In this document: positions 1 to 33,349 of the stretch, in pieces
Layout of the letters: each line of letters begins with the position of its first letter
How positions within the stretch are numbered: position 1 is the stretch's first letter
Virus record (IMG/VR): IMGVR_UViG_3300010373_001373
Coordinates: 1-33,349 of that record
Strand: one strand, 5' to 3'
Source of the DNA: a virus
DNA length: 33,349 nt
Translations under genes and position numbers: made by a program
The notes under the pieces: model-generated
The model's database searches: none
Seen by the model: only the letters and a program-made list of their open reading frames with translations
Told to the model about the DNA's origin: nothing

Positions 1-501
1 CGACCTAGCCGGCTTGGCCTTTTGGATATAGTAGACAATTTGGTCCCCACCACTTTCTGGTGCACACCACTTTGCCCACTTTCCACTGTTGCGTACAGAC
101 GGCCTTCGCGTCACGCTTACAAATTGAATATCCCAGGCCACGTATGAGCCGCATGGGCCGCCGGTCGTTGGTCCACTTGTCACTGCGCCGTTGTAAGTGA
201 ACGAGTTCAAGCCGTAGCCGGGTGTGCCGCCACTCAATACGGCGTTGATACCGATGGTGACCGTAGCGCCATTGACCGCGTAAATAACGCCTCCATATAT
301 GGTTCCACCAGAAACACCTGGGCCACCCTGAGAGACAGCGATCGGTGTCGGCGTTGGGGTTGGTGTCGGAGTGGGCGTCGGCGTCGGCGTTGGGGTAGGA
401 GTTGGTGTCGGTGTCGGCGTGGGCGTAGGTGTCGGGGTTGGTGTAGGTGTTGATGCCTGCGCCAACAATACTGCTACAAGATTTGCTGGAACCGTCATCA
501 T
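1..501 (-). CDS. Thr-Pro repeat linker protein, tail-tip region (partial, runs off the window)
   Basis: An open frame starts at an ATG at 501 and continues without a stop to base 1, giving 167 residues of an incomplete protein. The start overlaps the stop of the upstream fibre gene as ATGA (498-501), so the two are probably translationally coupled. The order is a short hydrophobic N-terminus (MMTVPANLVAVLLAQAS), 18 consecutive Thr-Pro dipeptides (residues 18-53), then a Gly/Ser/Thr-rich part with IYGGVIYAVNG and, further on, KWAKWCAPESGGDQIVYY. The Thr-Pro stretch should form an extended, rigid linker. I do not recognise the domain after it. Position after the fibre genes suggests a tail-fibre accessory, a tip protein or a surface adhesin, but this is inference. 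The N-terminus could be a weak signal peptide, though it lacks the usual basic residues. Confidence 0.7.
   Translation of the reverse strand, partial: MMTVPANLVAVLLAQASTPTPTPTPTPTPTPTPTPTPTPTPTPTPTPTPTPTPIAVSQGGPGVSGGTIYGGVIYAVNGATVTIGINAVLSGGTPGYGLNSFTYNGAVTSGPTTGGPCGSYVAWDIQFVSVTRRPSVRNSGKWAKWCAPESGGDQIVYYIQKAKPARS
343..450 (-). repeat. 18 x Thr-Pro coding repeat (degenerate 6-bp unit)
   Basis: These 108 bases encode 18 uninterrupted Thr-Pro pairs. The third codon positions vary freely (ACA, ACC, ACG, ACT with CCT, CCA, CCG, CCC), so the DNA is not an exact tandem repeat. That pattern points to selection on the protein repeat rather than recent replication slippage. Confidence 0.9.
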
Positions 502-1532
502 GCCACCTTCGGTATGGCGCTAAGCTGGACCTTCAAATTCGACGTTACGTAATACGCCAGCAAATCGGTTCCGTTCGGGCCGGCCGCCAGGTTCGGCTTC
601 GACCCATTCGCGCCGATATAGGCATTTCCGAATGAGCTGATTGTGAAGTTACCTGTATTGTTTTGCGTGCACTCAATGACCCCAGATTGCCCGGCAACGA
701 GATGGGTTGGGTTTGCTAAGGCGAAATTCGAGGTGATCGGGCTGATCGTGAAGTTGTTCGCACCCGAGAAGTCCGGCGTGATAGTGGGACCGAATGTGAT
801 CGGCACTGGCGTGCCGCTCTGGCCCTTCGTCCAGGCCTGCGTCGCGCCGAGCTGCGCATAACCAGCGAGCGCCGCCAGAATAGTCTGCAGGTTCTGGGTC
901 AGGAAAGGCGCGCCTGCTGCTTGGGCAATGTTGGCGCCCGAGATACCGGTTTGGCCATAGGCGACCGTCACAACCCAGAGGCCGACAAATCCGGCGTCCG
1001 CTGAGGGAGTTACCTGGCTACCCGTGGCGGCAGCTGCGCCGGCTTTCACTTGCAACAGGCAAGTGCCATGTCGTTCTGTCGGCAATGGCGCCCCCGAGTT
1101 GTTCTGACCACTGAATGGCTGGCTCGGATTGGCTGAATTGTAAAAGGGCAGCACGACGCTGTTCGCATCGACTTCCTGGAATTCGGCTTCGATCAGGTAA
1201 TTGATCGAGAAGCCGACAGTGGTCGGTGCCGGGCAAGAAAGATTTGCCGTGCCCAACACAATGCCCTGCTTCAGGATCTGGTCCGTCGTGTTCGCAGGCA
1301 GCACGCCGTAGGCCGTCGCATCGACCGGTGCCATGCTGTAGATTTCGCCCTGGCCGACATTGACTGTCAACGTGTTGGGTGATGTCGGCGTGCAAGCAAA
1401 TCCATTGACACAAGTCGAGGTGCCAAGCATCGCGGCGGCGAGCTTGGAGAACGCGATCATGGTGTGGCGGAAGCCGAACAAGATGTCCGTACTGCGCACC
1501 TGTTCGGCGGTGTAGATGATTGGGCGGTACAT
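498..1532 (-). CDS. Tail fibre-like protein
   Basis: This 344-residue protein starts at an ATG at 1532 with a good GAGGAA ribosome-binding site two bases upstream. The N-terminus (MYRPIIYTAEQVRSTDILFGFRHT) looks like a conserved attachment segment. The middle and C-terminus are low-charge and rich in Gly, Asn, Thr and Ser (for example TITPDFSGANNFTISPITSN and GPNGTDLLAYYV), as is usual for beta-rich phage fibre shafts and tips. It follows the gpI-like gene, which is the usual place for a fibre (P2 order I-H). It should be displayed at the baseplate and contact the host surface. A terminator-like hairpin lies just upstream. The exact receptor-binding role is inferred from position and composition only. 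Confidence 0.75.
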   Translation of the reverse strand: MYRPIIYTAEQVRSTDILFGFRHTMIAFSKLAAAMLGTSTCVNGFACTPTSPNTLTVNVGQGEIYSMAPVDATAYGVLPANTTDQILKQGIVLGTANLSCPAPTTVGFSINYLIEAEFQEVDANSVVLPFYNSANPSQPFSGQNNSGAPLPTERHGTCLLQVKAGAAAATGSQVTPSADAGFVGLWVVTVAYGQTGISGANIAQAAGAPFLTQNLQTILAALAGYAQLGATQAWTKGQSGTPVPITFGPTITPDFSGANNFTISPITSNFALANPTHLVAGQSGVIECTQNNTGNFTISSFGNAYIGANGSKPNLAAGPNGTDLLAYYVTSNLKVQLSAIPKVA

Positions 1533-1546
1533 GGTTCCTCGGCAAT

Positions 1547-1570
1547 AAAAAAGGCCGCACTAGGCGGCCT
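1547..1570 (-). terminator. Terminator-like hairpin just upstream of the fibre gene
   Basis: Read on the minus strand, a perfect 7-bp stem AGGCCGC/GCGGCCT with a 5-base loop is followed by six T. Only six bases separate the T-run from the GAGGAA ribosome-binding site of the fibre gene at 1532, so no ordinary promoter fits between them. It may act as an attenuator within the late transcript rather than a simple operon end. Confidence 0.8.
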
Positions 1571-1588
1571 CAATGGGCAATGTGTTGA

Positions 1589-2329
1589 TTAGGGTGATAC
1601 AGGGTTGTCCGCGATTCGGAGCCAGACGACGGTGCCAAGCGCTCGAGTGGTTTCGACAGCGGCTGTGATCGCCGCATCCGAGATACTTCCTTGTTCAGGG
1701 TCTGAGTAGTAGCCGCTTACGTCCTGCCATTCGCGCACGGTGTCATACTCACCGAGTGAGACAACGCCCACCGATGGCCGGTATGCCGTCACGAACGATT
1801 GATAAGGTAACGGGTCACCCCAGGCGCCAGTGCAGTCGAAGAACGCGCTGCTGTCATAGCCGCCGGAATCGAGGATGTTGCTTGGCTCGAAAACGGCAGG
1901 AGCTCGACCGGTCAAGATCGTCAGCACCCTGATCATGTCGGCGCGCGTCGGCCCCTTCACAAACAAGTTGGCCAGGATCCGGTTGCGAAAGCTGGCATCG
2001 CTTTCCTGCGTCAACCGAGGCAACAGAGCACCGAAATAGTCGAGCGATACGATGTCAAGGAATCCGTCAATCGCGGTCTTGATGCGCATCTGCAGCACCG
2101 CATACTGAATCAGTGCCCAGTTCATCGCCAGGGCCAAGGACGAGCCCTGTAACGTCGCGTCGAAGTTCGGCGAAGACGTGAACCAAGAGCGCGGAATCAG
2201 CGCCTTTAGCCGGTTGAACATGTCGCCCTGGCTGCCAATGGCCGGCGCAACCGGAAACTGCGCGGCGTCATCCCAGGTCGACGTGCCGTTGTCAAAGACG
2301 GATTGGCCGTCGTCGTAATTCAGTGGCAT
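1589..2329 (-). CDS. Baseplate/tail protein, gpI-like (DUF2612 type)
   Basis: A 246-residue protein with an AGGAAG ribosome-binding site in front of the ATG at 2329. The central part (QYAVLQMRIKTAIDGFLDIV, SLDYFGALLPRL, ESDASFRNRILANLFVKGPTR) is typical of the DUF2612/gpI-like baseplate proteins of contractile-tail phages, in which a GxxLD..A..FG..L.R...ESD..FR..I pattern recurs. In P2 the gpI protein sits at the baseplate edge between the J wedge protein and the tail fibre. Here it is separated from J by two genes carrying signal peptides, which is not the usual order. The C-terminus (TRALGTVVWLRIADN) is ordinary for the family. Family assignment is from motif recognition. Confidence 0.75.
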   Translation of the reverse strand: MPLNYDDGQSVFDNGTSTWDDAAQFPVAPAIGSQGDMFNRLKALIPRSWFTSSPNFDATLQGSSLALAMNWALIQYAVLQMRIKTAIDGFLDIVSLDYFGALLPRLTQESDASFRNRILANLFVKGPTRADMIRVLTILTGRAPAVFEPSNILDSGGYDSSAFFDCTGAWGDPLPYQSFVTAYRPSVGVVSLGEYDTVREWQDVSGYYSDPEQGSISDAAITAAVETTRALGTVVWLRIADNPVSP

Positions 2330-2338
2330 ACCGTCTTC

Positions 2339-2923
2339 CTACGGAATGGTCGCTGCAGCCGCCGGCCAGGACGCCGCGCCGCCAGAAACCAATGTCGAAG
2401 CCGTCAACTGCAACTGGTAGACGTAGTTGCGCACGGCGTCGGCGAAGGCAAGAAACTGCGCTGGTGTCATTTCGTGAGCAACACTTTGAGCGTCAAGCCA
2501 CTGGATGGTGGTTCCGCCATTCGGAAAGCCCTGGCCAGCTCCGATACTTGACGCAATCGAAGTGATGTTCAACTGCGCCACCGGGCCGATCGAATACACA
2601 CCATTAAGCGCTGGCGTAGAGGTCGAGGTGATCGTCAGTCCGGCAGCGAGCGCCGTGGCGTAAGCCTGTTCGGGCGTCGGCGCCGGGTTGAGATAGAGCT
2701 GAATCCGCGTATCGGTCATCCACATGACCGTGCAGCAGTTCGTCGGCACCGGGCTCGGCGGCGCATTGTTCCAAAACCCGACGACGTTACCGCTGGTATC
2801 TGTCGCAGCCCAAACCTGTTGCGCACTTGCGGGCTGCCCCAATACTAGAACTACCAGGACGATAGCTACGGCAAGCCAAATACCGGTGCCATGACAGTAA
2901 ATAAAATCCGAGAGTTTCTTCAT
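2339..2923 (-). CDS. DUF4376-like fibre-associated protein with signal peptide
   Basis: A 194-residue protein; the ATG at 2923 has a GAGG ribosome-binding site six bases upstream, so the signal-bearing start is well supported. Residues 1-34 look like a long Sec signal peptide: basic start (MKK), a hydrophobic core (IWLAVAIVLVVLVLG) and a PASA/QQ cleavage site. After this comes QVWAATDTSGNVVGFWNN, often seen in tail-fibre-assembly-type proteins, and a C-terminal part (LNGVYSIGPVAQLNITSIA, FPNGGTTIQWLDAQ, FLAFADAVRNYVYQLQL) that matches the DUF4376 pattern. DUF4376 proteins usually sit next to phage fibres and are thought to be fibre-assembly or tip components. A signal peptide is unexpected for a protein assembled in the cytoplasm. 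It is not clear whether the peptide is used for export or as a hydrophobic anchor. Confidence 0.75.
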   Translation of the reverse strand: MKKLSDFIYCHGTGIWLAVAIVLVVLVLGQPASAQQVWAATDTSGNVVGFWNNAPPSPVPTNCCTVMWMTDTRIQLYLNPAPTPEQAYATALAAGLTITSTSTPALNGVYSIGPVAQLNITSIASSIGAGQGFPNGGTTIQWLDAQSVAHEMTPAQFLAFADAVRNYVYQLQLTASTLVSGGAASWPAAAATIP

Positions 2924-2931
2924 GGATTGCC

Positions 2932-4959
2932 TCAGAAGTTGCTGGCGATATGCGGGTTGATATAGCCGAGCGTGATCATCGCGCAGGTATTGCTACTGGT
3001 GCTTCCCAGATACGCTAGTTGCCCGGAAGTGTTTGTCGTCGTCTGAATTTGAACTGCCGTCTGCGTGGCCGTTGCGTTCAGGTACAAATGCATGTCGGAA
3101 ATCGAGCCCGTCCCACCATTGGCGTAAAAGTCACAGGTACCACCAACAGTGCCGCCTGATACGCGGACCTGCTGAATCGGAAATACCACGACACCAGAAG
3201 GAACGGAAGCTGTGTAGGCGGTCTGAGTCGTGTTGTTGGTGGAAGCGTCAGTGATGGGGCTTCCGTAAAAAACTTTCTGTCCGAATTGATAGAACGTGGC
3301 GATGTTCGTATTGGCGCCCTGGGTGCGAAAGTCGCCGATATATCGGTAGTTCGTCGTGCAGGCCGGTGCGTTCGCTGCTGTAATCGATGTGTCGAAATAG
3401 ACATCGACTGACCCACTGCAGAGGATCGCGAACACATGGTAGTTAGTGTTTGCAGTGATGGTCAGGCCGGTGCCCATGCCGGCGTTACCGGTGCCAGCGA
3501 CGAACGTGCCGGTCGTTGTTTTCTTCCACGCGGAACTGAGTTGGATATTGACCGAGTTGGTACTGTCTGCCGCCAGCCCAGTTGCGATGTCAAGAACCGT
3601 CGTGGCCGTGGTCGTGTCGTTGGACAGCCCAAAACCGTTGATATAGCCGTTGACGATGGCGGTAGGAGGCGCCCAGGTGCCGTCACCGCGCCAGAAGGTC
3701 GATGTAGATGCGCTTGTTCCGCTATTCAGGTGCGAGACCGTCAAGTTGCCAGTGACGCCCGTTGAAAGCGGCAGACCAGTCGCGTTCGTCAATGTTCCAC
3801 TCGAAGGCGTACCCAACGCGCCGCCATTCACAACAGGCGCGCCAGCAGACCCGACCGCTATTCCCAGCGCCGTGCCGACGCCAGTGCCGAGGCCCGATAG
3901 GCCGGTGCTGACCGGCACCCCGGTAATGTTGGCACCACCGATGGTTGGATTCGTCGGGATCGAGATCGTGGTGGTGCCAGGCGAGCTCGTTACCGTGATC
4001 TGGCTCGCGGTGCCGGCGATAACCGGGTCAAAGGTGTACCACTGCAAGGTGCCGGAATTCTGCACCGTGTAGACGGCGCCAACAGGTACCGACACTGCCG
4101 CATTGGCAGCACCACCGTCAATTGCCGCGCCGCTGTTCGGGTAGACCAAGAGTGGATTTGCGCCGCTGTTCTTGATGGAGACAGAGGCACCAGACCCGGC
4201 CGGGGTGGGCAAGATCACGCCAGAACCGGAAGCGACGGTCGTGACAACGTTGTAGGCGGAGGTCAGCGCTGTCGCTGTGCCCTGCGTTGTGCCAGCGGCC
4301 AATACGGTGGGACTGGTCGAGCCATACTGCAAGCCAGTGAATGTCGGCGTGGTGATGGTCGGGGACGTGGATTCCACCACATTGCCGGTGCCGGTAGTGT
4401 TGACCCCGCTGATCGAGGTGCCGTTACCTTGCAAAATGCCCGTTACCGTCGTCGAAAGCGTGATCACGGGAGAGCTATTCGGAGCGGCAACGGTGCCGGC
4501 CAAGCCATTCGCTGTGGCTACCGATACGTTGGTGACCGAGCCGATAGGTGCTGTCGCCCAGGTGCAATCGCCACGCAGCAGTTGGGTAGGATCGTTGGGG
4601 GGCGTGGGCACACCGCCGCTGGTGTTGGCATTACACGGCGTCAGCACCCACTGATGGGTATTCGCGTTCAATCCACCCAATATCACCCACTGCGCGCCGT
4701 CGTATTCCTCAAGGTAGTACGGGACCGTCGACGTGTTGAGCCAGAGCTGGCCAGGCACCGGCAGAAGCGGAGAGGTGGGCCCGGCGTTTTGCTGAATCAG
4801 GGCATTGATGTCGTTGTAGGCCGCCAGGAAGTTTGTGCGGATCGGTCCCGACGCAATCTGTGCTCCCTGTTGAGGAACGAGGGGATTGATCGACGAACCA
4901 GCGCCATAGGCGAACGACGACAGCGCCAGCAGTGCGGCGCAGATAAAGCGTTTGAACAT
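2932..4959 (-). CDS. Large tail fibre-like protein with signal peptide
   Basis: This is a 675-residue protein. The ATG at 4959 is preceded by an AGAGGG ribosome-binding site, so translation should begin at the signal peptide. Residues 1-20 ([20 protein letters not shown]) show a basic start, hydrophobic core and small residues near the cleavage point. The rest is Gly/Thr/Ser/Asn-rich and beta-prone with repeated fibre-like phrases ([51 protein letters not shown]). Such phrases are common in fibre proteins of prophages. Several Cys residues near the C-terminus ([41 protein letters not shown]) would allow disulphides if the protein is exported. It lies directly after the baseplate J gene. Host-surface binding is the likely role; periplasmic or cell-surface location is a possibility raised by the signal peptide. 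Confidence 0.8.
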
Positions 4960-4968
4960 GAAACCCTC

Positions 4969-6078
4969 TTAATTGACAGTAACCGTGCCGGGCACGATCA
5001 CCTGTTGACTTGTGACTGTAAGATCGCTGGTGCCGCCATTGAGCAGCATCGCCGTCACTTCCTGCACTCCTTGCACGCCGTAGGCGACGGCATAGAGTTG
5101 CGACCAGTAGAGCGACTGCCCGAGCGGTATCGCGGCGATGAAGTTCTGTATCGCGGTGGTGATGGCCGCGACGATTTGCGCATGGGTGTACCCTGATGCG
5201 GCCACGGCCGTCATTGATACCGTTGCAGTTTCAGGCGTTGCTGCAAATACCCCGAAGGTCACACTCAGTGGCCGGATTGCATCGATAGCGGTGTAGGCGG
5301 CGGCCAGGTCACCGGAAGTGCCGGGGTTGATGACCACATAGAAGTAACCCAACTGCGTGCCGCCGGCGTAGGCCTGGTTTTCGGTCAGGCTGTATTGCAG
5401 GCCCAGCTGCAGGTTGGCGATGGCGGATGCCACAGCAGCCTTTGTGCCCTCTTTCAGCCCCGAAATGAAGAGCTGGAAGCGCGTTTTGAGCGCCGCGTCG
5501 CTCTCCTGGTCAATGCCGTTGGCATACGGCAGCGCGTTGTTCACCGTGTCTACGTTCGGCACGCTCCCGGTTATCACGGTGATTGTGCTGGCGTTCACAT
5601 TGCCCTGGCTGCCGGCGTTCACCGCCTGCACCGAAGCGGTGATGGAGCTTGTATTGACCGGGATGACGTATTCGTTCGTCGATGCGTTGAACGCCGATTG
5701 TGTGGTGTCGGAGATCACCAGGAACTGCTGCGTCCCATCGGCCGTCGCCAACTGCGTGCCGACCGGGATATAGGCAATCTGGGTGCTGGAGAAGCGCGCG
5801 AAGGTCACAGCACCGGTCGACGGGATTGCAGCCTCTCGAATCAGGCCGAAGTCGGCCACAAAACTATCGACGTCAGAACCAGATGCTGTCGACAGGCGCG
5901 TGGCGGCCAAGAACTGCAGCACCAACGATTGCAGCCACATCGACACGCCTGCCGCTGCTTGGGCCCGGGCCAGCTCGAGGGAGCCGCGGGCGAAGCTCAA
6001 TACCGTCGAGCAGGCAGCCTGGATCGCCGCGACCTGCTGCTGTACCAGGGCTGAGAAGGATTGCGTGTTGAGCGCCAT
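4969..6078 (-). CDS. Baseplate J-like wedge protein
   Basis: A 369-residue protein of the baseplate J family. Its features include an N-terminal helical part with VDSFVADFGLIREAAIPSTGAV, the GTQLATADGTQQF segment, then NVNASTITVITGSVPNVDTVNN followed by ALPYANGIDQESDAALKTRF. The last is the conserved G.D.ESD..L..R signature of J/gp47-type proteins. J proteins form the wedge that surrounds the central hub and drives baseplate change at contraction. The start codon directly follows the stop of the W/gp25 gene (TAAATG), so the two are coupled. The C-terminal part (VQEVTAMLLNGGTSDLTVTSQQVIVPG) is also typical. The next gene in the operon is not gpI but a fibre-like gene, which is unusual. Confidence 0.88.
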   Translation of the reverse strand: MALNTQSFSALVQQQVAAIQAACSTVLSFARGSLELARAQAAAGVSMWLQSLVLQFLAATRLSTASGSDVDSFVADFGLIREAAIPSTGAVTFARFSSTQIAYIPVGTQLATADGTQQFLVISDTTQSAFNASTNEYVIPVNTSSITASVQAVNAGSQGNVNASTITVITGSVPNVDTVNNALPYANGIDQESDAALKTRFQLFISGLKEGTKAAVASAIANLQLGLQYSLTENQAYAGGTQLGYFYVVINPGTSGDLAAAYTAIDAIRPLSVTFGVFAATPETATVSMTAVAASGYTHAQIVAAITTAIQNFIAAIPLGQSLYWSQLYAVAYGVQGVQEVTAMLLNGGTSDLTVTSQQVIVPGTVTVN

Positions 6079-6453
6079 TTATTGACCCGGAATATTCAAG
6101 GTGACCGGCCTGCCGGTCGGTGCATAGACATACGTGATTTGCGCTGCAACGAAGCCGGCCAGGTCATTGGTGAAGGTAACGATGGGCGCAGGTTGCTGCT
6201 GCACATCGGGCTGCTTCGCCGCAACGGAAATGATTCCGGCCTTGATCTCTGCAAAGACATCAGGCGTCAGTGCCTGCCCGACGCGCTGGCCGAGGCCGAG
6301 CCCATACGTTTGGTCCCAGACATAGTCACCAGGTGGCGTCAGGCATTCGCGCACAATGCTTTGGTTGATCTCATCGATTGCTGAAACGGACGCATCGTCG
6401 CCGGCGGCCGTGAACTGGATGTCCAGCCCCCACCAATGAAACTCTCCTGCCAT
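6079..6453 (-). CDS. Baseplate wedge protein, gp25/gpW-like
   Basis: This 124-residue protein has the size and placement of T4 gp25 / P2 gpW, lying between the spike and J genes. The segment SAIDEINQSIVRECLTPPGD followed by YGLGLGQRVGQALTPDVFAEIK matches the family pattern of a helix, a GERV/Y.PGYG-type turn and a second helix. The ATG at 6453 has AGGA seven bases upstream. The protein would join wedge to tube or sheath initiation and act early in baseplate assembly. Assignment rests on motif and gene order (V-W-J). Confidence 0.78.
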   Translation of the reverse strand: MAGEFHWWGLDIQFTAAGDDASVSAIDEINQSIVRECLTPPGDYVWDQTYGLGLGQRVGQALTPDVFAEIKAGIISVAAKQPDVQQQPAPIVTFTNDLAGFVAAQITYVYAPTGRPVTLNIPGQ

Positions 6454-6461
6454 GTCGATTC

Positions 6462-7040
6462 CTAGTTCGGTGCTGAGGTGGTACCGCCGCCGCTTGGCGC
6501 AGTGTGTGTATGGCCTTTGAAGCTCTTGCCGTCGCCAACCACGTCGGTCTGACCAGTGACAGTGCCGCTTGCTGTGGCATTCCCATTCACCTGCACGTTG
6601 CCGTCAACCTCGAAGTTCCCTACTTGTTTGAGCAGCGGCGTCGTTGAAGTGATGCCGCCCGTGGCACCGAGTGTGATCGTGGTGTCGTTGTTCAGACGCA
6701 CATATGAGCCTTTGCTGTCAACAACAGCGAACTGCCCTGCCGTGATGGGCGGCGGTTGCATGGAGTCGTTGAACATCATGCCGCCCACAATCGTGGCCTG
6801 CAGCGACCCGTCGATGAAATGCAGCATCACCTGCTCACCACCATTCGGACCAAAGACCATGCCGAAATTCGGGCCCACCCATGGCGCTGTCAGCGGCACG
6901 AAGCCAGTCTCTGTTCCTTCCGGCTGGATCAGCACTTTCACCGTGTAATTTTGCGGGTTGAACGACGAAATCACGCCATATCGGCCCACGAAGAAGCTAG
7001 ACAGGAACTCGGAGCAAATCCGTTTGATGTGGTCGATCAT
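6462..7040 (-). CDS. Baseplate central spike protein, gpV-like
   Basis: A 192-residue gpV-like spike. Residues of about 15-95 form the OB-fold part (GVISSFNPQNYTVKVLIQPEG, then APWVGPNFGMVFGPNGGEQV). A beta-helical stalk follows (TTITLGATGGITSTTP, FEVDGNVQVNGNATASGTV). The C-terminus carries FKGHTHTAPSGGGTTSAPN. A His-x-His (H177, H179 here) near the tip is the motif that binds iron in the membrane-piercing apex of P2-type spikes. The protein would sit at the tube tip and puncture the outer membrane on contraction. It overlaps the hub gene by 4 bases (ATGA at 7037-7040). Confidence 0.88.
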   Translation of the reverse strand: MIDHIKRICSEFLSSFFVGRYGVISSFNPQNYTVKVLIQPEGTETGFVPLTAPWVGPNFGMVFGPNGGEQVMLHFIDGSLQATIVGGMMFNDSMQPPPITAGQFAVVDSKGSYVRLNNDTTITLGATGGITSTTPLLKQVGNFEVDGNVQVNGNATASGTVTGQTDVVGDGKSFKGHTHTAPSGGGTTSAPN

Positions 7041-8158
7041 GAGAGCGTCACAGCCTGTTGGGTCGGCGCCGTTCTGGCCGACATCGTCATCAAGTAGCCG
7101 CGGCGGTCGAAGGTGCGGCTGATTCGCGCGAGCTGGTACGTGGTGTCAAAGTCGGTGTTCGTGCCACCCACCACCACCGGTGTCCAGGGAAAGGTCACAG
7201 TGTCCCCTGGCGTCGTTGCTTCGAGCCGGTACTCGTGCTGGCTGATCTGCGCAAGCAATGTGTCCGCTTTCTGCTGGCACTGCGCTTGGGTCAACCCATG
7301 AAACACGTAGTCGTATTCCTGCTTCGTCTGCGCGGTCTTTGAGCTCTTCTCGATGTTCTTCAGCGTCCGGGTAGCTTTGGCCGTCGCTGAATAGGCTGCG
7401 TTCTTTGCCCCGTGGAAGCTGCGAACGCGCACGATCACATCCCCCGAGATCGTCAGGTCGTGGATGAATTCCATGCGCTCGACGTTGATGGTCGGCCACG
7501 CGTTGTCTTCGTCCGGCGGCGAATACTGGATCTTGTACGGCGCGTCCGACACCGAGGTGCCAAATTCGCCAAAATACAGCTGCCGCCCAAGCACGAAGCA
7601 TTGCAATCCCTCGTGCTGGGCCAAGTAAGTCATGAGCTTCCACAGGGTCGTGGATTGCTGCATCTGCACGTGATCGAGGCTGTAATAGTTGCCAACTAGC
7701 TCGGAGGTGTTCTTGATGTTCAACTGCGTGAACTGCGGATATTGCTTGGCCAGCTGCGTCACGATGGCGCTTGCCGTCATGTTGGCAAATTTCTTGTCCG
7801 TCTTGTTGTCGATGAACAGCGACGTCAGGTCTCGCCCGGCCAGCGTAACGGTCGATGTTCCTGGGTCGAGGCGTATTTCGTCGCACCGCACCGTCATCAT
7901 CAGTGTCAGATCGGAAACAGAGTAGTTTTCCGGGTCCTTGGGGAATCCGATGTAGACGTCGATCAGGACCTCGGTCTGCTGCACCCAGAACGGCCATGCC
8001 GACCAAGCAATTGGCATGCGCACTGTCAGCGTGCCGGCCTCGAACACGCCGTTGTGCTGCATCTCGAACGATTCCCACTGCATCTGCGTGCCGCCAACGA
8101 GCAGGATCGCCCGCGGCGCGCGCGTGACGCCCGCCGTTGGTATGTCGTTGACGCTCAT
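7037..8158 (-). CDS. Baseplate hub protein (gpD/gp27-like)
   Basis: This 373-residue protein has the length and place of P2 gpD-type hubs, directly upstream of the spike gene. Recognisable parts are VTLAGRDLTSLFIDNK, a stretch common in late-control/hub proteins, KQYPQFTQLNIKNT, and a region with LWKLMTYLAQHEGLQCFVLGRQLYFGE, in which an aromatic-rich helix and hairpin recur in hub families. The C-terminus (YQLARISRTFDRRGYLMTMSAR) also fits. The hub forms a ring that connects tube to spike. Both ends are coupled by ATGA overlaps to neighbours (8155-8158 and 7037-7040). Confidence 0.8.
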   Translation of the reverse strand: MSVNDIPTAGVTRAPRAILLVGGTQMQWESFEMQHNGVFEAGTLTVRMPIAWSAWPFWVQQTEVLIDVYIGFPKDPENYSVSDLTLMMTVRCDEIRLDPGTSTVTLAGRDLTSLFIDNKTDKKFANMTASAIVTQLAKQYPQFTQLNIKNTSELVGNYYSLDHVQMQQSTTLWKLMTYLAQHEGLQCFVLGRQLYFGEFGTSVSDAPYKIQYSPPDEDNAWPTINVERMEFIHDLTISGDVIVRVRSFHGAKNAAYSATAKATRTLKNIEKSSKTAQTKQEYDYVFHGLTQAQCQQKADTLLAQISQHEYRLEATTPGDTVTFPWTPVVVGGTNTDFDTTYQLARISRTFDRRGYLMTMSARTAPTQQAVTLS

Positions 8159-9213
8159 GACTGGGGAATTGTGATTTGGTTGAAGCCGGTCGTTATTGGA
8201 TCTGTCAGGCCGCTGGCCTGGGCGATGTCAGTCCAACGCGTTGCATCGCCGTAGGCTTGCTGCGCCACTGCGTAAAGGCTGCCGCCGCCGGTTGTGGCCA
8301 CTTTGTTGCCGCCGGGGTTGGTCACTACGGCCAGGTTCGACTGCAGACGCGATGTCACGTCGCTCATTGCCGACAACGTGGAAAGCTGAGCCGACGCCAC
8401 CGCCTGCGATGCCATGCCGGCCGCTTGTTGGGCGATGGATTGCAACGGATTCAGGCCGCCTATGCTCGGGATCGACGCCACCGCCGACTCAGCCGTCGAA
8501 ATCAGGCCCGACACCTGACTTTGCACTGCAGCCAGCGCGCCCGACGCAGCCGAGATTGCGCTGTTCAGTGCTCCGGTGACCGTGCTGGAGATCGTCGCCG
8601 ACAATGCACTCGAGATCGCCCCGGATACGGCGCCGGCAATGCCACTGCCGCTCCCACCGCCCAACGATACCAAGCCGCTGGCAATGGGCTTGGCTGCGCC
8701 CACCACTGACGACAGCGCCGACGTGGCCGACGACACAGCACTCGACAGCGACGGGATGCCGACGGCGGCGGCCAGGGTGCTCAAGGTGGACGAATCCTGG
8801 TTGATCGCGTCGGTTGGCGAAATCGGCGTGATGCTTTTGACCGGCTTCGTGTTGTCTTGCACCACCTCGAAGGCGATCTGGTACGGGATTTTGTAGGCCT
8901 TTTGATATTCAGCCTTGAAGGACTGGACCGTAACCGAGTAGTTGAACGAATCCCAGGTCAGTGTGCAAACAGGTCCGCTGCGGCGCAGGTAATCGAGGTA
9001 CCTGGAGCGGTCACCAGCTGTCGAGCCGAGAAACCAGCCGCTCCAACCCAGCGGCATATCGTCCGGGCCCATGGTATCCACCACGCGCAGGCCGCCTACA
9101 AGCTTATGGGTCGTGAGCATTTGCTGACCGCCGAAGGCAATGCTTTCCGGCACTTCGGCATCGGTGAATACAAACTTGCCCTGCGGAGTTTTCAGAGTAA
9201 GTGTGACGCTCAT
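8155..9213 (-). CDS. Tail/baseplate protein with C-terminal LysM-like domain
   Basis: A 352-residue protein. The N-terminal ~125 residues (TLKTPQGKFVFTDAEVPESI, LRVVDTMGPDDMPLGWSGWF, GDRSRYLDYLRRSGPVCTLTW) are characteristic of tail proteins placed between tape measure and hub. A long Ala/Ser/Gly-rich segment with repeated SALSSA-type runs occupies residues ~140-290. The C-terminal ~45 residues (GGSLYAVAQQAYGDATRWTDIAQASGL, then NQITIPQS) look like a LysM module, as in P2 gpX-type or T4 gp53-type proteins. LysM-bearing baseplate proteins often glue wedges or hub to other parts rather than bind peptidoglycan. The 4-base overlaps with both neighbours place it within one translation unit. Confidence 0.78.
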   Translation of the reverse strand: MSVTLTLKTPQGKFVFTDAEVPESIAFGGQQMLTTHKLVGGLRVVDTMGPDDMPLGWSGWFLGSTAGDRSRYLDYLRRSGPVCTLTWDSFNYSVTVQSFKAEYQKAYKIPYQIAFEVVQDNTKPVKSITPISPTDAINQDSSTLSTLAAAVGIPSLSSAVSSATSALSSVVGAAKPIASGLVSLGGGSGSGIAGAVSGAISSALSATISSTVTGALNSAISAASGALAAVQSQVSGLISTAESAVASIPSIGGLNPLQSIAQQAAGMASQAVASAQLSTLSAMSDVTSRLQSNLAVVTNPGGNKVATTGGGSLYAVAQQAYGDATRWTDIAQASGLTDPITTGFNQITIPQS

Positions 9214-11324
9214 TGACCCATTCCGTAGTTGCCCATACCCGGCCGCAGTGGCGCGGCGCTGGGGTTGACATCACCAGTCGACATGCTGACGTTCGGAAGG
9301 AACCGCGACAGCAAATCCTTTCCGTCGAGATAGTTGTGCACATCGACTTTTACAACGGGCGGCTTCTGGCGGTTTGCCCCATCCTGACCTGGGACGCCTG
9401 ACGCCTGACCGTTCGGCGATGGAACGCCGTTTTGCAGCGGATGGTCTTTCTTCCACTGGTCAAAGGCGCGCTTGCTAACCGCATTCGGATCGTCGCGATC
9501 TTGTCCGGTAATCCACCGGTTCGCGTCATACAGCATGGTGCCGATTGAACCTTCTTTGCCGGTGACCTTCTTGATTGCCCACTCCACGGCCATGTTTAGG
9601 ATGTATCCGATGCCGTAGTCAATGGCGCCGGCCAGGCCAACGAGCGCAGTATTGCCCATAAGCGCAAGCAAACCGCCACCAGCAAGTGCGCCCGTCACAC
9701 TTTCCATGACGAACGTCGATGCTGTTGCCAAGCCACGCGAAATTACGCCGACCAAACCATTTGCTGCACCGCCTACTGCCTTCCATACCAGCTTGCCGAT
9801 GACCATGGCCGAGAAACCAGCACCAGCTATGCCAGCGATGCCCAAGGCAGGGTTTTCTTCAGTGGCTTTGGCTGTTTTCTCAAATGCGCCTGACGACTTA
9901 TCGAGCAACCAATTCACCGGGCCGCTGAATGTTGCCGACGCGTTCATCAGCGTCATGTTTGCGTTGGCGATAGTCTGGTCGGCCTTGGCGACGGTACTCA
10001 TCTGCTGCATCCACTTTTCGACCTTGTCTGGATCCTGCTCTTGATTCTTGAGCGCCTGCAGGGAATGCAGGTTGTCGAGCGTGGTCTGTTCGCTGAAGAT
10101 CGAGGCGGCGCGCTGCCCTTGCAGACCAAATGCCAAGTGGCTTGCGGCGTTGAACTTCAGTGCTCCCATTTTCCCGCGCGCTTCAGCCAAGATCGCAACT
10201 TCCTTCATCAAGTCGAACTCGCCGTTTCGATAGAACTGCGCCTGGTTGCCCTTATACAGCCCGAGCTCATGTAGCGCCTTGTTCTGGTTTTCGTTCTTGA
10301 ATAGGCCGCTGCCGAGCGTGTTTGGCAGGGCATTCATGGCCATGGCGTTAATCCAGGTGCCGCTTTTGGTGTTCATGATGCCGGCCTGCTGCATGGTGGC
10401 GATCATGAGCATGACGTCGGCCGAGTTTGCACCGGCGGCGTGCAGGGCTGGCAGCGCATAGCTGGCTGCGCGCGCGATCTCGCCCAGTGAGGCGTGCGTC
10501 GTCAATGAGGCTTGCACCATCGAGCTGAAGAGCGGCTTGGCTTCCTTTTCGGAGTAGGCCCCGGCCTGGTGGGCAAGGCCAATGAATGATTCCAGTGCCT
10601 CGGGCAGCGGCACGTTCTTCAGCTTCGACTCGATGGCAGCATACGGCATGGCCGTATCAAGCATTTGCTCCTGCTTACCCTGCGGCATGGTGCGCAGCAG
10701 GCGCGAGCTGTTGAGGATAGCCTCGCCGAAGGGCTCGATCTTGCCACCGGTTGCGAAGGCATACTTACTGGCGTATTCAAATTCCTTGGCGCGCAATTGC
10801 TTCATCGTGCGTTCCCACTGCTCAATGGGAATCTGCGATGTGGCGATGGCCTTTACGTTGGTGTCGTCGAGCTCGGCATTTTCATAAACGCCACCAAGCA
10901 CGGCCAGGCCGGTGGCGGCCAGGGCCTGGGAACCAGCTTTAGTCGTCTTGCCGCCACTTCCACCACCACCCGCGCCTGGACCATTACCATTAGGATACCG
11001 GCCGACCGGGCCACCCATGCCCGAGCCAGCAAGCCGAGCAGCTTCCATGTTACGAGCGATGTCAGCCGTGGCCGCCGCCATGGTATCCAAACGAGCATTT
11101 GCAGCCGCCAAGCCTGGCCCCTCGCCCAGCTTGTTTGCCGACAAGACGGCCTTGTCGAGACTCCTGGAAAGCGATGCGCTGCTACCCGACATGCCGCGCA
11201 GAGCGGCGGTGAACTCGATGAACTTGGCGCTTGCCTTCTCCGTCAGGTCGATGATGCGGAGCAAGGCAGGCGAGACTTGATCCTCAAGTTTCGCCATGAC
11301 TCCAACGGCATAGGCTTCGTTCAT
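9210..11324 (-). CDS. Tail tape measure protein
   Basis: At 704 residues this is the longest tail gene, placed after the tail assembly chaperone and before the baseplate genes as expected. It starts with VGVMAKLEDQVSPALLRIIDLTEKASAKF, a helical segment typical of tape measures of contractile-tail prophages. A Gly-rich linker follows (residues ~105-128). There is a long helical body (PQGKQEQMLDTAMPYAAIESKLKN and neighbours) and hydrophobic segments near residues 495-580 (GIAGIAGAGFSAMVIGKLVW, GGGLLALMGNTALVGLAGAI) that could insert in the inner membrane at DNA ejection. Known scaling of about 0.15 nm of tail per residue would imply a tail near 100 nm, which is an inference. Overlaps of 4 bases at both ends. 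Confidence 0.88.
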   Translation of the reverse strand: MNEAYAVGVMAKLEDQVSPALLRIIDLTEKASAKFIEFTAALRGMSGSSASLSRSLDKAVLSANKLGEGPGLAAANARLDTMAAATADIARNMEAARLAGSGMGGPVGRYPNGNGPGAGGGGSGGKTTKAGSQALAATGLAVLGGVYENAELDDTNVKAIATSQIPIEQWERTMKQLRAKEFEYASKYAFATGGKIEPFGEAILNSSRLLRTMPQGKQEQMLDTAMPYAAIESKLKNVPLPEALESFIGLAHQAGAYSEKEAKPLFSSMVQASLTTHASLGEIARAASYALPALHAAGANSADVMLMIATMQQAGIMNTKSGTWINAMAMNALPNTLGSGLFKNENQNKALHELGLYKGNQAQFYRNGEFDLMKEVAILAEARGKMGALKFNAASHLAFGLQGQRAASIFSEQTTLDNLHSLQALKNQEQDPDKVEKWMQQMSTVAKADQTIANANMTLMNASATFSGPVNWLLDKSSGAFEKTAKATEENPALGIAGIAGAGFSAMVIGKLVWKAVGGAANGLVGVISRGLATASTFVMESVTGALAGGGLLALMGNTALVGLAGAIDYGIGYILNMAVEWAIKKVTGKEGSIGTMLYDANRWITGQDRDDPNAVSKRAFDQWKKDHPLQNGVPSPNGQASGVPGQDGANRQKPPVVKVDVHNYLDGKDLLSRFLPNVSMSTGDVNPSAAPLRPGMGNYGMGQ

Positions 11325-11776
11325 TTTTTACCGGAAAGTGCGTCTTCGATGGCTTGGCCAACGGTTTGCATGATGAATGGGATATTGCGATGCAGGGCCG
11401 GCGTCAGGAATGCACGCGGCTTGATGTGGTTCGTGCCGATTTCCTGATACAAGGCGATTGGGTCATGGGAGCCAACAATCAGGCCCGTAGCGCTTGCCAC
11501 ATGCTCAATGCTTGAGCGCATTTCGCCAGAGCGGAGCAGCGGTTCGTCAGGCTCAAATCCATGCCGCACGCGATCTTTCTGCGTACCAATCTTCAAGTCG
11601 GGCCAGGGCGTGGCCGGTCCCATATCGTCGCGTTGGTATTTGCCGATTTCGTCGTAAGCGTGGCCCACGATGGCAACTGCACTGATTTCCATGGCCATAG
11701 CTTTTGCCACTTCAAGCGCCGCCAGATTTTCGCGCAGCGCCCGTGCCAGTGCACCAAACGACTTGTATTCCTTCAT
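11321..11776 (-). CDS. Minor tail / virion morphogenesis protein (HK97 gp10-like fold suspected)
   Basis: A 151-residue protein between the chaperone frameshift extension and the tape measure. Key stretches are AVAIVGHAYDEIGKYQ, ATPWPDLKIGTQKDR, EPLLRSGEMRSSIEHV, GSHDPIALYQEIGTNHIKPRAFL and HRNIPFIMQTVGQAIEDAL. The pattern LL.sG.mr.Si followed by .G....Ya..qE.Gt..ipPR.Fl is that of gpG/HK97-gp10 or phage virion morphogenesis proteins, usually tail-completion parts. Here it is not in the head-tail connector position but adjoins the tape measure. The start at 11776 follows the stop of the chaperone extension by eight bases, and it overlaps the tape measure by ATGA. Confidence 0.65.
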   Translation of the reverse strand: MKEYKSFGALARALRENLAALEVAKAMAMEISAVAIVGHAYDEIGKYQRDDMGPATPWPDLKIGTQKDRVRHGFEPDEPLLRSGEMRSSIEHVASATGLIVGSHDPIALYQEIGTNHIKPRAFLTPALHRNIPFIMQTVGQAIEDALSGKK

Positions 11777-11784
11777 ACTGGCTT

Positions 11785-12305
11785 TCAGACGGCCGGCTTG
11801 ACCCAGCCCATGCTATCCCATGAAAATTTATGGCCTTCCAACTCGCCGCAGGCCACGCAGTAGCCGAACAACTCAGCCGGCGACAGATTCATCACCACGT
11901 CCCAAGGGACGCCAGCCTTCGTAAGCTGTAGCACCTGCCGAAGGCCAACATCCCGGCTTATTTTTTTGCGGTTTCGGCATCGTCCTTATTCGGGAAGTGC
12001 TTGTCGATTGCAGCCGATACCGCCGCGATGCCTTCTTCGTCAAGGCGCGTGATCAACGCTTCTACCTGGAGCTTGCTCGAAGGCATGTTCACCTCGCTGC
12101 CGTCGATATGGGTGACCCACAGCAAAGGAATGCACATATGCAGGTAGACACGGTTTGTTGACGTGTCGCCGATTGCTTCCACTAGCTTGTATTGCGCCAG
12201 TACGTGCGGGCGTTTGATCGTGATGCATTTGCCTGACTTGGTAGTGACCAGGGCGGTGCCGTCGGCGTTGACGATGACGCCCTTCTCGGCAGTGGTTTCC
12301 GACAT
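11785..12305 (-). CDS. Tail assembly chaperone, -1 frameshift fusion product
   Basis: The zero-frame chaperone gene ends GCA AAA AAA TAA at 11969-11958. Slipping back one base on the A AAA AAA heptamer (11967-11961) changes the frame to ATA AGC CGG GAT and opens 58 more codons down to a TGA at 11785-11787. The extension contains VLQLTKAGVPWDVVMNLSP and ELFGYCVACGELEGHKFSWD, a plausible coding sequence that has no good start of its own. This matches the known lambda G/G-T and P2 E/E+E' arrangement, in which a short and a frameshifted long chaperone are made in front of the tape measure. The long product would be 173 residues and is thought to recruit tube subunits to the tape measure. Confidence 0.8.
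11958..12305 (-). CDS. Tail assembly chaperone, short (unshifted) form
   Basis: A 115-residue protein starting at an ATG at 12305 with GGAG six bases upstream. Its main features are GKCITIKRPHVLAQYKLVEAIG, CIPLLWVTHIDGSEVNMPSSK and LEALITRLDEEGIAAVSAAIDKHF, ending in a short charged tail NKDDAETAKK. The last part, a helical segment plus a flexible acidic/basic tail, and the position between tube and tape measure are those of short tail assembly chaperones. The final Lys-Lys codons are the slippery sequence used for the longer form. It is not a virion component in the related systems. Confidence 0.8.
   Translation of the reverse strand: MSETTAEKGVIVNADGTALVTTKSGKCITIKRPHVLAQYKLVEAIGDTSTNRVYLHMCIPLLWVTHIDGSEVNMPSSKLQVEALITRLDEEGIAAVSAAIDKHFPNKDDAETAKK
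11961..11967 (-). promoter_or_regulatory. Slippery heptamer A AAA AAA for -1 frameshift
   Basis: Seven A on the minus strand end directly at the TAA stop of the short chaperone. In the zero frame the bases read GCA AAA AAA TAA, exactly the X XXY YYZ register needed for tandem slippage. Only the -1 frame is open downstream (58 codons). Confidence 0.8.
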
Positions 12306-12331
12306 AGATTGCTCCGTCTATTGGGTTGGTT

Positions 12332-12763
12332 TTACAGCTTGATGCGGGTAGCTGCAGCGAACGAGACCTTTTGAATAACGTTCTTTTCCGCTTCCTTGTC
12401 GCCGGCATCATCCAGGTACAGCACCACCCCCTGATACTGGTACGTCGATACCGAGCCATCGACTTCCTGGACCGTCTCTTGAATCGCACCAGCTGGCGTA
12501 TTCTTGCCGGCATAGTAGTTGGCTTCGAATTGCGCGAAATAGTCGTCGAGGGTGCCATCGGCACGCGACACTTCGAAGTTTCCTTCCCAGCCGCCTTCTT
12601 GGAAGTTGAGATGGATCGGCAAGCCATTCAATGGCTTGACGGTCAATTTTTGGTTCAATTTTTTGCTGGTGAACTTCAGTAGGGTGGGCAACGACAACGA
12701 CCCGCTCGACATGTGAATGTCGAAACGGAAGTCTTTGCCAATATTCAAACCGGATTGCGGCAT
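12332..12763 (-). CDS. Tail tube protein
   Basis: A 143-residue protein directly after the sheath gene, the standard place for the tube gene in contractile-tail phages. The ATG at 12763 has AGGAG six bases upstream. Parts such as LPTLLKFTSKKLNQKLTVKPL, GLPIHLNFQEGGWEGNFEVSRA, DDYFAQFEANYYAGKN and STYQYQGVVLYLDDAGDKE are like those in P2 gpFII/Mu-type tube proteins with a beta-barrel fold, a long loop and a hairpin. It would polymerise as the inner tube through which DNA passes. The final KVSFAAATRIKL is a usual tube-type C-terminal strand. Confidence 0.82.
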   Translation of the reverse strand: MPQSGLNIGKDFRFDIHMSSGSLSLPTLLKFTSKKLNQKLTVKPLNGLPIHLNFQEGGWEGNFEVSRADGTLDDYFAQFEANYYAGKNTPAGAIQETVQEVDGSVSTYQYQGVVLYLDDAGDKEAEKNVIQKVSFAAATRIKL

Positions 12764-12789
12764 TTTCTACTCCTGAAAAATTGGGCGAA

Positions 12790-14337
12790 TTACTGCACCG
12801 GGTTGACAGTAACGGTCTGGCCGCCCTGGATGTTGATCAGGAAGTACCGGACGATAGACAAGTAGGTGACCTTGACGTCTGCCTGCATATAGCCCAGCGC
12901 CACCTGGCTGAACGGGTTGTTTGCTGCATCGATCTCGACCGACCAACCGGGCTGAGTCGGGGCATTCACGTTGCCGATCATGCCGACGCGTTGCAGGTTG
13001 CTGAAGAACGAATCCATCGCGCCCTTCACGTTTCGGCGCAAGTCAATGGTCTGCACTTGGCCGGGCACATAGCCGAAGGCGGCAGCCATCGTGAACGCGA
13101 TGTAATTGGTCATGCGCGTGTAGTTATCGCCGTTCGTGGCCGAGTTTGAGCTGATGTTGCGGCCCGTGCGGCAGGCGAAGATCGAGCCGGCCGGCGCGCC
13201 AAGCGTCAGCACTTCCAGGCGGGACGAAGCGGCCAAGCCGATCTCAGCATCGCTGTAGGGCAAGTTCTGCTGGCTGCGCTGCGTGGCGATCAAGCCGCTG
13301 ATCGGCTTGTTTAGCACCGACTGCTCGGGACTGGTAGACGCTTGCAAGGCACTGGTGAACGTGGCCGGGGAAACCATACGCAGCACGCCGTTCACGTTGT
13401 CCTGCCAGTATGACCAATCGCCCACCAGGCAGGCCAGGCCGTAGCCATCGATGCCGGCGGTGTTCAGGTTGGTCGCGCTCGACTGAATGCTTGTGCCCGG
13501 CGGGTTCGCGGTATGGAAGTAGATGCCTTCCTGCAAGCCGAAAGCAAGCTGTGCGGTCCACGTGGTCGAAGTCTGGCAATCCACCAGGTTGCCTACCTGC
13601 ATGCCGCTCTTACGCAAGGCATACATGCCGGTGCGAGTCAGGCCATCCGTTCCCACCAGCGTCTGATCGGTGATGGTGGACGTGCCGTCAGTGCCGCCGG
13701 CCAGCGTGTAGGTAGCGGTGATGTTGGGCGAGGCAGTGGATGCGCCAACGGTTGCCACGACGATCTGCGACGGTCCGCGCACGCCGGATTGGCCTTGGTT
13801 GACAGCGGTGACGGCGTTGGTCCAGATGGCGGCGCCGGTGCCAGTGATGTTGTCATAGACCTCGGGCGTGAAGCCCTGGCGCTGGATCGCCAACTTGAAC
13901 GTATTCGGCGCAGTGCCGGCCGTCATGTTGGCGGTGATGGTGTTGCCCACCACGCCGGTGTACATCGCCGTGATCGTCATACCGGTGGCGGGTGTGCCCG
14001 CCGTGTCCTTCATCTGCACCGTGGCGGCCATGTCGGAGCCATCCGTTACGCGAACGATGCCGAAATTCTGGACGTTGTTCATCGAGGCGATGGCAACGGC
14101 GGTCGCGAGGTCGTGGCTGCGGTTCGTGACAGGACCAATGGCCTGTTGCGCCTGGGCCGGCGTGCCGATACCCAGCATGACGGCATTCACAGGCCCCCAG
14201 GATCCGACGCCAACGAGGCCAAGGCCGTCAGTCGGTACGCCATTGATATAGGCCGTCGACGGCGGTTGGATGATGACGTAGAGGTCAGGCGCTTGGAGCG
14301 CCGTGACGTTGAGTTGTCCTGCTTGATAGACGGGCAT
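12790..14337 (-). CDS. Contractile tail sheath protein
   Basis: A 515-residue sheath protein. I take the ATG at 14337 (MPVYQAGQLNVTALQAPDLYV) because GGAG lies eight bases upstream; a TTG six codons earlier would lie too close to the hairpin. Sheath features include GLVGVGSWGPVNAVMLGIGTP, a region with DLATAVAIASMNNVQNFGIVRV, and the C-terminal FGYVPGQVQTIDLRRNVKGAMDSFFSNLQRVGMIG leading to MQADVKVTYLSIVRYFLINIQGGQTVTV. The last segment corresponds to the strand-exchange C-terminal arm that links sheath subunits. The middle (residues ~120-270) is an Ala/Gly/Thr-rich inserted domain. It identifies the phage as a myovirus type. A terminator-like hairpin lies directly upstream. Confidence 0.9.
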   Translation of the reverse strand: MPVYQAGQLNVTALQAPDLYVIIQPPSTAYINGVPTDGLGLVGVGSWGPVNAVMLGIGTPAQAQQAIGPVTNRSHDLATAVAIASMNNVQNFGIVRVTDGSDMAATVQMKDTAGTPATGMTITAMYTGVVGNTITANMTAGTAPNTFKLAIQRQGFTPEVYDNITGTGAAIWTNAVTAVNQGQSGVRGPSQIVVATVGASTASPNITATYTLAGGTDGTSTITDQTLVGTDGLTRTGMYALRKSGMQVGNLVDCQTSTTWTAQLAFGLQEGIYFHTANPPGTSIQSSATNLNTAGIDGYGLACLVGDWSYWQDNVNGVLRMVSPATFTSALQASTSPEQSVLNKPISGLIATQRSQQNLPYSDAEIGLAASSRLEVLTLGAPAGSIFACRTGRNISSNSATNGDNYTRMTNYIAFTMAAAFGYVPGQVQTIDLRRNVKGAMDSFFSNLQRVGMIGNVNAPTQPGWSVEIDAANNPFSQVALGYMQADVKVTYLSIVRYFLINIQGGQTVTVNPVQ

Positions 14338-14356
14338 TTGAAAGTCTCCGAGCAAT

Positions 14357-14378
14357 AAAAAAACCGCCCGTAGGCGGT
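14357..14378 (-). terminator. Terminator-like hairpin just upstream of the sheath gene
   Basis: On the minus strand the stem ACCGCC/GGCGGT with a four-base loop (TACG) is followed by seven T at 14363-14357. The sheath ribosome-binding site (GGAG, 14349-14346) begins only seven bases further on. It separates the head/completion block from the tail block, yet leaves no room for a promoter. Confidence 0.85.
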
Positions 14379-14397
14379 CAGAGAATGTGGTTGTGGT

Positions 14398-14631
14398 TCA
14401 GTGGAAGGTACGGTGCAAAAGCCGCGGCGGAATCGTCACATCGGGCATGCCATCAGGCCTGAAACTCACCGAGATATGGCTCGCATCGGCGCTCCAATCG
14501 GTTTGAAACTTGTCTTGCATGATCCGCAGGAAGTCAAACTTGATGAACTCGCAGACCGCAGGCGTTGCGTCGCGCCCGACTTGCTTTTCCGCCGCCTCTC
14601 TCAGGGCGGCGGTGACCTGGCGCGCAATCAT
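14398..14631 (-). CDS. Small phage protein, unknown
   Basis: A 77-residue protein coupled to the previous gene by an ATGA overlap (14628-14631). It begins MIARQVTAALREAAEKQVGRD and has a charged, mostly helical first half and a C-terminal half with SHISVSFRPDGMPDVTIPPRLL. I do not recognise the family. It is the last gene before the hairpin and sheath gene, so it probably belongs to the head-to-tail completion block. The reading frame is supported by coupling, by the terminator following the stop, and by the absence of another good frame there. Confidence 0.65.
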   Translation of the reverse strand: MIARQVTAALREAAEKQVGRDATPAVCEFIKFDFLRIMQDKFQTDWSADASHISVSFRPDGMPDVTIPPRLLHRTFH

Positions 14632-14810
14632 TCAAGCGCACCGATCTTGTTGCAGTGGTGTGCGTTCTCGCCGGCCATGATCTCGGCGACCTTCGCCGGG
14701 TCGTTGATGTGGTGGCCGCGCCGGTATGCGCCAAAGGCCTGCACAACGATCAGGTGATAGTCGGGCAAGGCTGGTTCTTTGGGTGCTGCTTGCGTTTCTT
14801 GGTCTTCCAT
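14628..14810 (-). CDS. Small phage protein with GHHINDP motif
   Basis: I take the ATG at 14810 (MEDQETQAAPKEPALPDYHL), giving 60 residues; further upstream Met codons lie within the preceding gene. The C-terminal half, FGAYRRGHHINDPAKVAEIM, has the form aromatic-x-x-Gly-x-x-Ile-x-Asp-Pro followed by a helix. This is seen in many small phage proteins that lie beside connector or head genes. A second 60-residue protein in this window (17042-17224) has the same arrangement. Function is unknown. Ends in an ATGA overlap with the next gene. Confidence 0.65.
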   Translation of the reverse strand: MEDQETQAAPKEPALPDYHLIVVQAFGAYRRGHHINDPAKVAEIMAGENAHHCNKIGALE

Positions 14811-14817
14811 TTGAGCC

Positions 14818-15645
14818 TCAGATGGGGAAGGTTGTGGTTGTGCCGCCGCTCGGCGTGAGCGAGGCGCGGAAGCTGGTGACGGTGTTGTCGACTTCGGTTG
14901 CTGTGGTGACATATTCGACCTCATACCGCAAATCGCGGCGATAGATGCGTTGCTTGGCCAGATGGTCAGTTTCCATCGTGCCGCGATAGATCAGGCGCGC
15001 CAGCGTGTTGTCCGGCATCAGGATTCTTGCCTGTTCGGGCGACTTCAGGAAGCCATCAACCACTTGCGCCACCTGCTTACGTGCGTCAGGCGACGGAGCC
15101 CAGGTCGTGATCAGGATCTCGCGCTTCTGCCGCGCAATTTCTCCTTGCATCACGACTGGCACCGACACCCGCGCTACGATGTCAAACACCTGATTCAAGG
15201 TGATGACCGCGCCGGCTGCAGTGGCGTTCGGAATCAGGGCGGCCAGGCCGGCGGCAATGGTCGCGAATGTGTCGTTTTCCTTGATGCCGTAGCTATAGCC
15301 GACATAGTTCACCAGCGCTGTTGCTGCTTCTCCGGCTTTGATCGACCCGCCGACCGTGATGCGATTGCTCGATACCGTCAGCGTCAATTCCGGAGCCGGG
15401 ATGTCGGTCAGTACCTGCATTTGCGGCGGAAAGCGCGTCGTGTTTTCCTCAGTCAGCGACTTGGCAAACACCGTCACCATCACGTGGCCGGCTGCCATGA
15501 TTTGATCGAGCTGCTGCGGCAGCGGCCAGCCGGTGGCGAGCTTCACCGTCGGCCCGGGTACGCTCGGTACGCCGGTGCCGCTCGGATAGACCGCCGATGT
15601 CGCCAACTGCGCCAGAACGTCTTCGACGTCGGAAATATCAGCCAT
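14818..15645 (-). CDS. Phage structural protein of head-tail completion block, unknown
   Basis: A 275-residue protein whose ATG overlaps the upstream stop by one base (TGATG). The N-terminus MADISDVEDVLAQLATSAVYP resembles a conserved phage virion protein family. It includes WPLPQQLDQIMAAGHVMVTVFA, SLTEENTTRFPPQ, a possible Ig-like or beta-sandwich part around TLTVSSNRITVGGSI (residues ~90-130), and a C-terminal region with RGTMETDHLAKQRIYRRDLRY. It lies between the capsid and tail sheath genes. A tail-terminator, neck or collar role is possible, but I cannot assign it to a named protein. Confidence 0.65.
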   Translation of the reverse strand: MADISDVEDVLAQLATSAVYPSGTGVPSVPGPTVKLATGWPLPQQLDQIMAAGHVMVTVFAKSLTEENTTRFPPQMQVLTDIPAPELTLTVSSNRITVGGSIKAGEAATALVNYVGYSYGIKENDTFATIAAGLAALIPNATAAGAVITLNQVFDIVARVSVPVVMQGEIARQKREILITTWAPSPDARKQVAQVVDGFLKSPEQARILMPDNTLARLIYRGTMETDHLAKQRIYRRDLRYEVEYVTTATEVDNTVTSFRASLTPSGGTTTTFPI

Positions 15646-16316
15646 CAGGAATGCTCTTCGTTCGCTTGCAGGCGCCAGCCCAAATCGGTCAATTCGGCAG
15701 CATAGATCGCGAAATTGCGACCGAGATCGTCTTGCGCAATGTCCGATTCAACAATCTGGACTGGCACTGATGCCGGCAACAGGATGACGACGCCGGATTG
15801 CTTGACACTGCTTGGCAACACCACGTCCTTGTCCGACCTACCGCCGAGCAGGATCGATGCTGGCCAGCCCGCGCCAAATGTGCCGCCAGTGGCGGACGTG
15901 CCCAGCACATCGATTTCCTCGCTTTGCACGTCGCCGCTGTAACCAACGAAGCCAGCATCCCCTTGGTCTGCCATACGCCCGATACGGATCGATCGGTTGC
16001 ACTCAACAGCCAGGATAGGGAGCAGCGGCTGCTGCCCGGCGATGAAAAACGTGCCGCCCGGGCCGACCAGATAGTCACCTACTTGAGTCTGCGATCCGTC
16101 AACAATGGCAAACCACGTCGGCTTCCCATACTTGTTGGGCCGCATATAGGTGAAGTCTTCGGCGTTGAAGCTGGCCGGCAACGTCGCGAGCTTGTTGGCG
16201 TCAATAATTGGCGGTCCGGCTGACTGCGGCCGGTAATGCACATACGGCAGGCCTATCTTCTCAGCGGCAATGCCATAGCCGCGGTAGATGCGTGCCTGAA
16301 TGGTCGGGCCGTCCAT
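15645..16316 (-). CDS. Phage structural protein of head-tail completion block, unknown
   Basis: The ATG at 16316 overlaps the upstream stop by one base (TGATG); a GTG one codon earlier (16319) is equally possible. The protein of about 223 residues begins MDGPTIQARIYRGYGIAAEKIG. The segment PHYRP..., with YVHYRPQSAGPPI, NKYGKPTWFAIVDGSQTQVGDYLVGPGGTFFIAGQQPLLP, is typical of conserved prophage proteins of unknown role found next to connector genes. A later part has GFVGYSGDVQSEEIDVLGTS. It ends in a hydrophilic LGWRLQANEEHS. It belongs to the same translation-coupled block as the genes on either side. Confidence 0.65.
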   Translation of the reverse strand: MDGPTIQARIYRGYGIAAEKIGLPYVHYRPQSAGPPIIDANKLATLPASFNAEDFTYMRPNKYGKPTWFAIVDGSQTQVGDYLVGPGGTFFIAGQQPLLPILAVECNRSIRIGRMADQGDAGFVGYSGDVQSEEIDVLGTSATGGTFGAGWPASILLGGRSDKDVVLPSSVKQSGVVILLPASVPVQIVESDIAQDDLGRNFAIYAAELTDLGWRLQANEEHS

Positions 16317-16744
16317 CACACCACCAAGCCGATGTTGCTACCGCCACCCGTAGTCAGCCCGGGCCCAGGCTCGATGCCGAGGAAGTTACACAGCTCCATG
16401 CGCATGCGGTTGTAAAGCCGCTCGCGGTCGCGCTGCTCGTTCCTGTTGTGCGTCCAAACCGCCGCCTTGTCGGTGTCGAGATTGTTCGTCGTGCCGTAGA
16501 GCGCTTGCTCGAGGGTGTATAGGCAAACACCAGTGCTTGCTGCGTTCGTCATCGAGCCGATTCCGGTCAAATACGTGGCGCGCAGTGTCATTTCTTCTTC
16601 TGGTGCTGGGTTCGTCAGCTTGAATTCCAGCGTGCCGTATTGCGTGAAGTAGCGATAGGCGAAAGCTGGGCTTGCTATACCGCCGAACATGCCATAGCCG
16701 CAGAAGCGGCGGATGTCGACGCGCTCCTGGTTGGTAAAGGCCAT
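16316..16744 (-). CDS. Phage head-tail connector-type protein
   Basis: A 142-residue protein. The N-terminus MAFTNQERVDIRRFCGYGMFG is a widely seen phage motif (T..E..DIRRFcGYp.yG) in head-tail connector or virion proteins. The middle has EFKLTNPAPEEEMTLRATYLTG. The C-terminal helical part RERLYNRMRMELCNFLGIEPGPGL, ending with GGGSNIGLVV, fits a connector adaptor whose helices pack in a ring. It begins two bases after the preceding stop. Which connector (adaptor or stopper) it represents cannot be decided from sequence alone. Confidence 0.65.
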   Translation of the reverse strand: MAFTNQERVDIRRFCGYGMFGGIASPAFAYRYFTQYGTLEFKLTNPAPEEEMTLRATYLTGIGSMTNAASTGVCLYTLEQALYGTTNNLDTDKAAVWTHNRNEQRDRERLYNRMRMELCNFLGIEPGPGLTTGGGSNIGLVV

Positions 16745-16746
16745 GA

Positions 16747-17049
16747 TCAGTCGTAGGAAACGGCAACGGTTTGCCCGGTGCCAGGCACGATCACTATGCC
16801 GACAAGCATCGGGAAATCGACCAAGTAGCTACCGAGTGCGTTTGGAATGGTGAATACGTTGTTTGCGGGAAGCACGCCCGTAACAGTGCCGATGTCGTTG
16901 ATGGTGCCGGCGGTAGTTCCTGCCACAATCACATTCACGCGCCCGATGCGTCGTGGTGTGTAAGAAGTGGCGGTTTCGTCATCGATCAGCGTCGGCGTGG
17001 TGATGTTTAGCCAGGATTTCGACCCCGGCAGACCAAGGCCTTCAGCCAT
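16747..17049 (-). CDS. Small phage structural protein, unknown
   Basis: A 100-residue protein with GGAG nine bases before the ATG at 17049. It begins MAEGLGLPGSKSWLNITTPT and carries a Val/Thr/Gly-rich beta region (RIGRVNVIVAGTTAGTINDIG, PANNVFTIPNALGSYLVDFPM, VPGTGQTVAVSYD). The composition suggests a beta-sandwich such as a head decoration or connector protein. It overlaps the preceding short gene by eight bases within an A-rich run. Unknown family. Confidence 0.65.
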   Translation of the reverse strand: MAEGLGLPGSKSWLNITTPTLIDDETATSYTPRRIGRVNVIVAGTTAGTINDIGTVTGVLPANNVFTIPNALGSYLVDFPMLVGIVIVPGTGQTVAVSYD

Positions 17050-17224
17050 TTTTTTTATCTCCTGCGATAACCGGGGCTTTGCGCTCGATCAACAGCGCGA
17101 TATGCTCCGGATCCGTCACGACATGGCCGGGCAACCACTGCCGGAAAGTGCCATCTTCTTCATAGAAAGCATATGGCGCTTCCAACGTGATGGAATTGGG
17201 CTGCTTTTCATCTTTCTTTGCCAT
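17042..17224 (-). CDS. Small phage protein with GHVVTDP motif
   Basis: I take the ATG at 17224 (MAKKDEKQPNSITLEAPYAF) because GGAG lies six to seven bases upstream; 60 residues. The core FRQWLPGHVVTDPEHIALLIERKAPV has the Gly-x-x-Ile/Val-x-Asp-Pro-helix plan also found in the 60-residue protein at 14628-14810. Such small proteins recur near phage head genes, with no defined role. Located between the gene following the capsid and a beta-rich small structural gene. Confidence 0.65.
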   Translation of the reverse strand: MAKKDEKQPNSITLEAPYAFYEEDGTFRQWLPGHVVTDPEHIALLIERKAPVIAGDKKNG

Positions 17225-17232
17225 GATGGCTC

Positions 17233-17469
17233 CTACGATATGGGAAGGCTTGCGGCTTGCATTGCTGTGAACTGGTCGGCAGAGACGACGGCCGGCACGC
17301 CTGCGATGTAGTCGGTGACAACACCGCGCCAATGGAAGCTGAACGAGGCACTCGGCAAGCGATAGTTACCGGTGAAGGTCGTTTCGAACTGTGCGGCGGT
17401 CTGCGATTGAACGATGGCGCCGACAGCGACCGGAATCATGTCCGGCACAAAGGGGCAGGTGATGGTCAT
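17233..17469 (-). CDS. Small phage protein downstream of capsid gene, unknown
   Basis: A strong GGAGGT lies just before the ATG at 17469, which fixes the start (MTITCPFVPDMIPVAVGAIV). The 78-residue product has beta-prone stretches (FETTFTGNYRLPSASFSFHW) and a C-terminal SADQFTAMQAASLPIS. No family recognised. Position directly after the major capsid gene is compatible with a head-completion or decoration protein. Confidence 0.6.
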   Translation of the reverse strand: MTITCPFVPDMIPVAVGAIVQSQTAAQFETTFTGNYRLPSASFSFHWRGVVTDYIAGVPAVVSADQFTAMQAASLPIS

Positions 17470-17489
17470 GTGACCTCCAAAAGCGGGAA

Positions 17490-17517
17490 ATGGCGGCAAT
17501 CCGGAGACTGCCGCCAT
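17490..17517 (-). repeat. Perfect 9-bp inverted repeat between capsid gene and next gene
   Basis: Arms ATGGCGGCA and TGCCGCCAT are separated by ten bases, just after the capsid stop (17530). No T-run follows on the minus strand, so it is not a standard intrinsic terminator. A 3' hairpin that stabilises the abundant capsid mRNA or causes partial polarity is a reasonable guess. Confidence 0.7.
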
Positions 17518-17529
17518 GTTCGCCGCAGG

Positions 17530-18843
17530 TTAGGCGGTCTCGAACACCACGCCGCGCTTGTAGTAGGCGTTCGAGGCGGTCGGCACGATGTTCTGATTCG
17601 TGGTCTGGTCGGACGGGGCGCAGAAGTCGCCGATCCAATACCAGGACTGGGCGACGATCTGGCCCAAGCGGTCAAGCGGGGGACGGGTAACCATCACCAC
17701 TTCATCGACCACTGAGACGATCTGAGACTCGTTCTCGAGCATTTCCCCAGAACCGGCGAAGTCGCCTTCGATCAGCGCGCCACCGATCACCAGGATGGGA
17801 CGCCGCACAGTGACATTCACGGAGCCGCCTGCGGCCTGCACCGGGGCTTCTGTCGTCGGCACAAAGTCGATACCCAACAGGCTGAAGATCATGCCATCGG
17901 TGTATTCCTTCGAACCGTACTGGCCCTGGAACAGCGTCTTGAAGTCCGGATCGGCGAAGAGCTGGCGCATCGACTTGTTGTCGAGGAAGCACTTCATGTT
18001 GCCTGCTTCCATCGGCGCGTTGTTGCGCAGCTGGGCCTGGCCGTCGAGCAGCAAGCCCATGGTCAGGATGTCGGCGCCGGTCAAGGCTGCAGTGGTGGCG
18101 CGGCCCGAGGGACGCAGGATGGTGGGGGCGTTGGCGTGCACCACCGCATTCAGGGCGGTGCCGTCGGCCACGGTCACGTTACCGGTGAATGTCAGGGTGC
18201 CCGAGATGCCGCCGAACGCGGTCGACACGTTGGATCCATCGGGCGTGGCGCCTTGCAGCGTGTAGACGTTCGAGCCGACCGTCACGCTGACCGTGGCGGC
18301 ACCTGAGACAGGGACTTGCTGGCCGACGGCGTTGAAAGTGTTCTGGAAGCCGCGGATGTCATCGACTGAGATGGTCGCTGCCGGCGCGCCCAACGTGGTG
18401 CGAACACGGGTATTGCCGCCCAGGTAGGCATTGAACAGCTTGTTGCGGGCAATGCGGTCGAGCGATTGGGCGGCCTGAGTGCCGTTGACGCGGGCATTCT
18501 TCAGGAACTGGTCTGCGATACCGACCTTGTTCGTCACGATGTTGAGATCGATCGTGTCGTTGTACTGGTTCAGCGTCAGCGTGTACTGCTCGACCGAGTA
18601 GGTCGACGGCGTCATGCCGTTGTCCAGGTTCGTGTTGTTCGACGGGTTGGAAGCCGTCGTCACGGGCGCCTTCAGGCCGGCGCGCGTCTTGGTGACGGTT
18701 TCGCCGATCTTGTTGGGCACGGTTTCGCGGTCGGCGATGCTGCGGTAAGCGATCTTCGACTTGAGCGGTTCCTCGAACTCGCGCTCGAGGTAGTTTTGCT
18801 GGATGATGCCCTGCAGTTGGGCGGGGAAATTCTGAATGGACAT
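17530..18843 (-). CDS. Major capsid protein (HK97 fold, with inserted domain)
   Basis: A 437-residue protein with CGGAG before the ATG at 18843, directly after the scaffold gene. N-terminal FPAQLQGIIQQNYLEREFEEPL and the segment YRSIADRETVPNKIGETVTKTRAGL lead into QYTLTLNQYNDTIDLN, a stretch typical of P22/N4-gp56-like coats. Residues of about 180-245 (beginning AATVSVTVGSNVYTLQG) are a Gly/Thr-rich beta domain that looks like an inserted I-domain. The later part includes GNMKCFLDNKSMRQLFADPDF and GSKEYTDGMIFSLLGIDFVPTTEAP, which are the usual P-domain/A-domain phrases of this group. The C-terminus has VMVTRPPLDRLGQIVAQSWYWIGDF. Forms the icosahedral shell. Confidence 0.88.
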   Translation of the reverse strand: MSIQNFPAQLQGIIQQNYLEREFEEPLKSKIAYRSIADRETVPNKIGETVTKTRAGLKAPVTTASNPSNNTNLDNGMTPSTYSVEQYTLTLNQYNDTIDLNIVTNKVGIADQFLKNARVNGTQAAQSLDRIARNKLFNAYLGGNTRVRTTLGAPAATISVDDIRGFQNTFNAVGQQVPVSGAATVSVTVGSNVYTLQGATPDGSNVSTAFGGISGTLTFTGNVTVADGTALNAVVHANAPTILRPSGRATTAALTGADILTMGLLLDGQAQLRNNAPMEAGNMKCFLDNKSMRQLFADPDFKTLFQGQYGSKEYTDGMIFSLLGIDFVPTTEAPVQAAGGSVNVTVRRPILVIGGALIEGDFAGSGEMLENESQIVSVVDEVVMVTRPPLDRLGQIVAQSWYWIGDFCAPSDQTTNQNIVPTASNAYYKRGVVFETA

Positions 18844-18937
18844 AGTAACTCCGTTGGAATGACAAAAATTTGCCTGTCAGCCCTGGGAGTCAGTCCCCGA
18901 TAGCCAGAACGGCGGCCACAGCCGCCTTGTTTCGGTA

Positions 18938-19546
18938 TTACGCTTTCGCCGTCGGCAGTTCGCCTCGGCGGATTTTTGCGCGTTCCTTTGCGTATTCTTC
19001 CGCTGTCATAGTCCGTGCGTCCTTTACTTCAGGATCGCCCGGCTTCGGCGGCTTGGTGCCTGCGTGGCTGGTGCTTGCAGGTGCACCGAACAGGAACGGC
19101 TTTGCCTTCTTCAGGTCGGTCATCAGCGCTTCAGCGCCTTCGACTTCACCGGTTTCAGCGTTCAATTTCACTTTGGAGAGGTCGGCCAGTTTCAGACCGT
19201 CCAGGTCGACCATGCCAGCCTTCAGCGCTTCCGCCTTCAACTCGGCGCGAATGATTCGATCATTTGCGGCGGTTTGAGCGGCTGTCACTTTCGCCTCGGC
19301 TTCGGCGGCGGCCTTTTTCGCATTCTCTTCGTGCGTTTTGGCCTGCGCTTCTGCTTCTTGGCGGCTGCGACGCTGGGTCGCGGCTTCCTCCCGCAGCTCC
19401 CGCACATACTCGCGGGAGAACGTCTGCGGCTCGGCTGGTGCCTGGCTGGGCGATGGTGCTGGGCCTGATGAAGGCGCGCCGCCGGCAGGGTCAGGATCGG
19501 GTGCCAGGTACTGGCGCAGCATCATTCGACGCAATAGTGCGCTCAT
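18938..19546 (-). CDS. Capsid scaffolding protein
   Basis: A 202-residue protein, Pro/Ser-rich at the start (residues ~15-40), then a long charged helical segment predicted to be coiled coil (REYVRELREEAATQRRSRQE through ENAKKAAAEAEAKVTAAQTA, residues ~45-100). After that comes IRAELKAEALKAGMVDLDGLKLADLSKVKLNAETGEVEG and LKKAKPFLFG, which form the well-known C-terminal signature of phage scaffolding proteins. The gene is directly before the capsid gene. It would template the procapsid and be absent from mature virions. Coupled to the preceding gene by ATGA (19543-19546). Confidence 0.88.
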   Translation of the reverse strand: MSALLRRMMLRQYLAPDPDPAGGAPSSGPAPSPSQAPAEPQTFSREYVRELREEAATQRRSRQEAEAQAKTHEENAKKAAAEAEAKVTAAQTAANDRIIRAELKAEALKAGMVDLDGLKLADLSKVKLNAETGEVEGAEALMTDLKKAKPFLFGAPASTSHAGTKPPKPGDPEVKDARTMTAEEYAKERAKIRRGELPTAKA

Positions 19547-19839
19547 GCAGCCTCCTTGTTGCGTGCGTCAACCATTTCCAGCACTTCGCGCGCTTCAGCG
19601 CCAGCCGCGCCATTGCGCACGGCTTCGTCATGTTGGGTCAGGTTGATATGGATGCCGAGGGAAAGCAGCTCGTTGGCCTTGGCATGCGACATGCCGTGCC
19701 CGCAGAAGCTGATCGTTTCATCGTCGTTCCACAGGATGATGATGCTGCCCTTCGCGCGCAACCGGTGCGCGACTGCGACTGCCATGTTGCCGATATGGAC
19801 GTCGGCAGGTAGTCCGTCATTCTCTTGCTCAGTAGGCAT
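19543..19839 (-). CDS. Conserved phage protein, unknown
   Basis: A 98-residue protein with GGAGAGG before the ATG at 19839. It starts MPTEQENDGLPADVHIGNMA and includes AKGSIIILWNDDETISFCGHGMSHAKANELLSLGI. The rest is helical and acidic (EAREVLEMVDARNKEAA). It lies between portal and scaffold genes, where several phages place a small gene of unknown function. I do not recognise a catalytic motif. Confidence 0.65.
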   Translation of the reverse strand: MPTEQENDGLPADVHIGNMAVAVAHRLRAKGSIIILWNDDETISFCGHGMSHAKANELLSLGIHINLTQHDEAVRNGAAGAEAREVLEMVDARNKEAA

Positions 19840-19910
19840 CGAGCCTCTCCAAAGTGAAATACTCGCATCGGCGAGCGGGTTACAGCCGCACCAGGATCAA
19901 CCTGGGGCGA

Positions 19911-21362
19911 TCATTCGTTGATTGCGACCTTCTTCTGCGCCGCCTCGTTGCGCTCTTGCATATCGACATCGGCCAACATCTTTTCCGCGATAGGGTCCTT
20001 GATGTCGTATTCTGCGGACAGAATTTTTATTGCAGTTTCGCGGCTCAGTAGGCCAGCGTCGCAAAGCGTGCGTAGCGTAGTGGCGCGGTCCAGCATGTCT
20101 TGCCGCGTAGGGGCATACCAATCTGGCCAACGCAAGGAGATTTTGGTAGTCGGTACAATTTCTGGCAGCTTGGTTCCGTCTCTGAGCTTCAAGGGCACCT
20201 TGGCATGTGCCCGCATCAGCATCTGCAACAGATTCAGCAGCGCACCTTCGCCATAGGAGATTCGCAGCTTGTCGGCCAGCCAGATCAGCGCTTGGTTCAT
20301 CAATTCGAGCGCCCGCCCAGATTGGGCAGCAGTCATCTTGTCGGCGCTGGCTCGGTTTCCATGCATCGATTCGACAGCCAGTTCACGCAGCAGCCGTACA
20401 TACGCAATGACCGCCTCGACTGCCGTGCCATTGATCTCCAGCATCTTGGCGTCACCTTCAGCAGAGACCACGATTGCATTGCCTGCACCCTTAACCATGG
20501 ATCCAGCGTCCCCGCCGGCAGGTTCCTTGATCAACAAGGTAGGGTCGCTGGTGTATTTCAAGCCGCGACCGGCCTGCGAGAGCTGGTAGTCGATCTCGAT
20601 GGCGGTGTCGATTGCTTCATTCGGGAAGGTGCAGGCGCCGTCGATGTCATCGCCACCGGGTAGATTCTTGATCCAGACAATGGGAACGAAACCGAGCTTG
20701 TGGGCGACGCTGCGCAGTTCATCGATCAGGGGCTGTTTGCCGTCCTTGCGGTCGCTATCCTTCAGCGGCACGTACCAGACTTCTTGATCGCTGGTCCAGT
20801 CTCGCTGAAACCAGAACATTGCCTCATCGCTGTCAACATCATAGCCAGCGTCCTTCAGTTGCTTGCCCTTGACCTTGTATAGCTCCGTGACCTTTTCGAG
20901 CGTGTCAGGCGCGTCCTTCATCCAGGTTGGCGTCAGGTATGTCGTCGCGTGCACGCTCAGGAAGGCGCGCGAGTCCAGTACGCGCAGCAGGATGGCGACA
21001 GAACCGACCGAGCCACGGGTGGCCGCATCGATCAGGAGCTCGTTTAGCGACAGTTCCTTACATAGCGTTTGCAGCGCCTCCTTGGCGTTTTCGTTTTCGC
21101 ATTCGAATGACGGGAAGTGGCCCTCGCTGAAAAGCAGTGACACGCTGTCATCAACTACCAAGCGGCAGAGGCGATAACGCACGCTTGGGCGCCGCTGGCG
21201 CAACGGGATGTATTCCTGGCTGGCGTTCTTTTCCTCATGGAATGGATGCTTCAAACAGTCATACAGCGTGCCATCCAAGACCCGGTTAAGCATCGAGAGA
21301 CGGAATGCGCGCTCCGGCAGATCCTGGTCTTTGGTCCAACTCGCTTGAATGGTCTTATACAT
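19911..21362 (-). CDS. Portal protein
   Basis: A 483-residue portal of the SPP1/gp6-like kind, following terminase as expected. Features are YIPLRQRRPSVRYRLCRLVVDDSVSLLFSEGHFP (the clip/wing start in many portals), LIDAATRGSVGSVAILLRV, a region with IDTAIEIDYQLSQAGRGLKYTSDPTLLIKEP, and SMHGNRASADKMTAAQSGRALELMNQALIWLADKLR, which is the long stem/crown helix. The ring of twelve forms the DNA gate at one capsid vertex. The ribosome-binding site before the ATG at 21362 is weak. The last residues (EKMLADVDMQERNEAAQKK) are charged and helical. Confidence 0.85.
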   Translation of the reverse strand: MYKTIQASWTKDQDLPERAFRLSMLNRVLDGTLYDCLKHPFHEEKNASQEYIPLRQRRPSVRYRLCRLVVDDSVSLLFSEGHFPSFECENENAKEALQTLCKELSLNELLIDAATRGSVGSVAILLRVLDSRAFLSVHATTYLTPTWMKDAPDTLEKVTELYKVKGKQLKDAGYDVDSDEAMFWFQRDWTSDQEVWYVPLKDSDRKDGKQPLIDELRSVAHKLGFVPIVWIKNLPGGDDIDGACTFPNEAIDTAIEIDYQLSQAGRGLKYTSDPTLLIKEPAGGDAGSMVKGAGNAIVVSAEGDAKMLEINGTAVEAVIAYVRLLRELAVESMHGNRASADKMTAAQSGRALELMNQALIWLADKLRISYGEGALLNLLQMLMRAHAKVPLKLRDGTKLPEIVPTTKISLRWPDWYAPTRQDMLDRATTLRTLCDAGLLSRETAIKILSAEYDIKDPIAEKMLADVDMQERNEAAQKKVAINE

Positions 21363-21493
21363 CGTTTTCTAGAGTGAATCGGCAGCGCCTGCGCCTGTGA
21401 AGCAACGGCTTTGCAGCCGGAAGGTGCGGTCTCGTCCTCATCGCTGCCTGCGCCGTTATATCCCCACGTCACGCTTCGGGTCGAGAGCAGCAG

Positions 21494-22840
21494 CTATCTG
21501 GTTGCATGGTGCACTTGCGTGCGGTGCGTCTTGGTGTATTCGAATCGGCCGTAGATGTAATAGCCCGTCGCATCGGGAATGTGGTCAAAACCACCTTCCT
21601 TGTCGGGCTCGTTTGTTCCTTCCTTGTAACAAAGCTTTTCGTAGCACTCGATGGATTTCTTGCACTTCGGGTCTACGTACAGATGCCGCTTCAGGTCAGC
21701 GCTTTGAAAGCGTCCGTTGACCGCATTAACCCGGTCTCGCACTAGCGGGTGAGATGCCATGGCCAGCACGTTGAAGCCGGCGGCCCGCAGGATGCTGATG
21801 TCGGTCTTGCCCTGCGCGCTGGTGCGGCGCTGGGCGCCAGCCGGATCCGGGTAGACGGTGATGTGCTTTACTTCGACCTGGCCAGGTTGGAAACTGGGCA
21901 GGCCGTAGCGCGCCTTCAACTCGGCTGCCATCTCGTCGGTGTTGCTGGTGGGGATGACAATCTCGTCAATCTGCCAAATGTCGCCGCCCGGTTGCTCTTG
22001 AAAGACCGTGGCCGACATAGGGTTGACGTTGAAGTCCATGCCGACGTGCAGCGCCTTGCCTGGGTCATGCGGGCAGGCCTTAACCGAATTTGCGCGCAGG
22101 AAGCTGTAATAGACGCGACCACTGTAGTTCTCGAAGCTGCCTTCATATTCCTGCCGGAACGTGCGCGGGTCCATCGTGGCGCGCGCCGCATCGATTTCCG
22201 ACGCCGGCACGTTGCCGCCCTGCAGCGACGTGTATAGCCAACTGCGATGGCCATCCTTTCCCTGCTGCCCCGCCAAGTAGGTTTCATAGCAATGGTTGAA
22301 ACCCTTTGGGGTGCCGATCCGCAGCGCGTGGCCACCGCGGTGCTCGATACCGTCAATCCAGTACCGGCATGTCGACAGCATTGGCCGCAGGACTTCTTCC
22401 CATGCGGCGAACGGGCAATCCGCCCATTCATCGACAACCACAAAGAACAGACCGGAGCCGCGCAGGTTGTCATAACTGTCGAGGCCAACAATCCGGATCA
22501 CATGGCCGCTTTTCAGCGTAATGCAGCATTCCGTTTCGTTTGGCTTGCCATCGCGCCAGGCCGGCGGGATTGCCTTCTTCAGCCGGCGCCAGAAAACGCG
22601 CTTGGCCTGCTTGAAGGTCGGCGCGGCATACCAGATTTCATCGTCGGTCGAGACATCCCACTTGACCGCCAACTTGGCGGCGCGGCGCATTTCTTTCGCG
22701 CCAAGGAATGTCTTGCCGAAGCGGCGACCGCACACGGCATCGCGGAAGCGGGCACTCGGCTGCCAACCCCACGCGTAGATGTTCGCCTGTTTCGGCGTCA
22801 GCTCAACGTTAGACGACGGGTTTTTGCGGGATTGGCTCAT
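21494..22840 (-). CDS. terL: Terminase large subunit
   Basis: A 448-residue packaging motor. The ATPase half shows a Walker A-like GRRFGKT (near residues 38-44), then EIWYAAPTFKQAKRVFWRRL and a Walker B with catalytic acid in LFFVVVDEW (residues ~128-136). The coupling segment is GGHALRIGTPKGFNHCYETY. The nuclease half has GMDFNVNPMSATVF (first Asp), YPDPAG (second Asp) and GFDHIPDATGYYIYGRFEY (last acidic site). These are the usual metal-binding points of TerL RNase H-like nucleases. It overlaps the small subunit by 32 bases. Cuts and translocates concatemeric DNA into the procapsid. Confidence 0.92.
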   Translation of the reverse strand: MSQSRKNPSSNVELTPKQANIYAWGWQPSARFRDAVCGRRFGKTFLGAKEMRRAAKLAVKWDVSTDDEIWYAAPTFKQAKRVFWRRLKKAIPPAWRDGKPNETECCITLKSGHVIRIVGLDSYDNLRGSGLFFVVVDEWADCPFAAWEEVLRPMLSTCRYWIDGIEHRGGHALRIGTPKGFNHCYETYLAGQQGKDGHRSWLYTSLQGGNVPASEIDAARATMDPRTFRQEYEGSFENYSGRVYYSFLRANSVKACPHDPGKALHVGMDFNVNPMSATVFQEQPGGDIWQIDEIVIPTSNTDEMAAELKARYGLPSFQPGQVEVKHITVYPDPAGAQRRTSAQGKTDISILRAAGFNVLAMASHPLVRDRVNAVNGRFQSADLKRHLYVDPKCKKSIECYEKLCYKEGTNEPDKEGGFDHIPDATGYYIYGRFEYTKTHRTQVHHATR

Positions 22841-23375
22841 CGGGGCGAAGGATCACAGTGTCATCGCGCTCGATGTCGTCGGCATCAGCGCCGGCGCCGC
22901 TGCCTTCCATATTCATCTGGTGCCGGGCAAGCTCAAGCTTCCGAATCATGTCCAGGGCCTGGATGATCAGGTGAGCGTATTGCGGTGCGGCAGCTTTTAT
23001 CTCCAGCTTGTCGTAAGGGGTTTGTTTCTTGACTTTGCCGTCGAACTCGTTGCCTTGCTTGCGCGTCACCTCCAGCGCACTATCGATCAGGTCCGCAACG
23101 TCATTGTTGCCGGACAGCTTCACCAGGCGATGCAGCTTGATCTTCATCAGCCGGATTTCGTCGTCGACTGAGCCTATCTCGACGCGCTGCCACAGCTCTT
23201 TCTCTTCGGGCCGTAGCGCGTCGCTGTAGAAACCATGCTTGAGCGCGTTGTTGGCGCAGTTTGGTGTCTTGGGTCCAGTACTGCCACCCCCGTGCATCCG
23301 GCATCGGCCGTTTGCCATTGGGTGGCCTTTGCATTTGCCGCCGGATCGCGTTTTGGCCCCGCATACCTCGGCCAT
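22809..23375 (-). CDS. terS: Terminase small subunit-like protein with Cys/His motif
   Basis: A 188-residue protein immediately upstream of terL, with GGAGG before the ATG at 23375. The N-terminus CGAKTRSGGKCKGHPMANGRCRMHGG has four potential metal ligands (Cys6, Cys15, Cys24 and His28, plus His18). The motif HGGGSTGPKTPNCANNALKHGFYS is the recurring HGGx-TG-..N..KHG.ys phrase of a phage small-terminase/DNA-binding family. Helices continue through residues ~55-150 (EIRLMKIKLHRLVKL, YDKLEIKAAAPQYAHLIIQAL). It should recognise pac/cos DNA and load TerL. The C-terminal tail is acidic. Gene order supports this. Confidence 0.75.
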   Translation of the reverse strand: MAEVCGAKTRSGGKCKGHPMANGRCRMHGGGSTGPKTPNCANNALKHGFYSDALRPEEKELWQRVEIGSVDDEIRLMKIKLHRLVKLSGNNDVADLIDSALEVTRKQGNEFDGKVKKQTPYDKLEIKAAAPQYAHLIIQALDMIRKLELARHQMNMEGSGAGADADDIERDDTVILRPDEPIPQKPVV

Positions 23376-23403
23376 CTGGGCCTCCGCGTTATGGGGTTTG
23401 TGT

Positions 23404-23478
23404 TGGTTGCTGCCCTTGGAGTTGAACCAAGTACTTCTGGATTATGAGTCCAGCGCTCTGCCGTTGAGCTATGCCGCC
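23404..23478 (-). tRNA. tRNA-like gene, anticodon CAT, with defective acceptor pairing
   Basis: On the minus strand this 75-base segment has a complete D arm (GCTC-AACGGCA-GAGC), anticodon arm (CTGGA-CTCATAA-TCCAG, anticodon CAT), T arm (CTTGG-TTCAACT-CCAAG), discriminator A and an encoded CCA end. The acceptor is unusual: GGCGGCA against GGCAGCA pairs at only four of seven positions, with purine-purine mismatches at 1:72 (G.A), 4:69 (G.A) and 7:66 (A.G). It could be a degenerating tRNA, or an RNA that is processed or edited. The CAT anticodon is compatible with Met or with lysidine-modified Ile. It lies 28 bases before the terS start and points in the same direction. Confidence 0.65.
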
Positions 23479-23638
23479 GTGTGTTACTTGGTTTCAGCCA
23501 GTGCTTGCGCCACATTGAAATGCATCGTCAAACGAAGTTCCGCTGCGTCCCTTGTGGGATACCCGAAAGACGGGCCGGGTTCTCAATCATGTTAGATTTC
23601 TGTTTCCACACGTTCATCAACACGAAAGAGAAGTCCCA

Positions 23639-24124
23639 ATGAAACTTGATCGCGAGTTGCAGAATCAGATGCTGACAAAGCTGGCGGAGTCGTATCCAGG
23701 CATCAGCCAGGACTCGATGTTCACCGGCGGTGCTACCGAAGATATGAACGCAAACATGGCGTATCTGCTTGAGCATGGCCTTATTCGCGCGAATGTCTCG
23801 CACCCCATCAACGGGGCGCCCATCGTTGGCGGCCCGCGAATCACGGCCAAGGGATTGGACTTCCTCGCCGACGATGGAGGACTGTCTGCGATTCTTGGCG
23901 TTGTAACGGTGCGCTTCGAAGCCGAGACGCTTAAGGCGCTCATCGAGTCCAAAATCATGGAGTCTCAAGAAGCCCCCGAAGACAAGAAGCGATTGATTAC
24001 TGGGCTTCGATCGCTTTCGAGCGAGTCCATAAAACACTTGACCATGCAACTACTGGACAAGGGACTGACAAACTTACCGGATGCAATGCAGACAATTGGT
24101 ACGTGGCTGCATTCGCTCGTGTGA
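23639..24124 (+). CDS. Conserved prophage protein, winged-helix-like; reversed moron-type gene
   Basis: The only clear plus-strand gene in the window, 161 residues from the ATG at 23639 (AGAGAAG upstream). It starts MKLDRELQNQMLTKLAESYPG, then NMAYLLEHGLIRANVSHPI, RITAKGLDFLADDGGLSAILGVVTVRF and ETLKALIESKIMESQEAPEDKK, ending with a helical LRSLSSESIKHLTMQLLDKGLTNLPDAMQTI. The first 80 residues have the layout of a winged-helix domain (helices followed by a hairpin at ITAKG). This family is common in prophages and genomic islands but has no known job. It faces all its neighbours and probably has its own promoter. Its end overlaps an opposing reading frame. Confidence 0.8.
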   Translation: MKLDRELQNQMLTKLAESYPGISQDSMFTGGATEDMNANMAYLLEHGLIRANVSHPINGAPIVGGPRITAKGLDFLADDGGLSAILGVVTVRFEAETLKALIESKIMESQEAPEDKKRLITGLRSLSSESIKHLTMQLLDKGLTNLPDAMQTIGTWLHSLV

Positions 24125-24287
24125 ATTCCGCATATCCGATCGGCTCCGACACTGAGGCTGGCAATCCGCCAATCGCGATGAAGAATCGCTCTGGCAGGTT
24201 TGCCTGCTCGGCGGGGAATTCTAGGAAGACTTCCGTTGAGTCACGACATCGGCGGCCAGCCAGGAAAACGAGTGCATCTGGGGTCAT
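23997..24287 (-). CDS. Short phage protein, unknown, antisense overlap with the reversed gene
   Basis: A 96-codon frame starting at ATG 24287, whose ATGA overlaps the stop of the 47-residue gene. The first 55 residues (MTPDALVFLAGRRCRDSTEV and ERFFIAIGGLPASVSEPIGY) look like a real protein. The remaining ~41 codons are read from the antisense of the plus-strand gene's 3' end (128 bases of overlap). It may be a real gene, or one cut short when the reversed gene was inserted. I cannot tell which from sequence. Confidence 0.45.
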   Translation of the reverse strand: MTPDALVFLAGRRCRDSTEVFLEFPAEQANLPERFFIAIGGLPASVSEPIGYAEFTRANAATYQLSALHPVSLSVPCPVVAWSSVLWTRSKAIEAQ

Positions 24288-24427
24288 ACTGCCTCTTTGC
24301 GCTTTGCTTGGATCTCCTGGATTAAGCCCCATCCCATCTGCCGCCTGATTTCCTCCGGTTTGAGCGGCTGTGTGCGCTCCGCGGCGTGCTGTTGGTGAAG
24401 CCTGCGCACGTCTTCCTTGGTTGGCAT
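24284..24427 (-). CDS. Small charged helical phage protein
   Basis: A 47-residue protein starting at ATG 24427 with a clear GGAG five bases upstream. The sequence MPTKEDVRRLHQQHAAERTQ followed by PLKPEEIRRQMGWGLIQEI is helical and basic/acidic without hydrophobic core, as seen in small phage regulators. A terminator hairpin sits directly before its ribosome-binding site. It is coupled to the following frame by ATGA (24284-24287). Function unknown. Confidence 0.55.
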   Translation of the reverse strand: MPTKEDVRRLHQQHAAERTQPLKPEEIRRQMGWGLIQEIQAKRKEAV

Positions 24428-24442
24428 CTTTTCTCCAGGCGT

Positions 24443-24466
24443 AAAAAAACCGGCCAAAGCCGGTTT
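24443..24466 (-). terminator. Intrinsic terminator after the 157-residue gene
   Basis: On the minus strand AAACCGGC-TTTG-GCCGGTTT forms an eight-pair stem with a four-base loop, followed by a run of T (seven, 24449-24443). It ends the 24485-24958 gene. Six bases later the GGAG of the next gene starts, as with the hairpins at 1547 and 14357. Confidence 0.88.
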
Positions 24467-24484
24467 CATTGGTTTGTACCCAAC

Positions 24485-24958
24485 TTATTGCGTCGGAAAG
24501 TCAAGCGGAACTTGACTATGCAAATAGCCTATGACGTCGTCAGCTGCCCGCGCGAAATCAACTTGGTTGAGTGGAACGGGCACGTTTGCTGCCAGAGAGA
24601 AAAAACCACTGTCTGGTGTGCCAAGACCAATCATAACGTTTCGGGACACGCCTGCTGCAAACATTTGTACGACCGTATATGGGCCATGCGGATGTTGTGC
24701 ATCCCAGTCGAACTGGATAGCGAAAAGCAAAGGCTCATTTACTTTCGTCGTCAATTCGACGATACGTTTTTCAACGAACTCATTCTCGGAGTCGAGTATG
24801 CCAAACTTCATGCGTCCTGCCGGCGTGTTCAGACGCGCGATGAGTACACTTTCCAATTGACCTATCATGCTACGCAAGTCATTCAATTGGGTCCTGGCAT
24901 ATCCTACGCCAGCAGTCACTTTGTTTTGGAATTCGTAATAGAGCGGAAGCGTGGACAT
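24485..24958 (-). CDS. Unknown protein in an isolated unit between two terminators
   Basis: A 157-residue protein starting MSTLPLYYEFQNKVTAGVGY, then RTQLNDLRSMIGQLESVLIA, KFGILDSENEFVEKRIVEL, EPLLFAIQFDWDAQHPHGPYTVV and GVSRNVMIGLGTPDSGFFSL. I do not recognise a family; the second half looks beta-rich with a Gly-rich turn. A stop codon lies in frame five codons upstream of this ATG (24974-24976), so the start is firm to within a few codons. The gene is bounded by a terminator on each side (25156 and 24443), which is the moron layout: expressed by itself, perhaps in the lysogen. The upstream spacer holds an extended -10-like site. Confidence 0.65.
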   Translation of the reverse strand: MSTLPLYYEFQNKVTAGVGYARTQLNDLRSMIGQLESVLIARLNTPAGRMKFGILDSENEFVEKRIVELTTKVNEPLLFAIQFDWDAQHPHGPYTVVQMFAAGVSRNVMIGLGTPDSGFFSLAANVPVPLNQVDFARAADDVIGYLHSQVPLDFPTQ

Positions 24959-25082
24959 ATTGGCCCCAATCGGTTAAGCGTTCAAATTCGCTGTGTGACT
25001 TCCGTCGGGCAGAGGCTGCTCCGAAGCGCGAGTGATTTTAGCCATGTTGCAGGTCTCACCAGCATGGAAGCTGTCAGCTTGA

Positions 25083-25091
25083 ATTTTAACA
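25083..25091 (-). promoter_or_regulatory. Possible extended -10 promoter element for the isolated gene
   Basis: The minus strand reads TGTTAAAAT, an extended -10 (TG-n-TAAAAT) without a recognisable -35 box. It lies about 120 bases before the start at 24958 and after the upstream terminator. Weak evidence. Confidence 0.3.
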
Positions 25092-25155
25092 GGCCAATGG
25101 AGGTTGCTGCTCACAACAGATTTTCAAACGCAAGCTGATTTCTCTGCAGAAATGC

Positions 25156-25181
25156 AAAAAGCCTGCTTACGCAGGCTTTTT
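25156..25181 (-). terminator. Terminator at end of the replication operon (possibly bidirectional)
   Basis: AAAAAGCCTGC-TTAC-GCAGGCTTTTT is a perfect inverted repeat with A/T runs on both sides. It can stop transcription coming from the right (after the gene ending at 25232) and, in principle, from the left. Confidence 0.88.
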
Positions 25182-25231
25182 CCATAGGGATTCCAACTTA
25201 GAGAAAATGATAGGCCGCTGTAACAGCGCTG

Positions 25232-25894
25232 TCAAGCGGTCTGTGCAAACTTTTCGACGAGGCCGGTACGCTCGAACATTGGCGTGAGCCGGCGGACTGC
25301 CATCAGCTCAAGCTCGCGCAGTTTTTCGACCAGGCTTTTGTTTGCCCTGGCGTAGGTCATGTGGCTGCCGCCGAAGTTTTCGGCCAGTTCGCGGAAGCTG
25401 ATCTCGATCTTGGCATGATTGGCGAAAGCCCGGGCGATCATCATGTCGAGTGCCACACCGTGGATTGCAGGGAACAGGGGCTGCAGATAGGCAGAGAGGC
25501 CGACAATCGCATCAACGCGCTCCTGCGAGTAGAAAAAGCGTTTGATGACCCTCCCTTCTTCGTCCCGGCCCATGTCTTCGAACTCGGTCGGGATGAAGCG
25601 GGCATGGATTGCCCACATTTCCGGCGCCGGCAGATGGTCCTTCACGGCCTGGGTGACCATCGCGCACTGGGCTCGCACCTCATCGGCCGACAGGCCGCCA
25701 AAGTTGACCGTGCCAGATGGCTCCCCGATAAGCTGGTTCATCCAGTCTCGTTGGCGCGCGGTCAGCGTATCCAGTTGGCTCATGATCTGCAGGATTGCTT
25801 TGCGTAGTGCGCCGTTCTGGCGGGCTTCTTGGGACAGAATCATGTAGGAAACGTGCAGGGCCTGGCCAGTTGTTTGGAAGATTGCGCCGCTCAT
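25232..25894 (-). CDS. Possible phage late regulator / antiterminator-like protein
   Basis: A 220-residue protein at the end of the early operon, where Q-type antiterminators lie in lambdoid phages. It has TARQRDWMNQLIGEPSGTVNFGGLSADEVRAQ, KDHLPAPEMWAIHARF, SQERVDAIVGLSAYL and a C-terminal helix-turn-helix-like stretch (ISFRELAENFGGSHMTYARANKSLVEKLREL) followed by AVRRLTPMFERTGLVE. The last resembles the sigma-like DNA-reading helices of late regulators (R.lA..fG.S..T..r.....). I see no zinc cluster of the lambda Q type. A terminator follows, and several hairpins in the late region would need such a factor. The regulatory role is inferred from position and the HTH-like pattern. Confidence 0.5.
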   Translation of the reverse strand: MSGAIFQTTGQALHVSYMILSQEARQNGALRKAILQIMSQLDTLTARQRDWMNQLIGEPSGTVNFGGLSADEVRAQCAMVTQAVKDHLPAPEMWAIHARFIPTEFEDMGRDEEGRVIKRFFYSQERVDAIVGLSAYLQPLFPAIHGVALDMMIARAFANHAKIEISFRELAENFGGSHMTYARANKSLVEKLRELELMAVRRLTPMFERTGLVEKFAQTA

Positions 25895-26160
25895 AGTGCC
25901 TCTAATTCGGTAAGGTTGAAATCTGATGTGAATGGATCGGCCAGTCCCTTGTCAAGGCACCACTGCTGCAGTCGGACGAAGCCGTTGCCGGCATGCTGTT
26001 CGTAGCCGGCGCGGTGAGCTGCGGCAAGAACGCTGAAAAACCGCACGAGCGGATCGCAGTCTCGAAGCGCTTCTTTGATCTGCACCGCGTCGTCATCGGT
26101 CCAGCCATAGCGCTGGCGGAGATATCGCATGTCGTCAATGAATTCGGTGGGCAGCCTCAA
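25891..26160 (-). CDS. Small phage protein in replication operon, unknown
   Basis: An 89-residue protein joined by ATGA overlaps to the helicase gene (26157-26160) and to the next gene (25891-25894). It starts MRLPTEFIDDMRYLRQRYGW and includes VQIKEALRDCDPLVRFFSVL and GYEQHAGNGFVRLQQWCLDK. Helical, with aromatic residues; no family recognised. Its tight coupling suggests a helper of replication or of the regulator that follows. Confidence 0.65.
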   Translation of the reverse strand: MRLPTEFIDDMRYLRQRYGWTDDDAVQIKEALRDCDPLVRFFSVLAAAHRAGYEQHAGNGFVRLQQWCLDKGLADPFTSDFNLTELEAL

Positions 26161-27095
26161 AACGTCACCTCGTCAATGCTGATGCCCAGCTCCGCCTTAT
26201 TGTGGGTCGGCAAATCATTGCGGTTTTCCAGGTACTGCATGCTGGCGGGATCAAAATACAGCCGATAGCGACCCTCTGCCTCGCCGTTGCGCTGCTTGTC
26301 CAGGATCAGCAGACAATCCGGATCGTCGGGCTGAAAGGCTTCCCCCATGCGCATGGCCGCTTCTTTGGCCTTGTTGCGCCAGACAATGAAGACGTTGTCG
26401 ACCAGGTCGGTCACGGCACCACTACCCTTGATGTCGAACTTGTTCGGGATGCTTGCCTCATCCTTCAATTTCTTGATGTGCAAGATCAGGTGAATGTGGC
26501 AGCCTGTATCTTTAGCAACCGTGCACAGGCCATTCACAAAGTCTTTTTGGGCGTTGTAGTCGTCTTCGCCGGCGATGACCTTCATCAGGTTGTCCACCAC
26601 AAAGTGGTGAACGTCGAACTTGTCGACAGCGTACCGGATCACAGCCAGGATAGTACGGGGATTGCTGCTGCCCACGTGGTCATAGATCCAGAGTTTGCCG
26701 TTTGTCCACTTTCCGAATTTTTCGAGGTACTGCTTCGTCGGCATTTCCCCACCGAACGCCTGGCGCGACATCCTGGCCATCGTCGACACCGGTCGCATTT
26801 CCAACGAAGCCAGGGCGACCCGGTTTGCGTTTTGGCATAGCGAATGCACGACCTGGCCAGTCAGCTGCGACTTGCCATGACCATTGATGCCTGCCCAAAG
26901 GGAGACTTCGCCTGGTCGGAAGTAAAAGTCCGAGTGGGTCTTGCGCCACGGCAGCCGTACTTTCGGCGTCAGGTCTGGCTTGTGGAAGAAATCGATTACA
27001 TCCGACGTCCAGTCGGAAGCCGGCAGCACGCGGTGTTCGTCGGCCTTTTCCTCGAAGTAGTCGGAGAGATCGATGGTGTCCTTGATCAACTCCAT
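26157..27095 (-). CDS. Replicative helicase, DnaB/gp4-type ATPase (no N-terminal domain)
   Basis: I take the ATG at 27095 (MELIKDTIDLSDYFEEKADE) because GAGGA lies six bases upstream; 312 residues. The RecA-like core has Walker A in LWAGINGHGKSQ (residues ~67-77) and Walker B in HHFVVDNLMKV. Further down are GCHIHLILHIKKLKD and DIKGSGAVTDLVDNVFIVWRNK, the usual DnaB/T7 gp4 sensor and arm segments. Full DnaB has ~450 residues; here only the motor part exists, like the helicase half of T7 gp4 without its primase. It would unwind the phage fork and be loaded by the initiator encoded two genes upstream. It overlaps the preceding gene by ten bases. Confidence 0.82.
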   Translation of the reverse strand: MELIKDTIDLSDYFEEKADEHRVLPASDWTSDVIDFFHKPDLTPKVRLPWRKTHSDFYFRPGEVSLWAGINGHGKSQLTGQVVHSLCQNANRVALASLEMRPVSTMARMSRQAFGGEMPTKQYLEKFGKWTNGKLWIYDHVGSSNPRTILAVIRYAVDKFDVHHFVVDNLMKVIAGEDDYNAQKDFVNGLCTVAKDTGCHIHLILHIKKLKDEASIPNKFDIKGSGAVTDLVDNVFIVWRNKAKEAAMRMGEAFQPDDPDCLLILDKQRNGEAEGRYRLYFDPASMQYLENRNDLPTHNKAELGISIDEVTF

Positions 27096-27478
27096 GCGAA
27101 TTCCTCGTTTTGAAACTTGAGCCATGGCAGAAAATCCAGGCGCCATTCCCAGCGTGACGGTGGTCGATTAATGCTCTCGAGCGTAGGAAGGGCATAGACG
27201 TTTGCACCCTCGAAGCGATCAATATCCCAAATCGCCAGCCAATCCAATCCAGCCTTAGCGATTGCCAGTGCGGTATCCTCCCAGGGGACACCGTTGCGGA
27301 TGAAAATGCAGAACTTCAAGCCGCGCGCCCATCCCCAGTCGTAGGCTGCCTCGGGATTGGCGTAGACGATGGGGTTTTGCTCGTTGAGCTTGCCGATCAG
27401 CGAGACGATGACCAAATCGGCCGGCTTGAGGCCACGTTTGCGCGCTTCGACGATTTCGCGGGCACCACTCGGAATCAT
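27086..27478 (-). CDS. Conserved phage protein in replication operon, unknown
   Basis: A 130-residue protein starting MIPSGAREIVEARKRGLKPA with LVIVSLIGKLNEQNPIVYAN, AAYDWGWARGLKFCIFIRNG and a C-terminal aromatic region (RWEWRLDFLPWLKFQNEEFA). The frame is coupled to the replication gene by ATGA (27475-27478). This arrangement (initiator, this gene, helicase) is known from prophages of Betaproteobacteria, but I know of no assigned role. A nucleotide- or partner-binding helper of the helicase is possible. Confidence 0.65.
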   Translation of the reverse strand: MIPSGAREIVEARKRGLKPADLVIVSLIGKLNEQNPIVYANPEAAYDWGWARGLKFCIFIRNGVPWEDTALAIAKAGLDWLAIWDIDRFEGANVYALPTLESINRPPSRWEWRLDFLPWLKFQNEEFAWS

Positions 27479-28176
27479 TTCGCCCCCTTGAAGCGGGTGT
27501 CGCCGCCAGGCGCGGTTAGCGTGAATCCGGTCTGTACCTCGTCGTTCCAGCGTTCACCGTTGAGCCAAGTCGAAGCGTGGGGGATGTAGCGGCCCCCATC
27601 CTTGGTCCAATCTTCCGACGTCATGGCACGCTGTACGGCTTGCAGGATCTTGCCTGCAAGGTGCTCGTTCGGTTTGATCTTGGCCCATGCCTTGACGGCA
27701 TCCTTCTTCGATTTTTTCAACGGATAGGCTTGCCAGAAGGCATCGAACCCCGCGTCAACTGACGCGTGTTCCTTTCCTTCCTTTCCTTCCCTTCCTACCT
27801 GTACGTCACTGTCGCGTGATTCACGCGTGGTTGACGCGTCGCTCACGCGTGCCTTTTTCTTGACCGGCTCGGGCAATTCAGACTTCGATTCGCGCGGGTT
27901 GATGTGCTGGTGCTTCAGAAACATTGGAATATGGGCCAAGCCGTCGTCGTATAGTTCCACCACTCCGCTCGCCAGTATCTCCTCGCATAGCGCGTTGATA
28001 TCCAGGTCGTCGGCCGGAAAGTAGCGGATCTTGAATGTCTTGGGCTTCCAGAACAGACGCCCCTCCCTATCCGCCTCACACCACAGCGCGATGTAAAGCA
28101 GTCGCGCAAAGGGTGAGAGCGCGACGATATCCTCGCTGGTGAAGAACTCAGGCTTGATAGTGCGAATTCTTGCCAT
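27475..28176 (-). CDS. Phage replication initiator/helicase-loader-like protein
   Basis: A 233-residue protein. The N-terminal MARIRTIKPEFFTSEDIVALSPFARLLYIALWCEADREGRL is a well-known phage replication motif with a winged-helix-like fold (residues ~1-95, ending in PMFLKHQHINPRE). A low-complexity basic/acidic linker follows (residues ~105-140, with GREGKEGKEH). The C-terminal ~90 residues (FDAFWQAYPLKKSKKDAVKAWAKI and PHASTWLNGERWNDE) match the short domain common to phage DnaT/O-like loaders. The N-terminal domain should bind origin DNA and the C-terminal one recruit the helicase. The linker region also holds the iterons noted separately, as in lambda O. Confidence 0.8.
   Translation of the reverse strand: MARIRTIKPEFFTSEDIVALSPFARLLYIALWCEADREGRLFWKPKTFKIRYFPADDLDINALCEEILASGVVELYDDGLAHIPMFLKHQHINPRESKSELPEPVKKKARVSDASTTRESRDSDVQVGREGKEGKEHASVDAGFDAFWQAYPLKKSKKDAVKAWAKIKPNEHLAGKILQAVQRAMTSEDWTKDGGRYIPHASTWLNGERWNDEVQTGFTLTAPGGDTRFKGAK
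27750..27850. other. Candidate replication origin: CGCGT iterons plus pyrimidine tract
   Basis: Inside the initiator gene four CGCGT boxes repeat at exact 11-bp steps (hexamers at 27812 tCGCGT, 27823, 27834 and 27845 ACGCGT). Two more lie at 27750 and 27762 on the other side of an uninterrupted 28-base pyrimidine tract (27769-27796). Phased repeats inside an initiator gene are how lambda ori is built. Origin function is inferred. Confidence 0.5.
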
Positions 28177-28179
28177 GCG

Positions 28180-28431
28180 CTACGCCCTCGGCCAGATGAT
28201 CGCGGGATGGCTTATTTCGTGAGCTTCCTTGGGCACAACGCCGCGCGCTACCTGGTTGGCCTTCAATTCTTCCTCGCGCGCTTCGAATGCAGCGGTTAGT
28301 TCGGCCGCCGCGCGTTCGGCCGAGGCGAGTGTGCGACAACCCCCGATGTCGGCAATGAACACTGGCGTATCGAGAAAATAATGACCAGCGGCGAACTCGC
28401 CGTTTTCCATATCTTTGGTAACGTACTTCAT
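28180..28431 (-). CDS. Small phage protein, unknown
   Basis: An 83-residue protein beginning MKYVTKDMENGEFAAGHYFL and containing IADIGGCRTLASAERAAAELTA then a charged helix (FEAREEELKANQVARG). Located between the AlpA-like gene and the replication gene, with its stop three bases before the next start. I do not recognise the family. It could be a small regulator or a replication helper. Confidence 0.6.
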   Translation of the reverse strand: MKYVTKDMENGEFAAGHYFLDTPVFIADIGGCRTLASAERAAAELTAAFEAREEELKANQVARGVVPKEAHEISHPAIIWPRA

Positions 28432-28578
28432 GCAGTGCCTCGTGGTGGTTCGTCGTCAGCGGGATTGCCGGCGGCACGGTTGATCATTGGAAGCGCCGAT
28501 GGCTTGGCAAGGTGGTCTTCCCATCAAGACATCACCTGTTCCGTAAAACGGATCTATCACCGAGATTTCCAGAATTTT

Positions 28579-28797
28579 CTAGGTGGCCTGCGCGGCGTGA
28601 ACCTTGGCCGCTGCAGCAGTCAGGTAATCGTCTAGCGATTGGCGAGACCACACGGTGATGCGCGGGCCCAGCTTGAATGGTTTGGGGAAGTCAGGCTCGT
28701 TCTTTGCCTTTAGCCAGAGCGTGGAAAGAGCGATGCCGAGCTTTTCGGCTGCTTGTGGCGGACGAAGCGCCTGGTCTTGTGAAGTCGCTGCAGACAT
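28579..28797 (-). CDS. AlpA-like helix-turn-helix regulator
   Basis: A 72-residue DNA-binding protein. The ATG at 28797 has AGGAA five bases upstream. The region LRPPQAAEKLGIALSTLWLKAKNEPDFPKPFKLGPRITVWSRQSLDDYL is the typical AlpA/MerR-like small HTH fold: a helix-turn-helix (AAEKLGIALSTLWLKA), a wing with P.P..LG.R...W....ld.yl. Such proteins act as prophage regulators or excisionases. Two sets of inverted repeats in the 150 bases upstream are obvious candidate binding or control sites. It is the first gene of the replication operon. Confidence 0.82.
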   Translation of the reverse strand: MSAATSQDQALRPPQAAEKLGIALSTLWLKAKNEPDFPKPFKLGPRITVWSRQSLDDYLTAAAAKVHAAQAT

Positions 28798-28824
28798 ATG
28801 GGTTCCTATTCAGGTTTGTCCATC

Positions 28825-28846
28825 GACATGCATCATTATGTATGTC
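28825..28846. promoter_or_regulatory. Inverted repeat in the AlpA leader, overlapping a -10-like site
   Basis: GACATGCAT-catt-ATGTATGTC is a near-perfect (8 of 9) 22-bp inverted repeat, with a further direct half GTATGTC at about 28848-28854. On the minus strand it covers CATAAT (28840-28835), the best -10-like box before the AlpA start. A weak -35 (TTAAGC) lies 18 bases upstream. Operator role is inferred. Confidence 0.45.
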
Positions 28847-28891
28847 GGTATGTCTGAAGCTTAAGCGAGGAAAAAAACAAAAAAAAGATTC

Positions 28892-28955
28892 GTGCTGGCA
28901 CAGTATGTACTGTGCCGCATAGTACTCACTATGCCAGCACAGTGCTTATTTTGCG
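28892..28955. promoter_or_regulatory. Nested inverted-repeat array (tandem operators or attenuator)
   Basis: A perfect inverted repeat GGCACAGTA-TG-TACTGTGCC (28897-28916) is followed by GCATAGT-ACTC-ACTATGC (28917-28934), which is aligned to it in all conserved positions (consensus GGCAYAGTAnnnACTRTGCC). A third degenerate copy is at 28936-28955 and reaches the stop of the upstream gene. An outer pair GTGCTGGCA (28892-28900) and TGCCAGCAC (28932-28940) encloses the first two. On the minus strand a T8-G-T7 tract follows five bases beyond (28886-28871). It could be repressor sites, or a switch between alternative hairpins and a terminator. Confidence 0.7.
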
Positions 28956-29743
28956 GCGCCTTTCCATTGAGTGCACCAGCGTTCGATCACATTCTGGTTT
29001 TCGAGGATTTCGAATTTTTCCAGCATGTCCTTGGCAAAGGCCGCCTGGCTCTTATAGCGGTTTTTGCGAGCGTTCTCATCGAGATCTTGCCACGATTCCC
29101 AAAGGACCTTGACCTCAGCTTTCGCCTTTTGCTTTGGGTCGTTCTTGTATCGCTCCAAGGCGGCCTGAGATGCGCTTTCGCTTCGGACCTTCTGCAAATT
29201 CTCGTCACCCGAAAGTATGGCCTGCGCATTCGTAAAATGCTCCATTGCCGATACCGCCAGCGCAATTCCGCCCCCTTCGAGCATGGCAATGATCGCATCC
29301 TCAATATCTATCAAGCAAAGAAAAAGAAAAAAAAAGAGGAAGACTTTGTCTGTTTCAGAATCCGAACGTTCTCTCGAAATTACCCACCCTATTTCGATAA
29401 GCTGCGAGTGCGAGAGATCACCGATGTCAATCGCCTCTGCGCTGCCATCGCTGCTCACAGTAATTTTCTTCGATGCGACCAAATCGGCAATTAATATCCT
29501 GAGTTGCTCAAGCCCGGTTACACTCGATTTGTAGGCTAGATCGAACTGCTCCTTATTCTCAAAATTTCCAAGAAGTTCGAACGCTTTTTTGCCGAGCCCC
29601 CAAAGGACCATTGCATCATAGCCATCGTTGGGCTTTCCCCAGGAGCTGAACATGGGTTTGCCGGCAGCATTTACGAAATGCTTCTGCCCTTCGGCAAAGC
29701 TGCGGAAGGGATGGTAAAACTGAAATGCCCCAATATTCCTCAT
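28946..29743 (-). CDS. Unknown protein with hydrophobic segment and C-terminal HTH-like module
   Basis: The ATG at 29743 overlaps the upstream stop as ATGA, giving 265 residues (MRNIGAFQFYHPFRSFAEGQ...). The first ~120 residues are soluble and unknown (YDAMVLWGLGKKAFELLGNF). Residues of about 131-165 contain a very hydrophobic run (KVFLFFFLFLCLIDIED) then AIIAMLEGGGIALAV. The C-terminal ~60 residues (KAEVKVLWESWQDLDENARK, YKSQAAFAKDMLEKFEILEN, VIERWCTQWK) closely match the end of the next gene's product and look like an HTH. The hydrophobic run is coded by a T-rich tract containing nine T in a row. The codon and base use of the pair seems more A/T-rich than the replication genes. Function unknown. 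Confidence 0.7.
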   Translation of the reverse strand: MRNIGAFQFYHPFRSFAEGQKHFVNAAGKPMFSSWGKPNDGYDAMVLWGLGKKAFELLGNFENKEQFDLAYKSSVTGLEQLRILIADLVASKKITVSSDGSAEAIDIGDLSHSQLIEIGWVISRERSDSETDKVFLFFFLFLCLIDIEDAIIAMLEGGGIALAVSAMEHFTNAQAILSGDENLQKVRSESASQAALERYKNDPKQKAKAEVKVLWESWQDLDENARKNRYKSQAAFAKDMLEKFEILENQNVIERWCTQWKGAAK

Positions 29744-30399
29744 GGTTTTTGGGCTCCATCTTTCTCCCACTCTCGGCACCAGCGTTCTATCACTGCTTGG
29801 TTACTTAGAGATTTAAATTCATCAAGCATTTTTCTGGCGAATGCGGCTTTGTAACGGGTTTGCCGAATTTCGGCGGAGAGCTCACCCCAACATGCCTTGA
29901 CGCCAATTTTAGCAATCCGTTCGGGAGTGCCTTCGTGCCTCTTGAGGGCCAGCTTCACTTGGCGAAGCGACGCCTCGTTGCGCACCGTCTTTTCAAGAAT
30001 TATGAGCAATGTCAGTGCGTCTATCGGATTATCGACAATGATCTCACCGAGGTCTGACACAGGAGAATTTTTCTTCGCAACATTCTTCGTTACAGCATCA
30101 AGAATAAGAGTCGCCTTCGAATTGGCCGCCGCAAACTTCAGTGCCGCTTGCCGAATCACCTCTAAATACGAGGCTGCAAGAACTTCTACAAATTGATCCT
30201 TGTTGGCATTTCTAGCTTTAGAAAAGGCGGCGGGCGATTCTCCGATCACGCTGCTTCGCCATTCGTTATTGATTTGGTGGTAGATTGGTCCCCTCTCGCG
30301 ACGTGCGAATTCGAGCAAGTCTGCAACCTTGTCTAATCCTTCCCATTCAGTATTCTTGGGTACTTGTAGCCTCTTGGTACCAGATTTCTTTGCAACCAT
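29740..30399 (-). CDS. Unknown protein with C-terminal HTH-like module
   Basis: I take the ATG at 30399 (MVAKKSGTKRLQVPKNTEWE) because GAGGGG lies seven bases upstream; 219 residues. Upstream Met codons have no ribosome-binding site. The body contains VADLLEFARRERGPIYHQIN, FVEVLAASYLEVIRQAALKF and LGEIIVDNPIDALTLLIILE. The C-terminus (KIGVKACWGELSAEIRQTRY, KAAFARKMLDEFKSLSNQAV, IERWCREWEKDG) parallels that of the adjacent 265-residue protein. The pattern aaFAr.ML..f..L.....IerWcreW has the layout of a helix-turn-helix, suggesting DNA binding. The two genes may have arisen by duplication of this end with different front parts. Confidence 0.7.
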   Translation of the reverse strand: MVAKKSGTKRLQVPKNTEWEGLDKVADLLEFARRERGPIYHQINNEWRSSVIGESPAAFSKARNANKDQFVEVLAASYLEVIRQAALKFAAANSKATLILDAVTKNVAKKNSPVSDLGEIIVDNPIDALTLLIILEKTVRNEASLRQVKLALKRHEGTPERIAKIGVKACWGELSAEIRQTRYKAAFARKMLDEFKSLSNQAVIERWCREWEKDGAQKP

Positions 30400-30501
30400 A
30401 AACGCGCCCCTCAGCGCCCCTGAAATTGGTAGCCGCACCCGCCTGGGGATCGGCAAGGTGCGGCGGTAAAGCGAATCGCTCTGCGAATCAGTCAGTGAAT
30501 C

Positions 30502-30735
30502 TTAATGCACATGACCAGACAGAATTTTGATCTGGCATGCCAAGTCAGCGCATGCCCACAGGTATTCTCCCTTGATCTCGTCGTTGTAGGTAATGAATGA
30601 TTCGAAACCAGTGCCTGTAATGGTAACGAGCATCGATGAGAGTTGTGCCGTCTTGCGGGTGAGGATGTCGACGACATCTTCCCCGTGCTCCAGTTGGGGC
30701 ACTTCTTTCCGCTTCAACTTAGCATTTTCACACAT
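30502..30735 (-). CDS. Small paralogous protein B, unknown
   Basis: A 77-residue protein with AGGAG before the ATG at 30735. The sequence LEHGEDVVDILTRKTAQLSSMLVTITGTGFESFI, then YLWACADLACQIKIL, is clearly related to the gene just upstream (30797-31048). Both keep an acidic-Gly start, ITRK/LTRK, a hydrophobic helix, TITxxGFExF and a second helix WACADLA/FACTDLA. Helical throughout. Their layout resembles small prophage proteins of the DUF3077/DUF6124 kind, but I am not certain. Tandem duplication is the simplest origin. Confidence 0.7.
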   Translation of the reverse strand: MCENAKLKRKEVPQLEHGEDVVDILTRKTAQLSSMLVTITGTGFESFITYNDEIKGEYLWACADLACQIKILSGHVH

Positions 30736-30796
30736 TGTAATTCTCCTGATTGGTTTGGGCGATAGCGGGCTAAGCGCCGCTCGTTCGGTCGATTTT

Positions 30797-31048
30797 TTAT
30801 GCTCTCACCAAAGGCGTCACGTCTATGTCTTCGATATAGTCGGTGAGCAGACTGATTTGCCGGGCAAGATCGGTGCACGCGAACAGATAGTCCAGCTTCG
30901 TGCGCGCGTCGTTTGCTTCAAACGCTTCGAAACCATTGGAAGTGATGGTGGATAACAACGCGAGCAGTTGCTGCGACTTACGCGTAATTGCGTCGGCTGC
31001 CCCATCGCCATACTCCATATTTGGAACCTGCGAAGCCAGCATTTTCAT
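30797..31048 (-). CDS. Small paralogous protein A, unknown
   Basis: An 83-residue protein whose ATG overlaps the stop of the S24-like gene (ATGA, 31045-31048). The sequence MEYGDGAADAITRKSQQLLALLSTITSNGFEAFEAND and YLFACTDLARQISLLTDYIE aligns over nearly its whole length with the next gene, protein B. Two amphipathic helices joined by a short loop are expected. The operon position between the S24-like and HTH-like proteins points to a regulatory or anti-host accessory role, but nothing more can be said. Confidence 0.7.
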   Translation of the reverse strand: MKMLASQVPNMEYGDGAADAITRKSQQLLALLSTITSNGFEAFEANDARTKLDYLFACTDLARQISLLTDYIEDIDVTPLVRA

Positions 31049-31728
31049 GTTGACCTCCGCGCAGCACAGGCTTTCTTGTCGGTCGGCTGTTTCTTGTAGA
31101 TGTCCAGGATCCGGCCGACGATCTCGAAGTCCGCCGGCATCAGCTTGCCGTTCATCCGGAGCGGTACAGGTGGCTTTTCCAGGGTCTCGTAAAGCAGCCA
31201 GTTGTTCCGGGTCGGCTGCCGGAATCCGCGAATGGCGATGTGGGAACCATGGACGGCCACAAGGTAAAGGCCATCGTAGCTGAGTGCCGTTGCGGTGAAA
31301 TCCACGCTGATCAGGTCACCAATCTCGATCCATGGCGCGAACGATAATTGCGAAGCCTCAACTACGCAGTGCTGATCGTCCGCCGATGGTGCGGTGAAAG
31401 ACGTCAGGCCCAAGTAGCGCTCAACGGGCGATGGCAACCTCTTTTCCTTAAATCCCATCTCCCGCTTGAGCTCTACCGTCACTGCCGCTTTTTCACGGCG
31501 CAGCCTTTCCATTTTGAAGGCGCGCGCGACACACTTGGCGAAAGCCGAAATGTTGATCCATTCTTCCGCCAGGCTCGGCCGGCCTGCTCCATTGGCGGCT
31601 ATGGCTTTGCTCGTGGCCTCAAGCCGGATATTGCGCACTACCGATTCAACTGGGGTGATCTGTTCGGTCGGCAATTGGAGAAGGCACTTGCCCGTCGGGA
31701 GCGTAAGTAATATGCCTGAGAGCTTCAT
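31045..31728 (-). CDS. S24/LexA-like protein lacking the catalytic lysine
   Basis: I take the ATG at 31728 (MKLSGILLTLPTGKCLLQLP), which overlaps the preceding stop as ATGA; 227 residues. The C-terminal half aligns by eye with the S24 (LexA/UmuD/CI) peptidase fold. SFAPWIEIGDLISVD (S129) matches the S-M-x-P-x-I-x-x-G-D active-site region; YDGLYLVAVHGSHIAIRGFRQP sits where the lysine strand lies, and FEIVGRILDIY corresponds to the closing strand. The spacing from S129 to R167 is 38, close to the Ser-Lys spacing of LexA (37), but the residue is Arg instead of Lys. The first 100 residues show no clear HTH. A protease-dead regulator or sensor is my inference. Confidence 0.6.
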   Translation of the reverse strand: MKLSGILLTLPTGKCLLQLPTEQITPVESVVRNIRLEATSKAIAANGAGRPSLAEEWINISAFAKCVARAFKMERLRREKAAVTVELKREMGFKEKRLPSPVERYLGLTSFTAPSADDQHCVVEASQLSFAPWIEIGDLISVDFTATALSYDGLYLVAVHGSHIAIRGFRQPTRNNWLLYETLEKPPVPLRMNGKLMPADFEIVGRILDIYKKQPTDKKACAARRST

Positions 31729-31943
31729 TGCTGCCCCCTTGCCGCGTTCAGGGCGGCATTGACGAACATCGCTTCGCGCTCGGTGAGCTGCTGGGGTTGC
31801 TCGGCACTGGAAACCAGGGACCAATTTCTGCCTTGGCGTACAAGCTGTTTGGAGCCAAACAGGCGGATCGTGTCAACGCGTTGTGTAGTTGCTGCGGTAT
31901 CTCTGGAAGGGCCAGAGTTTGCTGATATTATGGCAATAGCCAT
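31725..31943 (-). CDS. Small phage protein, unknown
   Basis: A 72-residue protein with GGAG nine bases before the ATG at 31943, and an ATGA overlap with the S24-like gene. It begins MAIAIISANSGPSRDTAATT and has a basic middle (FGSKQLVRQGRNWSLVSSAE) and a helical end (LTEREAMFVNAALNAARGQQ). First gene after integrase. A small regulator is possible, but no motif decides. Confidence 0.55.
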   Translation of the reverse strand: MAIAIISANSGPSRDTAATTQRVDTIRLFGSKQLVRQGRNWSLVSSAEQPQQLTEREAMFVNAALNAARGQQ

Positions 31944-31984
31944 GCTTTCAATCTCCGTTAAAGATTGTTTCTTGGTTAGGCGGG

Positions 31985-32036
31985 CAGGACGCGCTAACGT
32001 CCTGTTCGCTGCTCTTGCCCGGTATCACCGCCGGGC
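31985..32036. repeat. Two perfect hairpins in the gap after integrase
   Basis: CAGGACG-cgctaa-CGTCCTG (31985-32004) and GCCCGG-tatcaccg-CCGGGC (32017-32036) are perfect inverted repeats in the 173-base gap 31944-32116. Neither has a T-run on the minus strand. They could be structured leader RNA or protein-binding sites of the excision/integration region. Confidence 0.5.
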
Positions 32037-32116
32037 GTCGGTTGAACTCTTTACGTCATTAATCCATTTCTACCTCGAATCGTCTCGGCGATGTCTTCGT
32101 CGCTGCGCAATCGTTT

Positions 32117-33349
32117 CTATGCCGCTTGGCTGAAGTTTCCCACTACCACTTTGCGCCCGTCATTGATCTGCGCATCCACAAAGTCGGCCCATAGCTGCAA
32201 TATCTTCCGCCGCTCTTCCGCATACTCAGCGCGGTTGTACACGCCCTTGATTCCCTTGATCGAGTGAGCCAGGGCCTTTTCGATTGCGTCGGATGAGTGG
32301 CCCATTTCGTGCAGATGCGTTGATGCTGTGCGCCGGAAGTCATGCAGCACGAAATGCTGCAGGTCCAGGTTCATGGCTCGAACCGCCTGATTCAGCGTCG
32401 ACTTGGCAATCGGCTTTTCGCCGAAGCTGCGGGTGGTCGGGAACACAAAGCGCTCGCTATACGAAAGCGTTCGCAGCTCCTTGAACATCTCTATGGCCTG
32501 GGCCGACAGATGGACCCAATGCTCCTTGTCCTTTTTCATGCGCGCGGCCGGAATACGCCAGATACCGGTGCCCAAATCCAATTCAGACCATTCCGCCTCG
32601 ATCAGTTCTGACTTGCGCACCATCGTAATCACCAAAAGGTGCAGCGCCAGCTTCAGCGGGCGCCCCATGTCCGACGCGTAAATGGCCCTGAGCATGGTCC
32701 CGATCTCATCGGGAGCCAGTACCCGTGTGCGGCTCTCCGGGGTCGCAATGAAGCGCGCAACCAGTTGCTGTGCCGGGTTGATCGTGGCGACCTGGCGAGA
32801 AATGGCGAACTCGTACATGCGCTTGATGATGTTGCGCACGGACAGCGCGGCCTGGGGCGAACCGCGCCCCTTGATGCGGTCGCAAATTGCCAACACGTCG
32901 CCGGCGTTCACATCGGTCACGCGCTTGTTGCCAATTGAAGGAAATATTTCCCTGGCCAGCACGCGTTTGGTTGTCGAGGCGTAGGCCGCGGACTTGCTGG
33001 CTATTTCCGATTGAAACCAGAATTCGGCAAAGGCCTTGAGCGTATCGTGGGATTTGATTGCCCCCCGATCTCGTTTGGCATCGGCAACCGGTGAAACGCC
33101 TGTAGCGACGATTTCGGCATACCGCATGGCGCGGGCGCGGGCGTCTTGAAGACTGATGGCCGGGTAGTCGCCAATGGTGACGAGAGGCTGCTGCTTGCCA
33201 TGGAGCGTGAAGCGATAACGCCAAATCTTGCTACCGGAAGCCATGACCTCCAGCACCAGGCCACCGCCATCGGCGATCAGGTAACGTTTGGACTTAGGCT
33301 TCAGCGACTTGATGCGGGTGTCGTTCAGCGGTACGGCGGCTTTGGGCAT
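32117..33349 (-). CDS. int: Site-specific integrase, P4-type tyrosine recombinase
   Basis: A 410-residue integrase whose ATG is the last codon of the window. The N-terminal ~90 residues (VPLNDTRIKSLKPKSKRYLI, GLVLEVMASGSKIWRYRF, VTIGDYPAISLQDARARAM) are the DUF4102 arm-binding domain of P4-like integrases. The core-binding part follows, and the catalytic domain has R245 (ITMVRKSELIEAEW), a lysine near MKKDKEHWV, H336-x-x-R339 (HDFRRTAST), H362 (KALAHS) and Y371 (VYNRAEY). All catalytic residues are present, so the enzyme should be active. It would integrate the phage into a host site, often a tRNA or tmRNA gene, that lies outside this window. Confidence 0.93.
   Translation of the reverse strand: MPKAAVPLNDTRIKSLKPKSKRYLIADGGGLVLEVMASGSKIWRYRFTLHGKQQPLVTIGDYPAISLQDARARAMRYAEIVATGVSPVADAKRDRGAIKSHDTLKAFAEFWFQSEIASKSAAYASTTKRVLAREIFPSIGNKRVTDVNAGDVLAICDRIKGRGSPQAALSVRNIIKRMYEFAISRQVATINPAQQLVARFIATPESRTRVLAPDEIGTMLRAIYASDMGRPLKLALHLLVITMVRKSELIEAEWSELDLGTGIWRIPAARMKKDKEHWVHLSAQAIEMFKELRTLSYSERFVFPTTRSFGEKPIAKSTLNQAVRAMNLDLQHFVLHDFRRTASTHLHEMGHSSDAIEKALAHSIKGIKGVYNRAEYAEERRKILQLWADFVDAQINDGRKVVVGNFSQAA

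Follow-up and report, generated by a model that had tools for sequence, protein, structure and literature searches.

Palindromes between the integrase-side genes and alpA of a tailed phage probably form an array that docks a missing regulator of prophage awakening

Introduction

Cooperative phage operator arrays, of which lambda OR/OL is the type, consist of tandem symmetric sites placed before a lytic-side gene. A cluster of palindromes in the virus record IMGVR_UViG_3300010373_001373, all 33,349 nucleotides of which were analysed and are here called the window, raises the question of whether it is an array of this kind, and if so which protein would bind it, or whether it works as RNA hairpins. 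Nearly all genes of the window lie on the minus strand. It is a tailed phage that encodes its own terminase, capsid and tail, with genes for terminase, portal, major head protein, tail sheath and baseplate. At its right end the minus-strand order is a P4-type tyrosine integrase (32117-33349), p259 (31045-31824), two small paralogues, p238 (29740-30456), p277 (28946-29779), the palindromes, an AlpA-like gene (28579-28797; PF05930, E=4.8e-6, above the cut-off), which is the first gene past them, p83 and a replication initiation protein. The palindromes thus sit between the integrase-side genes and the alpA and replication genes, at the boundary where the initial annotation had expected a switch.

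Several further features of the window can be recorded here. The two small proteins (30502-30735 and 30797-31048) are paralogue-like, sharing the pattern LEHG/MEYG..D..TRK..QL...L.TIT..GFE.F, and an A-rich run within p277 (29315-29337), which reads as Phe-rich FLFFFLFL on the minus strand, is a possible slippage-prone stretch. There is a tRNA-Met (CAT) gene within the phage (23408-23477, minus strand), and an Rfam scan of the window returned only tRNA above the gathering score.

In the Gram-negative phage satellite EcCICFT073, AlpA activates both its own promoter and the cycle of the element, whereas a global repressor is called unclear by the authors of that work (PMC6092414). Our literature search found no paper on AlpA with repeats of the kind described below.

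Results

The array in the window

The initial annotation had described two 20-bp palindromes with a 19-bp step, a third degenerate copy and an outer 9-bp pair, and all of these are present. The first palindrome, GGCACAGTATGTACTGTGCC (28897-28916), is a perfect fit to the proposed consensus GGCAYAGTAnnnACTRTGCC, and the second, CGCATAGTACTCACTATGCC (28916-28935), which starts 19 bp further on, fits it with one mismatch; the third copy (28935-28954) scores 21.4 bits as a complete unit when scanned with a motif derived from other loci, and the outer pair is formed by GTGCTGGCA (28892-28900) and TGCCAGCAC (28932-28940). The stop codon of p277 (28946-28948), which the annotation did not mention, falls within the third copy. 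With at most three mismatches allowed, the consensus pattern occurs only at this site in 33 kb, and 0/100 shuffles had as many matches.

Read on the minus strand, the site is an array of three 20-bp units (28898-28956) followed by a half-unit with T8-G-T7. Unit 1 (28937-28956, CCGCAAAATAAGCACTGTGC), which is the third copy just described, overlaps the p277 stop codon and scores 20.9-21.4 bits under a motif whose training excluded the window; unit 2 (28917-28936, TGGCATAGTGAGTACTATGC) scores 21.7-22.1 bits; and unit 3 (28898-28917, CGGCACAGTACATACTGTGC), reached by a 19-bp step from unit 2 and corresponding to the perfect palindrome at 28897-28916, scores about 17 bits. The terminal half-unit (28879-28897) reads CAGCACGAATCTTTTTTTT. 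The T8-G-T7 tract of the initial annotation is real and is here placed on the minus strand (28886-28871); it lies, therefore, downstream of p277 and upstream of alpA, where it is a possible terminator tail, and this tail of the array ends about 73 bp before the AlpA-like gene. By inspection, most arrays in the relatives described below also finish in a half-unit, often running into Ts, with tails such as CAGCACAGAAGTTTTTT, CAGCACTGAAGTTTT and TAGCACTCAGGTTTT.

Relatives and a motif learnt without the window

Relatives of the replication protein (80 loci) lacked the region, and no such palindrome was found upstream in the 28 closest that were checked. A direct search of viral contigs with p277 and the helicase gave no match, nor did a tblastn search of phage and plasmid records with the short C-terminal domain of p277. 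Relatives of AlpA pointed to Burkholderia and Paraburkholderia, where two loci have an integrase 71-72% identical to that of the window, and p277 matched whole genomes of that bacterial family through its C-terminal part only (11/398 genomes). Searching with a profile of this part brought in further loci, from the order, from the class and from viral contigs. Most relatives were reached from one centre, and those found belong mostly to Burkholderiaceae and relatives. In many of these loci the domain gene is preceded by an integrase related to that of the window and followed, after 70-180 nt, by an AlpA-like gene, and the order integrase, domain gene, alpA recurs among them. When ten of the downstream genes were compared with Pfam AlpA, eight passed the cut-off, one fell just below it and one matched other HTH families.

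A single motif is visible at the 3' ends of the relatives' domain genes. The consensus of the initial annotation, fixed beforehand, was searched for in related loci as that annotation had proposed, and it found 15/17 to 13/17 matches in six relatives (summed z=8.5), which beats nearly all shuffles and controls. Learnt de novo from 22 relatives with the window left out, the motif is approximately YRGCAnAGTGMGCACYnTGC, and it scores the three units of the window at about 17 to 22 bits each and anything elsewhere in the window at 13 bits or less; a scan of 815 kb from 80 unrelated loci gave zero scores of at least 18 bits. Two relatives provide independent support, having matches beyond the training stretch that both exceed 21 bits (L103 at -34, L096 at -28). 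Self-identity, a measure free of any motif, shows the periodicity directly, with z=11.6 at lag 20 and z=4.9 at lag 40 against -0.7 in the control. In a leave-one-out analysis, in which near relatives were left out together and the window was never in training, 24/24 domain loci exceeded the 99th percentile of 792 control scores, the window itself scoring 21.2; three divergent relatives (L105, L111 and L112) have weak arrays only.

A DNA site or an RNA hairpin

We laid out 33 units as two arms, giving 66 half-sites. The left and right half-sites have near-identical conservation profiles, and one G is invariant in 66/66. Position 5, which would lie within a stem, varies freely in each arm, and its two bases are complementary in 9/33 units, the level expected by chance. 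Mismatches of the G-T type (22) and the A-C type (25) are about equally frequent, with no G-U bias, so that neither strand shows signs of being selected for RNA pairing. Only some relatives have strong hairpins, and the T tract is missing in some. Taken together, the equal arms, the free position without co-variation, the absence of mismatch bias and the patchy hairpins favour a DNA site for a protein dimer. The array is one of repeated sites with two equivalent half-sites, as in an operator array, and it fits a DNA operator for a dimer rather than a selected RNA hairpin. The cooperative protein-binding site proposed by the initial annotation thus gains comparative support, as a putative array of symmetric half-sites, while its mutually exclusive RNA hairpins do not hold up as a selected feature.

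The chief competitor to an operator array is that the site is nothing but an intrinsic terminator closing the integrase-p277 operon, its hairpins and U tract halting transcription before alpA. The minus-strand RNA of 28868-28960 folds at -36.5 kcal/mol (z=-5.07, 0/200 shuffles as good), the outer 9-bp arms and the units forming a long imperfect hairpin (28892-28940) followed by U8GU7; the complement strand also folds far better than shuffles, as is expected of a palindrome. The site comes after the stop codon, as a hairpin and T tract of an intrinsic terminator would, several relatives also finish in TTTT, and the mean folding z is -1.9 in relatives against -0.07 in controls. A terminator has no need of conserved sequence, however, and the 20-bp unit is kept across highly diverged loci with a regular period and a DNA-type symmetry; the chance-level pairing of position 5, the missing G-U bias and the relatives without a strong hairpin or T tract also tell against it. 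Moreover, a strict terminator scan omits the site on the minus strand because the U tract begins 5 nt past the strong stem, instead of a T run within 0-2 nt of a G+C-rich stem, although weaker pairs reach into the T tract. We therefore regard termination as the sole function as unlikely. In this phage the hairpin and T tract may also end transcription of the integrase operon, and termination may go on alongside operator function.

The array goes with the domain gene

To see which gene the array accompanies, we surveyed 30 AlpA loci of the same bacterial family. In none of the 29 that lack the domain gene does an array precede alpA (a lone weak match in reverse orientation lies elsewhere in one of them), and the sole locus with the domain gene has the array. 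Four other loci without the gene (L086-L089) agree with this survey in having no array, even the two with integrases 71-72% identical to that of the window (L087 and L089). At a leave-one-out threshold of at least 14 bits, the array was found in 17/24 domain loci as against 0/33 AlpA loci without the domain gene (p=2.5e-9). A model search of 378 genomes gave three matches at E<1e-3, all beside domain genes; these were training members, so the result shows absence elsewhere and not rediscovery. Where two domain genes stand in a row, as in the window and in L109, the array comes after the last one. Since AlpA loci and L086-L089 lack the array when they lack the gene, the array tracks the domain gene rather than AlpA or the integrase, and this constant association with one protein gene is what an operator array of a dimeric protein would have.

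In the relatives the last unit ends 71-139 bp before the start of alpA (median 86 bp, MAD 6.5), many of these starts having been picked by eye, whereas the position of the first unit relative to the stop codon of the domain gene spreads more widely, from -34 to +56. The spacing to alpA is thus tighter, by a modest difference, which suggests that the array serves alpA. Simple occlusion of a promoter is not obvious, because the likely alpA promoter is downstream of the array, without clear overlap.

This near-constant distance could also be read as a sign that AlpA itself binds the array, as a multi-site operator of the RDF type for autoregulation or excision. AlpA does activate its own promoter in EcCICFT073 (PMC6092414), and Apl of phage 186 binds multi-site repeats one helical turn apart and regulates its own switch (PMC7498355), so that the Apl operators and our array are alike in being multi-site DNA arrays at a temperate phage switch. 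The Apl sites, though, are direct repeats every 10-11 bp bound by an excisionase (PMC7498355), a spacing that our array does not have; it consists of inverted half-sites with a period of 20 that go with another protein, and it does not accompany AlpA genes in general, being absent from the AlpA loci without the domain gene (0/29) and from L086-L089. Furthermore, another palindrome adjoins the start of alpA, in the window at 28824-28847 (CGACATGCATCATTATGTATGTCG), between the array and the gene, with a similar one at the same place in L087 and L088 (in L088, CGACATGCAC..TGCATGTGTCG). This second palindrome is a better candidate than the array for AlpA's own operator, and AlpA as the binder of the array seems to us improbable. 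The initial annotation had named AlpA and an S24-like protein among its candidate binders; the absence of the array from AlpA loci without the domain gene favours p277 and p238 over AlpA, and the S24 peptidase resemblance of p259 lies below the Pfam cut-off (E=0.028).

The C-terminal domain

The domain shared by these loci is about 65 residues long, with the consensus A..RH..DPKQ..K..V.ECW..WQ..P..Y.SKAAFARDML.K...L.S..VIE.WCR.WE. In p277 it occupies the conserved C-terminal part (residues ~200-277) behind a variable helical N-terminal part, and among relatives the parts ahead of it diverge, with only weakly similar helical stretches. The upstream gene p238, which overlaps the start of p277, ends in the same domain, and L109 repeats this tandem arrangement ahead of an alpA of the type found in the window. 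AlphaFold2 models the domain as small and helical with high confidence (pLDDT >90 over most of its length) and the N-terminal part of p277 poorly. The domain had no match in Pfam, NCBIfam, PHROGs or PDB sequences, and Foldseek comparison of the domain and of whole p277 with PDB folds and viral models gave no significant match and no recognised DNA-binding fold.

A variable N-terminal part joined to a constant C-terminal part, near an integrase and with a short DNA element in the locus, could also describe a prophage defence protein, in which case the array would be a self-immunity element such as aba is for BstA, a prophage protein whose locus contains its cognate short DNA element (PMC8585504). 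The likeness, proposed for p277, ends there: aba covers the 5' end of bstA and has CCCGCC end repeats, and BstA is of another protein family with an N-terminal KilA-N domain (PMC8585504), whereas the array has another sequence and lies at the 3' end of p277. Pfam gave no match of this kind for p277 or its family. PADLOC gave no match for p277, and the near-constant spacing to alpA suggests regulation; we consider a defence function very improbable, a little more so than binding by AlpA. Finally, palindromic repeats of such a kind occur in many genomes, but chance or a dispersed host repeat is refuted and has a negligible probability, given the shuffles (0/100), the scan of 815 kb of unrelated loci, the lag-20 signal, the leave-one-out result, the three matches of the palindrome pattern in viral contigs, all in unrelated contexts, and a search of 11 host genomes in which a stricter version of the motif turned up at just one place overall, next to a domain gene.

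Discussion

The reading that we favour, with some reserve, is that the palindromes are an operator array for the domain protein, whose dimers would sit side by side and control alpA. What stands of the initial annotation is a putative protein-binding array at a switch boundary, and not RNA hairpins as a selected feature. Each 20-bp unit would offer two inverted half-sites GCAnAGTGM, with successive units in phase along the helix. The protein ending in the domain (p277, perhaps p238 too) would bind the units side by side as a homodimer. The bound dimers would form a small nucleoprotein patch that lies between alpA and the integrase operon. This patch would control alpA, which is the first gene of the replication operon and of the activator and excision type, so that loss or release of the domain protein would allow alpA and replication to start. 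From the comparison of sequences we infer that the domain protein is the binder, acting as a dimer, and that it represses alpA rather than activating it; the integrase or a host protein could be the putative binder instead.

The array resembles lambda OR/OL in having tandem symmetric sites about two helical turns apart before a lytic-side gene. It differs in that the window is without a CI/Cro pair, and in that no HTH match is known for the proposed protein, whose gene lies upstream and runs in the same direction. Gram-negative PICIs with AlpA share the layout of integrase, regulator region, alpA and replication, with AlpA driving the cycle (PMC6092414); the window, unlike these satellites, encodes its own terminase, portal, major head protein, tail sheath and baseplate.

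More tentatively, and at somewhat less than even probability, p277 and its relatives may constitute a family of regulators, so far undescribed, in phages and islands, whose new DNA-binding domain would read GCAnAGTGM half-sites, and they may supply the missing repressor side of AlpA-type integrative elements, arranged as integrase, regulator, operator array, alpA and replication. The palindromes of the window are probably an array docking such a missing regulator, one that helps to decide when these prophages wake. The analysis points to a concrete protein family, whose domain is new to the family libraries searched, together with its putative DNA site, at the proposed repressor position of integrase-alpA elements, mostly in Burkholderiaceae and relatives, and the motif allows such elements to be found and tested.
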